A DNA stretch of 45,772 nucleotides, taken from the IMG/VR virus record IMGVR_UViG_3300032213_003134, positions 1-45,772 of that record. One strand, 5' to 3'. The DNA is from a virus. Numbering within the stretch: the first letter of the stretch is position 1; each line of letters begins with the position of its first letter. This document shows, piece after piece, positions 1 through 45,772 of this stretch. Both the position numbers and the translations under genes were made by a program. Below the pieces are notes generated by a model. That model saw only the letters and a list, made by a program, of their open reading frames with translations, had not been told where the DNA came from and made no database searches.

Positions 1-38
1 AACTCAAGATGTAGATCTGAACACACTGCAATTTTCAT
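1..38 (-). CDS. Calcineurin-like metallophosphoesterase, N-terminal fragment
   Basis: Only the first 12 codons lie in the window; the gene runs off the left edge. They read MKIAVCSDLHLE, the classic first strand and metal-binding motif (D-x-H) of calcineurin-like phosphoesterases. The ATG follows the stop codon of the upstream gene by two bases, so it is co-transcribed with it. The family is seen directly from the motif, but the substrate (DNA, cyclic nucleotide or other phosphoester) cannot be judged from a fragment. Confidence 0.65.
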   Translation of the reverse strand, partial: MKIAVCSDLHLE

Positions 39-40
39 TT

Positions 41-868
41 TTATGTCCAAAGTGAACCACGAATTTTAATTAGACGAATCATCATGGCCTCGTCTTCGGC
101 CTCATACTCCGCTTCAATTTTATTCAAAAGCTCGTGAGAGCGTTCATTCATGGCCCGGAGCTCCGGAGTCTTTTCCGCACTAAAGCTCAATCTGCCGCCG
201 TTGGCAGCTCGGTTGGCTTCACAGTATGCGCTCCAACCGCTGGCTTCGTATGGATCCGGACGATTTCGATATGTCACAGTCCACCAATTATATAAATCTA
301 GAATTTCCTGGGCTCGCTCGGCCTGCGGAGTTGGCTTGCCATAGTCTGGATGATCTTCGGCCACATAGTCAACATTGGTCAGTGCTATTTGCCAGCGCAG
401 ATTGTCTAGGCCGGACTCTGGGCATCGCCACACTCTCCAGCGCCACCAGCCATGCGAGTAAAATGGCGCATTGAATTTTTTCTGTGCTTCTTCGTCCCAG
501 ACTACATTCCACCAGGCCAGTTCTACTTCAACAAAATCTCTAAGTTCATTAAAAAGACATGGCAGGAAACGATGGCCAACATCGCACCAATCACCAGGGG
601 CAATATCACGAGGGTGAGCAGTGAGTTGGTGGGTTCGAGTAACCCATCGATTATTGACATAATATTTTGCATCATATATTTTCCTCGTAGGCCAGGTCAA
701 GAAATCCTGTAGTTTATCAAGTCCTTCTTCGGCTATCCAATAACGCACAGGATATGCGCGACGAGCAAGATTATTCCAAGCGGCCCAACCTTCGCTGGTA
801 AGGGCATCGGGCTTAGGTGTGCCTCGTATCCACTCGGCAAATTTTGAATTGCTCCAGTAACTGCGCAT
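41..868 (-). CDS. Conserved phage protein of unknown function, Trp-rich
   Basis: I do not recognise a named family. The 275-residue protein is very rich in Trp and Tyr (clusters near residues 115-150, such as AWWNVVW and GWWRWRVWRC) and has an acidic C-terminal helix (about 240-262) rich in Glu and Ala. There is no signal peptide or membrane segment. The start is supported by AAGGACAGG just upstream. It is the last complete gene of the small-gene run and is followed two bases later by a phosphoesterase gene. Probably a cytoplasmic soluble protein; no function is assigned. Confidence 0.75.
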   Translation of the reverse strand: MRSYWSNSKFAEWIRGTPKPDALTSEGWAAWNNLARRAYPVRYWIAEEGLDKLQDFLTWPTRKIYDAKYYVNNRWVTRTHQLTAHPRDIAPGDWCDVGHRFLPCLFNELRDFVEVELAWWNVVWDEEAQKKFNAPFYSHGWWRWRVWRCPESGLDNLRWQIALTNVDYVAEDHPDYGKPTPQAERAQEILDLYNWWTVTYRNRPDPYEASGWSAYCEANRAANGGRLSFSAEKTPELRAMNERSHELLNKIEAEYEAEDEAMMIRLIKIRGSLWT

Positions 869-879
869 ATCCTGTCCTT

Positions 880-908
880 AAAAAATTAGTGCCGGTTACG
901 TATCCGGC
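880..908 (-). terminator. Probable Rho-independent terminator
   Basis: On the minus strand GCCGG and CCGGC form a 5-bp GC stem around a partly palindromic loop, followed a few bases later by six T. It lies between the winged-helix gene (stop at 955) and the 275-residue gene, whose ribosome site starts right after the T run. The stem is short, so termination may be partial. Confidence 0.5.
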
Positions 909-954
909 GTTGCCGTCGATTTAATTGTTAAATGCCTGACAACCGGTTTCAGCA

Positions 955-1209
955 TTAGTTACCGAAGGCTTCGGTACCAAACACTGCATAGGCTTGAGCC
1001 ACCATGGCGCGGCTCGGAGTGCCCAGACGGTAGAAGGTCTTACCGTCACTCTTACGGGTGTCGCTATACACAGCATAGCCATCACCACGCAGTTTGCTGA
1101 TCTGCGAGCGCACTGCATCGGGGCTGGTAGACACGAGGCCTGCCAGTTGACCAGATGTAAAACGCTTGCCGGACTGCAGCACCTTCAAGATACGATCATT
1201 TTGAGTCAT
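955..1209 (-). CDS. Small winged-helix-type DNA-binding protein
   Basis: An 84-residue protein whose residues 4-50 look like a winged helix: a first helix (NDRILKVLQSG), a turn (RFTSGQLAGLVSTS), then a recognition helix (DAVRSQISKLRGDG) and a wing ending YAVYSD. This matches the general pattern of phage and archaeal wHTH proteins. It may regulate transcription or simply bind phage DNA; the operator is unknown. The C-terminal 30 residues are less typical. A GGAG-containing ribosome site precedes the ATG. A terminator lies on each side, so it may be a single-gene transcript or reached by read-through. Confidence 0.7.
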   Translation of the reverse strand: MTQNDRILKVLQSGKRFTSGQLAGLVSTSPDAVRSQISKLRGDGYAVYSDTRKSDGKTFYRLGTPSRAMVAQAYAVFGTEAFGN

Positions 1210-1233
1210 TACAACTTCTCCACTCCTACAGAT

Positions 1234-1273
1234 AAAAAAAAACCAGAGTCAGTGGTAGGCACATCGACTCCGG
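1234..1273 (-). terminator. Strong Rho-independent terminator
   Basis: Minus strand: an 8-bp stem (CCGGAGTC with GACTCTGG, one G-T pair), a 15-base loop, and then nine T. It sits just after the stop codon of the 108-residue gene and before the wHTH gene. Confidence 0.85.
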
Positions 1274-1280
1274 CCTGGCG

Positions 1281-1607
1281 TTAGGCAGCCAGAGCCTGCT
1301 TACCTTGAGCCTTGCCAACCACAGTCTTAGGCTGAGCCTTGACTTTAGCGGCCTTAGGCATGCGCTTGGCGATTGTGGCTTCAATCACCGAACGATAATC
1401 TTTATTGTCCATGAACTCTGGCAGAGTGGACAAATAACGGGCCAATTCATCGCGATCCATGGCCTTAGGCAGGGTCACGTATGTGATATTGGTATCGCCA
1501 GCACGAGTCTGACGTGCAACGCTGTCTTCGATGCTCAGCGTGCTGTTGCGCACCTTCCAGGTACCTTTGATGTTGCGGCTAACGCCACCGGTGACATACT
1601 TAGTCAT
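1281..1607 (-). CDS. Hypothetical basic phage protein
   Basis: 108 residues with no family that I recognise. The N-terminal part (1-45) looks beta-rich with many Thr, Arg and Gly residues; the middle (48-80) is helical; the C-terminus is a Lys/Ala/Gln-rich low-complexity tail (AKVKAQPKTVVGKAQGK) that could bind nucleic acid. It has its own near-consensus promoter (1665-1693) and its own terminator, so it is a monocistronic early gene, which usually means high and separate expression. A structural or nucleoid-like role is possible but is inference only. Confidence 0.75.
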   Translation of the reverse strand: MTKYVTGGVSRNIKGTWKVRNSTLSIEDSVARQTRAGDTNITYVTLPKAMDRDELARYLSTLPEFMDNKDYRSVIEATIAKRMPKAAKVKAQPKTVVGKAQGKQALAA

Positions 1608-1664
1608 ACTAAATCTCCAAAATAAAAATGTGATGTGATGTGTGAACTGCCAACTACAACTACT

Positions 1665-1693
1665 ATGATAGCACCTTCGGCCATGTCTGTCAA
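1665..1693 (-). promoter_or_regulatory. Sigma70-type early promoter
   Basis: Minus strand: TTGACA (1693-1688), a 17-base spacer and TATCAT (1670-1665). It is placed 58 bases upstream of the 108-residue gene. Confidence 0.75.
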
Positions 1694-1696
1694 TAA

Positions 1697-1918
1697 CTAT
1701 TTCAAGGTCCGGACAAAAGGTTCGACCGTTCCATCAAGATTATATCGACCCACGGCCCGCGTACCTTTGCTATCGGTTTTGTACGCAAGACGAAGATGAA
1801 AATATGCTGCTTTCTGTACCTCATATACTGCGGGATTGATGGTCAGGCCTTTGCCATCGGGATTGGGAATGTGACCTGGTACAGTCTTCACAAAACCATT
1901 TTCGTCAAATTCAATCAT
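1697..1918 (-). CDS. Small hypothetical phage protein
   Basis: 73 residues, no recognised family. It begins MIEFDENGFVKTVPGHI and has a central Tyr/Ala helix (QKAAYFHLRLAYK) and a basic C-terminal hairpin. No membrane segment. Its start overlaps the stop of the upstream 65-residue gene by 8 bases, so the two are probably translationally coupled. Confidence 0.65.
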   Translation of the reverse strand: MIEFDENGFVKTVPGHIPNPDGKGLTINPAVYEVQKAAYFHLRLAYKTDSKGTRAVGRYNLDGTVEPFVRTLK

Positions 1919-2108
1919 TGATAGCCTCCAGAGTGGTGATATCGATGTTCAACGCTTCACAGACAAACTGTTCGTCAACCTGTGCTTCCATGGCAATGTA
2001 TTCTATGTCTTCGCGAGTAAAGTCTGCGTAGTCACAGATATCAAAATCAACGCTCAACGAATCTGCAATCTCCAGAATTTCAATAACCTTGTCTTTTAAT
2101 CTACCCAT
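1911..2108 (-). CDS. Small acidic hypothetical phage protein
   Basis: 65 residues and strongly acidic, with mostly helical prediction (KDKVIEILEIADSL near the N-terminus, then VDEQFVCEALNI). No recognised family. It overlaps the following gene by 8 bases and follows the 43-residue membrane gene by three bases, with GGAG in the upstream stop region. Small acidic early proteins are common in T4-like phages and often bind host enzymes; nothing here shows a target. Confidence 0.65.
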   Translation of the reverse strand: MGRLKDKVIEILEIADSLSVDFDICDYADFTREDIEYIAMEAQVDEQFVCEALNIDITTLEAIND

Positions 2109-2111
2109 GAT

Positions 2112-2243
2112 CTACTCCTTGTCAATTTGAATAATGGTCTTCTGTACTTTCTGTACTCCAGCATCGGCCACCTTGGCCATGCCCGTAAAACCGATGGTGC
2201 ATGATGCCACCCCTAAAAAGAATCCTATGATTAAATTGCTCAT
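2112..2243 (-). CDS. Small membrane protein (43 aa)
   Basis: I start this gene at the ATG at 2243 (MSNLIIGFFLGVASC), not at an upstream in-frame ATG, because the upstream ATG would swallow a separate 34-codon gene and this ATG overlaps that gene's TGA as ATGA. Residues 3-22 form one hydrophobic segment with small residues; the tail is Gln/Lys rich. GGAG lies 11 bases upstream inside the preceding gene. Function unknown; it and the preceding microprotein look like a pair of single-span membrane peptides. Confidence 0.65.
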   Translation of the reverse strand: MSNLIIGFFLGVASCTIGFTGMAKVADAGVQKVQKTIIQIDKE

Positions 2244-2344
2244 CCTAGTATGAACTCCGCTAATTTTAAACCAATGCCAACGAATGTGGCCACAAAGGTA
2301 ATGAATATAGCCATGACCACGATATTTAAAAATACCTGCATCAT
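2240..2344 (-). CDS. Membrane microprotein (34 aa)
   Basis: A 34-codon frame with an excellent ribosome site (AGGAGATTGC before ATG). It encodes a single membrane helix (about residues 5-27, with VVMAIFITFVATFVGIG) and a short LKLAEFILG tail. Both ends overlap neighbours by ATGA: its start overlaps the TGA of the 61-residue gene, and its stop overlaps the ATG of the 43-residue gene. This double four-base overlap is the main evidence that it is real. No family recognised. Confidence 0.7.
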   Translation of the reverse strand: MMQVFLNIVVMAIFITFVATFVGIGLKLAEFILG

Positions 2345-2526
2345 GCAATCTCCTGATAATTTTCACAAGCATGATTGAATTGCGCCAATGCTTCGTAGTA
2401 TTCGGTTTCATAAAACTTCAAATACTTTCTGCCAATTTCTAATTCGTATGTGTACTCGCCTCTTCTCCAAAGTACCACACGTTCGTTACGTCCATTATAC
2501 CCATCAGCAATATGTTGAATTAACAT
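2341..2526 (-). CDS. Small hypothetical phage protein (61 aa)
   Basis: Begins MLIQHIADGYNGRNERVVLW, with a basic, aromatic central strand pair (VVLWRRGEYTYELEIG) and a C-terminal amphipathic helix (EALAQFNHACENY). No named family is recognised. The ATG overlaps the TAA of the upstream gene by one base, and its TGA overlaps the next ATG. It is part of the operon reading 2801 to 1697. Confidence 0.65.
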   Translation of the reverse strand: MLIQHIADGYNGRNERVVLWRRGEYTYELEIGRKYLKFYETEYYEALAQFNHACENYQEIA

Positions 2527-2801
2527 TATACAGCCTCTCCAATTACACGACCATCGGAACTCACCAAAACCATTTCTTCTTCTTCACGCTGTTCCATCAT
2601 TTCACATAAAATAAACTTGGCAATGTTCATCTGCTTGCGAGCTGCTTCTTTTCTGTCCATGGCCAACAATTCCTGGGCATCACTTAATATACCCATCACA
2701 ACCATTTCTAAACCACTCAATCTAGCTGAGATTGACTGCATATATTGCTCACGGATATCGGCTTCGGTCATACCATAGCAGTTCTTTTCGAATTCAGTCA
2801 T
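2526..2801 (-). CDS. Hypothetical helical phage protein (91 aa)
   Basis: The start at 2801 (MTEFEKNCYGMTEADI) is chosen over an earlier in-frame ATG because AAGGAA lies seven bases upstream and the earlier ATG would lie upstream of the promoter at 2833-2860. The protein is nearly all helix, Met/Glu rich, ending in a short strand (EMVLVSSDGRVIG). No recognised family. First gene of an early operon. Confidence 0.7.
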   Translation of the reverse strand: MTEFEKNCYGMTEADIREQYMQSISARLSGLEMVVMGILSDAQELLAMDRKEAARKQMNIAKFILCEMMEQREEEEMVLVSSDGRVIGEAV

Positions 2802-2832
2802 TTCATTTCCTTTCTCATTTAACTTACATACC

Positions 2833-2860
2833 ATTGTATAGGAACGATCCGAAATGTCAA
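2833..2860 (-). promoter_or_regulatory. Sigma70-type early promoter
   Basis: Minus strand: TTGACA (2860-2855), a 16-base spacer containing ATCGTTC, and TACAAT (2838-2833). The gene start is 32 bases downstream. The spacer resembles those at 4206, 18222, 24297 and 26495. Confidence 0.85.
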
Positions 2861-2879
2861 GCCTTTTCTGCCGCTGTAT

Positions 2880-2899
2880 AACCATTGATATCACTGGCT
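2880..2899 (-). promoter_or_regulatory. 20-base dyad upstream of early promoter (possible operator)
   Basis: The plus strand reads AACCATTGATATCACTGGCT, an imperfect palindrome centred on TGATATCA. Eighteen bases of it recur, inverted, at 26533-26550. Both copies lie 11-20 bases upstream of a -35 box. This copy overlaps the 3' end of a small gene. Confidence 0.4.
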
Positions 2900-3040
2900 G
2901 ATCGCTCGGGGCGGATTGTTTCTCGCCTCGATTTTACGATTTCGCTCGACGCGAAGCCGATATTTCGGGGTTAGCAGGTCCCGAGCGATCGGATCGCGTC
3001 TTTTGATTTTATCGGTTAATTTTTTATTAACTCTTGACAT
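2891..3040 (-). CDS. Small basic conserved phage protein (49 aa)
   Basis: Starts at MSRVNKKLTDK, one base after the TAA of the upstream gene. The protein is very basic, with the pattern KLTDKIKRRDPIARDLLTPKYR, a small-gene type I associate with cyanophage-like myoviruses. A nucleic-acid or host-protein ligand is plausible but unproven. An earlier in-frame ATG at 3115 would lie inside the preceding membrane-protein gene and is not used. Confidence 0.7.
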   Translation of the reverse strand: MSRVNKKLTDKIKRRDPIARDLLTPKYRLRVERNRKIEARNNPPRAISQ

Positions 3041-3041
3041 C

Positions 3042-3209
3042 TTAGCGTCGGCCGCAGACCGCCTGAATTTCAATTGCCGGACGACCAGCCTGCAGTCCTT
3101 TGACCTTGCAATCATTGGTTACTGATTCTGAGTATCCCATGCTGATAAACAGACCGAAAAAGAATACTATAAATCCAACAATAAACATCAACAATGAACG
3201 ATCTTCCAT
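3042..3209 (-). CDS. Small single-span membrane protein (55 aa)
   Basis: Start chosen at MEDRSLLMF (3209), which has AAAGGAAGA upstream. One strongly hydrophobic helix (residues about 7-25, FIVGFIVFFFGLFI) is followed by a 30-residue soluble tail with two Cys (VTNDCK and AVCGRR), which could form a disulphide if the tail is periplasmic. Function unknown. It follows the 70-residue gene by 10 bases. Confidence 0.65.
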   Translation of the reverse strand: MEDRSLLMFIVGFIVFFFGLFISMGYSESVTNDCKVKGLQAGRPAIEIQAVCGRR

Positions 3210-3219
3210 GATTCTTCCT

Positions 3220-3432
3220 TTATAAAATTCTACCAAGTACTGCATATACTAGCTCGTTGACATATTCATCTGCGCTGACCCCGAGCTTTCGGGCCATCCA
3301 GATTTTTTCTACAATGGTATGAACCTCTGCAGATCCAACATACTGACCTTCAGGAGCCAGGCCTCGCTCTTTCATTTCATCCAACAAATCTTCATCACTA
3401 AACTCATCTAAATCGATGTGAATGTACGCCAT
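3220..3432 (-). CDS. Small acidic hypothetical phage protein (70 aa)
   Basis: Begins MAYIHIDLDEFSDEDLLDEM; acidic and helical, with a conserved-looking C-terminal helix (WMARKLGVSADEYVNELVY). I do not know a named family. Its start lies inside the 3' end of the upstream 57-residue gene (29-base overlap). No membrane segment. Confidence 0.7.
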   Translation of the reverse strand: MAYIHIDLDEFSDEDLLDEMKERGLAPEGQYVGSAEVHTIVEKIWMARKLGVSADEYVNELVYAVLGRIL

Positions 3433-3577
3433 TTTTATACTCCAGATCTTTGATTTGATTTAAAATACTCTGACGCTGCCGATCAATTCGAGCATTGGTT
3501 TCTTCGTCAAAGCAACCGGCCTGCTCATCGAGATTGGCCAGGTCGTTCCATAGCACATCCAACAGAGTGGTTTCCAT
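3404..3577 (-). CDS. Small helical protein (57 aa)
   Basis: A short frame starting at 3577 with a strong ribosome site (AAGGAGATATT before ATG). It reads METTLLDVLWNDLANLDEQ and continues as an amphipathic helix ending DRQRQSILNQIKDLEYK, a probable coiled coil. The last ten codons overlap the next gene. It fills what would otherwise be a 150-base gap between two coupled genes. Family unknown. Confidence 0.65.
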   Translation of the reverse strand: METTLLDVLWNDLANLDEQAGCFDEETNARIDRQRQSILNQIKDLEYKNGVHSHRFR

Positions 3578-3586
3578 AATATCTCC

Positions 3587-3898
3587 TTAGGCGAAATCCA
3601 ATTCTTTTGCAGGGAAGGCAATAGTGCCGTCATACTCCAGCTGGTCGCGCTCGAAGTCGGTGAGGTAATTATCAGCCACAACTTTGAAGTCGATGATTGA
3701 CTCGCGATACGCATCATTGTCGCATTCCACCTGATCGCGCACCGCCATGACTACTGCGGTAGGATCGCCACGGAAATTGCGTACCACATAATCGCTGCCG
3801 CCCTTGGCCTTCCAATAGGCATCTGCACCGGTACCCAGAGTACCGTCTTCACGCCAGGCATAGTTCTCAAAAATCTGGGTCTGGATCAATAATTTCAT
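3587..3898 (-). CDS. Conserved phage protein of unknown function (103 aa)
   Basis: The start at 3898 (MKLLIQTQIFENYAW) has TTAAGGAGATTGAA directly before it and a promoter 26 bases upstream; the longer upstream frame would run through that promoter. Features: a first strand (KLLIQTQIFENYA), a Gly/Trp-rich loop (GTGADAYWKAKGGSDYVV) and a helical, acidic C-terminal half. It resembles small proteins of T4-like environmental phages, but I cannot name the family. Confidence 0.75.
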   Translation of the reverse strand: MKLLIQTQIFENYAWREDGTLGTGADAYWKAKGGSDYVVRNFRGDPTAVVMAVRDQVECDNDAYRESIIDFKVVADNYLTDFERDQLEYDGTIAFPAKELDFA

Positions 3899-3923
3899 TT
3901 CAATCTCCTTAACGAATACAACC

Positions 3924-3951
3924 ATTATAGCATCACGAACCAAAATGTCAA
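3924..3951 (-). promoter_or_regulatory. Sigma70-type early promoter with shared leader
   Basis: Minus strand: TTGACA (3951-3946), a 16-base spacer and TATAAT (3929-3924). The leader after the -10 (GG, then TATTCGTTAAGGAGA) is almost the same as after the promoter at 26495. Confidence 0.9.
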
Positions 3952-3989
3952 GCAATAACCGACCAAAAAGGCCGGTTATTATTTTATTA

Positions 3990-4181
3990 TTATTTGGGCA
4001 GCATTTGCAGAAAAACCTCATTTTCTGCGTCGGCTAGAATTTCTTCTAATTGACTATGCAGCAGAGGTTCGTCGGGACCCAGATAATCGGCTTGATGAGT
4101 ATTATAGTATTCATATATAATACCCCGAAGATAGTCGATTTGGTTTGGTGTTAATGAAACATTAATGGTTTTTGCTGACAT
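3990..4181 (-). CDS. Small hypothetical phage protein (63 aa)
   Basis: Starts MSAKTINVSLTPNQIDYLR: a strand, then a helix of the kind seen in ribbon-helix-helix or small regulatory proteins, then helix LHSQLEEILADAENEVF. Ribbon-helix-helix is only a possibility, since there is no clear second helix at the right spacing. TTAAGGAGAACG precedes the start and a near-perfect promoter lies 25 bases upstream, so it is an early, well-expressed single gene. Confidence 0.7.
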   Translation of the reverse strand: MSAKTINVSLTPNQIDYLRGIIYEYYNTHQADYLGPDEPLLHSQLEEILADAENEVFLQMLPK

Positions 4182-4205
4182 ATCGTTCTCCTTAAGTATA
4201 CAGCC

Positions 4206-4233
4206 ATTATAGACGAACGATTCGAAATGTCAA
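4206..4233 (-). promoter_or_regulatory. Sigma70-type early promoter
   Basis: Minus strand: TTGACA (4233-4228), a 16-base spacer with ATCGTTCGTC, and TATAAT (4211-4206). The 17 bases at 4237-4253 just upstream of the -35 recur exactly at 18262-18278 beside another early promoter. Confidence 0.9.
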
Positions 4234-4244
4234 GCACCGCTAAG

Positions 4245-4400
4245 TCATTGATTATCTTGGGGTTCTTCTTCGAGTTCTATGAGTCCGCGCTGATGTAACA
4301 CGGCGATGGTGATTTCGATGCCGTCGAGTTTACCGCCCTTGTAGGCCAGCCAGGCTACAAAGGGATATCCCAGGAGGCTGAGAATGTCTAAAAATGTCAT
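4245..4400 (-). CDS. Small membrane-associated protein (51 aa)
   Basis: Starts at 4400 with AGGAACGCAGC before ATG; the codons read MTFLDILSLLGYPFVAWLAY and then a charged region ending ELEEEPQDNQ. The first 20 residues form one hydrophobic helix. The start is 10 bases after the stop of the metallopeptidase-like gene, so it belongs to the same transcript. Family not recognised. Confidence 0.6.
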   Translation of the reverse strand: MTFLDILSLLGYPFVAWLAYKGGKLDGIEITIAVLHQRGLIELEEEPQDNQ

Positions 4401-4409
4401 GCTGCGTTC

Positions 4410-5057
4410 CTATGCAATGTGTGGCAACCACTGATATGTTTTTTTAAGAAGACGTTGGCGAACTTCGCTCCAATCTTCGCTGTTCTTAAATGACTGTTGA
4501 TAATAGGTCCAGCTCCAGATTCGCTTTCGTCGATTGATGGTGCGCAGTACTTTGTAGGGATTGGTCCTTGGATAGAACTCTCGTATTTCCATGGCAATGT
4601 CATGAGCATAGGCTTCAATCTCATCAAACTCCGCCAGGTAATCCATGTTCTGCTTATCCAGGGAATTTGATGTCTTGACGTCATAGTATAGTGCATACTC
4701 ATCGTCTAGATGTTGACGATAGCTGGCCTGACGTCGGTGAATTAGTTCATGCTGTACACACTGGCTCAATTGAAAACGAAGTTCTTTCCAATTTTTTTCG
4801 CTAATTCTAAACCATTCGCTGCCCCAGCTAAAATGCAGAAACAACGTAATATTGCGGCGCTGTATCTGACTATCAAACAGACCGCTGACGGCAATGCTCT
4901 GCCAATCTAAATTAGCGTCATACTGTTTCTTGACTTTTACACCAAAAGGACTCAAGCAGCTCTGCAGCATTTTAATCAAATCTTCGTGGCGATGGCGTCC
5001 CATGAGTTTGGTTTTCCATTGTGCCAATCGTTGATTGATTTGAAGACCAAGTTCCAT
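4410..5057 (-). CDS. Putative zinc metallopeptidase-like protein (HExxH)
   Basis: 215 residues from the ATG at 5057 (AAAGGAACAGC upstream). Residues 103-107 read HELIH, the zinc-binding HExxH motif, within VQHELIHRRQ. About 40 residues later DEIEAYAHDIA offers Glu147/Glu149 as a third ligand, the gluzincin arrangement. The C-terminus is basic and aromatic (RRKRIWSWTYY). No signal peptide, so it would act in the cytoplasm or in the virion. A T4-type late box lies 17 bases upstream, inside the 3' end of the helicase gene, so expression is probably late. Family level: metallopeptidase fold likely; substrate unknown; peptidase activity unproven. Confidence 0.6.
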   Translation of the reverse strand: MELGLQINQRLAQWKTKLMGRHRHEDLIKMLQSCLSPFGVKVKKQYDANLDWQSIAVSGLFDSQIQRRNITLFLHFSWGSEWFRISEKNWKELRFQLSQCVQHELIHRRQASYRQHLDDEYALYYDVKTSNSLDKQNMDYLAEFDEIEAYAHDIAMEIREFYPRTNPYKVLRTINRRKRIWSWTYYQQSFKNSEDWSEVRQRLLKKTYQWLPHIA

Positions 5058-5073
5058 GCTGTTCCTTTTTGGG

Positions 5074-5081
5074 TATTTATA
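5074..5081 (-). promoter_or_regulatory. T4-type late promoter box
   Basis: TATAAATA on the minus strand, overlapping the stop codon of the gp41 gene and 17 bases before the HExxH gene start. It matches exactly the late consensus recognised by gp55-type sigma factors. Confidence 0.7.
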
Positions 5082-6450
5082 CCTTGATGCCGCTGAAATC
5101 CCTCTGTGGTTTATTGCGGGGCTGCCAGGTTTCCGGTTCCTGTCCGCTGTCCACCAGATCACGCTGCGCTCGGGCTTCTACATCATACAACTTCATTTTA
5201 GCCCGATCCACGCCTATGACAAACTTGCGATTCATGGTTGGATCATTATATCGATTCTTTAACTGTTTAACCATGATCTGATTCAACTGTTCTAGCTCTT
5301 CGGTGCTGATCAGGGCAAACATCAAATCTGCTGTGGCCGGCAAACCAAAGCTCTCTGATGTGTCGGTCAATTCCACATCAGTATTACCATAGCCACCGCG
5401 AGTAGTCTGAGTAGCTGTTAAAATAGGTACGTCATGTTCTACTGCCAGGCCTCGCAGTTCTTCGGCAATGGCCTTGATGTACATGTAACTGTTGGCAGCC
5501 TGGGCATTTTTAAATCGAGCACTGGCGCAGATGTTCAGATAATCAATCATGATGATGTCGGGTCTAAATGTCTGCTTCAGACTCAGTTCATTTAACAGAG
5601 CCTTGAAGTGTCCGCTGTGAGCTCCGGCAGTTGGATATTCTTTGATGATCAGTCGACCTTCGGTTTTATTCTTGATTCGATCAATGCGGGTATCAAACAT
5701 CTGTTTAGGTAGATCATGCAGTTGATCCATGGGCAGGTTCATTAAGTTGGCATCAATGCGTTCTGCGATCTTTTCTTCGGCCATCTCCATGGTTATGTAC
5801 AGCACATTTTTACCCACCGACAGAGCAGCGGCTCCTACATGACACATGAACAAACTCTTGCCCACACCAGTACCAGCCAACACCACATTCAGGGTCTTGT
5901 TGGGTAGTCCGCCGTTGGTAATTTTGTTCAACATCTCCAGATCAAAGGGCATGCGATTTTCTACTCGGTGATAGAATTCAAATCGGCTGGCTGCATCGTT
6001 GATATAATCATGACCCACGCTATTATCAAAAGCCACACCCAAAGCATCCTGCAAGAGACCGGGCAGCGCATCTGCGGTATGCTGTTTATCCTTGCCGTCG
6101 ATGATTTCAATGCTTTTAAGTATGGCATTGTAGATTGCTCGATCCTTGCACCAGCGTTCGGTTTCTTTGAGCAGCCATTCGTTGTTTACGGCTTCGTTGG
6201 TCAGTTCTTTGATCAATGTCTGAGCCTGCCGAAAATCTTCTTCACCGATGTTGGTCTTTTGTACTGCAATCTCTAGAGCTTCCGGAGTGGGACAATTATT
6301 GTAGTCATCTACAAAGCTCTGTATGGTGCGGAATACAACCTGGTCTTCGCGATTACCGAAATATTCCGGTCGTAAAAAAGGAAAAACCCGGCGCATATAC
6401 TGCTCATTATGCACCAGGTTTCGAAGTATAGTACGTTCAATTCTTTCCAT
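5077..6450 (-). CDS. 41: Replicative DNA helicase, T4 gp41 type (DnaB family)
   Basis: 457 residues, close to the T4 gp41 length (475). An N-terminal helical domain (1-140) is followed by a RecA-like domain with Walker A GTGVGKS (about 193-199), Walker B IIMIDYLNI and a conserved Gln-Thr motif (LTATQTTRGG). It is the hexameric 5'-3' helicase of the phage replisome and interacts with primase and polymerase. AAGGACAAG precedes the ATG. It lies downstream of UvsX and overlaps the 103-residue gene by 14 bases. The C-terminal tail (WQPRNKPQRDF) is basic. Identification is firm. Confidence 0.95.
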   Translation of the reverse strand: MERIERTILRNLVHNEQYMRRVFPFLRPEYFGNREDQVVFRTIQSFVDDYNNCPTPEALEIAVQKTNIGEEDFRQAQTLIKELTNEAVNNEWLLKETERWCKDRAIYNAILKSIEIIDGKDKQHTADALPGLLQDALGVAFDNSVGHDYINDAASRFEFYHRVENRMPFDLEMLNKITNGGLPNKTLNVVLAGTGVGKSLFMCHVGAAALSVGKNVLYITMEMAEEKIAERIDANLMNLPMDQLHDLPKQMFDTRIDRIKNKTEGRLIIKEYPTAGAHSGHFKALLNELSLKQTFRPDIIMIDYLNICASARFKNAQAANSYMYIKAIAEELRGLAVEHDVPILTATQTTRGGYGNTDVELTDTSESFGLPATADLMFALISTEELEQLNQIMVKQLKNRYNDPTMNRKFVIGVDRAKMKLYDVEARAQRDLVDSGQEPETWQPRNKPQRDFSGIKV

Positions 6451-6748
6451 CTTGTCCTTCGGTTAAAAATTGTTCTAGTATACTGTGTATTGTATGTTTA
6501 AACTGCTGAGAAGTCAATTCCTCTTCGGAAAAATTTCCAGTATCAATTAGATCATAATCGTAGGAGATGCGAAGCTGATCCTGTTCTTCGATAAACTGCA
6601 CACGATTGTAGCGATAGGTAATGCCGGCAAAATCGCCGTCGACGATCCTGATGTTCCAGGTATCGTCGATGTCATTGGCAATGAGTTCAGTCTTCGGATA
6701 CGGCGGCGTCGTATTCTTCTGAAATATCTTCTTGAGAAAGGTCATCAT
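6437..6748 (-). CDS. Hypothetical protein between uvsX and gene 41
   Basis: 103 residues beginning MMTFLKKIFQKNTTPP. The N-terminus is basic, followed by a beta-rich part (TWNIRIVDGDFAGITYRYNRVQ and a following strand pair) and a helical C-terminus. There is no clear ribosome site; the start lies 62 bases inside the 3' end of uvsX, so translation probably depends on coupling. Position between recombinase and helicase suggests a replication or recombination accessory role; inference only. Confidence 0.7.
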   Translation of the reverse strand: MMTFLKKIFQKNTTPPYPKTELIANDIDDTWNIRIVDGDFAGITYRYNRVQFIEEQDQLRISYDYDLIDTGNFSEEELTSQQFKHTIHSILEQFLTEGQDGKN

Positions 6749-7751
6749 TTAAATTGGAATTGCTTACCTTGTATTGTGATTCAATGTATTCGCGGAACTC
6801 TTTGTCGGCTAGCACAGGTAGCCAAAACTCTTTGCTGTAGGTGTCTTTGAGTCGATACTTCTTTTCTTCGCCTCGGAGACTGTACCAACCGTTGCTGGGT
6901 TTGACAACAAAGCCGCCAGCCTGCGCGGTGTCAAGCAGTCCTGACCACTTGCTGATACCTCCTTCGAAAGTAACCTCGACCGGGATCTTGCTTTTTTCTC
7001 GAACATAGCGACTCTTTTCCACGTTGATGATAAAATTGTATCCCACCAGTTCTTGACCGTCTTTTTCCTGCTGACGACCGATGATAAAGATATTGTCGGC
7101 GCTGTAGTAAATACCAGTACCACCGCTGACCACATCCTTGGGAAATAGTCCCTGTTCCTTATAAGTATGATTAACTACAATCATGGGAATGTCTTTGATG
7201 TTTAGATGCGGAGTAACCATGCGGAACAGACTCTTGAGCTGCTTGGCTCGAGTCATGTCAGCCACACTCTTGCCTTCGAGCGCATCGTCGACTTCTTTCT
7301 TCGACGCCAGGTTACCCACCGAGTCAACAATGATCATGACATGCTCACCGCGTTCAATGTTATTGAGCTGCTGCATGCTGTCATGCTTCAACTGTTCAAT
7401 GTCGGTTATTGGTGTATGAAGTACACGGCTGGTGTCAATTCCGAAACTATCAAAATAAGACTGAGGACTACCAAACTCAGAATCGTAAAAAAGTACAATA
7501 GCGTCTTCATATTTGTCCATGTAGGCTTTGGCCAACATCAGGCCAAACGCAGTTTTAAAATGTTTACTAGGTCCGGCAAATACCGTAAGACCCGGAGCCA
7601 ATCCACCATCCAACTTACCACTAAGTGCCACATTGATCATGGGCACCGGTGTTTGAATAAGATCCTTAGCTGTAAAAAATTTACTGTCTGCCAGCACATC
7701 AGTGTCTTTGATGGTACTGTTCTTCTGCAGCTTCTCTAGCAATTTACTCAT
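6687..7751 (-). CDS. uvsX: RecA-like recombinase UvsX
   Basis: 354 residues (T4 UvsX: 391). Walker A is GPSKHFKT (residues 60-67), the T4-type form that differs from bacterial RecA. Walker B is MIIVDSVGNLAS. It catalyses strand exchange for recombination-dependent replication with UvsY as mediator, also encoded in this window. The start has GGAGGAG upstream and overlaps the stop of a 48-residue gene by ATGA. The C-terminus is acidic (ISEEYDAAVSED), as in T4, where the tail modulates DNA binding. Confidence 0.96.
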   Translation of the reverse strand: MSKLLEKLQKNSTIKDTDVLADSKFFTAKDLIQTPVPMINVALSGKLDGGLAPGLTVFAGPSKHFKTAFGLMLAKAYMDKYEDAIVLFYDSEFGSPQSYFDSFGIDTSRVLHTPITDIEQLKHDSMQQLNNIERGEHVMIIVDSVGNLASKKEVDDALEGKSVADMTRAKQLKSLFRMVTPHLNIKDIPMIVVNHTYKEQGLFPKDVVSGGTGIYYSADNIFIIGRQQEKDGQELVGYNFIINVEKSRYVREKSKIPVEVTFEGGISKWSGLLDTAQAGGFVVKPSNGWYSLRGEEKKYRLKDTYSKEFWLPVLADKEFREYIESQYKVSNSNLNDDLSQEDISEEYDAAVSED

Positions 7752-7894
7752 ACTAACTCCTCCAATACTCCAAGAATTTCTGCAAGCACCAACAGCACAC
7801 CTGCAACCATTACATCAGAAACAATCAATGCTGCACCAGCACCAATCCTCAACGCACTCTTTACAAAACTTACATTGCTATGATTTAACTTCAT
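7748..7894 (-). CDS. Membrane microprotein between gene 43 and uvsX (48 aa)
   Basis: A short frame beginning at 7894 with AGGAGTAAA before ATG and ending in TGA that overlaps the uvsX ATG. It reads MKLNHSNVSFVKSALRIGAG, then a hydrophobic helix (ALIVSDVMVAGVLLVLAEILGVL). Nine bases separate its start from the polymerase stop. The strong ribosome site and ATGA overlap make it a real gene. Function unknown; a membrane peptide inside the core replication operon is unexpected. Confidence 0.75.
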   Translation of the reverse strand: MKLNHSNVSFVKSALRIGAGAALIVSDVMVAGVLLVLAEILGVLEELV

Positions 7895-7902
7895 TTTTAC
7901 TC

Positions 7903-10359
7903 CTAACTAAAAAGGTCGGCAAGACTGGCCTGCGGTTTGGTGGTCCAGCCCAGGCCTTCGATGATGCCATTCAACGGTTCAATGAAACTCTTCTCCCACA
8001 TTGTATCATAATCTACGAAAGAAGTCAATTGTAATTCTTCGGGTAATTCACCAACAAAACCGATGCAGTTTTCTTTGATGTGGTTGGGTTCTCGGAGATA
8101 CAGGAATCGAATCTTCTCGCCTTCCTGTATCATGGGATAGCGTTGATCGAGACCACGCTGTTTGACATAGTGATTAAATAAAAGGGCTCCGCGCACATGC
8201 ATAGGAGTACCTTTGGCATAGATGTCGGTATGACTAGTATATTTAGCCAGGTTGTTCACGCCTCGTGGAAATGCAATCTCATGCGGCGCAAGCTTAAGGT
8301 AATCGTTTTTCGCGATCTTAATGTAATCCTGAAGCGCAGCTTCGTCCTGCGTGATTGCAACCTTAACCGCATTCTTGAGTGTTTGGCGTATAACTTCCGG
8401 CGTTGACGATCGAACAATTTCAAGGCCCATGACCTTGAGTTTCGGTTCCGCATACTGTACTCCTTCGTTGTTATATACATTGAGAGCATAGCGTTTCTTG
8501 GCCACCCAGATGCCGCGAGTCGCTATGGCCTCTCGTTTGAATACAATTTTATTGTCATAGGCATTGGTATATTCCGACATCAGTCCACAGGCCTTATTGA
8601 TTGCTGGTGCAATCTTTTCTTCACATATCTTATCTAGTATGGCAACAATCTCTTCGTTGGTCTTGTCGGCATAATACTTCTTAACCAGGGGATCCAGGGT
8701 AATATAACAGCTATCAGTATCGGAATAGAAGCTGTACATCACATCTTTGGTGCCACAGATCTTATTTAGGTAGACATCAAGCGCTCGACCAACTGTGCGA
8801 ATGATATATTGTCCGGACAGGGTGATGCCTTCGGCGATACGGTCGTCGAAGTATCGGAAGTAATAGTTGGCCCAGGCGCCATACAAGCTGTTGAGCTGAA
8901 TCTTTCGGGCCATCTGGAAGTTGTTGTACTTGGAGATGTCATTTTGATATTTTGGATCTTTTGTATCTTCATATTTTCTCTGCGCCTCAATCATCAGCTT
9001 TTTATAGTCCTGTCGATCCTTGAACAGTTTGGCCACTATCTCCGGAAACAGACCAGGCTTATCACGCCTAAAAGTATGGCCATTGGCACTCATGGCCAGA
9101 TCCTGATCCACTAGATCCGATGTATTGACTTCTCGATCCAGCAGTCGGTCTACTGTAGTCTGCAGAAAGATATCAGTCAAGGTTTCCGGACTCATGTTAT
9201 ACTGCATGATGATCGATGGATACAAGGACGTGGCATCAAAACTCACCACCCAATCATACTTGCCTGGTCGTGGATCTTGAACATAGGCACCCACAATTGA
9301 ACGATCTGGACGACTGCGATCTCGGGGATGCACAACCAGATTTTGATCCCAGAGATGATTATATAAAATACAGTCCCAGATACGCACCGCACTGAATACA
9401 TCGGCAAAGTTACATTTGGCATCATAGGCCATGGTTAGAGCCAGCTCGATAAGCTTCATCTTTTCTTCTAGCTGACTTACTCGCTCCACGTCAACTCGGT
9501 TATATTCAACAAACAGATCCCAGTCCTTGGTATAGAACTCTTTGAAGGTATGGTGGGGATTTTCCAGCTTACCCACGCCCAATTCAACCTTACAGATATA
9601 GTCCAGCTTGTAGCTCTCTTGGGCGTTATAGGTAAACTTCTTGTAGAGATCCAGATAGTCCAGCTGATTCACACCGGCAATTTCATAGGTAACCATGACC
9701 TTGTCGTTCATTCTAATTTCACGAGCTCGCACATTGCGCCAGGGGCTCAACTGTTTGACCGCGTCTTCACCTAAAACACGGCGGATGCGATGCACCAGAT
9801 AAGGAACATCAAACAGGCCAATATTCCAGCCAGTGATAACATCTGGACAGCGATGTACCCAATCAGCAAGAAATTGTTTGAGCATAGCATCTTCAGAAAC
9901 ATGATCTCGGATACTATAGGTTTTAATAGTTTTGCTAGCATAGTCTTGAATACTAATTAATAGAATGCGTTCATTGGCTGAATCGATGTCAGGGAAACCG
10001 CTCTCAGTTTCCGTTTCAATATCGATGCTGGCAATATAGATCTGCGACATATCAAAATCAATCTGACCAGCATAGTTTTCTGTGATGTACTGATACTGCC
10101 AGTTGGTATTGCCGTGAATTCTCATGTTACCCACATCATCATAGGTCTTGGTAAACTCACGAGCATCCGCAACATCACCGAATTCAATCATTTCCAGACC
10201 CTCACCAAAGATATTGTGATAGGTATTCTTGGCTAGTTTGGTCTGTGGAACGAACAATTTTGGTTTGAAAGCCGGTTTTTCCTGATATCTGCGACCGTTT
10301 TTAATGCCTCGCACACATATCGAATTGCCTAACTGTACAACGCTGGTATAAAAGTTCAT
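7903..10359 (-). CDS. 43: Family B replicative DNA polymerase, T4 gp43 type
   Basis: 818 residues (T4 gp43: 898). The 3'-5' exonuclease motif I DIETE is at 113-117. Polymerase motif A (DATSLYPSI) is near 374, motif B (KIQLNSLYG) near 485, and motif C (YSDTDSCYI) near 546. All catalytic Asp/Glu residues are present. AGGGATTCT precedes the start. Its own sigma70 promoter lies 28 bases upstream, overlapping a plus-strand late box. The C-terminus ends in a short peptide (ASLADLFS) of the type that docks on the sliding clamp. Downstream come a microprotein, uvsX and gp41. Confidence 0.97.
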   Translation of the reverse strand: MNFYTSVVQLGNSICVRGIKNGRRYQEKPAFKPKLFVPQTKLAKNTYHNIFGEGLEMIEFGDVADAREFTKTYDDVGNMRIHGNTNWQYQYITENYAGQIDFDMSQIYIASIDIETETESGFPDIDSANERILLISIQDYASKTIKTYSIRDHVSEDAMLKQFLADWVHRCPDVITGWNIGLFDVPYLVHRIRRVLGEDAVKQLSPWRNVRAREIRMNDKVMVTYEIAGVNQLDYLDLYKKFTYNAQESYKLDYICKVELGVGKLENPHHTFKEFYTKDWDLFVEYNRVDVERVSQLEEKMKLIELALTMAYDAKCNFADVFSAVRIWDCILYNHLWDQNLVVHPRDRSRPDRSIVGAYVQDPRPGKYDWVVSFDATSLYPSIIMQYNMSPETLTDIFLQTTVDRLLDREVNTSDLVDQDLAMSANGHTFRRDKPGLFPEIVAKLFKDRQDYKKLMIEAQRKYEDTKDPKYQNDISKYNNFQMARKIQLNSLYGAWANYYFRYFDDRIAEGITLSGQYIIRTVGRALDVYLNKICGTKDVMYSFYSDTDSCYITLDPLVKKYYADKTNEEIVAILDKICEEKIAPAINKACGLMSEYTNAYDNKIVFKREAIATRGIWVAKKRYALNVYNNEGVQYAEPKLKVMGLEIVRSSTPEVIRQTLKNAVKVAITQDEAALQDYIKIAKNDYLKLAPHEIAFPRGVNNLAKYTSHTDIYAKGTPMHVRGALLFNHYVKQRGLDQRYPMIQEGEKIRFLYLREPNHIKENCIGFVGELPEELQLTSFVDYDTMWEKSFIEPLNGIIEGLGWTTKPQASLADLFS

Positions 10360-10386
10360 AGAATCCCTAAAGTCTTATTCTTATCT

Positions 10387-10415
10387 ATTATAAATACTTG
10401 TAATAGCGATGTCAA
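10387..10415 (-). promoter_or_regulatory. Sigma70-type promoter of gene 43
   Basis: Minus strand: TTGACA (10415-10410), a 17-base spacer and TATAAT (10392-10387); a consensus promoter 28 bases before the gp43 start. Its -10 shares bases 10389-10392 with a plus-strand late box. Confidence 0.9.
10389..10396 (+). promoter_or_regulatory. T4-type late promoter box for the plus-strand operon
   Basis: TATAAATA on the plus strand, 81 bases before the first gene of the plus-strand operon. The leader holds a small hairpin (CGATG and CATCG around 10407-10428). No sigma70-type promoter is seen on the plus strand here, so expression should be late and gp55-dependent. Confidence 0.75.
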
Positions 10416-10477
10416 TATAAGCATCGATTTTGAAGTTCTTTCTTTGTTACCTAATAATAAAATCAAAAGGAACAAGA

Positions 10478-10936
10478 ATGTTAAAAAAGCTCATCGTCTG
10501 CGCGGCTTTCGCCGCTTCTTCTGTCTACGCTGCCGATCCCATAGTAACCGATTCAACAAGTCGCAGCACCAGCGAAACCACCACAACGGTTAAATCACCA
10601 CCACCAACTGCCATTGCCCCATCAATCAATAGCCTAAACAGCGATCTCTGCGCTGTGGGCGTGAGCGGCGCTGCTCAAACTCAGATTTTAGGTATCGCCA
10701 TCGGTTCAACCTTTGTTGATAAGAACTGCGAACGTCTAAAACTCAGCAAATACTTATTCGACATGGGCATGAAGGTTGCTGCGGTTGCCACCTTATGTCA
10801 GGACGAACGCGTATTTACTGCCATGATGAATGCCGGTACTCCGTGTCCGGTGGATGGCAAGATCGGTCAGGAAGCCAAGGATATCTGGGATGCTGATCCG
10901 AAACGTCAACCACAAAAAGTAAAGAGTAAAGACTAA
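10478..10936 (+). CDS. Secreted protein, first gene of plus-strand late operon
   Basis: 152 residues starting MLKKLIVCAAFAASSVYAAD: a textbook Sec signal peptide with cleavage expected after VYA. AAAGGAACAAGA precedes the ATG; an earlier in-frame ATG lacks one. After a Thr/Ser/Pro-rich linker (about 22-50) comes a compact domain with four Cys (SDLCAVG, KNCERL, TLCQDE, GTPCPVD) and Gly-rich helices (QTQILGIAIGSTF), fit for disulphides in the periplasm. The C-terminus is basic. I recognise no named family. The stop overlaps the next ATG by one base. Confidence 0.8.
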   Translation: MLKKLIVCAAFAASSVYAADPIVTDSTSRSTSETTTTVKSPPPTAIAPSINSLNSDLCAVGVSGAAQTQILGIAIGSTFVDKNCERLKLSKYLFDMGMKVAAVATLCQDERVFTAMMNAGTPCPVDGKIGQEAKDIWDADPKRQPQKVKSKD

Positions 10937-12459
10937 TGAAAACTCTAGTTGCCCTTGCAGCGGCACTGGTTGTTTCATTGGCTGGTGCTGAAGATCTATC
11001 AACACCTAACCAGATTACGTCGGGTACGGCTCATACCTGGACTGGTGCCACAACTGGTGATATGTCCATGATATGTCCTCCGGGTGGAGGAGCCTGTTCT
11101 GGCGGACCTCAACCACTGTATGATCCAGCTACCAACACCATTCATTTCAGCTATGGTCAGGGCAATGTAGCTCAAACCTTTGCTGTCAATCAGGCTCTGC
11201 AGAATGCCGGAGCAGGAATACAGATTACGGGCTACAACTATACCTGGGACATTCGCAACATGAATGGTGACAATCGTCAAAAAGGTACAGATACTATAAC
11301 TGCCACAGTTACTACAACCAATGGTCAGGGTGCGGTACGTAGAACAGACTCTTGGTCCTATAATACTAAGTTTGACTGGACTACATTTAGTGGTACAGTC
11401 AACTACACCAATCCCGGTCCTGTGTCTCAGTTTGGTAGTCTAACAGTAAAATTTTCTGGTAGTGACAGTGGTTTCTGGGGTGGCTACTTTGGCCCTCAGG
11501 TTAAAGATGTTGGTCTAAGAATGAATTATTCTGCGTCTGATCCTTGTGCCACCAATCCCCTATCATCGCCTAGTTGTGCTGGTTATGAAGCTGCCTACCT
11601 GGCACAGCAATGTTCAATCAATGCCTTGTATAGTCCTAGCTGTCCTGGTTATCAGCAAGCATACCTATCACAGCAGTGTTCAATCAGCGCTTTGTATGAT
11701 TCTAGTTGTCCGGGTTATGCTCAAGCCTACTACAATCAACAATGTAGTTTAAATCCTTTGTATGATCAAGGATGTCCAGGGTATGCTCAGGCCTACTTTA
11801 ACGATCAATGCAAAAAGAACAGTCTCTATGATCGAAACTGCGAAGGCTACAATACCGCCTACGCCATTGCTAATCTAGTGCCTTTGGACCCAGCTGTCAA
11901 TACCGCTGTGAACCAATCATTGTCAGCCACCGCTGCTGCAGATCCGGCTCGGCAAGCCACGCAGGTCATCAAAGACAACAATGTCAACAATGCTATAACT
12001 CCGTCCAGCACTGTGGCGCCAACATCAACCACATCGGTAAATTCTGTGGTGCGCGAACCCAACCCAGAAACTCGCACACCTCCTAAAGAAGAGAAGCGAG
12101 TTGAACGCACACCTAATCCAGAGACTCGTGAAGTGCCTAAAGAGGAGAAAAAAGAAGTACAAACTCCTAAAAAGACTGCAGATGCCAAACGTCGAGCTGA
12201 AGAGGCAATGAAAGCAGCAGCAAAAGCAAGCACTCCTCAAGAAGTAGTTGCAGCCCAGACAGCTATAGTAGGTGGTATGGGTCTACTACCTGGCTTTGAG
12301 AATTATCAGAACAATAGTATACTGGATGCTCAATTCTATAAGTCGAAAGAAATATATTCAAATCAAAAAACAGTTGATAACCGTAATGCTCAAAGGTTTC
12401 TAAATGGAGCTAGTGAGGTTCGTCATCAGATGATGATGGAAGAGCAGTATAGACGGTAA
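10936..12459 (+). CDS. Secreted Cys-repeat protein of plus-strand late operon
   Basis: 507 residues with a signal peptide (MKTLVALAAALVVSLAGAED). Residues 20-200 are beta-rich and Gly/Thr-rich, like a surface or adhesin domain. Residues 204-313 hold five 22-residue repeats, each starting with Cys and containing a second Cys followed by a GY..AY motif. Residues 350-400 carry two copies of an acidic/basic Pro-rich unit (PNPETR with PKEEK). The rest is helical (AEEAMKAAAKAS) with a Tyr/Asn-rich end (QFYKSKEIYSNQ). No family named. It would be exported and disulphide-bonded; binding to the envelope or to other phages is inference. Confidence 0.8.
   Translation: MKTLVALAAALVVSLAGAEDLSTPNQITSGTAHTWTGATTGDMSMICPPGGGACSGGPQPLYDPATNTIHFSYGQGNVAQTFAVNQALQNAGAGIQITGYNYTWDIRNMNGDNRQKGTDTITATVTTTNGQGAVRRTDSWSYNTKFDWTTFSGTVNYTNPGPVSQFGSLTVKFSGSDSGFWGGYFGPQVKDVGLRMNYSASDPCATNPLSSPSCAGYEAAYLAQQCSINALYSPSCPGYQQAYLSQQCSISALYDSSCPGYAQAYYNQQCSLNPLYDQGCPGYAQAYFNDQCKKNSLYDRNCEGYNTAYAIANLVPLDPAVNTAVNQSLSATAAADPARQATQVIKDNNVNNAITPSSTVAPTSTTSVNSVVREPNPETRTPPKEEKRVERTPNPETREVPKEEKKEVQTPKKTADAKRRAEEAMKAAAKASTPQEVVAAQTAIVGGMGLLPGFENYQNNSILDAQFYKSKEIYSNQKTVDNRNAQRFLNGASEVRHQMMMEEQYRR
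11545..11874 (+). repeat. Five tandem 66-base (22-codon) Cys repeats
   Basis: Repeat units start at Cys204, Cys226, Cys248, Cys270 and Cys292 of the 507-residue protein. The consensus is C-S-x-N-x-LYD-x-x-CPGY-x-x-AY-x-x-Q-Q. The two Cys lie 10 residues apart. The DNA units have diverged at third positions, so the repetition is old or under protein-level selection. Confidence 0.85.
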
Positions 12460-13121
12460 TGGATCCTTTATCTGCCTTTGCAGCTGCTCAAACAACCCTT
12501 GCCATGATTCGCAAGGGAGTAGAGTTCTATAAAGAGTGTAAAAAGGCAAATGCAGATGTAAGTGAAATTACTAGTGAAATTACCGGTTACATTGGTAAGT
12601 TCATGGACCACAAGGAGGTTGTATCTGAAGCAGCTCGTAAATCAAAAGCACTGTCAGAAGCACCTCCAGATCCAGGAAAGGCATCAACTCTAAACAGTCA
12701 AGCACTCAACAACGTAATGCTGCAGATACAGCTAGAAAATGCTGAAAAAGAATTACGAGAGATGTTGATATATCAAACACCTGGCCTTGGGGCTGTGTGG
12801 ACCAGATTTCATGATGAGCGAGAACGATTGTTGGTAGTTCATAAACGACAAAGAGAAGCTGCTGAAGAGCAAGAACGAGTAGAAAGAATACTTGCTGCTG
12901 ATAGAGTTAGAATGCGAAAGCAGCGAATAAAAGAGTTATGGGAAGAATTGCATTGGATTATTATGGTTGTTGTAGTATTTGGATTCTATACGGGCTGTAT
13001 ATATTTTATAGTTCAGGATAGAATCAAACAAAGTCCTCACATGGGTACTTGTTTGATCCCAAAAGGATCACCCGGATATAAATCATATAGTAGTCTGCGC
13101 TGGGTAGATTGTGATAATTAA
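12459..13121 (+). CDS. Coiled-coil protein with C-terminal membrane anchor
   Basis: 220 residues starting MDPLSAFAAAQTTLAMI. The body (15-165) is helical and charged, with probable coiled coil near 90-165 (ENAEKELREML, EEQERVERILAADRVRMRKQ). One membrane helix follows (about 166-188, IIMVVVVFGFYTGCIYFIV). The tail of about 30 residues, with two Cys (GTCLIP, WVDCDN), would be periplasmic if the coiled coil faces the cytoplasm. The ATG overlaps the previous stop by one base. No family recognised; the topology suggests a link between cytoplasm and envelope. Confidence 0.75.
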   Translation: MDPLSAFAAAQTTLAMIRKGVEFYKECKKANADVSEITSEITGYIGKFMDHKEVVSEAARKSKALSEAPPDPGKASTLNSQALNNVMLQIQLENAEKELREMLIYQTPGLGAVWTRFHDERERLLVVHKRQREAAEEQERVERILAADRVRMRKQRIKELWEELHWIIMVVVVFGFYTGCIYFIVQDRIKQSPHMGTCLIPKGSPGYKSYSSLRWVDCDN

Positions 13122-13145
13122 AACTAAAACTAGGAGCACAGTAAA

Positions 13146-13778
13146 ATGTCAGACAAAAAAGTAGATGTAAACGCAAAAGTCGATGATCTCGAAGCCGCAG
13201 CGGAAAAATATGCTAGCGCCAACACCGTGATTAGCATCGGTGGCTATGAGTTTACTCCGGCAAAATTGATGATAGCCTTTACCATCGCATCCAGCATACT
13301 CGGCGGTCTCTACGCGTCCTTTGAAGTCTACAAAGACTACATGGACATGAAGACCAAGATTGCAGAATATGTTACACCGGACCTCACGGAAATCTATAAA
13401 AAGATGGAAGTTCTGGAAGCCAGCACCAACAAAACTGTGGAATACAGTCAGGACATTAAAAACGACCTCAAGAGTGATATTCGCAGACTCGAGGGTGTGG
13501 TTGAAAATGTAGAGCGCGACAGCAAGACATCACAGCGCGATACCGACAAGAGCGTGCAAGAAGCTAGAAAAGATGTGCGTGAAACCAAACAAGAAGTAGA
13601 TAAAATTACACGAAGCCTAGAAAAAGACACTGCCGCTCAAAACAAGGAAATTTCACGCAGTGTGGATGTTGCCATACGAGAACTACGTCGAGAAAACGAA
13701 GCTGAAATTAAAAAGCTCCGCAAAGACATGGAAGACAAGATACAAAAAGCCCTGGACAATCCCCTGGCTAACCGATAA
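13146..13778 (+). CDS. Membrane-anchored long coiled-coil protein
   Basis: 210 residues. The N-terminus is charged (MSDKKVDVNAKVDDLEAAAEK), a hydrophobic segment spans about 38-60 (LMIAFTIASSILGGLYASF), and the remaining 140 residues are an almost uninterrupted Lys/Glu/Asp coiled coil (ESVEN-like heptads, e.g. DVRETKQEVDKITRSLEKD). AGGAGCACAGTAAA precedes the ATG. One membrane anchor plus a long rod resembles spanin, tether or fusion-type designs, but size and order are not those of a known phage spanin. A phage-coded envelope rod is the cautious description. Confidence 0.75.
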   Translation: MSDKKVDVNAKVDDLEAAAEKYASANTVISIGGYEFTPAKLMIAFTIASSILGGLYASFEVYKDYMDMKTKIAEYVTPDLTEIYKKMEVLEASTNKTVEYSQDIKNDLKSDIRRLEGVVENVERDSKTSQRDTDKSVQEARKDVRETKQEVDKITRSLEKDTAAQNKEISRSVDVAIRELRRENEAEIKKLRKDMEDKIQKALDNPLANR

Positions 13779-13789
13779 GGAGCATACCT

Positions 13790-14017
13790 ATGTGGTACCA
13801 ACCATTTGAAGTACCTAACATCAACACCAGCATAGAAAAACAGCAGAAATTTTTCTGTGAATTAGTGGATCTGAAACGCAATGGTTGGCGCCATTATAGT
13901 ACGGCCTTCAACGATCTAACCTACAACTACTACAAACCCGTAATGACCAAGTTTGATGCTCAGGTAGAGGAGTTAGCTGAATCAATGAAAACCGTTATAA
14001 GAAAGAAGGTGCTATGA
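13790..14017 (+). CDS. Small hypothetical protein of plus-strand late operon
   Basis: 75 residues (MWYQPFEVPNINTSIEKQQK) without a membrane segment or signal peptide. Helical, rich in aromatic residues (GWRHYSTAFNDLTYNYYK), ending in a basic helix. The pattern looks like a phasin or small helical-bundle protein, but I cannot assign one. The stop overlaps the ATG of the lipoprotein gene by four bases. GGAGCATACCT precedes its start. Confidence 0.75.
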   Translation: MWYQPFEVPNINTSIEKQQKFFCELVDLKRNGWRHYSTAFNDLTYNYYKPVMTKFDAQVEELAESMKTVIRKKVL

Positions 14018-14238
14018 AATATCTAGTTCTACTGCTGGCTCTGACTCTGGCTGGATGTGATCAGTACTATCGTTATCCATGTCAAGACCCAGAAAACTGG
14101 GACAGCAAACAATGCAAAAAACCTTTGTGTGAAGTAAACCGTGATTGCCCTGAGCTAATTTTCAAAGCCGAAGAAGGCAGCACCATGAACAATTTAATTG
14201 ATGCCACACCAGAACCAAAAAAAGGAGGCTGTAAATGA
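14014..14238 (+). CDS. Small outer- or inner-membrane lipoprotein
   Basis: 74 residues beginning MKYLVLLLALTLAGCDQYY. LAGC is a perfect lipobox, so signal peptidase II should cleave before Cys15 and the protein should be lipid-anchored. The mature part is about 60 residues with five more Cys (YPCQDPE, KQCKKP, PLCEVN, DCPELI, GGCK) and no long helix. This size would suit an outer-membrane spanin, but mature o-spanins are usually Pro-rich with few Cys. Asp follows the lipid Cys, the residue known in Enterobacteria to favour retention in the inner membrane. ATGA overlaps on both sides. Confidence 0.75.
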   Translation: MKYLVLLLALTLAGCDQYYRYPCQDPENWDSKQCKKPLCEVNRDCPELIFKAEEGSTMNNLIDATPEPKKGGCK

Positions 14239-14597
14239 GCAAGACCAAAGTTAGTAAACCCGGTGAACGCTACACCGAACAAGAATTGATGGTACGCCTC
14301 AAGGTATTCATTGGTTCATGTCTGGCAGCTACCCTGATTGGCATTGTGTTTGTAGTGTTGTATAGTCTGATATTTGTTACACAGCCCCTAAATGCCATGT
14401 CACCCATTGACGCAAAATTCTTCGAGCTAATTATTCCCCTGGCTACCTTCCTCACCGGTACTTTATCTGGTATCATGCTGGCTGGTACAGGTCGCGAAGC
14501 TGCCATGGCAGGCGCAGAAATGCAACGAGCCGCACACGCAGCAGCCAATCCTGAATCCGATGAAGCCATGGATGACCAAGAACCTGCGCAGAAATGA
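14235..14597 (+). CDS. Two-helix membrane protein, possibly holin-like
   Basis: 120 residues. Two membrane helices at about 23-52 (FIGSCLAATLIGIVFVVLYSLIF) and 66-86 (LIIPLATFLTGTLSGIMLAG) flank a short periplasmic or cytoplasmic loop; the C-terminal 35 residues are Ala/Glu-rich and soluble. The topology and size fit class II holins, but similar proteins in aquatic phages have no proven lysis role. The start overlaps the lipoprotein stop by ATGA with AAAGGAGG upstream. No endolysin gene is visible nearby, which argues against a full lysis cassette. Confidence 0.7.
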   Translation: MSKTKVSKPGERYTEQELMVRLKVFIGSCLAATLIGIVFVVLYSLIFVTQPLNAMSPIDAKFFELIIPLATFLTGTLSGIMLAGTGREAAMAGAEMQRAAHAAANPESDEAMDDQEPAQK

Positions 14598-14796
14598 TCT
14601 TGGTGTAGGTCGATTCTATTCGGCCTACAATAATTCCGGAAGTTTGCTGCTTTATACAACCAGTGGAAAGATGGCAGCGTTTGTTGCGGATCATGCCCGC
14701 CTTGTTGACTCAGATATGAGACTCAGGGTGGGCGGCGATCCCGGTACTGCCGTAGAAAAACGTCACGGAGTTTGGATACGCCTGGTCAATAAATAG
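14572..14796 (+). CDS. Small hypothetical protein overlapping the two-helix gene
   Basis: 74 residues from MTKNLRRNDLGVGRF (14572); four more residues would be added by an ATG at 14560. Either start lies inside the previous gene, in a different frame (overlap 26-38 bases), without a clear ribosome site, so coupling is likely. The sequence has a strand-rich core (SGSLLLYTTSGKMAAFV) and a basic end. No signal peptide, which is unusual in this operon. Function unknown. Confidence 0.6.
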   Translation: MTKNLRRNDLGVGRFYSAYNNSGSLLLYTTSGKMAAFVADHARLVDSDMRLRVGGDPGTAVEKRHGVWIRLVNK

Positions 14797-14815
14797 TGGT
14801 TTCAAGGAGATGATC

Positions 14816-15121
14816 ATGCGTAAAATCGCACTGATGTTACTGTTTTTTGCTGGATCGGTGCAAGCCGAGTTTCAAATAGAAAAATCCATAGTGTGTGATG
14901 ATGTCAAGAAAATATTTGCCTATTTTCAGAAAGATCCATACAACGAAACACCCATGTGGTCAGGCCGAGATATCATTGATCCTTCAGTGCAGCATACCCT
15001 GTTGGTCAATCACCAGACCGGTACCTGGACCATGATTGCCTTTAACGCTGAGATTGGTTGTGTACTAGGTGCAGGAACCAACCCAGTATTAATATCCAAC
15101 AATCTCGGCAATCCTACATGA
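14816..15121 (+). CDS. Secreted protein, last gene of plus-strand late operon
   Basis: 101 residues from the ATG at 14816, six bases after AAGGAG; the ATG at 14810 sits too close to that site. The signal peptide is MRKIALMLLFFAGSVQAEF with cleavage after VQA. The mature domain has two Cys (IVCDDV, EIGCVLG), and strands such as QHTLLVNHQTGTWTMIAF that resemble a small beta sandwich. No family recognised. Its stop overlaps the stop of the convergent DUF2452 gene by eight bases, with no convincing terminator between the two. Confidence 0.75.
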   Translation: MRKIALMLLFFAGSVQAEFQIEKSIVCDDVKKIFAYFQKDPYNETPMWSGRDIIDPSVQHTLLVNHQTGTWTMIAFNAEIGCVLGAGTNPVLISNNLGNPT

Positions 15122-15581
15122 CCTCTCTCCAGGTCTGATCACCCATCCATTGTATTTGACATATTGATTCCAGATGATCGGGTTGTCCGGTGGTCCAGTC
15201 GTCCGGACCCATGATGCTCAATTCACTGCGATTGTCTCGATGGTTGTACAGCAGCCAATAATAGGCACCGGGATATAGCTGCATGTTATAGTGAGCAGCA
15301 TGCACCTGATCAGTGAGCCAGAGTCGACGCTTGAGTTCTTCAGCCTGTTGTTGCAGCACTGTAACCAACTGCATGATGCGATCATATTCCTGCTGCGCAT
15401 GCAGGCGCGCAGCATTGACCATGAGATCTTTTTGCTTGGTGACCGGGATTAGATCAAACTTAGGGCCGCCGGCCTCAGTAGGATATTCAGTTACGTTGCG
15501 ATTGAAGAATGGTATGAGACTACCACCAACCTCAGCATCATAGCTATTACGACCCTTGGCTAGATTGGATTTTTTTGTCAT
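15114..15581 (-). CDS. DUF2452-family protein
   Basis: 155 residues (MTKKSNLAKGRNSYDAEVGG). The central and C-terminal segments (FDLIPVTKQKDLMVNAARLH, QEYDRIMQLVTVLQQQAEEL, WLTDQVHAAHYNMQLYPG and the final IQWMGDQTW) match my memory of the DUF2452 family found in phages and bacteria, of unknown function. A GTG one codon earlier is possible. Mostly soluble; coiled coil near 65-95. It ends convergently against the plus-strand operon. Confidence 0.75.
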   Translation of the reverse strand: MTKKSNLAKGRNSYDAEVGGSLIPFFNRNVTEYPTEAGGPKFDLIPVTKQKDLMVNAARLHAQQEYDRIMQLVTVLQQQAEELKRRLWLTDQVHAAHYNMQLYPGAYYWLLYNHRDNRSELSIMGPDDWTTGQPDHLESICQIQWMGDQTWREVM

Positions 15582-15590
15582 CACTCATGA

Positions 15591-15806
15591 TCATAGTCGC
15601 GGTTCTTTGAAAGATTTGGTCTTAGAATCATTCATTACATTGACATAGCTAAAAATTTTCACCGGCACCCAATATTTGGCAAATAGTCTATTCAATAAAA
15701 TAATGGTTCCAGCAATAATGCTGATTCCAATGCAAATCAACAATGCACCCACCATAAATTCAGCGGATCCTAGTATTGCTGTTGCGGCTGCTGTGCGATC
15801 AACCAT
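15591..15806 (-). CDS. Small membrane protein (71 aa)
   Basis: MVDRTAAATAILGSAEFMVG then one long hydrophobic helix (residues about 15-42, ALLICIGISIIAGTIILLN), followed by a basic, aromatic tail (RLFAKYWVPVKIFSY). One or two short spans are possible. No named family, though small membrane proteins of this kind are common in cyanophage-like genomes. It starts 22 bases after the 3' end of the Trp tRNA gene. Confidence 0.7.
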   Translation of the reverse strand: MVDRTAAATAILGSAEFMVGALLICIGISIIAGTIILLNRLFAKYWVPVKIFSYVNVMNDSKTKSFKEPRL

Positions 15807-15828
15807 GTCTTCTCCATTTTTATTTCAG

Positions 15829-15903
15829 TGGCCTCGGTGCACGGATTCGAACCGCGTCCTGTGGTTTTGGAGACCATCGTGCTGCCGTTAACACTACACC
15901 GAG
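15829..15903 (-). tRNA. tRNA-Trp (anticodon CCA)
   Basis: Folds as a cloverleaf with acceptor CTCGGTG/CACCGAG, discriminator G and an encoded CCA. Anticodon loop CTCCAAA gives CCA (Trp, UGG). The T arm contains GGTTCGAATCC. Close in anticodon-arm sequence to bacterial tRNA-Trp. Confidence 0.9.
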
Positions 15904-15905
15904 AT

Positions 15906-16082
15906 TTATCGTTTGTCTAACTCTAAAGCATCAATTACGCATTCCTCGGTGCTCAATTCATCCTGATATTCATTTTTACCTGTATCAGTATTGTCCGTCT
16001 TATTTTTAAAAATTGCCGCCCAATTATCGTCAAACGTCTTGGTGTCCACACTCAACGGACGCGGCTTGCTGCCTTTGCTCAT
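15906..16082 (-). CDS. Small conserved phage protein (58 aa)
   Basis: The start at 16082 has AAGGAGCAGC before ATG. It begins MSKGSKPRPLSVDTKTFDDN, continues WAAIFKNK and ends acidic (DELSTEECVIDALEL). The KGSKPRP(L/F)SV beginning is shared by many small phage proteins in my memory, but no function is attached to it. The stop lies three bases before the Trp tRNA 5' end. Confidence 0.75.
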   Translation of the reverse strand: MSKGSKPRPLSVDTKTFDDNWAAIFKNKTDNTDTGKNEYQDELSTEECVIDALELDKR

Positions 16083-16100
16083 TGCTGCTCCTTGTACTTA

Positions 16101-16304
16101 TCAGGTTTTTTTATCTATGTTTTGACCTTTGTCCGGACCAGTGACCTCCAGACCATTTTTATCATACAAAGAAACTGCCACGTCCTGATATCGAGTAACA
16201 GTTACATCATTACCGGATTCGTAATGATAGGTTTCCTTGGTTTCTACGCGCAATTTATTGCCGAAAAACCAGCCGATGATTGATGATGTTTCTGATATCT
16301 GCAT
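16101..16304 (-). CDS. Small hypothetical protein starting right after tRNA-Gln
   Basis: 67 residues (MQISETSSIIGWFFG), beta-rich and Lys/Thr/Tyr-rich, with no membrane segment. The ATG lies only six bases after the encoded CCA of tRNA-Gln and has no recognisable ribosome site; upstream in-frame codons would translate the tRNA gene itself. So either initiation is unusual, or a processed mRNA with a very short leader is used. Frame composition and the tight 18-base join to the next gene support that it is real. Confidence 0.55.
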   Translation of the reverse strand: MQISETSSIIGWFFGNKLRVETKETYHYESGNDVTVTRYQDVAVSLYDKNGLEVTGPDKGQNIDKKT

Positions 16305-16310
16305 ATTATC

Positions 16311-16384
16311 TGGCAGGGGATAGAAGGATCGAACTTCTGACCTCGGAATCAAAATCCGGTGTGATACCATTTCACCAATCCCCA
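16311..16384 (-). tRNA. tRNA-Gln (anticodon TTG)
   Basis: Acceptor TGGGGAT/ATCCCCT-type stem with encoded CCA, anticodon loop TTTTGAT (TTG, Gln, CAA/CAG). T arm GTTCGATCC. The 5' end starts with T, the usual form of tRNA-Gln with a weak first pair. Confidence 0.88.
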
Positions 16385-16388
16385 GTTA

Positions 16389-16970
16389 TTACATGATGGG
16401 ACCATTGCCATTCCTAAAGCCAACGGTGCCGCCTTCTTTTTCGATGCGTTTAATTACATCCTCAAACAGTATGGGTCTAAAATCAGTCTGTTCCACGCAC
16501 ACACATTGATAGCGAGGATCAATGATCTGCTGCCTAAGATAGGTATCAGTAGTCATCACTCTGTTGCTATGTGTATGACCATGAATGTTGGTACCAAATC
16601 TATACAGGTTGCTTTCATGCACCGGAATATGACTTAGTATCATACCGTTCATTACATGGTAGCCTCGTATGTCACGAAAGTACGGAGTGTAATCTTCGAG
16701 CTTAAAAATATCGTGATTACCTTTGATCAATACCTTATCACCGTTGAGCCGAGCCAGTGTTTTAAGATGACGTCGGTTGATTACTACATCACCGAGATGA
16801 TATACCTTGTCCTTGGGTCTAACGGTTTCATTCCAACGTTGCACCATTTCTTCGTCCATGGCATCGGGATTGTCCCAGGGACGTAGTTTAGTCACACCAT
16901 CATTCTGCAGAAAATGGCAGACACCGGCGTGACCAAAATGCGTATCGCTGACTAAAAATACTGCAGGCAT
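16389..16970 (-). CDS. Calcineurin-like metallophosphoesterase
   Basis: 193 residues with all the diagnostic motifs in order: DTHFGH (9-14), GDV near 60, GNHD near 84-87, and GHTH near 130, which together ligate two metals. It resembles the short single-domain phosphoesterases often found in phages (YfcE/MJ0936-like in size). The substrate may be a cyclic nucleotide, a phosphodiester or an RNA end; the sequence alone cannot tell. It begins three bases after the stop of a membrane protein and ends five bases before tRNA-Gln. Confidence 0.88.
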   Translation of the reverse strand: MPAVFLVSDTHFGHAGVCHFLQNDGVTKLRPWDNPDAMDEEMVQRWNETVRPKDKVYHLGDVVINRRHLKTLARLNGDKVLIKGNHDIFKLEDYTPYFRDIRGYHVMNGMILSHIPVHESNLYRFGTNIHGHTHSNRVMTTDTYLRQQIIDPRYQCVCVEQTDFRPILFEDVIKRIEKEGGTVGFRNGNGPIM

Positions 16971-16972
16971 GA

Positions 16973-17206
16973 CTATTTCCTAATTTTTATTCCCACATAT
17001 GTACCAGCAAAAGCACCTATGCATGCCGGTATCAACAACCAATGATTAGCAGTATATTCGATGACTGCCAGACTACCGATCAACCATACCACAGCACCCC
17101 AAAAGCTAGCTTTGAGGGCCTTGCTTTCGTTCACAGATTTCAAGTAGTATGTATAAAAGATGTCTACAAAAAATACTGCGATAAAAGTTATGATGTAACT
17201 TAGCAT
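16973..17206 (-). CDS. Small polytopic membrane protein (77 aa)
   Basis: Start at MLSYIITFIAVFFVD (17206) with AAAAAAGGAAATTACC upstream; the longer upstream frame merely reads through the tRNA genes. It has three hydrophobic segments (about 2-20, 31-50 and 57-74, the last LLIPACIGAFAGTYVGI), with a conserved-looking YTYYLKSVNESK loop. Families of such phage membrane proteins are known to me only as hypothetical. The start is 17 bases from the CCA end of tRNA-Ser. Confidence 0.75.
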   Translation of the reverse strand: MLSYIITFIAVFFVDIFYTYYLKSVNESKALKASFWGAVVWLIGSLAVIEYTANHWLLIPACIGAFAGTYVGIKIRK

Positions 17207-17222
17207 GGTAATTTCCTTTTTT

Positions 17223-17317
17223 TGGCGAAGAGTATTGGATTCGAACCAATGAAGCAGATTTTTGTCCGCTTGCCTTCTTAGCAGGAAGGTGCCTTCGACC
17301 AACTCGGCCAACTCTCC
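17223..17317 (-). tRNA. tRNA-Ser (anticodon GCT)
   Basis: Class II tRNA with a long variable arm. Acceptor GGAGAGT/ACTCTTC with one G-T pair, encoded CCA, and anticodon loop CTGCTAA (GCT, Ser AGC/AGU). T arm GGTTCGAATCC. Confidence 0.9.
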
Positions 17318-17324
17318 GTAACCC

Positions 17325-17401
17325 TGGTAGCGGGTGCAGGATTCGAACCTACGACCTCTGGCATATGAAACCAGCGAGAACGACCACTTCTCTAACCCGC
17401 A
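17325..17401 (-). tRNA. tRNA-Met (anticodon CAT)
   Basis: Anticodon loop TTCATAT gives CAT. Acceptor TGCGGGT/ACCCGCT with a T-T mismatch at the first pair, then A and encoded CCA. The anticodon stem lacks the three G-C pairs of initiator tRNA. It could also be a Ile2-type (lysidine) tRNA; Met elongator is the likeliest. Confidence 0.8.
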
Positions 17402-17403
17402 TC

Positions 17404-17480
17404 TGGAGTGGGTGACAGGATTCGAACCTGCATAAAAAGGATTTGCAGTCCTTGGCCTAGCCATTCAGCTACACACCCAC
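17404..17480 (-). tRNA. tRNA-Cys (anticodon GCA)
   Basis: Acceptor GTGGGTG/CACCCAC, discriminator T, encoded CCA, anticodon loop CTGCAAA (GCA, Cys). T arm GGTTCGAATCC. It is only two bases from tRNA-Met, so the two are processed from one precursor. Confidence 0.9.
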
Positions 17481-17916
17481 ACTAATAGTTATGGTGCCTG
17501 GTGCGCAATCCCCAGGTAAGCTTCATGACCGGGATAAAGGACCAGTCACTACACACTATAGCGCATGTCACCATATTGAAGTGCTATCGTGCCAATTTAG
17601 GAGTTGGGTGCTTCCCATCCAAAGCCGATGCAGTTATATCAGGATCAGTCGCCGGCCGCTGTGACCCGAATAGCGTATGCGTCCATACACGTTACCTTGA
17701 TAACACTTCAATATGGTATAATCTACCAAGCATGTTGTGCTTGTATCACAGTTAGTTATACCATAGTAAAACATACTAGTGAGCCGGTCTATCGCAGCCA
17801 TCGCAACTTTGCAGATCGTTTCCAATCTGTGTATCGTCTTTCTAGGCGAGCTGTATGATAGAGCTCCGCAAGTTCTCAGTGCAATTGCTTGCAAGGACAA
17901 CTAATATGCTTTACTA
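17481..17916. other. 436-base gene-free segment with nested inverted repeats, possible stable RNA
   Basis: No convincing coding frame. Inverted repeats: (a) ATGGTG (17491-17496) and TGCGC (17502-17506) pair with GCGCA (17561-17565) and CACCAT (17569-17574); inside is a 6-bp hairpin (GACTGG/CCGGTC on the minus strand). (b) 17570-17583 pairs perfectly with 17704-17717 over 14 bp, extended by four more pairs after a mismatch. (c) 17712-17721 pairs with 17756-17765 over 10 bp, enclosing CAAGCA/TGCTTG. These share ACCAT/ATGGT, so (a)-(b) and (b)-(c) compete. Lying between tRNA-Asp and tRNA-Cys, it recalls stable RNAs C and D of the T4 tRNA cluster; this is inference. Confidence 0.55.
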
Positions 17917-17991
17917 TGGCGGTCCCAAGGAGAATTGAACTCCTATCTGCGGCGTGACAAGCCGCCATACTAACCATTATACTATGAGACC
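17917..17991 (-). tRNA. tRNA-Asp (anticodon GTC)
   Basis: Acceptor GGTCTCA/TGGGACC with a mismatch or wobble internally, discriminator G, encoded CCA. Anticodon loop TTGTCAC (GTC, Asp). D arm contains GGTTAGTA. T arm GAGTTCAATTCTC. Confidence 0.88.
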
Positions 17992-17996
17992 ATTTA

Positions 17997-18215
17997 TTAC
18001 TTCAGCGAATATAAAAATCCGGTGCCATAGATAACCAACAATCCTGCATTAACTAGAATCAAATTCACATCTCGTATTCTAATCGCCCAGGTCAAATACA
18101 ATATACTGCCCAGGTTACACAGATAAATGTTTACTGGGTATATATTCATGCTGGTACAAATAGCACCGCCAATCGTGGCAACTAACGCTGCCCATTTAAC
18201 AATATCATTTAACAT
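17997..18215 (-). CDS. Small polytopic membrane protein (72 aa)
   Basis: Three hydrophobic segments (about 6-22, 27-45 and 50-70): WAALVATIGGAICTS, NIYLCNLGSILYLTWAI and LILVNAGLLVIYGTGFLY. The NIYP loop and the three-helix size recall half-transporters of the PQ-loop/SemiSWEET type, but the match is only at the level of topology. The ATG lies seven bases from the -10 of the promoter at 18222, so the transcript would be leaderless or nearly so. It ends five bases before tRNA-Asp and probably shares a transcript with the tRNA cluster. Confidence 0.7.
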   Translation of the reverse strand: MLNDIVKWAALVATIGGAICTSMNIYPVNIYLCNLGSILYLTWAIRIRDVNLILVNAGLLVIYGTGFLYSLK

Positions 18216-18221
18216 ACTACA

Positions 18222-18249
18222 ATTATATAGAAACGATGCTAGATGTCAA
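18222..18249 (-). promoter_or_regulatory. Sigma70-type promoter for the membrane gene and tRNA cluster
   Basis: Minus strand: TTGACA (18249-18244), a 16-base spacer TCTAGCATCGTTTCTA-like, and TATAAT (18227-18222). Upstream, 18262-18278 repeats exactly the 17 bases at 4237-4253. Confidence 0.88.
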
Positions 18250-18285
18250 GCATTTTTCATGCCGCTAAGTCATTGATTCACAAGT

Positions 18286-18308
18286 AAAAATCCCCAGCAT
18301 CGCTGGGG
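18286..18308 (-). terminator. Rho-independent terminator
   Basis: Minus strand: CCCCAGC, loop GAT, GCTGGGG, then A and five T. It ends the transcript of the 99-residue LSm-like gene. Confidence 0.85.
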
Positions 18309-18329
18309 TTTGAACTACAGACCCAGCGA

Positions 18330-18629
18330 TTATTTCGCAGTAACTAAGGTTGGTTTCTTAGGCATGATTAGTGGACTGAACACTGCCTTGTAGTTCTGCA
18401 GGAGATCATCTGCTGGTTCAATCATGAAAATAACATGCTCGAAATTCAGTTCGAAATCTTTTTCCGCAGCATAGGGTACCCAATGGGTAATATTGACGCT
18501 GGCTGTACCGCTTTCGGTTGGGCGAATTAATACCAGACAGGGATTTTTGATTGTTAGATGGTTAGTCTTGTCCACAATTTCAGCGATTAGGTCTTCGCCG
18601 GTGCTCATTCTAATTAGTTTAACTTCCAT
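18330..18629 (-). CDS. LSm-like small beta-barrel protein
   Basis: 99 residues from MEVKLIRMSTGEDLIAEIV (18629), with TTGGAGATATC upstream. The pattern TGE.LIAE, then IKNPCLVLIRP, WVPYA and HVIFMIEPADDL resembles phage proteins with a predicted Sm/LSm-like beta barrel, and a second protein here (39764-40168) shares the same order of motifs. Such proteins may bind RNA, but this is inference from pattern, not from an alignment. Own terminator downstream; a GC hairpin upstream. Confidence 0.65.
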   Translation of the reverse strand: MEVKLIRMSTGEDLIAEIVDKTNHLTIKNPCLVLIRPTESGTASVNITHWVPYAAEKDFELNFEHVIFMIEPADDLLQNYKAVFSPLIMPKKPTLVTAK

Positions 18630-18643
18630 GATATCTCCAATAT

Positions 18644-18661
18644 GCGGGGCCGGAGCCCCGC
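18644..18661 (-). terminator. GC hairpin upstream of the LSm-like gene
   Basis: GCGGGGC, TCCG loop, GCCCCGC, a perfect 7-bp stem. There is no T run after it; the ribosome site of the next gene begins seven bases later. It may slow transcription, protect an RNA end, or act as a weak terminator. Confidence 0.45.
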
Positions 18662-18664
18662 TGT

Positions 18665-18745
18665 TTAATTTGATCCTGGTTGAGGACCGCGACCTTGTAA
18701 CCAATCTACATCTTCATCGGTCATGGGTTGCCATTTATTTGTCAT
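18665..18745 (-). CDS. Possible microprotein (26 aa)
   Basis: The frame MTNKWQPMTDEDVDWLQGRG ends PQPGSN. It overlaps the 3' end of the Hsp20 gene by 11 bases (GATGACAAATAA) and stops just before the GC hairpin at 18644. The sequence, with its DEDVDWL helix and Pro/Gly end, looks protein-like and fills the space exactly between stop and hairpin. There is no clear ribosome site; coupling is required. Function unknown. Confidence 0.4.
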   Translation of the reverse strand: MTNKWQPMTDEDVDWLQGRGPQPGSN

Positions 18746-19223
18746 CGCCCTCTGCTAGAAATTTCTTACCAGCAGTCCCGCGTTCTTTGACTTCAATCTT
18801 CTTTGGCTTCTTGTGTTCTGGAATCAAACGCTCCAGCGCAATCTTAAGCATGCCATTGAACATTTCTGCATCTTTGATCTCAATTTGATCATTGATTACG
18901 AACGTGCGAGTAAAATTACGATTAGCAATACCTTTGAATAGGAAGTCGCCTTCTTCTTCTTTGGCATTGCCACGTACAATCAGCTTGTCTTCATCAAACT
19001 CAATTTCAATGTCTTGACGTGCAAAACCAGCAACTGCCATTTCAATCACGTAGGTATTTTCACCGGTTTTACGATAATTGAAGGGCGGATAATTGGGAAC
19101 GTTCTTGGTTACTTCGTCGTGTAGTTTTGCTAGACGATTGAATTGCTCATCAAAGCCCACGAAGAATTTATCGAAGTCTTTGAATGCAGCTGGGTGCAGA
19201 ATTTTGTCGATTGTAAATGTCAT
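18735..19223 (-). CDS. Hsp20 family small heat-shock protein
   Basis: 162 residues. The alpha-crystallin domain spans about 48-145: PPFNYRKTGENTYVIEMAVA, GFARQDIEIEFDEDKL, then GNAKEE and FTRTFVINDQIE, with the beta9 signature ending in GMLKIALER. The C-terminus has a basic segment KKPKKIEV, which includes the I-x-V anchor motif of sHSP oligomers (IEV). It holds unfolded proteins in a refoldable state; T4-like cyanophages often carry one. AAAAGGAGCAAGC precedes the ATG. The preceding 100-base gap holds only its ribosome site and a hairpin. Confidence 0.93.
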   Translation of the reverse strand: MTFTIDKILHPAAFKDFDKFFVGFDEQFNRLAKLHDEVTKNVPNYPPFNYRKTGENTYVIEMAVAGFARQDIEIEFDEDKLIVRGNAKEEEGDFLFKGIANRNFTRTFVINDQIEIKDAEMFNGMLKIALERLIPEHKKPKKIEVKERGTAGKKFLAEGDDK

Positions 19224-19255
19224 TGCTTGCTCCTTTTCAGCGAGTTAATTGAATT

Positions 19256-19274
19256 GCTGCCCCGAAGGCGCAGC
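19256..19274 (-). promoter_or_regulatory. Hairpin with UUCG tetraloop in the Hsp20 leader
   Basis: Minus strand: GCTGCGCC, TTCG, GGGGCAGC; 7 pairs with one G-G mismatch. No T run. It lies about 33 bases before the Hsp20 start and could stabilise or regulate the transcript. The rest of the 19224-19326 gap holds no convincing promoter. Confidence 0.45.
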
Positions 19275-19326
19275 TGTTGGGCAATTTTTACAACATACCC
19301 AGGTTGATTCCCCTCCCGAGAAATTC

Positions 19327-19533
19327 TTATTCGTCGTTGGCTACGTGATCCAAAAGATCTCTTTGCAGACGTTCTTTGCGATCTTCGTTGCGCTGGTCTG
19401 CCGGAACCTGCGGCAGACTCTGTGTACGAATTTTTTCGATTAGCTGGGCTACTGTCTCATAGGGCAGTTTAGCCAAAGCCAGTAAAACTGCGTTGGTTTC
19501 ATTAATAGTTAATTGCAAATTGATTTGATCCAC
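19327..19533 (-). CDS. Small conserved phage protein downstream of regA
   Basis: 68 residues from a GTG at 19533, five bases after AAGGAG; a GTG at 19539 lies directly on that site and is less likely. It reads VDQINLQLTINETNAVLLALAKLPYETVAQLIEKIRTQ..., a strand then two helices. The LQLTxxExNxxLxALxxLPYExVxxLIxKI pattern is shared by small proteins of cyanophage-like genomes in my memory. Function unknown. Coupled to regA. Confidence 0.75.
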   Translation of the reverse strand: MDQINLQLTINETNAVLLALAKLPYETVAQLIEKIRTQSLPQVPADQRNEDRKERLQRDLLDHVANDE

Positions 19534-19535
19534 GT

Positions 19536-19964
19536 TCACTCCTTGTATCCACGTTTTTTACCGATGTTATATTTAGTCTGAAGATTCCAGGAATTCTTCT
19601 CATCATAGTTTAAAATTTTGATTTGACTCAAAGGTGCCTGGTCCGTATACTTATCGGAGTTTATGATGCTGATTAAACCCCAATCCGATAATAGTTTTGC
19701 TATGCTGTTGCGACGCTGAATATCATTCTTGCTGAGATCTGCGGCTTTGCCGTCTAGGGCAAATAGCTCTTTGAAATGTACAATGAAGTAGTGTCCCTGT
19801 TTGTGCAGGATATGGCAGCTCTGGTACAGAGTATTATCCCTGCGGCTGGCTACACCAATGCGGGTCAGCGTTTCTCTGACCTTTAAAAAATCGTCGGGCT
19901 GTTTAAGTTTAACTTCCAATGGACTGTATTCAAACGGTAAATCTAATTTAAAAAAATCATTCAT
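19536..19964 (-). CDS. regA: Translational repressor RegA
   Basis: 142 residues from MNDFFKLDLPF (19964; AGGGGTATTATA upstream). The core KQPDDFLKVRETLTRIGVAS and LYQSCHILHKQGHYFIVHFKE is very close to T4 RegA (122 residues). RegA binds the ribosome sites of many early mRNAs and stops their translation. As in T4 it sits with genes 62, 44 and 45. The N-terminus is about 12 residues longer than T4. Confidence 0.95.
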   Translation of the reverse strand: MNDFFKLDLPFEYSPLEVKLKQPDDFLKVRETLTRIGVASRRDNTLYQSCHILHKQGHYFIVHFKELFALDGKAADLSKNDIQRRNSIAKLLSDWGLISIINSDKYTDQAPLSQIKILNYDEKNSWNLQTKYNIGKKRGYKE

Positions 19965-19995
19965 TATAATACCCCTGTTCCCATGAACAACGGTA

Positions 19996-20433
19996 TTATC
20001 CACCCTTGTCCATTCTGGATTTTATTGTTTTTAGTTGGGCTTCAGATAGGAGAGGTAATACTTGACGAGCCTTTTCTTTGCTATATCCATAGTATTCCTG
20101 AATCCATTCCAGCACTTCAACCGTTTCGGCTTTTAACCACTTGTTATACCGCTTGCGTGGTCTAATGGTATTTATAAGAAAATCAAATTGGAGAAGACGG
20201 TCCACGTGAGGACGAGCGTTCATTTCGTTGGCATAGATTACGGTATCCGCACCAAAGCTAAGTCCGCGATTGATCAAATACGGATTATACTGCCGCTCCG
20301 ACCAATCATCCACAATCAGAGCTTCTTTGCTGTGATGAATAGCATTGATGAAGTCAAAGGGACTGATTGCTGGCTTCTTCCAGACTTCTTCTTCCTTGGC
20401 GGCTTCAACATCAAATCCTAGTGCATTCTTCAT
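19996..20433 (-). CDS. 62: Clamp loader small subunit gp62
   Basis: 145 residues. The central NPYLINRGLSFGADTVIYAN and the FDFLINTIRPRKRYNKW motif match cyanophage and T4-type gp62, which together with gp44 loads the sliding clamp. The C-terminal helix (EKARQVLPLLSEAQLKTI) is family-typical. The protein is shorter than T4 gp62 (187). Its start overlaps the preceding stop by ATGA. Confidence 0.88.
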   Translation of the reverse strand: MKNALGFDVEAAKEEEVWKKPAISPFDFINAIHHSKEALIVDDWSERQYNPYLINRGLSFGADTVIYANEMNARPHVDRLLQFDFLINTIRPRKRYNKWLKAETVEVLEWIQEYYGYSKEKARQVLPLLSEAQLKTIKSRMDKGG

Positions 20434-20621
20434 TTAAGAAAATCCTCGGCTTCTTCGTCGGTCAATGGTCGTTGTACCAGGGTAAACAATAGCGGGGATC
20501 CATCAGCCGCTCGGCGCAGCAGTAGCTGTCGGAGAAACTTTTCTCCCTGGGCTCGCCAGATCGGACTATTCAGGATAGTAAAGCCGCATTGGTCGGCCAA
20601 CTTTCTGATGTCGTCGTTCAT
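20430..20621 (-). CDS. Small hypothetical protein between gp62 and the 72-aa gene
   Basis: 63 residues from ATG 20621 (MNDDIRKLADQCGFTI), which overlaps the upstream TGA as ATGA. A longer frame starting at TTG is less likely. The middle (REQLLLRRAADGSP-like, actually RQLLLRRAADGSPLLFTLV) is basic then hydrophobic; the end is acidic. An internal promoter lies at 20653. No family recognised. Confidence 0.6.
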   Translation of the reverse strand: MNDDIRKLADQCGFTILNSPIWRAQGEKFLRQLLLRRAADGSPLLFTLVQRPLTDEEAEDFLK

Positions 20622-20836
20622 AGTCGTTGAGTCCAATTACGTCCAGCATAGTATTCTAACATCACTTCCAGACTTGTCAAGAATCGACGATTAAAATCTA
20701 TGTCTTCTAAAATGCCTGCTGACTTGTGATCTATGCGTTCTAAACGACAGATTTCATCAATCATCATTTTATAATCTTCGATAAGACGGCTTACCAGCAG
20801 TCCGTCAAAAGTTTCGTCATCAATTTCAAGTAACAT
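20618..20836 (-). CDS. Small hypothetical protein downstream of gene 44
   Basis: 72 residues (MLLEIDDETFDGLLVSRLIE). Helical throughout with acidic N-terminus (DDETFD) and a basic/aromatic end (MLEYYAGRNWTQRL). It overlaps gene 44's stop by one base and the next start by four, so it belongs to the clamp-loader operon. Small proteins at this position are common in cyanophage-like genomes; function unknown. Confidence 0.65.
   Translation of the reverse strand: MLLEIDDETFDGLLVSRLIEDYKMMIDEICRLERIDHKSAGILEDIDFNRRFLTSLEVMLEYYAGRNWTQRL
20653..20680 (-). promoter_or_regulatory. Internal sigma70-type promoter
   Basis: Minus strand: TTGACA (20680-20675), 16 bases, TAGAAT (20658-20653), inside the 72-residue gene. 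It would give separate expression of the 63-residue gene, gp62 and RegA. Confidence 0.6.
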
Positions 20837-21774
20837 TATTTAAACTCCACGGCAGCCATAATTTCAGTTAAACACGCCACCAGGTTAATCTCCTGGTCGG
20901 CAACAAATGCTGACTTGTACTGATAGTCAGCCAACAGCAGAACAAGCTGAGGTACCTGCTTGACATGGTCGGTCAATTGCTCATAAAGACGTCGGAATAT
21001 GGTCTGTGGATCACTGTCCTGATGATTGACCACCCAGGTACGAACCTTTTTAAAGTCCTTGTCTTTTAGACCATCAATCAACTCTTTTAAATTTACTTCT
21101 GATAGATTAACCAACACACCTTCGTCAATGATGCCAGTACTGCTATATCTTTGCAGTTCATTTAAAATGCGACGATAGTCCGGAAAGAAGCGTTCAATGA
21201 GTTTGGCCACACTCTTAGGATCTGCCTCGATGTTCTCTGTGCGGAGAATATCCATGACTCGTTTATGAAAGGCAGCTGCCGTCTTGGGCTTGTCGCTTTT
21301 TGCCAGCTTGAACTCTATGACAGTAGTTCTGCTGTGCAAGGGTTGGATGATGCGATTTTTAAAATTACAGGTAAAGATAAAGCGACACGACTTGCTGAAC
21401 TCTTCGATAAAACCACGCAAGGCTGGTTGAGTGCTGTTAGGATTAAGATAGTCGGCCTCATCAAGGATCACTACTTTAGTCTTACCAGTAAAACTCACCG
21501 AGCTAGCAAAATTACGAATCTTGGTTCTCAGAGTATCAATACCACTCTCTTCTGATCCATTGATAACAATGTAATCAGTACCCAGCTCTTCACATAAAGC
21601 GCGAGCCACAGTAGTCTTGCCCATGCCGGCTCCACCGCAGAGCAGCATATTAGAAATTTCACCCTTGTCTAGAAACTGTTTGAAGGTTGCTTTTTGATCG
21701 TCAGGCAAAATACATTCATCAATAGTTCTAGGGCGATACTTCTCTACCCATAGAAATTCATCATTATGCTGCAT
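20836..21774 (-). CDS. 44: Clamp loader large subunit gp44 (AAA+ ATPase)
   Basis: 312 residues (T4 gp44: 319). WVEKYRPRTIDECILPD at the N-terminus, Walker A GGAGMGKT (47-54), Walker B LDEADYLN near 107 and the SRC-like arginine-finger region (FTCNFKNRII) are all present. It uses ATP to open the gp45 ring on DNA. gp62 and gp45 are neighbours. Identification firm. Confidence 0.96.
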   Translation of the reverse strand: MQHNDEFLWVEKYRPRTIDECILPDDQKATFKQFLDKGEISNMLLCGGAGMGKTTVARALCEELGTDYIVINGSEESGIDTLRTKIRNFASSVSFTGKTKVVILDEADYLNPNSTQPALRGFIEEFSKSCRFIFTCNFKNRIIQPLHSRTTVIEFKLAKSDKPKTAAAFHKRVMDILRTENIEADPKSVAKLIERFFPDYRRILNELQRYSSTGIIDEGVLVNLSEVNLKELIDGLKDKDFKKVRTWVVNHQDSDPQTIFRRLYEQLTDHVKQVPQLVLLLADYQYKSAFVADQEINLVACLTEIMAAVEFK

Positions 21775-21969
21775 TTAGTCTTCCTCGCCGGTTAAATCTT
21801 CTTCAGATTTGAGCTGAACTTCCAAAGGATAACCTGTGGCTGCCAACCAGGTATTGATGTTTGACATTACTTTGTAGGTGCTGCTTGTCTCAAAGGTAAC
21901 ATCAACATCTAGATCGGTGTCGCCATTGTCATTGCTCTGCGTATATTGCAGGCGAAATCTTTCGTTCAT
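21775..21969 (-). CDS. Small hypothetical protein between genes 45 and 44
   Basis: 64 residues (MNERFRLQYTQSNDNGDTDL). Beta-rich, acidic, with a C-terminal Glu/Asp tail (EEDLTGEED). It lies one base from gp45's stop and directly abuts gene 44. Possibly a clamp or loader accessory protein, by position only. Confidence 0.65.
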   Translation of the reverse strand: MNERFRLQYTQSNDNGDTDLDVDVTFETSSTYKVMSNINTWLAATGYPLEVQLKSEEDLTGEED

Positions 21970-21970
21970 A

Positions 21971-22630
21971 TTATACCACGCTTTCTGGATCTAGTGCCAG
22001 CCAATATGCCAGCGGTTTTGTGGCGTGCTTGAAATGCAGAAACTTCAATTTGCTGAGAGTTACACGATAGCCATCAGCCACGACCTTCAATCGTTCTACG
22101 GGCATCAGGCAATTAAAGGCATGCTCTGATTCGCCGACTGTGCGAGTATAGTTGTTGCTGTTCGCAGTCTTGGGATCACCAACACTGATGGTTACCTTGC
22201 CGCCCACACTCTTAAGAACGATGTGCTTGGCGCTGGCAATGCCTGCTGCCTTGTTCAACATCTCAATGTCTGCCTTGGACATATCAAATGCAAAGTGCGG
22301 CTCTACTGGAATATTCTTGCCGGCTTCTGGAGCAATAATAACGTCGGGCTGAGCATAAAAGTATTCAAACTTGCCGCCATCTTTGCTAACACTCAGACTC
22401 TGATCACCGAAGTCCACATCCTGATCTTCCATCAAGGTAATTAGAGCCAGGAAGCTGTTCAAGTCATAGATATTGAACTCTCTAGGAAAAGTTTCTGTGA
22501 TGGTGGCCTTGGCAAATACGTCTTTGCCCGGACCAATGGTGCTAAGCTCTGAGCCAGCATGGATGCGAAGATTGCTGTTGATTGTAGCAAAATTCTTTAG
22601 GATATTAATTGTATCGGTACTTAATTTCAT
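21971..22630 (-). CDS. 45: Sliding clamp gp45
   Basis: 219 residues (T4 gp45: 228). The N-terminal MKLSTDTINILKNFATINSN and the domain repeat (FNIYDLNSFLALITLMEDQD in the first half, FNCLMPVERLKVVADGYRVT in the second) are typical. A trimeric processivity ring; in T4 it also activates late transcription with gp33 and gp55. GGAGCAGAA precedes the ATG. The start overlaps the stop of the upstream gene. Confidence 0.96.
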   Translation of the reverse strand: MKLSTDTINILKNFATINSNLRIHAGSELSTIGPGKDVFAKATITETFPREFNIYDLNSFLALITLMEDQDVDFGDQSLSVSKDGGKFEYFYAQPDVIIAPEAGKNIPVEPHFAFDMSKADIEMLNKAAGIASAKHIVLKSVGGKVTISVGDPKTANSNNYTRTVGESEHAFNCLMPVERLKVVADGYRVTLSKLKFLHFKHATKPLAYWLALDPESVV

Positions 22631-23040
22631 TTCTGCTCCTTATTGGGGTTCGTGGTGTCATGTACATGCAGTGCTATAATTGCATAGTGTAGCACCTTCA
22701 ACAGATCCTGTCGATTAAAACCTTCTTTTTTTCCGTAGCGTTGCGCATACTTGATGACATTGCCAAGAGTGAATCCCACGCCATGACCAGCATCAATAAT
22801 AAATTCCGTGGCCTGAATTTTGTTCTGTGAGTAGTGCTGTGTATAGGTTTTATCGATGTACATTCTAAGCTGAGCCAGCAGCTTGTCTTCGTTGAACTTA
22901 TACTTTGGCATAAAGACATCTTCTTTAACCAATTGATCTGCTAGACTGCCACCGCCAGGGTGACCCAGTCTTATGCCAAATGCTTTATCGCTATAATCTG
23001 ATATTTCTGTATCACTGACCTTCCAACTATTTTCTTTCAT
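22627..23040 (-). CDS. DUF3310-family protein
   Basis: 137 residues from MKENSWKV (23040, AGGAGCTAGC upstream). The C-terminal half (DAGHGVGFTLGNVIKYAQRY, GKKEGFNRQDLLKVLHYAI) fits DUF3310 (SaV-like), a family of small helical proteins often called nucleotide-kinase associated in phages. The Gly-rich N-terminal half (GHPGGGSLAD) is unassigned. The function of DUF3310 is unknown. Confidence 0.75.
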   Translation of the reverse strand: MKENSWKVSDTEISDYSDKAFGIRLGHPGGGSLADQLVKEDVFMPKYKFNEDKLLAQLRMYIDKTYTQHYSQNKIQATEFIIDAGHGVGFTLGNVIKYAQRYGKKEGFNRQDLLKVLHYAIIALHVHDTTNPNKEQK

Positions 23041-23054
23041 GCTAGCTCCTGAAT

Positions 23055-23086
23055 AAAAAAGGAGAGCGGCATTTCGCACACTCTCC
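23055..23086 (-). terminator. Rho-independent terminator
   Basis: Minus strand: GGAGAG, 14-base loop with further pairing (TGCGAAATGCC), CTCTCC, then six T. It lies between the MoxR-like gene and the DUF3310 gene. Confidence 0.75.
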
Positions 23087-23106
23087 AAAATCCCTGAGGA
23101 GGGATA

Positions 23107-24258
23107 TTAAAATGGTATCTCTTCGCCTGGGACGTTTACTGGTGCTGCTGCTTCCGCTACCACCGGAGCATCAACCTTTGTATACAAATCCAGGAAAGCA
23201 GATTTTGTTTCGGCATCGAAGCGATTGGTGCAAAGCTGGATAGCCTTAACACGATCATTGAACATGGCAAACGCCTTGACGATGTGCAGCAAACGACGTG
23301 TACTAATCAATTCATCTACGCCGCCTTCTTCAAAAGTCTTGCGAATAATTTCTGCCCAGCTGGTGAGCTTGACTACAAAATCTTCGTCCAGACAATTCAA
23401 TTCCTTCATCTTCAGCGTCAGGATCTTTTTCTCAATCTTGACATCCGGATATTCCTGCTCCACAGTAATGGCGAAACGTTCCAGAAATGCTTCGTCAATC
23501 ATCTGAGCAGCAATAAAGCGACCGTCTTCGGTACCCTTGCCTTTGGTGTTGGCGGTTGCCACAATATTAAAACCTTCGGCCGGATGCACTACCTCGCCGG
23601 TCTTTTTATTCATATATGGCTTGCCTTCCATGATGGCCTGCAAGCACATCAATTTATTGCTGCCGCGATCACATTCGTCGATCAGAAGAATAGCACCGCG
23701 TTTCATGGCCATCAATACCGGACCTTCACGATACACGACATTGCCGTCAATTAAAGTATTGCCGCCGATGAGATCGTCTTCGTCAGTTTCAATGCTGATG
23801 TTGACTCGCAGCACTTCACGTTTAAGTTCTGCGCACACCTGCTCTACCATGGTAGTCTTACCATTACCACTCAAACCAGTAATGAATACAGGGTAGAAGA
23901 TTTTACTCTGCAGGATCTGCTTCAGATCTTTATGGAAGCCAAAGGCAACATAATTGCTGTCTTTGGTGGGCACAGTATTGTCCAAAGTTGATTCTAATTT
24001 TTTCTGTCTAACCATGGGCAGTACCTGCGCCGACAAGGCAACCTCGGCTACTGGTTTTTCTGCGGTTACATTGAAATGCGACAAATCGTACATGCCGCGA
24101 CCGGATTTCGCTTCGGCATTATCCAAAATAAATCGGGGATAAGGCAGATTTTGTTGACGTGCTTCTTCGATAATTTCACCGCGGCTAACAGCTACGCCGT
24201 AGCCTCGGACTAGGTGATTGACAAACTGTTCTTTGTCGGCTTCTGACCATTTACTCAT
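23107..24258 (-). CDS. cobS-like: MoxR/CobS-type AAA+ ATPase
   Basis: 383 residues. The N-terminal 100 residues include a small-domain motif (YDLSHFNVTAEKPVAE). Walker A GLSGNGKT (128-135) and Walker B AILLIDECDRGSN (about 188-200) are intact; sensor and arginine regions follow (ATANTKGKGTEDG, ERFAITVE). It belongs to the MoxR/CobS group often annotated cobS in cyanophages. Partner: the VWA protein just upstream in transcription (24335-26470), which is the usual MoxR pairing. In phages a role in cobalt insertion is doubtful; a chaperone or remodelling machine for a protein substrate is likelier. Own promoter and terminator. Confidence 0.9.
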   Translation of the reverse strand: MSKWSEADKEQFVNHLVRGYGVAVSRGEIIEEARQQNLPYPRFILDNAEAKSGRGMYDLSHFNVTAEKPVAEVALSAQVLPMVRQKKLESTLDNTVPTKDSNYVAFGFHKDLKQILQSKIFYPVFITGLSGNGKTTMVEQVCAELKREVLRVNISIETDEDDLIGGNTLIDGNVVYREGPVLMAMKRGAILLIDECDRGSNKLMCLQAIMEGKPYMNKKTGEVVHPAEGFNIVATANTKGKGTEDGRFIAAQMIDEAFLERFAITVEQEYPDVKIEKKILTLKMKELNCLDEDFVVKLTSWAEIIRKTFEEGGVDELISTRRLLHIVKAFAMFNDRVKAIQLCTNRFDAETKSAFLDLYTKVDAPVVAEAAAPVNVPGEEIPF

Positions 24259-24296
24259 AATAAAATCCTCCTCAGGTTTTTTAACTTACATACATT

Positions 24297-24324
24297 ATTC
24301 TATAGAAACGATGCTAGATGTCAA
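24297..24324 (-). promoter_or_regulatory. Sigma70-type promoter of the MoxR-like gene
   Basis: Minus strand: TTGACA (24324-24319), a 16-base spacer starting TCTAGCATCGTTTC, and TAGAAT (24302-24297). The spacer is nearly identical to those at 18222 and 26495. Confidence 0.85.
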
Positions 24325-24334
24325 GCACTTTTTT

Positions 24335-26470
24335 TCATGCAATCATCGTCACGAATTTGCTGAGCAGCACTCGCGAATTCAGCTTGTTGCTCTGAAGTTT
24401 CAGGAATGCTTTCTCGATATTCTTGGTGGTAGCATTGTCTTCGACTTCTAATTCATTATCTGTGACTGCGAGATCTCTGCCTCCTTTGATTAGATAATGT
24501 TCGGCGTAACCCTGATCCTGGCTGGCAATTACTCCGGTGCGACGCATTTCTTGACGACGACGATCGAGATCGGCATCATAGCTACCGTAGGGACGATAGC
24601 TAAACAACGCATTGCGAATATCGCCTTTGCCGGGACTAGGTATGATATGAAATCCTACAGCCTTGGCACCGGTAATCTCCTGCACTAGAGTCAACAAACC
24701 CTTGGTGCCACGACGATCGTGTTCCGCAAGCTGCACAGATTTCTTAGTAGCCAAATCTGTGATTACTACATTTACCTGACTGGGCTCACTTATGCTGCGC
24801 GGTGCCCAACCATTTGAATAATATGTGCTGGACTGGGAAAATTTCAGCGTGTCATCACTTTGACCGTCAGTCAAAACCACCAGGCTGATAATTTCGGACT
24901 TGGTACGAGCCTTGAAATTATCGTGAATAGCTGGCAACAATAAAATAGCATCGTTCAATGGCGTGCCGTTGAGTCTTTCTGGTCTTGGCACATGCCGCAG
25001 ATCTGCACCTGCAGTACCGGGCACAACATAGCTGCGATCATTGCCCGCATCCCAGGCTGACTTAATCAAGATCATGTTGCTGATCTGTTGCTTAAATTCT
25101 GTGCTGTTCATGCTGTCGGAAAAATATTGACGCAGTCGGAACAAATTGTCGTTGATCATCAACTGCTGTTCTTTCTGGTTGCGGCCTTCTTTGAGCAGCA
25201 GGTCTTGCGCCACCAGATAATCATCTTCATGAAAATTTGTGAAGCCATAGACTTCGAAGGCAATGCCAACCTTGCGACAGAACTGCACCAAAATCAACAT
25301 CTGTTCAATGGTAGGACCAATGCTGTTTCTCATGCTGCCGCTCATATCATACATCATGATCATGCCGTGATTTTTACCATTGGGCAAGGTAGTAAAGCGG
25401 CGGAAAAGATCTTCGCTGAGGCGATAATTAAATACCTTCTTCATATCTAATTCACCGCTCTTGCTGATTTTAGCACGAGCCTGCTGCTGAGCATTGCGTT
25501 TCAATTCAAATTGCTGTACTAGAAAATTAATATAACGACCATTTTTTTCTTTGAACTCGCTGCCCTTCTTGGCTCGCACAGCTTCTTGTTCAGCATTAAA
25601 AACCATCTGATGCATGACCTGACGATATGGTATGATGCGCAGACTTGGATCGTACTTGCCAAAATAATAATTGGAAAAATTTCGGCTGCTAGGATCTAGC
25701 AGAGTATTTTCTGCTTCACGGAAAGCCTCATCGGTTTCGGCTATGGGTTCTTCTTCCACCAGCTCATCGGGACGCAGTCCTTCAGTCGGTGAGTCTTGCT
25801 CCATGTCGACATCCATGTCACGACGTTCCCGGTCGTCGGCTTCTTCACCTTCTTCGTCCGACATGTGCTGGCCGGCTTCGAGTTTTTTGGCTTCTTCCTT
25901 CTTTTGTTCTAATTCATCCTTGGAATATTCAAACAAGTCCAGAGCCAGCTGACGAACTTCTTCCCAGGTTTCTAAAGCCGACATGCGGTCAACCCAATGC
26001 TGTTCCGAGCCTTTGAACTCTACCTGCAGTTGGCTACCTACTTTGAAGTGAAGGTTGAGACGATCAATTAACAGCATGTCGTCGATATTTTTTGTGGATA
26101 GATTGAAAAAATCTCGCTCTAGGAGATCCTGATAGGCAGCATAAAAGCTCGGACGCAGGCCTGGAAACTTACGACGCACCAATTTTTCAATGCGTGCATC
26201 TTCTACAATATTAAGGAAGCCACCGAATGCCTTGCTTTCGGTTTCTTTGATGGCGTCGTGCCAACCCTGCGGTGGTGTATAAAGTGCGTGACCTACTTCG
26301 TGTCCTACCAGTAGATCGTATAAACTACCGGACATGTCTTTCCAGATAGGTAGTGTTAGTATGCGTTCTTTTGGAGCAAAACTAGCAGTAGGTGCTTTTT
26401 TATGAACAATGGTTATGTCTTCTGCGGCTAGCAGTTTGGCTAGGATGCTCTTGCTTTGTTTAATATCCAT
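24335..26470 (-). CDS. cobT-like: VWA-domain protein with HExxH motif (CobT/MoxR-partner type)
   Basis: 711 residues. The N-terminus carries HEVGH at 57-61 (LVGHEVGHALYT), a zinc-peptidase motif. The middle (about 185-265) is strongly acidic (EEGEEADDRERRDMD). A von Willebrand A domain begins near residue 370 with the MIDAS motif DMSGSM and continues to about 560 (VVLTDGQSD). It pairs with the AAA+ ATPase encoded next. The known MoxR-VWA pairs act in enzyme maturation or metal insertion; a phage version with an HExxH protease-like N-terminus is unusual. Both metal sites look intact. Confidence 0.88.
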   Translation of the reverse strand: MDIKQSKSILAKLLAAEDITIVHKKAPTASFAPKERILTLPIWKDMSGSLYDLLVGHEVGHALYTPPQGWHDAIKETESKAFGGFLNIVEDARIEKLVRRKFPGLRPSFYAAYQDLLERDFFNLSTKNIDDMLLIDRLNLHFKVGSQLQVEFKGSEQHWVDRMSALETWEEVRQLALDLFEYSKDELEQKKEEAKKLEAGQHMSDEEGEEADDRERRDMDVDMEQDSPTEGLRPDELVEEEPIAETDEAFREAENTLLDPSSRNFSNYYFGKYDPSLRIIPYRQVMHQMVFNAEQEAVRAKKGSEFKEKNGRYINFLVQQFELKRNAQQQARAKISKSGELDMKKVFNYRLSEDLFRRFTTLPNGKNHGMIMMYDMSGSMRNSIGPTIEQMLILVQFCRKVGIAFEVYGFTNFHEDDYLVAQDLLLKEGRNQKEQQLMINDNLFRLRQYFSDSMNSTEFKQQISNMILIKSAWDAGNDRSYVVPGTAGADLRHVPRPERLNGTPLNDAILLLPAIHDNFKARTKSEIISLVVLTDGQSDDTLKFSQSSTYYSNGWAPRSISEPSQVNVVITDLATKKSVQLAEHDRRGTKGLLTLVQEITGAKAVGFHIIPSPGKGDIRNALFSYRPYGSYDADLDRRRQEMRRTGVIASQDQGYAEHYLIKGGRDLAVTDNELEVEDNATTKNIEKAFLKLQSNKLNSRVLLSKFVTMIA

Positions 26471-26494
26471 GACATCTCCTTAACGAATATCACC

Positions 26495-26522
26495 ATTATA
26501 GACGAACGATGCTAGATGTCAA
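26495..26522 (-). promoter_or_regulatory. Sigma70-type promoter of the VWA gene
   Basis: Minus strand: TTGACA (26522-26517), spacer TCTAGCATCGTTCGTC, TATAAT (26500-26495). The leader matches that at 3924. Confidence 0.92.
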
Positions 26523-26532
26523 GCCCCGCAGA

Positions 26533-26552
26533 AGCCAGTGATATCAATGGCT
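26533..26552 (-). promoter_or_regulatory. 20-base near-palindrome upstream of early promoter
   Basis: AGCCAGTGATATCAATGGCT on the plus strand, self-complementary except for one position pair, 11 bases upstream of the -35 at 26517. It is an inverted copy of 2880-2899. Confidence 0.45.
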
Positions 26553-26563
26553 CCCACACGGAG

Positions 26564-27037
26564 CTAGCGCTTCCACCAATCTTCGTAGGGGAATACCACC
26601 CACTGCTGATCGCGATCTTCGTAGATCTCTTCGCCGGCGAAATCAGCAGCACATTGACTGCTGGCCTTTTCTAAAAGCACGGCATAGCGCACATCATCGG
26701 CCGGATAGTCAAGCACAGAGTATAATTGACGAATTCTTTTTATTGTGGAGCCAGTATCGTTGATATCATCCACCACCAGCACCGATCCATAGGCCAGGCT
26801 GCGACCCAAAATCTTTTTATATTGACTGTCTTGTTCGCTGGTAATGAAGTCACGAGTGCTAAGATGCAGAGGTATAAAAGGACAATCAAAGTAATGACTC
26901 AACATCACACCGGCCTGCATGCCACCGCGAGCCGGAGCAACAATAACATTGGGTTTCCAATATTGTACATTGATTTCACGAATTACATTAAGACATAGAT
27001 TTTTGATGTCCTGATTGGTTAGGTATCTTTTTTTCAT
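26564..27037 (-). CDS. Phosphoribosyltransferase-domain protein
   Basis: 157 residues. The PRPP-binding loop reads VLVVDDINDTGST (about 87-99), and the first active-site loop region is VAPARGGMQAG (about 33-43). The fold fits type I phosphoribosyltransferases of the Gpt/xanthine type. It probably salvages a purine base to a nucleotide, possibly linked to the modified guanine of this phage, but base specificity cannot be read. It starts with an ATGA overlap from the upstream gene and ends before an early promoter. Confidence 0.85.
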   Translation of the reverse strand: MKKRYLTNQDIKNLCLNVIREINVQYWKPNVIVAPARGGMQAGVMLSHYFDCPFIPLHLSTRDFITSEQDSQYKKILGRSLAYGSVLVVDDINDTGSTIKRIRQLYSVLDYPADDVRYAVLLEKASSQCAADFAGEEIYEDRDQQWVVFPYEDWWKR

Positions 27038-27261
27038 GATCTGGTAATGGCAAGAATTTTATCGATTTGTCGTTGAATTGTATCTTTGCGGTTCGGCCAA
27101 TGTATGGTGGGCTTCTCCGGATTCTTCTGCAGGTTTTGCAGCAGCGGTAAAATCAACGCTTCTACCTGCTGTAATTTAGTCTTCATTGCTTTGTCGGCTG
27201 CTACTTCAACAATGGGATCATAGTCAATGGCTGTGAAGCCAAAATCGTCGTCATCGGTCAT
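27034..27261 (-). CDS. Small hypothetical protein downstream of gene 46
   Basis: 75 residues, acidic start (MTDDDDFGFTAIDYDP), then a helix with Lys/Gln (KTKLQQVEALILPLLQNLQK) and a basic tail. Starts and ends in ATGA overlaps. Conserved position next to gp46, but no family known to me. Confidence 0.7.
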   Translation of the reverse strand: MTDDDDFGFTAIDYDPIVEVAADKAMKTKLQQVEALILPLLQNLQKNPEKPTIHWPNRKDTIQRQIDKILAITRS

Positions 27262-28976
27262 TTTGCGGCTATCCTTGAAAAGTTTTGATATTTCTCGAAA
27301 CGAATAACTGAACGGAATTTGTCAAATAATTGATCGCCTTTATGGCTAATGACAAATACACGACTATCTTCGCCTAAAGTATTTAGCACATTCATCAAAT
27401 AGTCGGTGGCATTGTTATCTAGACTGCTGTCAAATATTTCATCTAACAGCAGAAGATTGGTTGCCGATGAATTTTTCATCTTGGCGATGGTGCGCCAGGT
27501 AAACAGCAGTGCCAGGTCAATTCTCTGCTTTTCTCCTTCGCTGAAGCTGGCATAGGTAAAGTCGTCGCGATGTCGACTCTTGATGGTTTCGTTGAAGGCT
27601 TCATCCAATTCAAAGCTCACAAAGAAGTCCATGGCATTGAGATACTTGTTCACCAGCTTGTTGATCACCGGAAGATATTGTCGCACAATGCGAGTCTTGA
27701 TACCAGTATCCTTTAACAGGTTGCTGGCTATCTCCTGATAGTGTCGCTCTTCGTTCAAGAGTGTGCGTTCGTTGTTGAGATTTACTACTTCCTTGGCCAG
27801 GCCGCGCAGACGACTGCGCTCTTCATCGATATTTTCATCACCATCTACATGAGTAGCCAATTCGGCCTGCAGTTTCTGAATATACTTTTGATTGGCTATG
27901 ATGGCATTGTTGTGTGAAATAATGCTTTGATTGTGGCTGGCAATCTCATCGCTTATGGTATGAATGACATCTAATCTGGTCTGTACTTCTTCGATGTTAT
28001 TGCTTAGTTCAGTCAATGCCTGTTGAATTTCTTCCATCTTGACATTTTGACTGGCCACAGCATTTTCTTTTAAGTCATGTGGTAGTCCCTGTTGGCAGGT
28101 AGGACAGGTATCGTTGTCGTGATAAAAGGCAATCTCTACTTGTGCTTTGCTGATGCGCTCAGTTAGTTTTCTTTGCAGCTCGCTTAATTTACGAACTCGA
28201 GCAATCTGCGTATCTTCGTCGGCAATCTCTGCACGCAGTTTGGCTATCTTAGCTTCGTAAGCTGCAACGTCCGCACCATTGACATCTATTTCTGTGCCAG
28301 CAGTTGCAATACGAGCTTCAATTTCTTCTCGACGTTTTTTAGCATCGCCAACCAGAGTCTTGATATAATCGTCTTGGAGTCGCACTCGTTCTTTACCAAC
28401 CTCTAGATCGCTTTCAATGGATTTGATCTGATCCTTCAAGGCACTGCTTTTTTCTTTTAGCAGAGTGTTCATGGTGCTAAAGATGCGAATATCCAGCAGG
28501 TCCTCGATGATCTCTCGACGATGGCTGGGCGGTAACTGCATGAACGGAGTAAAGCTGGCACTACCTAAGATTACAATCTGAGTAAAGCTCTTGTAGTTTA
28601 ATTTGAGAATATGTTCTTCAAGATACTTTTGAAAGTCTCGACTATCGGCTTCTTGATTAATTAAATTACCATCAACATAGATTAAAAAGATCGCAGGTTT
28701 AATACCTCTGACTACTTTATAATGCCGGCGTCCGATGCTAAACTCAACCTCTACTCGGGCCTGTTTACCGTTGATGCTGTTGATTAACTGCGGCTTGCTG
28801 ATGCTGCGAAATGCTTTATTGAACAATGCAAAGCAGATGGCATCCAGGATGGTACTTTTACCTGCGCCATTTTCACCGACAATCAAAGTTGTGGGACTGC
28901 GGTCAAGAAGAATCTCAGTACCAGCATTACCAGTACTGAGAAAATTACTCCAGGCAATACGTTTAAAATTAATCAT
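27258..28976 (-). CDS. 46: Recombination endonuclease subunit gp46 (SbcC/Rad50-like)
   Basis: 572 residues (T4 gp46: 560). Walker A GENGAGKS (34-41), coiled-coil arms, a zinc hook CPTC near 289, the ABC signature SEGEKQRIDLALLF near 480 and Walker B LLLLDEIFDSSLD near 510. With gp47 it resects DNA ends for recombination and host DNA degradation. The frame overlaps gp47's stop by four bases. Confidence 0.96.
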   Translation of the reverse strand: MINFKRIAWSNFLSTGNAGTEILLDRSPTTLIVGENGAGKSTILDAICFALFNKAFRSISKPQLINSINGKQARVEVEFSIGRRHYKVVRGIKPAIFLIYVDGNLINQEADSRDFQKYLEEHILKLNYKSFTQIVILGSASFTPFMQLPPSHRREIIEDLLDIRIFSTMNTLLKEKSSALKDQIKSIESDLEVGKERVRLQDDYIKTLVGDAKKRREEIEARIATAGTEIDVNGADVAAYEAKIAKLRAEIADEDTQIARVRKLSELQRKLTERISKAQVEIAFYHDNDTCPTCQQGLPHDLKENAVASQNVKMEEIQQALTELSNNIEEVQTRLDVIHTISDEIASHNQSIISHNNAIIANQKYIQKLQAELATHVDGDENIDEERSRLRGLAKEVVNLNNERTLLNEERHYQEIASNLLKDTGIKTRIVRQYLPVINKLVNKYLNAMDFFVSFELDEAFNETIKSRHRDDFTYASFSEGEKQRIDLALLFTWRTIAKMKNSSATNLLLLDEIFDSSLDNNATDYLMNVLNTLGEDSRVFVISHKGDQLFDKFRSVIRFEKYQNFSRIAAK

Positions 28977-30031
28977 ATGGTTTCTGAATTTTGTGCTTCA
29001 ACATAGAGTTCTTTGAGCAAGGATTTGATACGGCTGCGATCCGAATCTGTCTCTGTGCTGTCCACAAAAGTATTAAGTAGTGTCAGGGTATCTTCTAGAT
29101 CAATTTCATCATCGCCTAAAGCGTCGGCTTCAAACTCTGAAAAATCTTCTATGATCTTTAATTCTAGCAGACCTGCACGATAAAGTCTATCGACAAATGC
29201 GTCAAATTTAGCAAAATCGGTTTTATTGACTACTACAAGTTTGATGTTCTTTTCTGCAAATACATTGACATCAAATTCATCGGGATTGAATTTAGTATCA
29301 TCGTACATGAACTTGTCAAACATTGTATAGGGATTGACAATAAATTCCAATTCCAGAGTCTGGGTATCAAATATATGAAAGCCGCGCGGATCGTCGTAGT
29401 CGTTCCAGGTTAGTTCATAGGGGTTGCCCAGATATTGAATATTTTTACTGCGACTGCGATGATGGAAATGACCGCTGCAGACAAGATCAAATTTATCAAA
29501 TATCCTTGGATCCATGCCTTCGTCATTCTGCTGACCTTTGTGCATGACAAAACCAGCCAACTCTAGATGACCGAATAGCACCGGAGCCGTAGAGTTTTTA
29601 ATGGCCTCCATGCACTCCGCATAATTGTCGGAACATATCCAGGGCATCATCAAGATGCTGGTATGATCCAACTGCAGAGTTTCTGGTCTGGAATAGGTAA
29701 TGATGTTGGGATAGTCTTTGAGCAGGAGATCTGGACTGTTTACTTCGTTGGTGTTTTTAAAATAGGTATCGTGATTACCGGCCATCATGTGAACATCCAT
29801 GCCGTTCTCTTCCAGCCTATTGAAGAAATATTCTCGACAATTTTTTAGAATATTGAAGTTAATATACTTACGACGGTCAAAACAATCGCCAAGATGAATG
29901 ACAGTGGTAATATGTTGTTGTGCCAGCTTCGGAAAAAAGACATCATTGTAGAATTTCCTAAAAAAGTTATCAAAGGGCAGGCTATCCGAACGCGCACCGA
30001 AGTGCGTGTCGGTAATTAAAGCTATTTTCAT
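28973..30031 (-). CDS. 47: Recombination endonuclease subunit gp47 (SbcD/Mre11-like)
   Basis: 352 residues (T4 gp47: 339). Metallophosphoesterase motifs: DTHFGARSD (8-16), GDCFDRR (about 48-54), GNHDTY (about 86-91), GHLELAG and GHFHHRS. It is the nuclease partner of gp46. An acidic C-terminal stretch (FSEFEADALGDDEIDLEDT) is seen. The start overlaps the upstream stop by ATGA. Confidence 0.96.
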   Translation of the reverse strand: MKIALITDTHFGARSDSLPFDNFFRKFYNDVFFPKLAQQHITTVIHLGDCFDRRKYINFNILKNCREYFFNRLEENGMDVHMMAGNHDTYFKNTNEVNSPDLLLKDYPNIITYSRPETLQLDHTSILMMPWICSDNYAECMEAIKNSTAPVLFGHLELAGFVMHKGQQNDEGMDPRIFDKFDLVCSGHFHHRSRSKNIQYLGNPYELTWNDYDDPRGFHIFDTQTLELEFIVNPYTMFDKFMYDDTKFNPDEFDVNVFAEKNIKLVVVNKTDFAKFDAFVDRLYRAGLLELKIIEDFSEFEADALGDDEIDLEDTLTLLNTFVDSTETDSDRSRIKSLLKELYVEAQNSETI

Positions 30032-30195
30032 ATATGTCGTTTCAATTCTTCAATTTGATCTTTGACCAGTAATTTTTCCTGCTTGAGTTTCTTTAATTGA
30101 GGATCATCAAGATAATTGCTATAGCCCCAGGCAATGTCATATTCTAATTGTCGATGTTTTTCTTCTAGAGTTTTGATTCTAGTTTGAATATCCAT
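30028..30195 (-). CDS. Small coiled-coil protein, DUF465/YdcH-like
   Basis: 55 residues from MDIQTRIKTLEEKHRQLEYD (30195, TAGGAGGCAGC upstream). The pattern LEEKHRxLExxI..., YLDDPQLKKLKQEKLLVKDQIE fits the DUF465 (YdcH) coiled-coil family of phage and bacterial proteins. Function unknown; probably dimeric. It overlaps gp47 by ATGA. Confidence 0.75.
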   Translation of the reverse strand: MDIQTRIKTLEEKHRQLEYDIAWGYSNYLDDPQLKKLKQEKLLVKDQIEELKRHI

Positions 30196-30203
30196 GCTGC
30201 CTC

Positions 30204-30710
30204 CTAGTCTAGTAAATTTTCGTTCCATTCTCTGTGACCTTCTCTGAAGGCCATGTTTGCCTGTGTTTCACGAACTTCCACTCTATAACACCAGAGTCGA
30301 TCTGCCTCACCAGGTCCCCAGAAGTCGGGAATATAAACTCCGTTGACATACTTATAAAGCATGTCAGCCAAGCCCTCGCAGCCCAATCTAGGCAAGATGG
30401 TTAGCTTGGCCATCTTCTTTTCCTGCAGAAGTTTAAATGTCTCCAACTCTGGATCATCTTCGGCTACCAGCAAAGTATGATCAAACTGATCTTCTAAAAC
30501 CGACTTCAGTTCTTTTAGACCGCCATAGTCGGCTGCCCAATTACGCACATCTAACTCATTGGTGCCAAAATAGAATTTCATGCTAAAGGCATAGCCATGA
30601 ATTAAATTGCAGTGACTGTCGGCTCGCCACTGACGATAGGCAACCGGAAATGCGTTGTGGTACTCTTTGGTGCTGGTATACTTGTAGTTTACTGCTTTGG
30701 TTTCTGCCAT
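30204..30710 (-). CDS. queD: QueD-like 6-carboxy/6-pyruvoyl-tetrahydropterin synthase
   Basis: 168 residues. The T-fold signature is CNLIHGY (34-40), with Cys34 as nucleophile and His18 and His38 as zinc ligands; the third position, normally His, is Tyr. FDHTLL (about 97-102) and VEVRET (about 146-151) supply the second catalytic His and the Glu that binds the substrate. In queuosine synthesis QueD converts dihydroneopterin triphosphate to CPH4. It goes with FolE, QueE and DpdA in the window. The Tyr for His change may alter zinc binding; I have seen the same in phage homologues, from memory. Confidence 0.82.
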   Translation of the reverse strand: MAETKAVNYKYTSTKEYHNAFPVAYRQWRADSHCNLIHGYAFSMKFYFGTNELDVRNWAADYGGLKELKSVLEDQFDHTLLVAEDDPELETFKLLQEKKMAKLTILPRLGCEGLADMLYKYVNGVYIPDFWGPGEADRLWCYRVEVRETQANMAFREGHREWNENLLD

Positions 30711-31213
30711 GCGTGCTCCTCAAATTCGTTATCAAAGTCCTTAGTATAAGGTATATTCGGTGATTTGTCAATGACCTTATAAGCTTTGGTCTGACGAACA
30801 TATTCAGCGTCAAATACACGCTTGCGCAATTCTGTGGTGGAGAAACTATGTTTGCGATCATTGAAATAAAAATCAATGCCTCTGTTTAAACATTCAGTCT
30901 TGCCGGTAAAGTCTCGATCTTTATACTCTATGCCCAAGATACGCACATCAATGGGATAGCTTAAAAAGATATCAATGAGTTCTTTTTCTGTGCTATACAC
31001 CACAATCTCATCCACATACTTGCAGGCATCGATCTGCACAAATCTTTCAAACACACTTTGAATTGGTTTGTTCTTTTCCAAGGGACGATCGATTGTTGGA
31101 TCAGTTTGAAGACCAACAATCAAATAATCGCACTTGCGTTTGGCTTCTTTTAACATGGCGACATGACCTGCGTGAAACAGGTCGAATGTCGAACAGGTAA
31201 ATCCTATCTTCAT
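30689..31213 (-). CDS. Glycerol-3-phosphate cytidylyltransferase-like nucleotidyltransferase
   Basis: 174 residues. N-terminal [11 protein letters not shown] gives the HxGH nucleotide-binding motif (H14, H17), then the KxR-type region ([19 protein letters not shown]) typical of the TagD family. The last 40 residues ([20 protein letters not shown]) are an extra tail. The enzyme should activate a sugar or polyol phosphate as CDP derivative. Overlaps Gmd by four bases and QueD by 22. Confidence 0.85.
30743..30771 (-). promoter_or_regulatory. Sigma70-type promoter of queD
   Basis: Minus strand: TTGACA (30771-30766), 17 bases, TATACT (30748-30743), inside the 3' part of the nucleotidyltransferase gene, 33 bases upstream of queD. 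Confidence 0.8.
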
Positions 31214-32238
31214 AGTTCTTTCCTAACACGAATAACGTCGGCATGCACCATTGAGCGGCAAAGTTCTTCTAAATCAGTTTTACTTTCCCAGCCAAGTTTT
31301 GCTTTGGCTTTGCTTGGATCACCAATTAACAAATCAACTTCTGCGGGTCTATAAAACTGCGGATTGACTCGCACCAATACACGACCAGCACCAACTTCGT
31401 AGGCTACTTCATCTTCACCCTGACCATCAAATGCCACATCAATGTCCGCAGCAGCGAATGCCATTTTAACAAAGTCACGCACCGTCTCAGTACGACCAGT
31501 ACTCAGTACATAGACATCGGGCTCGTCTTGTTGCAGCATCAGCCACATACCTTCAACATAGTCCCGGGCATGACCCCAGTCACGTTTGGCATTCATGTTA
31601 CCCAATTCAATGTGAGTTTGTAGTCCATGTTTGATACGCGCCACACCATCGCTGATTTTACGAGTCACAAATTCTTTGCCTCGCAGAGGACTCTCATGAT
31701 TAAATAAAATACCAGCACAACCAAAGATGTCATAGCTCTCGCTGTAATTGCGAGTCATCCAATGAGCCATTAATTTGGCTACACCATAAGGACTGCGAGG
31801 ATAGAATGGAGTAGTTTCACTCTGTGGAATGGCCTGAACTTTACCGTACATCTCTGACGTTGATGCTTGATAGAAACGAATCTTTGGATTAACCATGCGA
31901 ATTGCTTCCAGCAGATTCAATGGACCCATGGCATTGATTTCCGCAGTAGTCAAGGGTTGTTCAAAGCTCAGGCCAACAAAGCTCTGCGCTGCTAGATTAT
32001 AAATTTCATCTGGATTGGAATTTTGAATCAATCTAACAATGCTGCTAAAATCGGTTAGGTCATAACCAACCAAAGTTAGGTTGGGATGATTTTGAATGTT
32101 CAAATCATTGATGCGCCAAAAGTTGGGCGCGCTGGTATGACGATAAGCACCAAATACTTTATAACCTTTGTCCAGTAATAGTTTAGCCAGATAGGCACCA
32201 TCTTGACCAGTGATGCCTGTAACGATAGCACGCTTCAT
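31210..32238 (-). CDS. gmd: GDP-mannose 4,6-dehydratase
   Basis: 342 residues. Rossmann motif [14 protein letters not shown] (8-21), the active-site STSEMYG near 125 (Ser/Thr, Glu), catalytic Tyr-x-x-x-Lys in YGVAK near 150 and the GDP-binding [16 protein letters not shown] region are all there. It makes GDP-4-keto-6-deoxy-mannose, precursor of fucose, rhamnose, perosamine and other sugars. It is the core of a four-gene sugar group. Own consensus promoter 26 bases upstream. Confidence 0.93.
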
Positions 32239-32263
32239 GCGTATCCTCCAAAATTAAAATTAT

Positions 32264-32292
32264 ATTATAGATTGTTTGCGGTTATTTGTCAA
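32264..32292 (-). promoter_or_regulatory. Sigma70-type promoter of gmd
   Basis: Minus strand: TTGACA (32292-32287), 17 bases, TATAAT (32269-32264). It overlaps the 3' end of the glycosyltransferase gene. Confidence 0.92.
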
Positions 32293-33367
32293 TGAAGTTG
32301 CGAATGTCTTTGAACATTTTATCGCCACTGAAAAAGGTAGAATGAATTCGGTCTAATTGAGTTTCTAGATGGATGGTATAGTTATCGTAGTTCTCAACAA
32401 AGTCAATGATCATGTTGGCCAGGGCCGGTTTGAACAAAGCAAAATTGCTGTAAAAATCTTCGTCCACCGCATACTTAAATGGTGCACCATAGATTTCATG
32501 ATAACTTAATTTATCGGGTACAATGGGCAGGCATCCTGCACTCATGGCTTCAAATGTACCAATGCCAAGATTTTCATGCTTATTGGCTGAGAAAATTACC
32601 TTGCAGGATTTTAGAAATTCATAGTATTGTTCTTTGCTAAAATTTTGTTCTTGAGTTTTAACAAATTCAATTTCCGGATGCGTGCGCTGCACTTCTTCTC
32701 GTAATTCGTCAAATATCCAAGGCGCCTTATCGTAGTTAAGACGATGAGGAAATACTACAATGTCTTTCTTTGGTTGCCGGTTACGAAGATTGGCAATCCA
32801 CTCCAAAGGATAAACACCGGGACTGAAGCAGCGATGCTCTCGAGCCTCCACATTTTTTAAGTCCAGAGTCTTTAGGAATAGATTGAGATTATGTTCAGTA
32901 CCAAAGAAGTTCTGATCTAGAGCATAATACATGCTGACTTCCATGGCTCGTGCCCAGGACTTGTTCTCAATAGTTGCACCAAGAATGTCGGTGGGATCAT
33001 ACCAACCTGCATGCCAAATACCGCCCATGTATACTTTGATGCCAGTAAGTTCACTCATATACTTCACAAAGTGTACTGTCTGGTTCCAGGCATCGGTAAA
33101 AAGGAAGTAATCGCCTTTCTTTACCGTACCATCGCCAAACATGCGGGCAATCTTTGCTGCCTGACTGGCCTTATACTCACAGGTGCCGGCAAAGTTAAAA
33201 AATGCACCAGCCTGCGGAGCATCATAGCCTTCGGCTTCACCTGCAATATTCTGCACAGTAAAGACATCGCCGAGATGTTTTTCGGCAATTTGTGGAAAAT
33301 ATCGTTGCCATTGTTTGGTATAACGATTATCCAGGGGCTCAATGTCTACAATATAAAGTGTTCTCAT
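32282..33367 (-). CDS. Glycosyltransferase, GT4-like fold
   Basis: 361 residues. The C-terminal Rossmann domain carries the donor-site motif NKHENLGIGTFEAMSAGCLP (about 262-281) and IVPDKLSYHE, the E-x7-E pattern of retaining GT-B enzymes. The N-terminal domain (FFNFAGTCEYKASQAAKIA) is less typical. With Gmd and the NTase-cupin protein it likely transfers a GDP-activated deoxy sugar; the target may be phage DNA, virion or host envelope, unknown. Overlaps the upstream gene by four bases. Confidence 0.82.
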   Translation of the reverse strand: MRTLYIVDIEPLDNRYTKQWQRYFPQIAEKHLGDVFTVQNIAGEAEGYDAPQAGAFFNFAGTCEYKASQAAKIARMFGDGTVKKGDYFLFTDAWNQTVHFVKYMSELTGIKVYMGGIWHAGWYDPTDILGATIENKSWARAMEVSMYYALDQNFFGTEHNLNLFLKTLDLKNVEAREHRCFSPGVYPLEWIANLRNRQPKKDIVVFPHRLNYDKAPWIFDELREEVQRTHPEIEFVKTQEQNFSKEQYYEFLKSCKVIFSANKHENLGIGTFEAMSAGCLPIVPDKLSYHEIYGAPFKYAVDEDFYSNFALFKPALANMIIDFVENYDNYTIHLETQLDRIHSTFFSGDKMFKDIRNFIDK

Positions 33368-34134
33368 TTTCTCTCGATGTCTTCTTCAACGCAGTTTTCA
33401 CCGTACTGGATCTCAATCATCTTCAAAGGCTCGGCGCCTTCGTTGCATAACTGATGCCATTCGGTTTTAGGGATATGCACATATTCATGCTTATTATATA
33501 CGCCCTTGAGCTCAATGTCAGTAGATTTTTCATCTAATGTCATAACAGTAGCCGTACCTTCAGCCACAAACCAATGCTCCGATCTTTGTTGATGCTTCTG
33601 CATGCTCAATGACCGACCAGGCTCCACAGTAAGTTCTTTTACTTTGGTCTGTTCACCCACATTATGAATTACGCGATAATAGCCCCAGGGACGTTCGGTC
33701 TTAGGAGCCTTCCATTCCTGCAAGATCCAGCTCGATGAATTTTGTTTGTGTTCACCGCCTACGCCAAATCTAAATTCCAGATTGGGATCTTCATGTTTTA
33801 ATTCGTTGATATTATCTTTGCCGCGATCACCACCGTTGGCAAATACAATCTGCACAGAAGGATCGGGAAATAATTCACGGACTTTGCTGATGGCATCACA
33901 GGCACTGCCATCATCATCGTTGAAGGAAATCACACCATCCACACCTTTGAGATAGCGAATCACTTCGGCTCGCTCTTCCCAGGGCATGAATGGTCGACCT
34001 TTTTTACCGGTCAACCAAGCGTCACTATTAACACCTACAATGAGATGATCTCCTAATTTAGCAGCAGCATCCATATATGCAAGATGTCCGCTATGCACAG
34101 GGTCAAAACCACCGGTTACTAATACTATTTTCAT
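33364..34134 (-). CDS. Fused nucleotidyltransferase and phosphomannose-isomerase-like cupin
   Basis: 256 residues, two domains. Residues 1-145: a nucleotidyltransferase with HSGH (14-17), like the RfaE/HldE C-terminal domain. Residues 148-256: a cupin like the C-terminal isomerase of ManC (type II PMI), with ERPWGYYRVIH, RSLSMQKHQQRSEHWFVAEG and the EWHQLCNEG metal motif. So it may activate a sugar phosphate and isomerise it. ManC has a different N-terminal domain, so this pairing is unusual. GT4 and Gmd are downstream. Confidence 0.8.
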   Translation of the reverse strand: MKIVLVTGGFDPVHSGHLAYMDAAAKLGDHLIVGVNSDAWLTGKKGRPFMPWEERAEVIRYLKGVDGVISFNDDDGSACDAISKVRELFPDPSVQIVFANGGDRGKDNINELKHEDPNLEFRFGVGGEHKQNSSSWILQEWKAPKTERPWGYYRVIHNVGEQTKVKELTVEPGRSLSMQKHQQRSEHWFVAEGTATVMTLDEKSTDIELKGVYNKHEYVHIPKTEWHQLCNEGAEPLKMIEIQYGENCVEEDIERK

Positions 34135-34154
34135 ATTACCTCGTTTCAGATACT

Positions 34155-34529
34155 TTAGATTGTTGGATGTGCCCAGTAGTGCAACACAGCGCCATTTTCA
34201 CCGTCTTCAAATACTTTTACTTCCATGTCGCGACCAGGATAACGATCAGTGACCGTAACGATCAAGGCCTCGGCCAGCATTTCACAGCTTTGGTAATCTA
34301 GTTGGAGAGTGGAATTAGAATACAGATTTTCGAGCCATCGTTTAAATTGGATGAACTCAATGTCCCGGTCATTATGCTGCACGGAAATGCGCACGCTGAA
34401 ATGGAAGATATGACGGTGAGGATTAGCAAGAAACGCGACATCGGCTAGTTTAGGGTCTGTGGCTGCTGCTGGATATTTATGTATTCCTTCTTTTTGAAAA
34501 GTTACTTCAATCCATCTGCGTATCATCAT
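34155..34529 (-). CDS. T-fold QueD-like paralogue (124 aa)
   Basis: Starts ATGATG, overlapping the DpdA stop by ATGA. Pattern: WIEVTFQKEGIHKYP, LANPHRHIFHFSVRISV, LDYQSCEMLAEALIV, YPGRDMEVKVFEDGENGA. Like QueD it has a strand, a His (GIH), an HRH pair where QueD has HGH, a Cys-Glu helix (SCEMLAEAL) and an acidic final motif (FEDGENG) where QueD has its conserved Glu. I infer a QueD-fold enzyme or binding protein. Being fused in operon with DpdA suggests action on the 7-deazaguanine pathway. The fold is inference from motif order only. Confidence 0.55.
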   Translation of the reverse strand: MMIRRWIEVTFQKEGIHKYPAAATDPKLADVAFLANPHRHIFHFSVRISVQHNDRDIEFIQFKRWLENLYSNSTLQLDYQSCEMLAEALIVTVTDRYPGRDMEVKVFEDGENGAVLHYWAHPTI

Positions 34530-35776
34530 ACAAATAATCCTTCCAATGAGCTAGGTTCAGTATATTCAAGCACCGGTTGTGTGTCCATATAAGGGCCGAC
34601 ATGACGCAGCCAATGAGCAAAGTCTTCCGGTGTATGCACAGAGTATAACGCATCAAAGGCATTCCTGTCAAGTCCTTTGGCAAACTTCATCACGGCTTCT
34701 CGACTTCGACTGATGCGGTCAACCTGTTCGATAAAGTTTTTAATGCAGCTAGACACATAGGCAACATAGGTCTGTAGACTGTTGTTGATGCTGCCATGCT
34801 TGGCTTCGTAGGTACGACTGCTGACATTTAAACATTCGTAGAATTGATCAACATTTAATTCATAGAATGGATAGTTGCGTTTAATGTCTTCTAAAACGAT
34901 TCTATAGCTGTCGTCAAATGCACGAGTAAATGTAAAGGTGGTATCTTCCATATAATATCGACCCTGAGTTACTCCGCTGGTATGAGTAGTTGAGTCATAG
35001 CTCATTTCCACATCTTGATACACACCATTCTGCATCATAATAATCTGCGGCAGCATTCTATATACGCTGCCTACACCCAGCAGGTGCAGATGTCGACTTT
35101 CTAATTCTATGGGAAGATGCGCATAATAAAATGCTCGTTTAATATCTTCTAAACTACCTTTGCCCAGAGCCGCTGCTCCCATGGCTATACCACCGATCTT
35201 TCGAACATGATCTGGTGTCAATTCATCTACAATATATTCCACCCACTTCATGTAACTGTCGTAGTCATTGCCTTGTGCAATCAACATGGGTCGAGCATCA
35301 CTGCCCTTTTCCTGGAAGTAGTCAATTTGTCGTCGGAGATTACGTCCGGTCTCTCGGGCACAGCGTTCTAGATCGGTGCGGTCAAAGCGACGATTACTGA
35401 GATCCAAACGTTCACTGCGGCCACTGTCAAGAGTGCGCACCGGTATAACGTCAAAGCACATGGCAATGGTACTATTTTTTGCCTGACTAGCATAAACTTC
35501 TTCTTTTAGTTCAGTGGTAATGGTCTTACCCAAGGTAATCATCTGCAGTCCACCGCTGTCAGCGTGGATATGATGTACATGAGGAGCATAATGTTCGCCC
35601 ATGTATTCACCGATGCGTTTTTCCACAAAGGCATTGTAAAGCAAACTTACTTTATGATTATTGGTGTCGTTCAATGCACCAAAGGTGCGACAAAACCAAT
35701 CCAGATTTTCTGGCAGTACACTTTCAGCATACATTAATTTAAAGTAACTGCTACCGCTGGCAACGTATTCGAACAT
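34526..35776 (-). CDS. dpdA: DpdA-like 7-deazaguanine DNA transglycosylase
   Basis: 416 residues of TGT-like (TIM barrel) type. DSGGLQ is at 73-78 (catalytic Asp73, general acid/base). FDVIP is near 109, GGIAMGAAALG near 196, and the Gly-rich HLLGVGS near 231-237. DSTTHT starts at Asp261, the expected nucleophile position in place of the tRNA enzyme DxxxPTR pattern. The zinc site of tRNA TGT was not noticed. DpdA enzymes insert preQ0-type bases into DNA; FolE, QueD and QueE are nearby. QueC is not seen. An RNA target is not excluded. Confidence 0.82.
   Translation of the reverse strand: MFEYVASGSSYFKLMYAESVLPENLDWFCRTFGALNDTNNHKVSLLYNAFVEKRIGEYMGEHYAPHVHHIHADSGGLQMITLGKTITTELKEEVYASQAKNSTIAMCFDVIPVRTLDSGRSERLDLSNRRFDRTDLERCARETGRNLRRQIDYFQEKGSDARPMLIAQGNDYDSYMKWVEYIVDELTPDHVRKIGGIAMGAAALGKGSLEDIKRAFYYAHLPIELESRHLHLLGVGSVYRMLPQIIMMQNGVYQDVEMSYDSTTHTSGVTQGRYYMEDTTFTFTRAFDDSYRIVLEDIKRNYPFYELNVDQFYECLNVSSRTYEAKHGSINNSLQTYVAYVSSCIKNFIEQVDRISRSREAVMKFAKGLDRNAFDALYSVHTPEDFAHWLRHVGPYMDTQPVLEYTEPSSLEGLFV
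34642..34671 (-). promoter_or_regulatory. Possible internal sigma70-type promoter in dpdA
   Basis: Minus strand: TTGACA (34671-34666), 18 bases, TATACT (34647-34642), about 110 bases before the QueD-like gene. The longer spacer makes it weaker than the others. Confidence 0.45.
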
Positions 35777-35777
35777 A

Positions 35778-36281
35778 TTAGCTTCCTAAAATTTTTTGTA
35801 GATGTTTTGTTTGTGTCATTGCATCATCTAAAGCATTATGATATGTTCCCTCACGTTTGTCAATAGGAATATTGACCATGCTCTTCATTGTGCGGTAACA
35901 GCGATCTTCCCAGGGCAACCAAGGTCGTTTTCTATCCAAGGCTCGATATGCGCTTTCTATGATTACATTATCAAAGGCAGCACCATTGCCCCAGGTAGGC
36001 AGACTTTTTGCGCCATACCAGGCCTCAAAGTTGGTCAGTGCTTCTTCTAATTCGACATTATCTTTGAGCAAGGCAGCACGAGCTTCTTTGCTCTGCTTGC
36101 TCCACCATTCCAAGGTAGACTTTTCAAAATGCAGTCCAGCGGCCCTGCAGGATGCTGGATCAATGGTGCAATAAAAGGTGTCGACAATTCTATCGTCTTC
36201 AAATTTTACTGCACCGATGCTGGCTATGGCAGCATTGGGCCTGGTACTATAGGTTTCCAGGTCAATCATTACATTGATCAT
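35778..36281 (-). CDS. dexA: DEDD 3'-5' exonuclease, DexA-like
   Basis: 167 residues. D7-L-E9 (MIDLETYS), the middle Asp in AAFDNVIIE, and the HNALDDAM C-terminal motif supply all DEDDh residues. It resembles T4 DexA (exonuclease A, 227 residues), but shorter, and Rv2179c-type exoribonucleases. It probably trims DNA or RNA. Coupled by ATGA to the next gene. One base separates it from DpdA. Confidence 0.85.
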   Translation of the reverse strand: MINVMIDLETYSTRPNAAIASIGAVKFEDDRIVDTFYCTIDPASCRAAGLHFEKSTLEWWSKQSKEARAALLKDNVELEEALTNFEAWYGAKSLPTWGNGAAFDNVIIESAYRALDRKRPWLPWEDRCYRTMKSMVNIPIDKREGTYHNALDDAMTQTKHLQKILGS

Positions 36282-36607
36282 TTGTCGTGTATTCTAAGAA
36301 GTTTTACTTGTTCGTTGGGAGCCAGATAGCAGCGAGCTGCCACAGTATGCGTCTGGGTACTTAGATTTTCAAATTGAGTAAACTCAATGAGATTATGTTC
36401 TATCATATGTGTGGCCAGTTGCATGGCCAGAGTTCTTTTTACGTAATTTTTAAACTCAGTCTCGGTGCTGCATTTAGCAACATCATAGCCACTGACCTCA
36501 TGCACCACTTTTACAAGTTTACCGCCGATGGCTACATCTTTGATTGAGAAATCAATGCCTGGGCCAAAGGCATCATAATTAGTTGGTGGCGGTGGTAGTC
36601 GTGCCAT
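36278..36607 (-). CDS. Conserved hypothetical phage protein (109 aa)
   Basis: Start at MARLPPPPTNYDAFGPGIDF (36607); the longer frame upstream is not supported by a ribosome site. A Pro-rich beginning, a beta hairpin (SIKDVAIGGKLVKVVHEVSG), a helix (FKNYVKRTLAMQLATHMIE) and a final strand (TQTHTVAARCYLAP). No family named. It overlaps the upstream gene by 29 bases. Confidence 0.7.
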   Translation of the reverse strand: MARLPPPPTNYDAFGPGIDFSIKDVAIGGKLVKVVHEVSGYDVAKCSTETEFKNYVKRTLAMQLATHMIEHNLIEFTQFENLSTQTHTVAARCYLAPNEQVKLLRIHDK

Positions 36608-36902
36608 CGGCCATCTCTTTGTATTGGATTGCACCCTGTTGCAGTAATTCACTCAACATCATTTCTGTGCTGCTGCCATAGTGTTTGGAGTAACCGCGAA
36701 AGGCTTTTGGAATGCCATAGAGATTGGCCAATTTTTTATCCCAGCGTTGGTCTATGCGTTGACGAGCCGCAGCGCGACGTTGCGCACGATTGGGCTGATA
36801 ATTTTGTGCAGCCATTTCCGCTGCCTTCTGTTCTGCTTCATTGGGCAGTTTAGAAGCGTCTTCAATACCAGCTCGTTGCATCATACCTAGAAATAATTTC
36901 AT
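36579..36902 (-). CDS. Hypothetical phage protein with Ala/Gln/Arg helix (107 aa)
   Basis: Start at MKLFLGMMQRAGIEDASKL (36902), which overlaps the MazG-like stop by one base and has AAAAAGGAACTG upstream; a GTG one codon earlier is weaker. The middle is a very basic helix (RAQRRAAARQRIDQRWDKK) that may bind nucleic acid. The end is Thr-rich. Family unknown. Confidence 0.7.
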   Translation of the reverse strand: MKLFLGMMQRAGIEDASKLPNEAEQKAAEMAAQNYQPNRAQRRAAARQRIDQRWDKKLANLYGIPKAFRGYSKHYGSSTEMMLSELLQQGAIQYKEMADGTTTTATN

Positions 36903-37189
36903 CACAGTTCCTTTTTAAATAAATGGGTAGTCCATTTTTCAAGTTTAACTCTTTTAGCACTCTTGGCTTCTTGTACAAGTCGCATATCAATGAGCTCCTG
37001 CTCTTCCAATATTTCAATCATGCACAGAAGATCGCCGATTTCTTCTTCTAGCCGGCGACGATTGGTTCGATTGGCATAGGCTTCGTCTAAACCAAAACGA
37101 AATATCTTGCTAATGACCTGAGCTACTTCACCGCATTCTTCTTGCATGATAAGCAGCGCTTCTGTTTCTTTGGGTGTAATTGGTGTCAT
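36902..37189 (-). CDS. mazG-like: MazG-like nucleotide pyrophosphohydrolase
   Basis: 95 residues. The EECGEVAQVISKIFRFG motif (EExxE) and RLEEEIGDLLCMIEIL (ExxD) are the metal-binding core of all-alpha NTP pyrophosphatases. One domain only. It could clear dNTPs that would compete with the modified base, or act on ppGpp-like nucleotides as proposed for cyanophage MazG. Coupled to FolE by ATGA, with a small helical gene after it. Confidence 0.82.
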   Translation of the reverse strand: MTPITPKETEALLIMQEECGEVAQVISKIFRFGLDEAYANRTNRRRLEEEIGDLLCMIEILEEQELIDMRLVQEAKSAKRVKLEKWTTHLFKKEL

Positions 37190-37857
37190 TTCATCTTAGC
37201 CACGATATCGTAGAACTCTTTTTTCAAGCTCTTGTCTGTTTGAAATACACCGCGCATGATTGCAGTAGTCATATCACTTTCGTGTTCTTTGACACCGCGA
37301 TGAGTCATGCAATGATGTTCGGCCTGAATAAGTACTGCCACGCCTGCGGCTTCGGTTTCTGCTTCAATGGCGTCGGCAATCTGTACAGTCATTTCTTCTT
37401 GGATTTGAGGACGGCTGGCAATCCAATCCGCGATGCGATTGAACTTACTAAGTCCAATGACGTTCTTTCCAGGATAGACTCCGATATAGGCACGCCCCAC
37501 AATATTTTGGAAGTGATGAGCACACGTAGAGCGGATTGAGATAGGTCCTGTGACGTAGAGTTGATCATATTCTGTGACATTTGGAAAGGCAGTAATTTTA
37601 GGGGCTGGGTTAAAACGACCACTGAAAGTTTCTCTGACGAACATCTTGGCTACACGATGTGCAGTGTCCTGAGTATTGTGATCGTTGTCGGTATCAATAA
37701 CCAGACTCTGGAGTACTGCCTCCATCTTCTTGGCTACTTCTTCGGTCAGTTTATCCAACTCGCGAGGGTTTTCAATAAACTCACTGATATTATCATTGCT
37801 AAAAAATCGCTTGCCGCTAGCTTGAATACGCTCGCGGATTTTGTCGGACATTGCCAT
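37186..37857 (-). CDS. folE: GTP cyclohydrolase I
   Basis: 223 residues, the normal length for FolE (222 in E. coli). STCAHHF carries the zinc Cys and His; HHCMTHRGV carries the second Cys. The GLSKFNRIADW and QIQEEMTVQIADAI sections and the end region are family-perfect. It opens the guanine ring of GTP and makes dihydroneopterin triphosphate, the first step of 7-deazaguanine (and folate) synthesis. Own promoter 32 bases upstream. Confidence 0.95.
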   Translation of the reverse strand: MAMSDKIRERIQASGKRFFSNDNISEFIENPRELDKLTEEVAKKMEAVLQSLVIDTDNDHNTQDTAHRVAKMFVRETFSGRFNPAPKITAFPNVTEYDQLYVTGPISIRSTCAHHFQNIVGRAYIGVYPGKNVIGLSKFNRIADWIASRPQIQEEMTVQIADAIEAETEAAGVAVLIQAEHHCMTHRGVKEHESDMTTAIMRGVFQTDKSLKKEFYDIVAKMK

Positions 37858-38085
37858 TTATTTACTCCTTGTAAAATATGTACGTAGTATTGTAAGGTAT
37901 TTTTTGATTCGTGTCAATAGATTTTTCTTTTTCAATCGCAGAGTCCAGCTACCGTCGTGATTATCGATCCATTCCAGGGTATCGCCAACCTCCCAACCAA
38001 CTTCTGCAATCATTTCATCGGTTAAAGGAAGCACCACCTCACCGGTTTTTTCATCGGTATCTAAGGTAACGGTCCAGGATTTCAT
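37858..38085 (-). CDS. AbrB/SpoVT-type DNA-binding protein
   Basis: 75 residues from MKSWTVTLDTDEKTGEVVLP (38085). The sequence LPLTDEMIAEVGWEVGDTLEWIDN is the swapped-hairpin AbrB type (LPxxLxxxLGxxxGDxLxx), and the tail is very basic (RLKKKNLLTRIKKYLTILR), so DNA binding is likely. It abuts folE, and the start overlaps the 29-residue gene by ATGA. The folE promoter lies inside this gene. Potential local regulator; the target is unknown. Confidence 0.78.
   Translation of the reverse strand: MKSWTVTLDTDEKTGEVVLPLTDEMIAEVGWEVGDTLEWIDNHDGSWTLRLKKKNLLTRIKKYLTILRTYFTRSK
37889..37917 (-). promoter_or_regulatory. Sigma70-type promoter of folE
   Basis: Minus strand: TTGACA (37917-37912), 17 bases, TACAAT (37894-37889), 32 bases before folE. 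Confidence 0.85.
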
Positions 38086-38171
38086 TTTAAACTCCATAAC
38101 AAAGTTAGTATGCACGCTAGTCCCGCAGAATAGTATGCAATTTTTAAAACAATTTCTATGGTGTCAATCAT
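38082..38171 (-). CDS. Membrane microprotein between queE and the AbrB-like gene (29 aa)
   Basis: The frame MIDTIEIVLKIAYYSAGLAC, continuing ILTLLWSLK, is one hydrophobic helix. Both ends are ATGA overlaps: the queE TGA with its ATG, and its TGA with the AbrB-like ATG. Such perfect coupling on both sides is hard to obtain by chance. It has only a weak ribosome site of its own. No family known. Confidence 0.6.
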   Translation of the reverse strand: MIDTIEIVLKIAYYSAGLACILTLLWSLK

Positions 38172-39088
38172 TTGCCAATGACATTGCCAAAGACATAGCA
38201 ATGATTGCGGGTTGCTACATTATAACCGCGTCGCATTGCCTCCATGGCGGTGTCTGCAACCTGAATATGTTCTTGAGCATCTTTGGTAGCACCCACCGGC
38301 ATAATCCAAACTTCCGGTGGATAATAACTTTCTGATTTAAACAGTCTGTGGATATTGAATACATGAGTGCCAATTTCCTGCCACGCTTGATCCGATCCAT
38401 TGCAGACAAATTTAATGATGCTGGTGCTAAAAGTACCTACCGCATAGGCTTTGATGATGTCGTAGTTTACCGCATCTTTCTCACCAGCCACACTCCATAG
38501 TTTAGGACTCATGGCCCAATGCCAACGCGCACCACCGGGCTGAGCAGTAAATTCATCGTTGATAAATTCGGTCAAAGTCAAATCTAATTTTTTAGTGGCA
38601 TTGGTTTCCACAGTAACTGTGCGAGGAGCATTTCCTCGACGCATGAATTCGCGCACAATATCCACCATGCTGCTCTGCCACATCATGGGCTCGCCACCGG
38701 TAAAGCAGAGCTGAGTATCTTGATCTGTGATTGGATGCACAAATCGACCTTCGGGATTGCCGGGATTGCGCATCTGATCTGTGATCTGATCGCAGATTTC
38801 TTCTACTGTGGCATCTTTGACCAGACTCTTATATTTGGCGCTCCAACTATAGCTAGAGTCGCAACCATATTCCCACACCGGAAGGTCTTCCATGCGTTTC
38901 ACGGTGCTGATGTCAAAGGTTTTAAAGGGCAAGACATAGGTCTCAGGATTGGTTGGATCCATCTGTCCAAAACCATTGCATTCTAGGTTACATCCAAAGA
39001 AACGCAGCCAAACACTAGGCTTGCCCGCCATCTCTGCTTCGCCTTGAAAACTATAAAAAAGTTCGGAATATCTAATTTTTTTCGTCAT
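38168..39088 (-). CDS. queE: Radical SAM 7-carboxy-7-deazaguanine synthase QueE
   Basis: 306 residues, longer than most QueE (about 220). RYSELFYSFQGEAEMAGKPS is the typical N-terminus. The iron-sulphur Cys are Cys33 and Cys37 (GCNLECN), with the third apparently at Cys76 (EYGCDSSYSW), a 38-residue insertion in the CxxxCxxC motif. FTGGEPMMWQ near 132 is the SAM-binding motif. It turns CPH4 to CDG, leading toward preQ0. It has its own promoter and a coupled microprotein downstream. Confidence 0.88.
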   Translation of the reverse strand: MTKKIRYSELFYSFQGEAEMAGKPSVWLRFFGCNLECNGFGQMDPTNPETYVLPFKTFDISTVKRMEDLPVWEYGCDSSYSWSAKYKSLVKDATVEEICDQITDQMRNPGNPEGRFVHPITDQDTQLCFTGGEPMMWQSSMVDIVREFMRRGNAPRTVTVETNATKKLDLTLTEFINDEFTAQPGGARWHWAMSPKLWSVAGEKDAVNYDIIKAYAVGTFSTSIIKFVCNGSDQAWQEIGTHVFNIHRLFKSESYYPPEVWIMPVGATKDAQEHIQVADTAMEAMRRGYNVATRNHCYVFGNVIGK

Positions 39089-39109
39089 AATTGCCTCAAA
39101 TAAAGCCTA

Positions 39110-39138
39110 AGTATATTAGTTTTCTTCCTTGTTGTCAA
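39110..39138 (-). promoter_or_regulatory. Sigma70-type promoter of queE
   Basis: Minus strand: TTGACA (39138-39133), 17 bases, TATACT (39115-39110), 22 bases before queE; it overlaps the end of gene 55. Confidence 0.82.
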
Positions 39139-39694
39139 TATCTTCTTTAAACTCCAACTGCGCACCGTCTTCTGGCGGTTTTGCTTCTTTGATTGGCAGA
39201 CTAATGACTCTTTCGTAATCATAGCCATCGATTTGATTTTTAAGATAGTCTAGGAATTGATTTTGGAATTCGCCGTTGTCATGCTCTTGTGTGATAAGCT
39301 CATTCAGATCTAATTGATCGATATAACGGTATTTGGTCTGAAGTTGTTTCTTCTCTCGTTGAATACGACGAACGAAAGCATAGAAGGTAATCTGGGTAAA
39401 ATAAGCAAAAGGATTTTTGCTTTTGGCTGGATCGAAATTGCTGACCACACTAAGGCAATTCTCAATAGCATCGCTGATCATTTCATCTTTGAAGCTATAA
39501 TTGATGAAGTTCGATTTATAGCTTAAATGACGAGCAATCTTTAAAAAGCATTCGCCAATGTATTCCGGTACGCGAGGGCGCTCTTCGTCGTTGGCTGCTG
39601 CTGTTTCCACGCTGGCTCTATAAGCAATAAGAGCTGCTAGGAAGTCCTGGTTATTTATATAATGATTGCTTGCGGCTTGTTGATTTGTTGCCAT
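39116..39694 (-). CDS. 55: Late-transcription sigma factor gp55
   Basis: 192 residues (T4 gp55: 185). The conserved core FKDEMISDAIENCLSVVSNF, KSKNPFAYFTQITFYAFVRR and EKKQLQTKYRY matches gp55, a minimal sigma factor that recognises the TATAAATA box. Several such boxes are found here. The acidic end may carry the core-binding tail. Upstream intergenic region (39695-39763) has no clear minus-strand promoter. Confidence 0.93.
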   Translation of the reverse strand: MATNQQAASNHYINNQDFLAALIAYRASVETAAANDEERPRVPEYIGECFLKIARHLSYKSNFINYSFKDEMISDAIENCLSVVSNFDPAKSKNPFAYFTQITFYAFVRRIQREKKQLQTKYRYIDQLDLNELITQEHDNGEFQNQFLDYLKNQIDGYDYERVISLPIKEAKPPEDGAQLEFKEDIDNKEEN

Positions 39695-39763
39695 GATATA
39701 ATTCTCTTTCGATATTGTTATTGACTTCTATTGACACCATCACTATAATCACGGTGTGGTTGT

Positions 39764-40168
39764 TTAATGATATAATTTGGTTATTTGCTCATCCACATTA
39801 TAAACTTCCTCATCAAATTCTTCTTCCTCTTCCTCACCATATTCCATGTCTTCAGGTTCACTTTGACGACTGATATATTCTTCATAACTAATAATTGCTC
39901 TTGGGTCCATGTCAGTGATGGTGACTATGCTTTGCACTGACAACAGATATACTTCTTCGGTAGTTACACTAGGTGCAATCGGTACCCAGGGCTGCATGCC
40001 CACTACTTCCGATAGCTTGCCATCCTCTAAAAACCTAAAACTATAAAATGCCACCGGATTAACGATGTCAATGTACTTCTGTGCATTGAGTACGTTGCTG
40101 GTAATTTCCTGATCGGTGGTAAAGGCTACTAACTCTCCGGTGACTAATTTTGCTGTTTTATAGATCAT
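39764..40168 (-). CDS. LSm-like protein with acidic tail
   Basis: 134 residues. The order TGELVAF, YIDIVNPVAFYSF, GMQPWVPIAPS and VQSIVTITDMDP parallels the 99-residue protein at 18330-18629 (TGEDLIA, IKNP, WVPYA, HVIFMIEPAD), so I treat them as distant paralogues with a small beta-barrel. The C-terminal tail is very acidic (EYGEEEEEEFDEE). Overlaps UvsW by four bases. Role unknown. Confidence 0.6.
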   Translation of the reverse strand: MIYKTAKLVTGELVAFTTDQEITSNVLNAQKYIDIVNPVAFYSFRFLEDGKLSEVVGMQPWVPIAPSVTTEEVYLLSVQSIVTITDMDPRAIISYEEYISRQSEPEDMEYGEEEEEEFDEEVYNVDEQITKLYH

Positions 40169-41646
40169 TCTATGTTCACCTTTATGAGTTTATAATCGAA
40201 ATGTTCTTCGTTATAGATTCGAATTCGTTCTGCTAGATGCAGTAATGTAAAGTTTCTATGACTTTTATAGCTTAAATCGTCACCAATGTCAAATAGATTG
40301 CACTGTCTTTTATCGTCGCTGGTTCTTAAACCACGACCAATGCTCTGAAGGTTTCGGATACGACTCTTGCTGGGACTGGCAAAAATAATATTATGCAGTC
40401 TGCGTATATTTATCCCCGTTGAAAATGTGCCGTAGCTAGCCACAATAATAGCATTGTCTTCTTTTTCTGTGATGGCTCGTATGGCTTCTCGATCCGCTGT
40501 TTCCGTACCGCCGTGTACTAGAAATATTTTACGGCCTTCCGCTGCCTTGGCTTGAATCATCTCATGCAAGGGTATGCCGTGCTTTTCCACAAATTGAAAC
40601 AGCACCAGGGTGTTGCCTTCCTGAGCCAGAGCCAGATTGCGAATAAATCGATTTCGTGGTGGATGTGTAACCAACCAATCCATTTCCTGCTGATAGTTCA
40701 AATCCTTGGCCAGTTTTCTAGTTGCTTCCGGATAGCTAAGAGTCAGACATTGTATTTTTAAATCAGTGAGCGTCTTGCTTTTGATAAGCTGTCGGGTGGT
40801 TGTGACTTTATATACTGCACCAAAAATACCTTCTAACACCAATTTGTGAGTTTTCAATCCATCCAGGGTACCGGTGGTTCCGGTTCTATAAGCACAATTG
40901 GGCATCTTGTTGAGTATGCCCTGCAGGCTATTGGCCTTGAATCCATGAGCCTCGTCACCAAATACTGCATCGAATTTTTCAAAATAATTTTTTGGCAATT
41001 TATAAAGACTCTGCCAGGTACTCAATATCACTGGATAGTCGGCATCTCGGTCCTTGCCGGCATACACTCTATGCACATGATTGCTTACTTTAAAGCCATT
41101 GGCCGAGCTATAGTCTTGAAAATCTGAATATAATTGTTCAACCAAACTTGTGGTGGGAACAATGATTAAAATTTTTCTATTGTTCTGCAGATGATAGCGC
41201 ATCAGGGTATAGAGTATCATGCTCTTACCCGATCCCGTGGGACTTAGCAGCAGACTGCGATGTTCATAGACTGCATGCTTGATGGCATCTAATTGATAGT
41301 CACGAGTTTCCAGGGGTTCTCCGCGAGCATGTAGATTCAATTCTTCCACAAAAACACTGACATCAAAATATGGCTGCGGCAATTGCTGTCTTTGATCTTC
41401 TACGGTATAATTGTTCTGTGCCGCAAATTGACGTACATAGGGTATGAGTCCAACATATAATTCACGACTGAATAGATTGAAAAGACGAACCTTACCATCC
41501 CAGAGTTTGGCTCTGTAGGTGGGCATGAAACGCGCATTGGGCATTTCAAAGGTAAAAAAATCATTGATCTCCTGCAGGATGCCGACGTCGCTGCCCTCGA
41601 CAACGCAGTGAACATGATTTTTAGATTTAAGAACTATGTCAGCCAT
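40165..41646 (-). CDS. uvsW: Helicase UvsW
   Basis: 493 residues (T4 UvsW: 503). Walker A SPTGSGKSM near 134, DEAHGF near 230 and SIGRGLRTSDD near 440 mark an SF2 helicase. The N-terminal part (up to about 90) is the T4-type DNA-binding domain (FFTFEMPNARFMP). UvsW resolves R-loops and stalled forks and turns off origin replication late in infection. Its start touches UvsY. Confidence 0.95.
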   Translation of the reverse strand: MADIVLKSKNHVHCVVEGSDVGILQEINDFFTFEMPNARFMPTYRAKLWDGKVRLFNLFSRELYVGLIPYVRQFAAQNNYTVEDQRQQLPQPYFDVSVFVEELNLHARGEPLETRDYQLDAIKHAVYEHRSLLLSPTGSGKSMILYTLMRYHLQNNRKILIIVPTTSLVEQLYSDFQDYSSANGFKVSNHVHRVYAGKDRDADYPVILSTWQSLYKLPKNYFEKFDAVFGDEAHGFKANSLQGILNKMPNCAYRTGTTGTLDGLKTHKLVLEGIFGAVYKVTTTRQLIKSKTLTDLKIQCLTLSYPEATRKLAKDLNYQQEMDWLVTHPPRNRFIRNLALAQEGNTLVLFQFVEKHGIPLHEMIQAKAAEGRKIFLVHGGTETADREAIRAITEKEDNAIIVASYGTFSTGINIRRLHNIIFASPSKSRIRNLQSIGRGLRTSDDKRQCNLFDIGDDLSYKSHRNFTLLHLAERIRIYNEEHFDYKLIKVNIE

Positions 41647-42083
41647 TACATGCCATTGCTAAATTTATACCATTCGATGCTAGATTTGATGTCCCAGGTA
41701 CGGCTTGAGATGCTTTTGAGAATGCTTTCTAACTGCTGATATACGGTTTTAAAATATTCTACTCGGTCAGTCTGTGCAATTAAATCGTCGTCGGTGGCCA
41801 GGAATTCATCCATTTCATTTTTAATGGGTTTGACGCCCTGCCATTGCTCCCAGCCCAATTCAGTCAATTCTTCGCGACTGAGTTCACCGCGATAGTATCG
41901 ATATTTAGTACGGCGCAGACGAGCTAGATCGCTTTCGGCCTTGCGGAGCTGCAGTCTGCTGTTTGTGAGTAAATTGAGATACTTGCTGTGCAGCATGGGT
42001 ACCTGGGCGCTGGCATGACCTAGATTTGTTTCGTCAATTCTACAATCTTTGGCCCAGGCTTCTTGTATTTCGGTCAATTTCAT
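41646..42083 (-). CDS. uvsY: Recombination mediator UvsY
   Basis: 145 residues (T4: 137), from the second of two adjacent ATG codons, seven bases after GGAG. MKLTEIQEAWAKDCRIDETN, then VPMLHSKYLNLLTNSRLQLR and a long charged helix match UvsY. It loads UvsX on gp32-coated ssDNA. Own promoter upstream; UvsW downstream. The adjacent ATG at 42086 would add one Met. Confidence 0.9.
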   Translation of the reverse strand: MKLTEIQEAWAKDCRIDETNLGHASAQVPMLHSKYLNLLTNSRLQLRKAESDLARLRRTKYRYYRGELSREELTELGWEQWQGVKPIKNEMDEFLATDDDLIAQTDRVEYFKTVYQQLESILKSISSRTWDIKSSIEWYKFSNGM

Positions 42084-42109
42084 CATTATTCTCCATTTCA
42101 GATATCACC

Positions 42110-42138
42110 ATTGTATATTAGATCGAAACGAATGTCAA
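42110..42138 (-). promoter_or_regulatory. Sigma70-type promoter of uvsY
   Basis: Minus strand: TTGACA (42138-42133), a 17-base spacer and TACAAT (42115-42110). It separates late virion genes from uvsY. Confidence 0.82.
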
Positions 42139-42139
42139 G

Positions 42140-42718
42140 TTATATTGTTGCAATTTTGAATCGTGAATATCGAAATGATGCAATGCCAACAAAGTATTCC
42201 ATACCGGAACTCGTAATATCAAAATCCAGCCCCTCTACACTGATGGGAAACGCATCTTTGAATTCCAGGCTTACTGTGGCCTTGTTGTTGCTGTCCAGAA
42301 TCAGCAAAGTGCAGTCGCTGAATACGCCGGCGTAGAGATTTTTTATACCTATGGGCTGGCTCAGAGTATTGCGCTGCTGCAGAACTTTGGCATATTGATC
42401 GGCATTTTCTGGTGTACCCAGACCCACCATCCAATCATAGAGCTCGCGATAGTTGCTCATGTCTTCGTTGATCAAAAATCTGATGGTAAATTCGCCGTAG
42501 CTTAGTTTATCGCCAGGATGCGGAATGTCGGAAAATCTATTGGCTTGTATAGCTGCACCCAAGCCAATGGCCGGAAGATTGGCACTCTGGCAGGTATAGG
42601 TTACGTTGGGTAGCTTGGCTACAAGAAATTTAAAGCTGTTGGGCTTTAGGTAATTGATGGAATTGGCAGTTGTCTTTACATCTACATTGCTGCCTACGGG
42701 TAGTATACTGGTGGCCAT
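42140..42718 (-). CDS. Tail-tube-like virion protein (gp19 superfamily)
   Basis: 192 residues from MATSILPVGSNVDVKTTANS (42718, GAGGATCACC upstream). NSFKFLVAKLPNVTYTCQSA, the LPAIGLGAAIQANR segment, PHPGDKLSYGEFTIRFLIN and ED-M-S-N-Y-R-E-L-YDW fit the T4 gp19/tail-tube fold: strand, long loop, pGd, long strand, then a helix. In T4 gp19 polymerises as the inner tube; gp54 has the same fold. I choose tube-like and do not claim the exact subunit. A late-type box (GATAAATA) and a strong terminator lie upstream. Confidence 0.65.
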   Translation of the reverse strand: MATSILPVGSNVDVKTTANSINYLKPNSFKFLVAKLPNVTYTCQSANLPAIGLGAAIQANRFSDIPHPGDKLSYGEFTIRFLINEDMSNYRELYDWMVGLGTPENADQYAKVLQQRNTLSQPIGIKNLYAGVFSDCTLLILDSNNKATVSLEFKDAFPISVEGLDFDITSSGMEYFVGIASFRYSRFKIATI

Positions 42719-42742
42719 GGTGATCCTCGAATCTATATCCAC

Positions 42743-42750
42743 TATTTATC
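42743..42750 (-). promoter_or_regulatory. Late promoter-like box for the tail-tube-like gene
   Basis: GATAAATA on the minus strand, 25 bases before the start. It differs from the late consensus only at the first base. It directly follows the gp23 terminator, where a new late promoter would be needed. Confidence 0.55.
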
Positions 42751-42753
42751 AGG

Positions 42754-42780
42754 TAAAAAAAGAGGACCCGAAGGTCCTCT
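42754..42780 (-). terminator. Strong terminator after gene 23, UUCG tetraloop
   Basis: Minus strand: AGAGGACC, TTCG, GGTCCTCT and then seven T. The C(UUCG)G loop is the most stable RNA tetraloop. It ends the capsid transcript 39 bases after the gp23 stop. Confidence 0.93.
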
Positions 42781-42818
42781 TTTAAATTGCTCTCTTTTAA
42801 TTGGGAGCCTACTAACTA

Positions 42819-44102
42819 TTACATCAGGTTTGTGACCTTGACGCGACGATAGTATGTGTTGCTGTTTGCTGACAGACTTGTAAATGGGTTGGTTACTAAA
42901 CCATAACGTGTCTTGAAACCAATCTTTGGTTGGAAAGTATTTGGATTCACAGCACGAACCATTTGCAGAGGAACGTATGGGCAATAGAACATACCAGCGT
43001 CATATGGGTTTGTACCTTTGTAACCAACAACATAGAATTGGTTAGCGGTATTCAAGTTCGCTGAATATGGGTCGATATAAACCTTGATCTTACCGTTCAA
43101 TACACCTGCGAAGGTGTTGCCGGTGTCATCAACGTTCAGGCTGGTTGACAATGCTGGAGTATAATCCAGGATGCCTGCCATGCTCAGGGCACTTGCAACG
43201 TCTGCGGAGCAAACAATGAAGTTACCTTTGCCACGACGTGTTTGTTGAGCGATGTTATTAGCGTCACGCTCGATTTGGAACAACAAGCCTTTGAAACGCT
43301 CGACGCTCCAACGGCCGTTTGCGTCGACGTCTAAGTCGAAGGTACCGTAGGTTGTGGTAGCACCGGTATCAGCACCTGGCTTAGCAGCTGCATAGATAGT
43401 ACGGATAACTTCACGGTTGATCTCAAACAAGATCTCTTGGCTGAGGATGTTGCTTAATTCGCCTTCAGCGTCTAAACCATGAACTGCCTTCAAGTCTTGA
43501 GCCAATTCAACGGTGTACTCAGCTTTCAGAGCACGTGTCTTAGCAGTGACTGTGGTCTTCTCGATGGAGAAAGCCATTTCGCCGAAGTTATAGGTGTCGC
43601 CAAGTTGTTCAGCGTCGCCTGTAGCAATACCAACACCAGTGGTGTATGGGCTGTTAACTGGGTTTGTACCAGCATGAGCTGTCAAGCTGGAACCAGCAAA
43701 GTCGGTGTCGGCTTCGTTGAACAGTGCTTCTGTGCTACCTTGGCTACCATAGTTGCTCTTCATAGCGAAGATCAGGCCGGTAGGACCAGTCATTGGCTGA
43801 ACGCCGCAGACATCGTAGGCCATGAGGTTAGGCATGGCACGGCGGACTAAGCTGATCAGGATTGGATCGTAACCAGCGAGGTTGGCATTTGGTGAGCCGT
43901 TAACTTGGCCACTGAAACCACCGCCGATAGCATTAACTGGGGTTGCTTCCCAGAGAGCTTGACGCTCTTCCATCAATGCTTTCTCTTGGTTTTCCAACAA
44001 GGTTGCTGTAACAGCGCGCTTGTATGCGTCTTTGATTTCTGGAAGATCAGGATGACTGATTACATCCTTCCATTTTTGTTGTGCTTGTTCTGATAGATAC
44101 AT
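42819..44102 (-). CDS. 23: Major capsid protein gp23
   Basis: 427 residues (T4 gp23: 521). The start is MYLSEQAQQKWKDVISHPDL; SLVRRAMPNLMAYDVCGVQP and MTGPTGLIFAMKSNYG are gp23 signatures, as is the conserved central part (KTTVTAKTRALKAEYTVELA). T4-type prohead protease removes the N-terminal 65 residues or so after a Glu; here ALWEATPVNAIGGG at about 48-61 would be a likely site. HK97 fold. GAGTTACAA precedes the ATG. gp22 upstream. Confidence 0.97.
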   Translation of the reverse strand: MYLSEQAQQKWKDVISHPDLPEIKDAYKRAVTATLLENQEKALMEERQALWEATPVNAIGGGFSGQVNGSPNANLAGYDPILISLVRRAMPNLMAYDVCGVQPMTGPTGLIFAMKSNYGSQGSTEALFNEADTDFAGSSLTAHAGTNPVNSPYTTGVGIATGDAEQLGDTYNFGEMAFSIEKTTVTAKTRALKAEYTVELAQDLKAVHGLDAEGELSNILSQEILFEINREVIRTIYAAAKPGADTGATTTYGTFDLDVDANGRWSVERFKGLLFQIERDANNIAQQTRRGKGNFIVCSADVASALSMAGILDYTPALSTSLNVDDTGNTFAGVLNGKIKVYIDPYSANLNTANQFYVVGYKGTNPYDAGMFYCPYVPLQMVRAVNPNTFQPKIGFKTRYGLVTNPFTSLSANSNTYYRRVKVTNLM

Positions 44103-44129
44103 TTGTAACTCCTTGGTTTGAATTAATTT

Positions 44130-45392
44130 TTACTTTTTAACCGAACGGCTAATGGTCTGCATATAGCGTTCCATGAGTGGAGATGATTGCTCAGCTGGCT
44201 TATCGCCATTTTGCACATCTTCTTCTAACATGCGTTCTGGGCTGCTAGGAGCGCCTTCTGGGAAATAATTTTCCTTGACAACCTTGACTTTTTCTTCGAA
44301 AAGTTTTTCGTTATCGTACTCCACGCCTTCCAGCAGCTTGGCCAATTTCTCAGCGTCTGTTGCAGTTAGGTTACGACTAGCCTCGGCCACAATACGATCG
44401 CGCTTGATAGCGTCGAGTTCAGATTTAAGTGCAACATTGGTTTGAATTGCTTCATCCAATTTAGATACTGCATCTTCAACCTGCTCGGACATATCTTCCA
44501 ATACGTCGATGCGGTCTTCCGGCACTTCAAAGTAATGTTCTTGGAATAGGTTTTTAAGACCAAGCATAAAGTCTTCCGCCACTTCTGTGCGTAGACCTTG
44601 TTCCACGGCAACCTCATTTTCTTCCATCCATTGTTCTACAACATAATTTAGATATGAATCAACCTTTTCAACAAGACCCTCTTTGATAGTTTCGATTTCA
44701 TTGGCAGCTTGTTCGGCAAGCTCGTCAGTGATTTTTTCGATTTCGTTGTTGACACGAGCAATAACAGCGGCTTCAAAAATAGCGCCAGCCTGTGTCTTAA
44801 ATTCTTCGCTTAAATTGTTATCGCCGGCAAACACACTAGCGATATCCTTGCGGAGATCTTCTAAAGCCATGTCAATTCTACGTGGCTCGTGATCTTCTTC
44901 TAAATCTTCTTCGGTGATAACTAATTCGTCATCTTGATCAGCGTCTTCCTTGAATGGAATTTCGCCTTCGCCGGGATTGGTTGGTGTTTCATAAGTTGAT
45001 GTCTTAGCAGTGTTTTGCGCTGTTGCTACCTTGACCGAAGCTTTGCGGCTATTGCCCTGCATTGCCTGTGGCTCTGAATTGCCTTTCTTCAGACTGGTGT
45101 CTGGAGTCGTGCTGTTCATGTCTTCGGCTTTTTTCTCTTCGTAATCTGCATCCTTGCTGTCGCCTTGTTTTTGCTTGGCTTCAGCCGGACCTTTTTTCAG
45201 CGAACTGTCTTCGCCTTTGGGGCTACCGGTGTAGGGATCGATTTCGGTGTATTGAGCCTTTTGACTGTCGCCCTGCATGTGGGCATTGATGCCCTCGCCG
45301 TCGTTGGATTTACCAGCGGCAGCTTCGCTTAGTGCTCGAGCCTTAGCCTGCTTAGCTTCTAAGAGCTCTTTAATTTTACGTTCTACTGACAT
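44130..45392 (-). CDS. 22: Prohead scaffold protein gp22
   Basis: 420 residues, longer than T4 gp22 (269). An N-terminal helix (MSVERKIKELLEAKQAKARA), a repeat region 39-118 with a 36-residue period, then acidic stretches (DQDDELVITEEDLEEDH) and a long helical part ending MERYMQTISRSVKK. gp22 fills the prohead and is cut to pieces by gp21. The position between gp21 and gp23 is the T4 order. Extra length lies mainly in the N-terminal repeat. A late promoter box lies 29 bases before the start. Confidence 0.93.
   Translation of the reverse strand: MSVERKIKELLEAKQAKARALSEAAAGKSNDGEGINAHMQGDSQKAQYTEIDPYTGSPKGEDSSLKKGPAEAKQKQGDSKDADYEEKKAEDMNSTTPDTSLKKGNSEPQAMQGNSRKASVKVATAQNTAKTSTYETPTNPGEGEIPFKEDADQDDELVITEEDLEEDHEPRRIDMALEDLRKDIASVFAGDNNLSEEFKTQAGAIFEAAVIARVNNEIEKITDELAEQAANEIETIKEGLVEKVDSYLNYVVEQWMEENEVAVEQGLRTEVAEDFMLGLKNLFQEHYFEVPEDRIDVLEDMSEQVEDAVSKLDEAIQTNVALKSELDAIKRDRIVAEASRNLTATDAEKLAKLLEGVEYDNEKLFEEKVKVVKENYFPEGAPSSPERMLEEDVQNGDKPAEQSSPLMERYMQTISRSVKK
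45039..45278 (-). repeat. Tandem repeat, 108-base (36-codon) period, in gp22
   Basis: Core QG(D/N)S(Q/K/R)(K/D)A starts at residues 40, 76 and 112. Two units also share SLKKG some 10 residues before. Third-position differences show it is not recent. Confidence 0.7.
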
Positions 45393-45420
45393 TATGCCTC
45401 CTAAGAATAGGTTTTCGAAT

Positions 45421-45428
45421 TATTTATA
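45421..45428 (-). promoter_or_regulatory. T4-type late promoter box for gp22-gp23
   Basis: TATAAATA on the minus strand, 29 bases before the gp22 start and just after the gp21 stop. Exact late consensus. Confidence 0.8.
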
Positions 45429-45435
45429 AAAATCT

Positions 45436-45772
45436 TTAGTTTGATATCTTACGAAGAAAATCCTGGAAAACTTTGATCTGCTGCTCCTGCAGATTGCCTG
45501 AGCGGGTGCGACGAATGGTGTCTCGTGCCTCTTCGTAGTCACGTGCCATCCAACGACCTTCGACCATCATCCACTCCTTGCCTTCCATGATGCCTCGAAC
45601 GAACGCATCTGGCGCACTTGGATCTGCAACAATATCCGCTGCAGTTGCCAGATAAAAATCATCCTGTACTTCGTTAATACCGTCTTTGCCTTCTTTCAAC
45701 GATCCCATTCCACGAGAACTAACACCGAGCTGCGCGCCTTCGTCGATCAAACTCTTGACAATTCTGCCCATG
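45436..45772 (-). CDS. 21: Prohead protease gp21, C-terminal part
   Basis: The N-terminal part lies beyond the right edge; the visible part starts at or before MGRIVKSLIDEGAQLGVSS. SSRGMGSLK and VQDDFYLATAADIVADPSAP are diagnostic of gp21 (U9 serine protease) and its relatives. It matures the prohead by cleaving gp22, gp23 and others; the catalytic His and Ser lie mainly outside or at the edge. The last residues (IKVFQDFLRKI) are a basic helix. Confidence 0.9.
   Translation of the reverse strand, partial: MGRIVKSLIDEGAQLGVSSRGMGSLKEGKDGINEVQDDFYLATAADIVADPSAPDAFVRGIMEGKEWMMVEGRWMARDYEEARDTIRRTRSGNLQEQQIKVFQDFLRKISN

Follow-up and report, generated by a model that had tools for sequence, protein, structure and literature searches.

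What is the role of nine consecutive genes that a virus encodes against the orientation of the large genes on both sides, and several of whose products carry export, lipid-anchor or membrane signals? We addressed this question for the operon at positions 10478–15121 of a 45.8-kb virus record (45,772 nucleotides; the whole stretch is referred to as the window). T4-type genes are present, among them those for the clamp loader (phrog_168) and the major head protein (phrog_138), and an 818-aa DNA polymerase, recognised by inspection, is encoded directly upstream of the operon. The virus is T4-like and belongs to aquatic bacteria; a DNA search of INPHARED with the window returned no match. The operon is the only long plus-strand run in the window, with large minus-strand genes on either side, and comprises the following features:

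10389–10396, plus strand: T4-type late promoter box TATAAATA, exact match, 82 bases before the ATG of P1
10478–10936, plus strand: P1, 152 aa; signal peptide, short Ser/Thr-rich part, conserved Cys domain (about residues 41–140)
10936–12459, plus strand: P2, 507 aa; exported, signal peptide
10993–11535, plus strand: head of P2 (residues 20–200), predicted jelly-roll like sugar-binding domains (AlphaFold2, Foldseek, VIA-align)
11542–11877, plus strand: stalk of P2 (residues 203–314), five Cys-hairpin repeats of about 22 residues; pLDDT about 90
12289–12456, plus strand: conserved C-terminal tail of P2 (residues 452–507), common to pelagiphage P2 proteins
12459–13121, plus strand: P3, 220 aa; helical, one C-terminal membrane segment; adjoins either of the two modules described below in relatives
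13146–13778, plus strand: P4, 210 aa; one membrane segment (residues 41–63), long predicted coiled coil, C-terminal NPLAN
13790–14017, plus strand: P5, 75 aa; located before P1 or before P6 in relatives
14014–14238, plus strand: P6, 74 aa; Cys-rich lipoprotein (YRYPCQDPxNW...), lipobox LAGC
14235–14597, plus strand: P7, 120 aa; two-helix membrane protein; phrog_25359, E 1.3e-17
14560–14796, plus strand: P8, 78 aa; doubtful ORF
14816–15121, plus strand: P9, 101 aa; small, signal peptide

The original prediction had described nine coupled plus-strand genes behind a late box. All nine ORFs and the exact box were found, including the one- and four-base overlaps: the spacing to the next gene from P1 to P9 is -1, -1, +24, +11, -4, -4, -38 and +19 bases. 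The same holds for the predicted export and membrane features. The three Sec signal peptides (P1, P2, P9) as well as the coiled coil of P4 were read from the sequence, the single lipobox was recovered by pattern in P6, and hydropathy placed membrane segments in three proteins, P3 (from residue 167), P4 (41) and P7 (24 and 65). P8 is poorly supported as a real gene: a ribosome-binding site is not evident, the ORF overlaps P7 by 38 bases, and none of the fetched loci contains a homologue. A relative of P9 comes after P6–P7 in one related locus (L022).

Two separately conserved modules

We mapped the nine proteins on 97 loci, the output of the P2 and P7 scans. P1, P2 and P4 form one linked group and P6 and P7 another, and P3 and P5 shift between both groups. 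The operon therefore consists of two separately conserved modules, module I (P1–P2–P4) and module II (P6–P7), and of the mobile or poorly conserved P3, P5, P8 and P9. This corrects the earlier view of one machine with nine parts; the conservation of gene neighbourhood that had been proposed as a check is seen across relatives for each module on its own. Neither module is described in the openly accessible literature that we searched.

In module I the linkage is close: using profiles built from distant members, we found P4 downstream of P1 on the same strand and within 6 kb in 68 of the 69 loci with enough sequence. The length of P4 varies widely and its end is NPL in 64 of 67 proteins. P1 matches phrog_20531 (E 3.8e-14), and its AlphaFold2 model is poor (pLDDT 55). 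In some freshwater relatives hundreds of Asn/Thr/Ser-rich residues precede the conserved Cys domain of P1. The model of the whole P2 protein reached a pLDDT of 68, with a disordered linker after the hairpins and a tail of low confidence. When residues 19–199 were compared by VIA-align, the modelled head resembled the sugar-binding domain of Fbs1 (Z 14.1) and CBM16 (Z 10.7). The predicted head thus has the jelly-roll fold of carbohydrate-binding domains, a shared fold being no proof of sugar binding. Among P2 relatives we counted between 0 and 11 hairpins, and it is the conserved tail that ties P2 to most of the pelagiphage P2 proteins. A tblastn search with P2 gave no match, and module I is without a name in the libraries searched.

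Module I is carried by the cultured pelagiphages HTVC023P, HTVC033P, HTVC115P, HTVC202P, Baldr and the myovirus Mosig, and in addition by a votkovvirus and the roseophages CRP-207 and CRP-810. Further occurrences are on contigs assigned to many MAGs and to two assemblies resembling single-cell genomes. When the genome collection was searched, P1 was matched by contigs placed in bins of many phyla, and this spread suggests phage contigs rather than a cellular origin, with gene content checked for part of them.

Module II is equally compact. In 83 of 85 cases the gene immediately before P7 is P6, both exceptions being located at contig ends, and at least 590 viral contig stretches encode a relative of P7. 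P7 is small and by hydropathy has two membrane segments, as class II holins do, and it does not match holin families in PHROG or Pfam. The pair is also present in DSL-LC01, whose predicted host belongs to the Actinomycetia (PMC10611076), and for this reason a role at the cytoplasmic membrane fits module II better than one at the outer membrane. P6 was also considered as a Cor-type superinfection-exclusion lipoprotein and rejected: the match to phrog_1119 (E 0.092) covers only residues 1–24, which are mostly signal peptide.

Late control and lysis-gene neighbours

In the window alone the late box occurs five times against 1.85 expected matches, and as 5 of 100 shuffles reach the same number, this is weak evidence. 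We therefore turn to the relatives, where exact boxes were counted in a zone from 250 bases upstream of an ORF start to 60 bases inside the ORF. A box is found near the start of P1 in 11 of 34 non-redundant IMG/VR loci, compared with 1% of random windows and with 13 of 548 (2.4%) other ORFs of the same loci. The binomial value for this enrichment (2e-10) is descriptive and no true probability since the loci are related. P6 shows a weaker excess (5/44). Late control of module I, as predicted from these promoter matches, is well supported.

Lysis genes recur beside both modules. In three loci and their relatives (L079, L082, L090) the genes stand in the order Rz-like, Rz1-like (PF23793), endolysin (phrog_181), P6, P7 and a small membrane protein, so that the pair comes directly after lysis genes in this lineage, and endolysin families are among the P7 neighbours in the non-redundant set. 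An endolysin adjoins P6–P7 in the L079–L098 lineage and is absent beside the pair in the window and in many T4-like relatives. As for module I, the gene before P1 in Mosig is a GTA_holin_3TM gene (PF11351), an Amidase_2 endolysin is located upstream of P1 in HTVC033P, the gene immediately after P4 encodes an M15 peptidase in HTVC023P (one-base overlap) and in L158, and Lipase_3 (class 3 lipases) comes after P4 in L139, L140 and L142. At many loci the neighbours of module I are terminase, tail or tail-fibre genes instead of lysis genes. The "lysozymes" beside P1 in CRP-207 and CRP-810 are actually P4 homologues and were not counted as lysis neighbours. The operon of the window itself contains no lysis gene. 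Two statements of the original prediction are borne out here, namely the absence of an endolysin from the operon and, by PHROG and Pfam searches, the lack of a match between its parts and known T4 lysis, holin or spanin families.

Does module I stand in for the spanins? P4 is a membrane protein with a predicted coiled coil, and no locus has both Rz/Rz1 (18 loci) and module I (64 loci) within the 8 kb flanks; between PF23793 and module I there is one weak overlap. Furthermore, five complete marine phages with module I and S28C10, in which module I is placed between a membrane-protein gene and terminase genes, have no sense-strand lipoprotein. These points speak for a replacement. Against it, a family-specific Rz1 model, built from the local Rz1 family and run over whole records, detected Rz1 in 8 of 36 P1-positive records (two in split frames), and several of these also carry an endolysin of the same family. 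Across records P1 and Rz1 are negatively associated (Fisher p 0.005) in what is a biased sample. A lipoprotein is equally absent from the stretches scanned in pelagiphages without P1 (L111–L114). P1 and P2 have no lipobox and hence do not provide the outer-membrane lipoprotein of a spanin; P6, which is a lipoprotein, pairs with P7 rather than with P4, and its similarity to a spanin family (E 0.12) extends over the signal peptide only. PHROG and Pfam yielded no spanin match for P1–P4. Finally, the K/R count, a method that is not decisive for signal anchors, favours C-in for 43 of 67 P4 proteins and so lends no support to a periplasmic coil.

Possible roles of the two modules

There is good support for the operon as a late set of genes directed at the envelope. 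This part of the original prediction stands, owing to the late-box enrichment, the conserved export and membrane features and the lysis neighbours; its extension to all nine genes as one machine does not. Our preferred reading, to which we assign a probability of roughly 0.4, is that of a late lysis or egress operon in which P7 would be holin-like, P6 a regulator and P1–P2–P4 an envelope complex. The timing, the combination of exported and inner-membrane parts and the lysis neighbours point to lysis or egress, and the size, membrane segments, tight pairing and position of P6 and P7 suggest a holin-type protein with its regulator.

One T4-type late operon would then unite two independently conserved modules acting in the host envelope. 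P7 would be a two-helix inner-membrane protein, most likely of holin type, and the Cys-rich P6, tethered outside the membrane, would regulate it. P1 and P2 would be exported and P4 would reside in the inner membrane, and the conserved ends of all three most likely dock. The variable parts of P2, its sugar-binding-type head and its stalk, may reach the cell wall or the outer membrane together with the Asn/Thr-rich region of P1, and late in infection would weaken it or tie it to the inner membrane. Several observations argue against lysis or egress. The operon of the window has no lysis gene, and many module I loci have terminase or tail neighbours instead. Module I and Rz1 coexist in T4-like relatives, where module I is not needed as a spanin substitute; P7 is without a holin family match, and another small membrane protein (C24) adjoins it in one lineage; and the adhesin-like build of P2 is also in line with display or exclusion.

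Display or exclusion is the main rival for module I, and we consider it possible but on balance unlikely. P4 would be the anchor, and P1 and P2 would be exported adhesins with sugar-binding heads that occupy surface glycans and thereby block superinfection, keep progeny off debris or aggregate cells in a curli-like manner. The variable sugar-binding-type head, variable stalk and constant tail of P2 would suit an adhesin, as would the long Asn/Thr/Ser repeats of freshwater P1 proteins. In addition, full spanin/endolysin sets are found beside module I in several T4-like records, and pelagiphages already have curli, another exported adhesion system (PMC9599517). On the other hand, late control is less suited to exclusion than early control would be, lysis genes are repeatedly found nearby, and this reading supposes that P2 reaches the cell surface.

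It is distinctly improbable that the operon simply gathers unrelated late genes (morons) under one promoter, without a common function. The shifting of P3 and P5 between the modules, the lack of P8 relatives and the many genomes in which the stretch seen contains just one module would be in line with such a collection, but dozens of contigs carry both modules on one strand, in an unchanged order and inside about 8 kb, and in L003 and L010 they face each other at one place. A direct replacement of Rz/Rz1 by module I, with P4 as the inner-membrane subunit and P2/P1 as the outer partner, is very improbable, and for T4-like phages it is rejected because of the Rz1 genes in P1-positive records.

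For pelagiphages spanin substitution is kept as part of a bolder and unlikely form of the preferred lysis/egress reading, since no spanin lipoprotein was found there. P1–P2–P4 would be a new phage egress machine, an exported complex that is sugar-binding, disulphide-stapled and tied to the inner membrane and that disrupts or spans the outer membrane. T4-like phages would use it in addition to spanins, and pelagiphages in place of spanins. Of the phage genomes in one survey, about 13%, many of them from phages of marine cyanobacteria, lack a recognisable outer-membrane opener (PMC6139136). Module I is conserved, late and exported, and is shared by cultured Pelagibacter and Roseobacter phages and many freshwater T4-like phages; through the cultured phages its role in lysis, exclusion or adhesion is directly testable.

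Comparison with known systems

Mu releasin, gp25 (DUF2730, PF10805) (PMC9239132), resembles P4 in its N-terminal membrane segment, its helical domain and its location near lysis genes, and the P4 protein of S28C10 was annotated as DUF2730 by its depositors. P4 was rejected as a releasin of this family: in 14 records no PF10805 match was found at P4. The curli system (T8SS) of pelagiphages is a phage-borne exported adhesion system for which cell aggregation has been proposed (PMC9599517). It shares with the operon that exported, possibly surface-located proteins are encoded by marine phages and have moved between phage families (PMC9599517). The operon is no curli system, as the proteins differ and CsgG is present in 0 of 31 records tested, many of which are fragments.

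The modelled P2 head shares its jelly-roll fold with the sugar-binding domain of Fbs1, CBM16 and CBM61 at about 13% identity, and differs in belonging to a stalked, phage-exported protein. In module I, as in Rz/Rz1 (PHROG Rz-like; Pfam LysC, PF23793), a small inner-membrane protein predicted to form a coiled coil (P4) is combined with exported partners, late expression and a lysis neighbourhood. The differences of module I are that P1 and P2 are not lipoproteins, that P2 is large with a sugar-binding-type head, and that no family match exists.

Module II is best compared with class II holins and with periplasmic antiholins, as in the T4 pair T/RI. T4 T has one membrane segment, and P7 shares its two segments with class II holins. 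The sequences of the two pairs are unrelated, P6 is a lipoprotein, and P7 has no holin family match. Like periplasmic antiholins, P6 is a small exported Cys-containing protein, and its gene stands directly before that of P7. If this likeness holds true, P6–P7 is a candidate holin/regulator pair for many environmental phages.

Genes outside the operon

Three minus-strand genes of the window were assigned to families:
15114-15575, (-), DUF2452 (PF10504) match, E 6e-9; the gene faces the operon end
18735-19223, (-), Hsp20-like gene, phrog_432
23107-24258, (-), phrog_249 match, family label porphyrin biosynthesis

P1-bearing records

Asn/Thr/Ser-rich repeats of ~300-400 residues lie within P1, the exported Cys protein, of the related loci L034, L048, L053 and L062; judged by eye, they resemble fibre or amyloid sequences. 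The P1-bearing contigs of L133-L162 are found in MAGs whose labels include Euryarchaeota, Woesearchaeota, Bacteroidetes and Actinomycetota, and this spread of labels suggests phage contigs mis-binned into MAGs. Two P1-carrying records have an Rz1-like (spanin subunit) gene with a split or interrupted frame, for which either decay or sequencing error is possible:
G002:C1:25979-26205
G013:C1:61029-61264

P4 relatives and neighbouring lipase genes

Roseophage proteins CRP-207 gp73 (L105:3292-3873) and CRP-810 gp51 (L116:6165-6587) are labelled lysozyme in their records. Both belong to the P4 family of membrane/coiled-coil proteins and neither has a lysozyme match. Closely 3' of P4, class 3 lipase genes (PF01764) were found at:
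L139:12971-13705
L140:13575-14285
L142:11941-12702
Membrane lipids could be the target of a phage lipase adjoining the envelope module.

Follow-up and report, generated by a model that had tools for sequence, protein, structure and literature searches.

Bacteriophage T4 produces two stable RNAs, RNA C and RNA D (species 1 and 2), of 139 and 119 nt, whose genes rnaC and rnaD lie head to tail, 6 nt apart, and adjoin tRNA-Arg in the T4 tRNA cluster. The portion of PMC9697503 that covers them describes both as late RNAs on a northern blot, with unknown function. GOLLD and ROOL are structured RNAs of phages and prophages, often located near tRNA islands and likewise of unknown function according to the available part of PMC12286853. 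The manA and wcaG motifs, RNAs identified by comparative genomics, occur partly in T4-like phages and lie in potential 5′ UTRs of protein genes, as stated in the accessible sections of PMC2864571.

The segment studied here lies within a phage tRNA cluster, and we divide it into four units, A to D. Like RNA C and RNA D, these units are small, are encoded on the same strand as the tRNAs and have few nucleotides between neighbors. The sequence-only reading of this DNA had proposed an RNA comparable to T4 RNA C and RNA D. The comparison held for the setting but not for homology, which was rejected: nhmmer in both directions found none between the units and rnaC or rnaD, and the covariance model of unit C (R1), run without filters on the T4 stretch, reached at most 10.5 bits, with no match covering rnaC or rnaD well. 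In addition, no CCA-to-TGG clamp of the kind that closes units A-D was seen by eye in the T4 sequences. GOLLD and ROOL share the position near a phage tRNA island but are much larger than units A-D (54-161 nt), which lie directly between tRNAs, and their Rfam covariance models matched neither the window nor any of seven relative loci. Unlike manA and wcaG in their 5′ UTRs, units A-D are situated among tRNAs and correspond to no Rfam family. With Rfam 15 at the gathering score, only tRNAs were matched in the window; at E values up to 5, no family besides tRNAs was found in the segment; and at E values up to 3, no family covered unit C in the seven relative loci, where sub-threshold hits (Plastid-ycf2, miRNAs) were discarded as falling on tRNAs or resembling chance matches. 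No description of units A-D or of the clamp-and-joint organisation was found in the open-licence literature; a 2017 paper reportedly contains 224 candidate RNAs. The RNA families and their clamp-and-joint organisation thus appear to be new, while RNAs of phage tRNA clusters are a known kind.

Results

A structured segment between tRNA-Asp and tRNA-Cys

The window, that is, the whole stretch of DNA analysed, is a 45,772-base virus record carrying T4-like replication genes. Its clamp-loader region matches T4-like cyanophages at the DNA level, and its gp44 protein is nearest to that of Methylophilales phage Melnitz (62%). ARAGORN called six tRNAs in the cluster, all on the minus strand, and the segment was therefore read on that strand. 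The segment limits that had been assigned from sequence, 17481-17916, agreed with the ARAGORN calls, which place the end of tRNA-Asp at 17917 and the start of tRNA-Cys at 17480 (Table 1). The last bases of tRNA-Asp, GCCA, double as the outer strand of the unit A clamp. A promoter-like site, recognized by consensus match only, is located upstream of both a small gene (18215-17997) and the tRNA/RNA cluster.

The minus strand of the segment folded at -142.5 kcal/mol (z -4.3 against dinucleotide shuffles), an energy as low as none of 100 shuffles, and the plus strand gave a z of -3.3. A perfect inverted repeat of 14, which the segment contains, was found in 0 of 500 dinucleotide shuffles, where the longest was 13 and occurred once. 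Open reading frames of 30-88 aa are present in the segment, but we did not count them as genes, because the blocks of the segment evolve through compensatory base-pair changes. A single 436-nt RNA was also rejected, its parts being conserved apart from each other in other phages. Very probably, judging from these blocks and their pairing, the segment is made of four separate small structured RNA units placed head to tail on the minus strand, each closed by a terminal helix, or clamp. The longest helix of the segment, the 21-bp clamp of unit A, had been overlooked in the sequence-only reading.

Table 1. Positions of tRNAs, RNA units and their elements in the window.
Feature	Positions	Strand	Details
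Candidate sigma-70-like promoter	18249-18222	minus	TTGACA, 16 nt, TATAAT; 12 of 12 consensus bases
tRNA-Asp(GTC)	17991-17917	minus	ARAGORN; Rfam tRNA match
Unit A (putative)	17920-17760	minus	clamp 17920-17900 with 17780-17760, 21 bp
Joint of A and B clamps	17765-17760	minus	TATGGT
Unit B (putative)	17765-17712	minus	clamp 17765-17756 with 17721-17712, 10 bp (earlier helix three)
Joint of B and C clamps	17717-17712	minus	ACCATA
Unit C (putative)	17717-17570	minus	clamp 17717-17699 with 17588-17570, 19 bp; contains earlier helix two
Clamp P1 of C	17717-17699 with 17588-17570	minus	19 bp; 95.2% of cells paired
Hairpin P2 of C	17690-17684 with 17679-17673	minus	97.1% paired; GACG loop nearly invariant
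P3 of C	17667-17662 with 17647-17642	minus	99.0% paired
Pseudoknot of C	17656-17653 with 17627-17624	minus	4 bp; 100% paired, 68 of 68
Joint of C and D clamps	17575-17570	minus	TATGGT
Unit D (putative)	17575-17490	minus	clamp 17575-17569 with 17496-17490, 7 bp (sound part of earlier helix one)
tRNA-Cys(GCA)	17480-17404	minus	ARAGORN
tRNA-Cys(GCA), tRNA-Met(CAT), tRNA-Ser(GCT)	17223-17480	minus	downstream of segment; ARAGORN, Rfam

Neighboring clamps share 6-nt joints

Three overlapping inverted repeats had been reported in the segment and taken to force a choice between folds. Helix two (17570-17583 with 17704-17717, 14 perfect pairs) and helix three (17712-17721 with 17756-17765, 10 pairs) were exact, and the overlaps between the three helices are real. 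Helix one (17491-17506 with 17561-17574) is not continuous as written, pairing 16 bases with 14; it resolves into ATGGTG/CACCAT and a separate GCGC/GCGC, and relatives back the 7 bp of the unit D clamp (Table 1). The apparent competition arises because a clamp closes each unit and neighbors have their outermost 6 bases in common. Since the joint bases alternate between CCATA and TATGG, any joint is able to close the unit on either side. Assigning the joints to A and C gave a nested energy of -149.7 kcal/mol, while assigning them to B and D left A with 14 bp and C with 13 bp at -140.6 kcal/mol, both values excluding the pseudoknot and processing. By the nested model, all four cores can fold simultaneously for about 9 kcal/mol. 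Only the outer clamp ends trade, and the cores need no change. The proposed switch between exclusive folds found no support, each helix being the terminal clamp of a unit that occurs elsewhere without its present competitor. Judged from these pairs, the overlapping inverted repeats are a consequence of packing at 6-nt joints and not a switch.

Unit C belongs to a recurring pseudoknotted family

Covariation among relatives, a check that had been proposed for the pairs, was found and was strongest for unit C. Its alignment, A1, holds 68 sequences aligned by ordinary MAFFT and excludes repeats, hits truncated by contig ends and sequences more than 90% alike (105 reduced to 67); the sub-helix coordinates in Table 1 were derived from its columns. 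For the whole structure, 92.5% of 3288 pair cells were paired, and both sides changed in 45 of 49 pairs. The covariation score was 0.658 compared to 0.197 for shuffled alignments, and at most 0.126 when partners were slid by 1-3 columns. The pattern used to collect most C sequences fixed mainly unpaired positions, so this covariation was not created by the pattern.

In the pseudoknot, the loop of P3 pairs with the strand that precedes P4; two of the pairs are invariant and two covary, and the window row of A1 has GCCG paired with CGGC. An inner helix of 2 bp was 98.5% paired. P5 (72.5%) and the P4 hairpin (79.4%) were weaker, partly, we think, because loop types shift the alignment register. 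G-U cells outnumbered A-C cells by 68 to 19 in P1, 18 to 4 in P2 and 103 to 0 in P3, which indicates that the constraint acts on the RNA of the tRNA strand. Many unpaired bases are invariant in A1. In the window, model R1 matched 17726-17564 with 156.7 bits, a score that is partly by construction, as L002, which is near-identical, and a truncated row of the window are part of the model; the window copy likewise shows, again partly by construction, the model match, the 19-bp clamp, the GACG-loop hairpin and the pseudoknot of the family. By its covariation, C is the best supported of the four units.

Evidence for units A, B and D comes from few, related sequences. In nine sequences of A, 99.3% of 414 cells were paired, both sides changed in 9 of 46 pairs, and covariation was 0.240 compared to 0.147 for shuffles; the number of further pair types was not above shuffles. 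Two sequence types of the B clamp were observed, and pairing is kept in both. Three of the 7 pairs of the D clamp vary, with all five sequences still paired, and a proposed inner hairpin of D failed to hold in the alignment. In L002, a promoter-like TTGACA ... TATAAT sequence was seen by eye at about 2138-2176, directly before A with no tRNA between, so that the transcript may there have A as its first RNA.

Units recur apart from each other

In a blastn search with the segment, 240 loci gathered through neighboring proteins, or being the window itself (L001), gave a nearly full-length match only in L002 and the window. In the other loci the match split into sharp-ended blocks that coincide with A, B, C and D, most of them between tRNA genes of other arrays in uncultivated phages. 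Profile searches and pattern scans of IMG/VR, after removal of repeats of the same sequence, yielded 10 distinct copies of A, 9 of B, at least 115 of C and 5 of D, the window included; B matches weaker than 1e-7, several of them pattern-only and on tRNA-less loci, were excluded from these counts. In tRNA arrays of uncultivated phages, any one of the units can be found where the other three are missing. Within loci collected through proteins alone, the C model matched only the window and L002 in a first set of 81 sources, 11 of 79 in a second set and 0 of 80 in a third.

Of 115 distinct C copies listed, none had an opposite-strand tRNA at its locus and 89 were within 50 nt of a tRNA. tRNA-Glu(TTC) was the upstream tRNA in 31 of the 38 listed copies with a tRNA ending at most 12 nt upstream. 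C was single-copy in 23 of 24 carrying records, which reach 355 kb; the 24th had matches only at its two ends. A C pattern had no match in the contigs of the 84,980 GTDB species genomes, and the C model matched nothing in seven isolate phage records in two runs, of which only the second included a positive control. Blastn of the segment, two C sequences, B and three other gap modules against isolate phages returned nothing or chance pieces of 18-24 nt.

The order of units is combinatorial. A-B-C-D was seen in the window only, among 515 loci. B is preceded by A in the window, by C in L263 and L257, and by sequences ending like other clamps in L006, L007, L137 and L248, and it directly follows tRNA-Glu in L253 and L254, so that B meets different partners at one and the same joint. 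In L002 the place of B between A and C is taken by a different unit of about 80 nt (L002:2332-2412), and a similar start follows A in L137 and L247. Some copies lie at loci with no tRNA on the DNA examined: A in L017, D in L396, and C in L351, L277 and L386. The L017 copy of A is 97% identical. No tRNA lies on the 12.4 kb of L017, and by eye this copy is flanked by relatives of the small genes found on either side of the window's cluster. The stop codon of the upstream gene overlaps the first bases of A there, and the bases of A's own 5′ end, GCCATAGTAAA, recur behind A (L017:7536-7740), as if a neighboring unit had been lost through clamp recombination.

Other members of these arrays were also noted. 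L285:2025-2375 (minus strand) matched the permuted tmRNA model with 111 bits and the beta tmRNA model with 100.5 bits, in an array that also carries C. In two phage arrays (L127:10663-10737 and L118:8128-8202) ARAGORN called a tRNA with anticodon CTA, listed as Pyl and possibly an amber-reading tRNA.

Clamps on tRNA CCA ends across arrays

We examined 651 gaps of about 60-450 nt between consecutive tRNAs, shorter and longer gaps being excluded, for helices that start in the first 8 nt, counted from the base before CCA. Clamps of at least 13, 16 and 18 pairs were present in 165, 131 and 105 of the 651 gaps, compared to 16, 1 and 0 for dinucleotide shuffles; these counts are not a census, as many loci were picked for carrying C and near-identical contigs are included. 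As far as these arrays are concerned, clamps often start on the encoded CCA of a tRNA.

One exact clamp, a near-version of which is borne by A in several relatives, was scanned for as CCATATAAAAACACA ... TGTGTTTCTATATGG with 30-60 nt between. It encloses at least 95 distinct cores, which form 63 groups among those listed, compared to 95 groups for shuffled cores. In 74 of 95 listed cassettes the clamp begins exactly on the CCA of a called tRNA, and in 28 of 95 the clamp's last two Gs are also the first bases of the following tRNA. The upstream tRNAs among these 74 were tRNA-Lys(TTT) in 53 and tRNA-Gln(TTG) in 13, while tRNA-Lys(TTT) makes up 189 of 4661 called tRNAs. L276:2026-2099, L294:11455-11537 and L300:4437-4513 are examples of the constant frame and its exchangeable content. 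The pattern was absent from seven isolates (0 of 7), and the control recovered it in 4 of 4 records known to hold it.

Five further modules recur in inter-tRNA gaps: L147:395-587 (about 187 nt, 41 matches), L330:6041-6481 (204 nt, 27), L007:2014-2290 (226 nt, 17), L279:4675-4751 (81 nt, 14) and L082:3548-3786 (226 nt, 13). They look like more structured RNA families; three of the five had no blastn match in isolate phages. Single-linkage clustering placed 419 of 718 gaps in one group, because composite gaps chain modules together.

Discussion

We propose, with a probability of roughly 70%, that each of units A-D is an independent small RNA gene of a T4-like phage, released together with the tRNAs and protected by its clamp. 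The units and clamps, the C structure with its pseudoknot, the strand and the modular assortment are demonstrated by sequence and covariation. The fit of the clamps to the CCA and to the next tRNA suggests co-transcription and release by tRNA-processing enzymes. The units would be co-transcribed with the tRNAs from the minus strand, they would be cut out through 3′ maturation of the upstream tRNA at CCA and through RNase P at the next tRNA, and the freed RNAs would accumulate as stable species shielded by the clamp. Such joint release with the tRNAs is probable, but since A, C and D also occur at tRNA-less loci, tRNA processing would not be the sole route. Because the CCA of the tRNA itself supplies the outermost clamp pairs, these would be lost on release. 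In the window, little clamp would remain to B and D with the joints taken by A and C, the arrangement preferred by 9 kcal/mol in the nested model. The single-copy state of C in nearly all carrying records, together with its strong constraint, indicates that C does something for the phage. Tentatively, during infection the units could target, in trans, some component of translation or RNA metabolism, whether of the host or of the phage.

Alternatively, clamps and cores might be cis-acting processing elements that only space, protect or time the maturation of neighboring tRNAs, e.g. through masking of the CCA or stacking against the acceptor stem. The clamps do begin on tRNA CCA, and C mostly follows tRNA-Glu(TTC), but conservation of the C core, with its invariant unpaired bases and pseudoknot, far exceeds the needs of a spacer, A, C and D are also found at loci without tRNA, and most neighboring tRNAs have no such element, so we regard this explanation as unlikely. 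Somewhat less likely still are selfish mobile cassettes inserting at tRNA CCA ends. Sharp unit ends, combinatorial order, the 97% identity of A in L017 and the use of one clamp with many cores would suit them; however, C is single-copy in 23 of 24 carrying records and is under strong structural constraint, and homologous recombination between common clamps explains the exchange without transposition.

A riboswitch-like or processing switch built on the overlapping helices seems very improbable to us: the 6-nt joints can indeed pair to either side, but neighbors vary between phages, so this competition is not conserved, the four-unit order is confined to the window, and the cores fold in either state. 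We give equally little credence to self-cleaving ribozymes that excise themselves from the tRNA precursor. Small ribozymes have compact pseudoknotted folds with many invariant unpaired bases, as C does, but the Rfam searches at relaxed E values (up to 5 in the segment, up to 3 in the relatives) placed C in no family, and tRNA nucleases would suffice where units abut tRNAs. We therefore favor independent small RNA genes released with the tRNAs.

More speculatively, large phages may keep a cassette system for small RNAs within their tRNA arrays. In it, one constant clamp would take its outer pairs from the neighboring tRNAs (CCA and GG) and frame interchangeable cores, so that maturation of the tRNAs would set free an RNA set specific to each phage. 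If so, the highly variable cores that follow tRNA-Lys(TTT) and tRNA-Gln(TTG) would be directed at host targets that vary, e.g. defence or anticodon nucleases, and conserved ones, C among them, at a target that does not change.

Stable RNAs in a phage tRNA cluster have been known from T4 and are still without function. Unit C provides a family of more than 100 members whose pseudoknotted structure is firm, and it comes with a rule for the start and end of such RNAs; their processing and role thereby become testable. Our results suggest that the gaps in phage tRNA arrays, easily taken as spacers, often hold structured RNAs.
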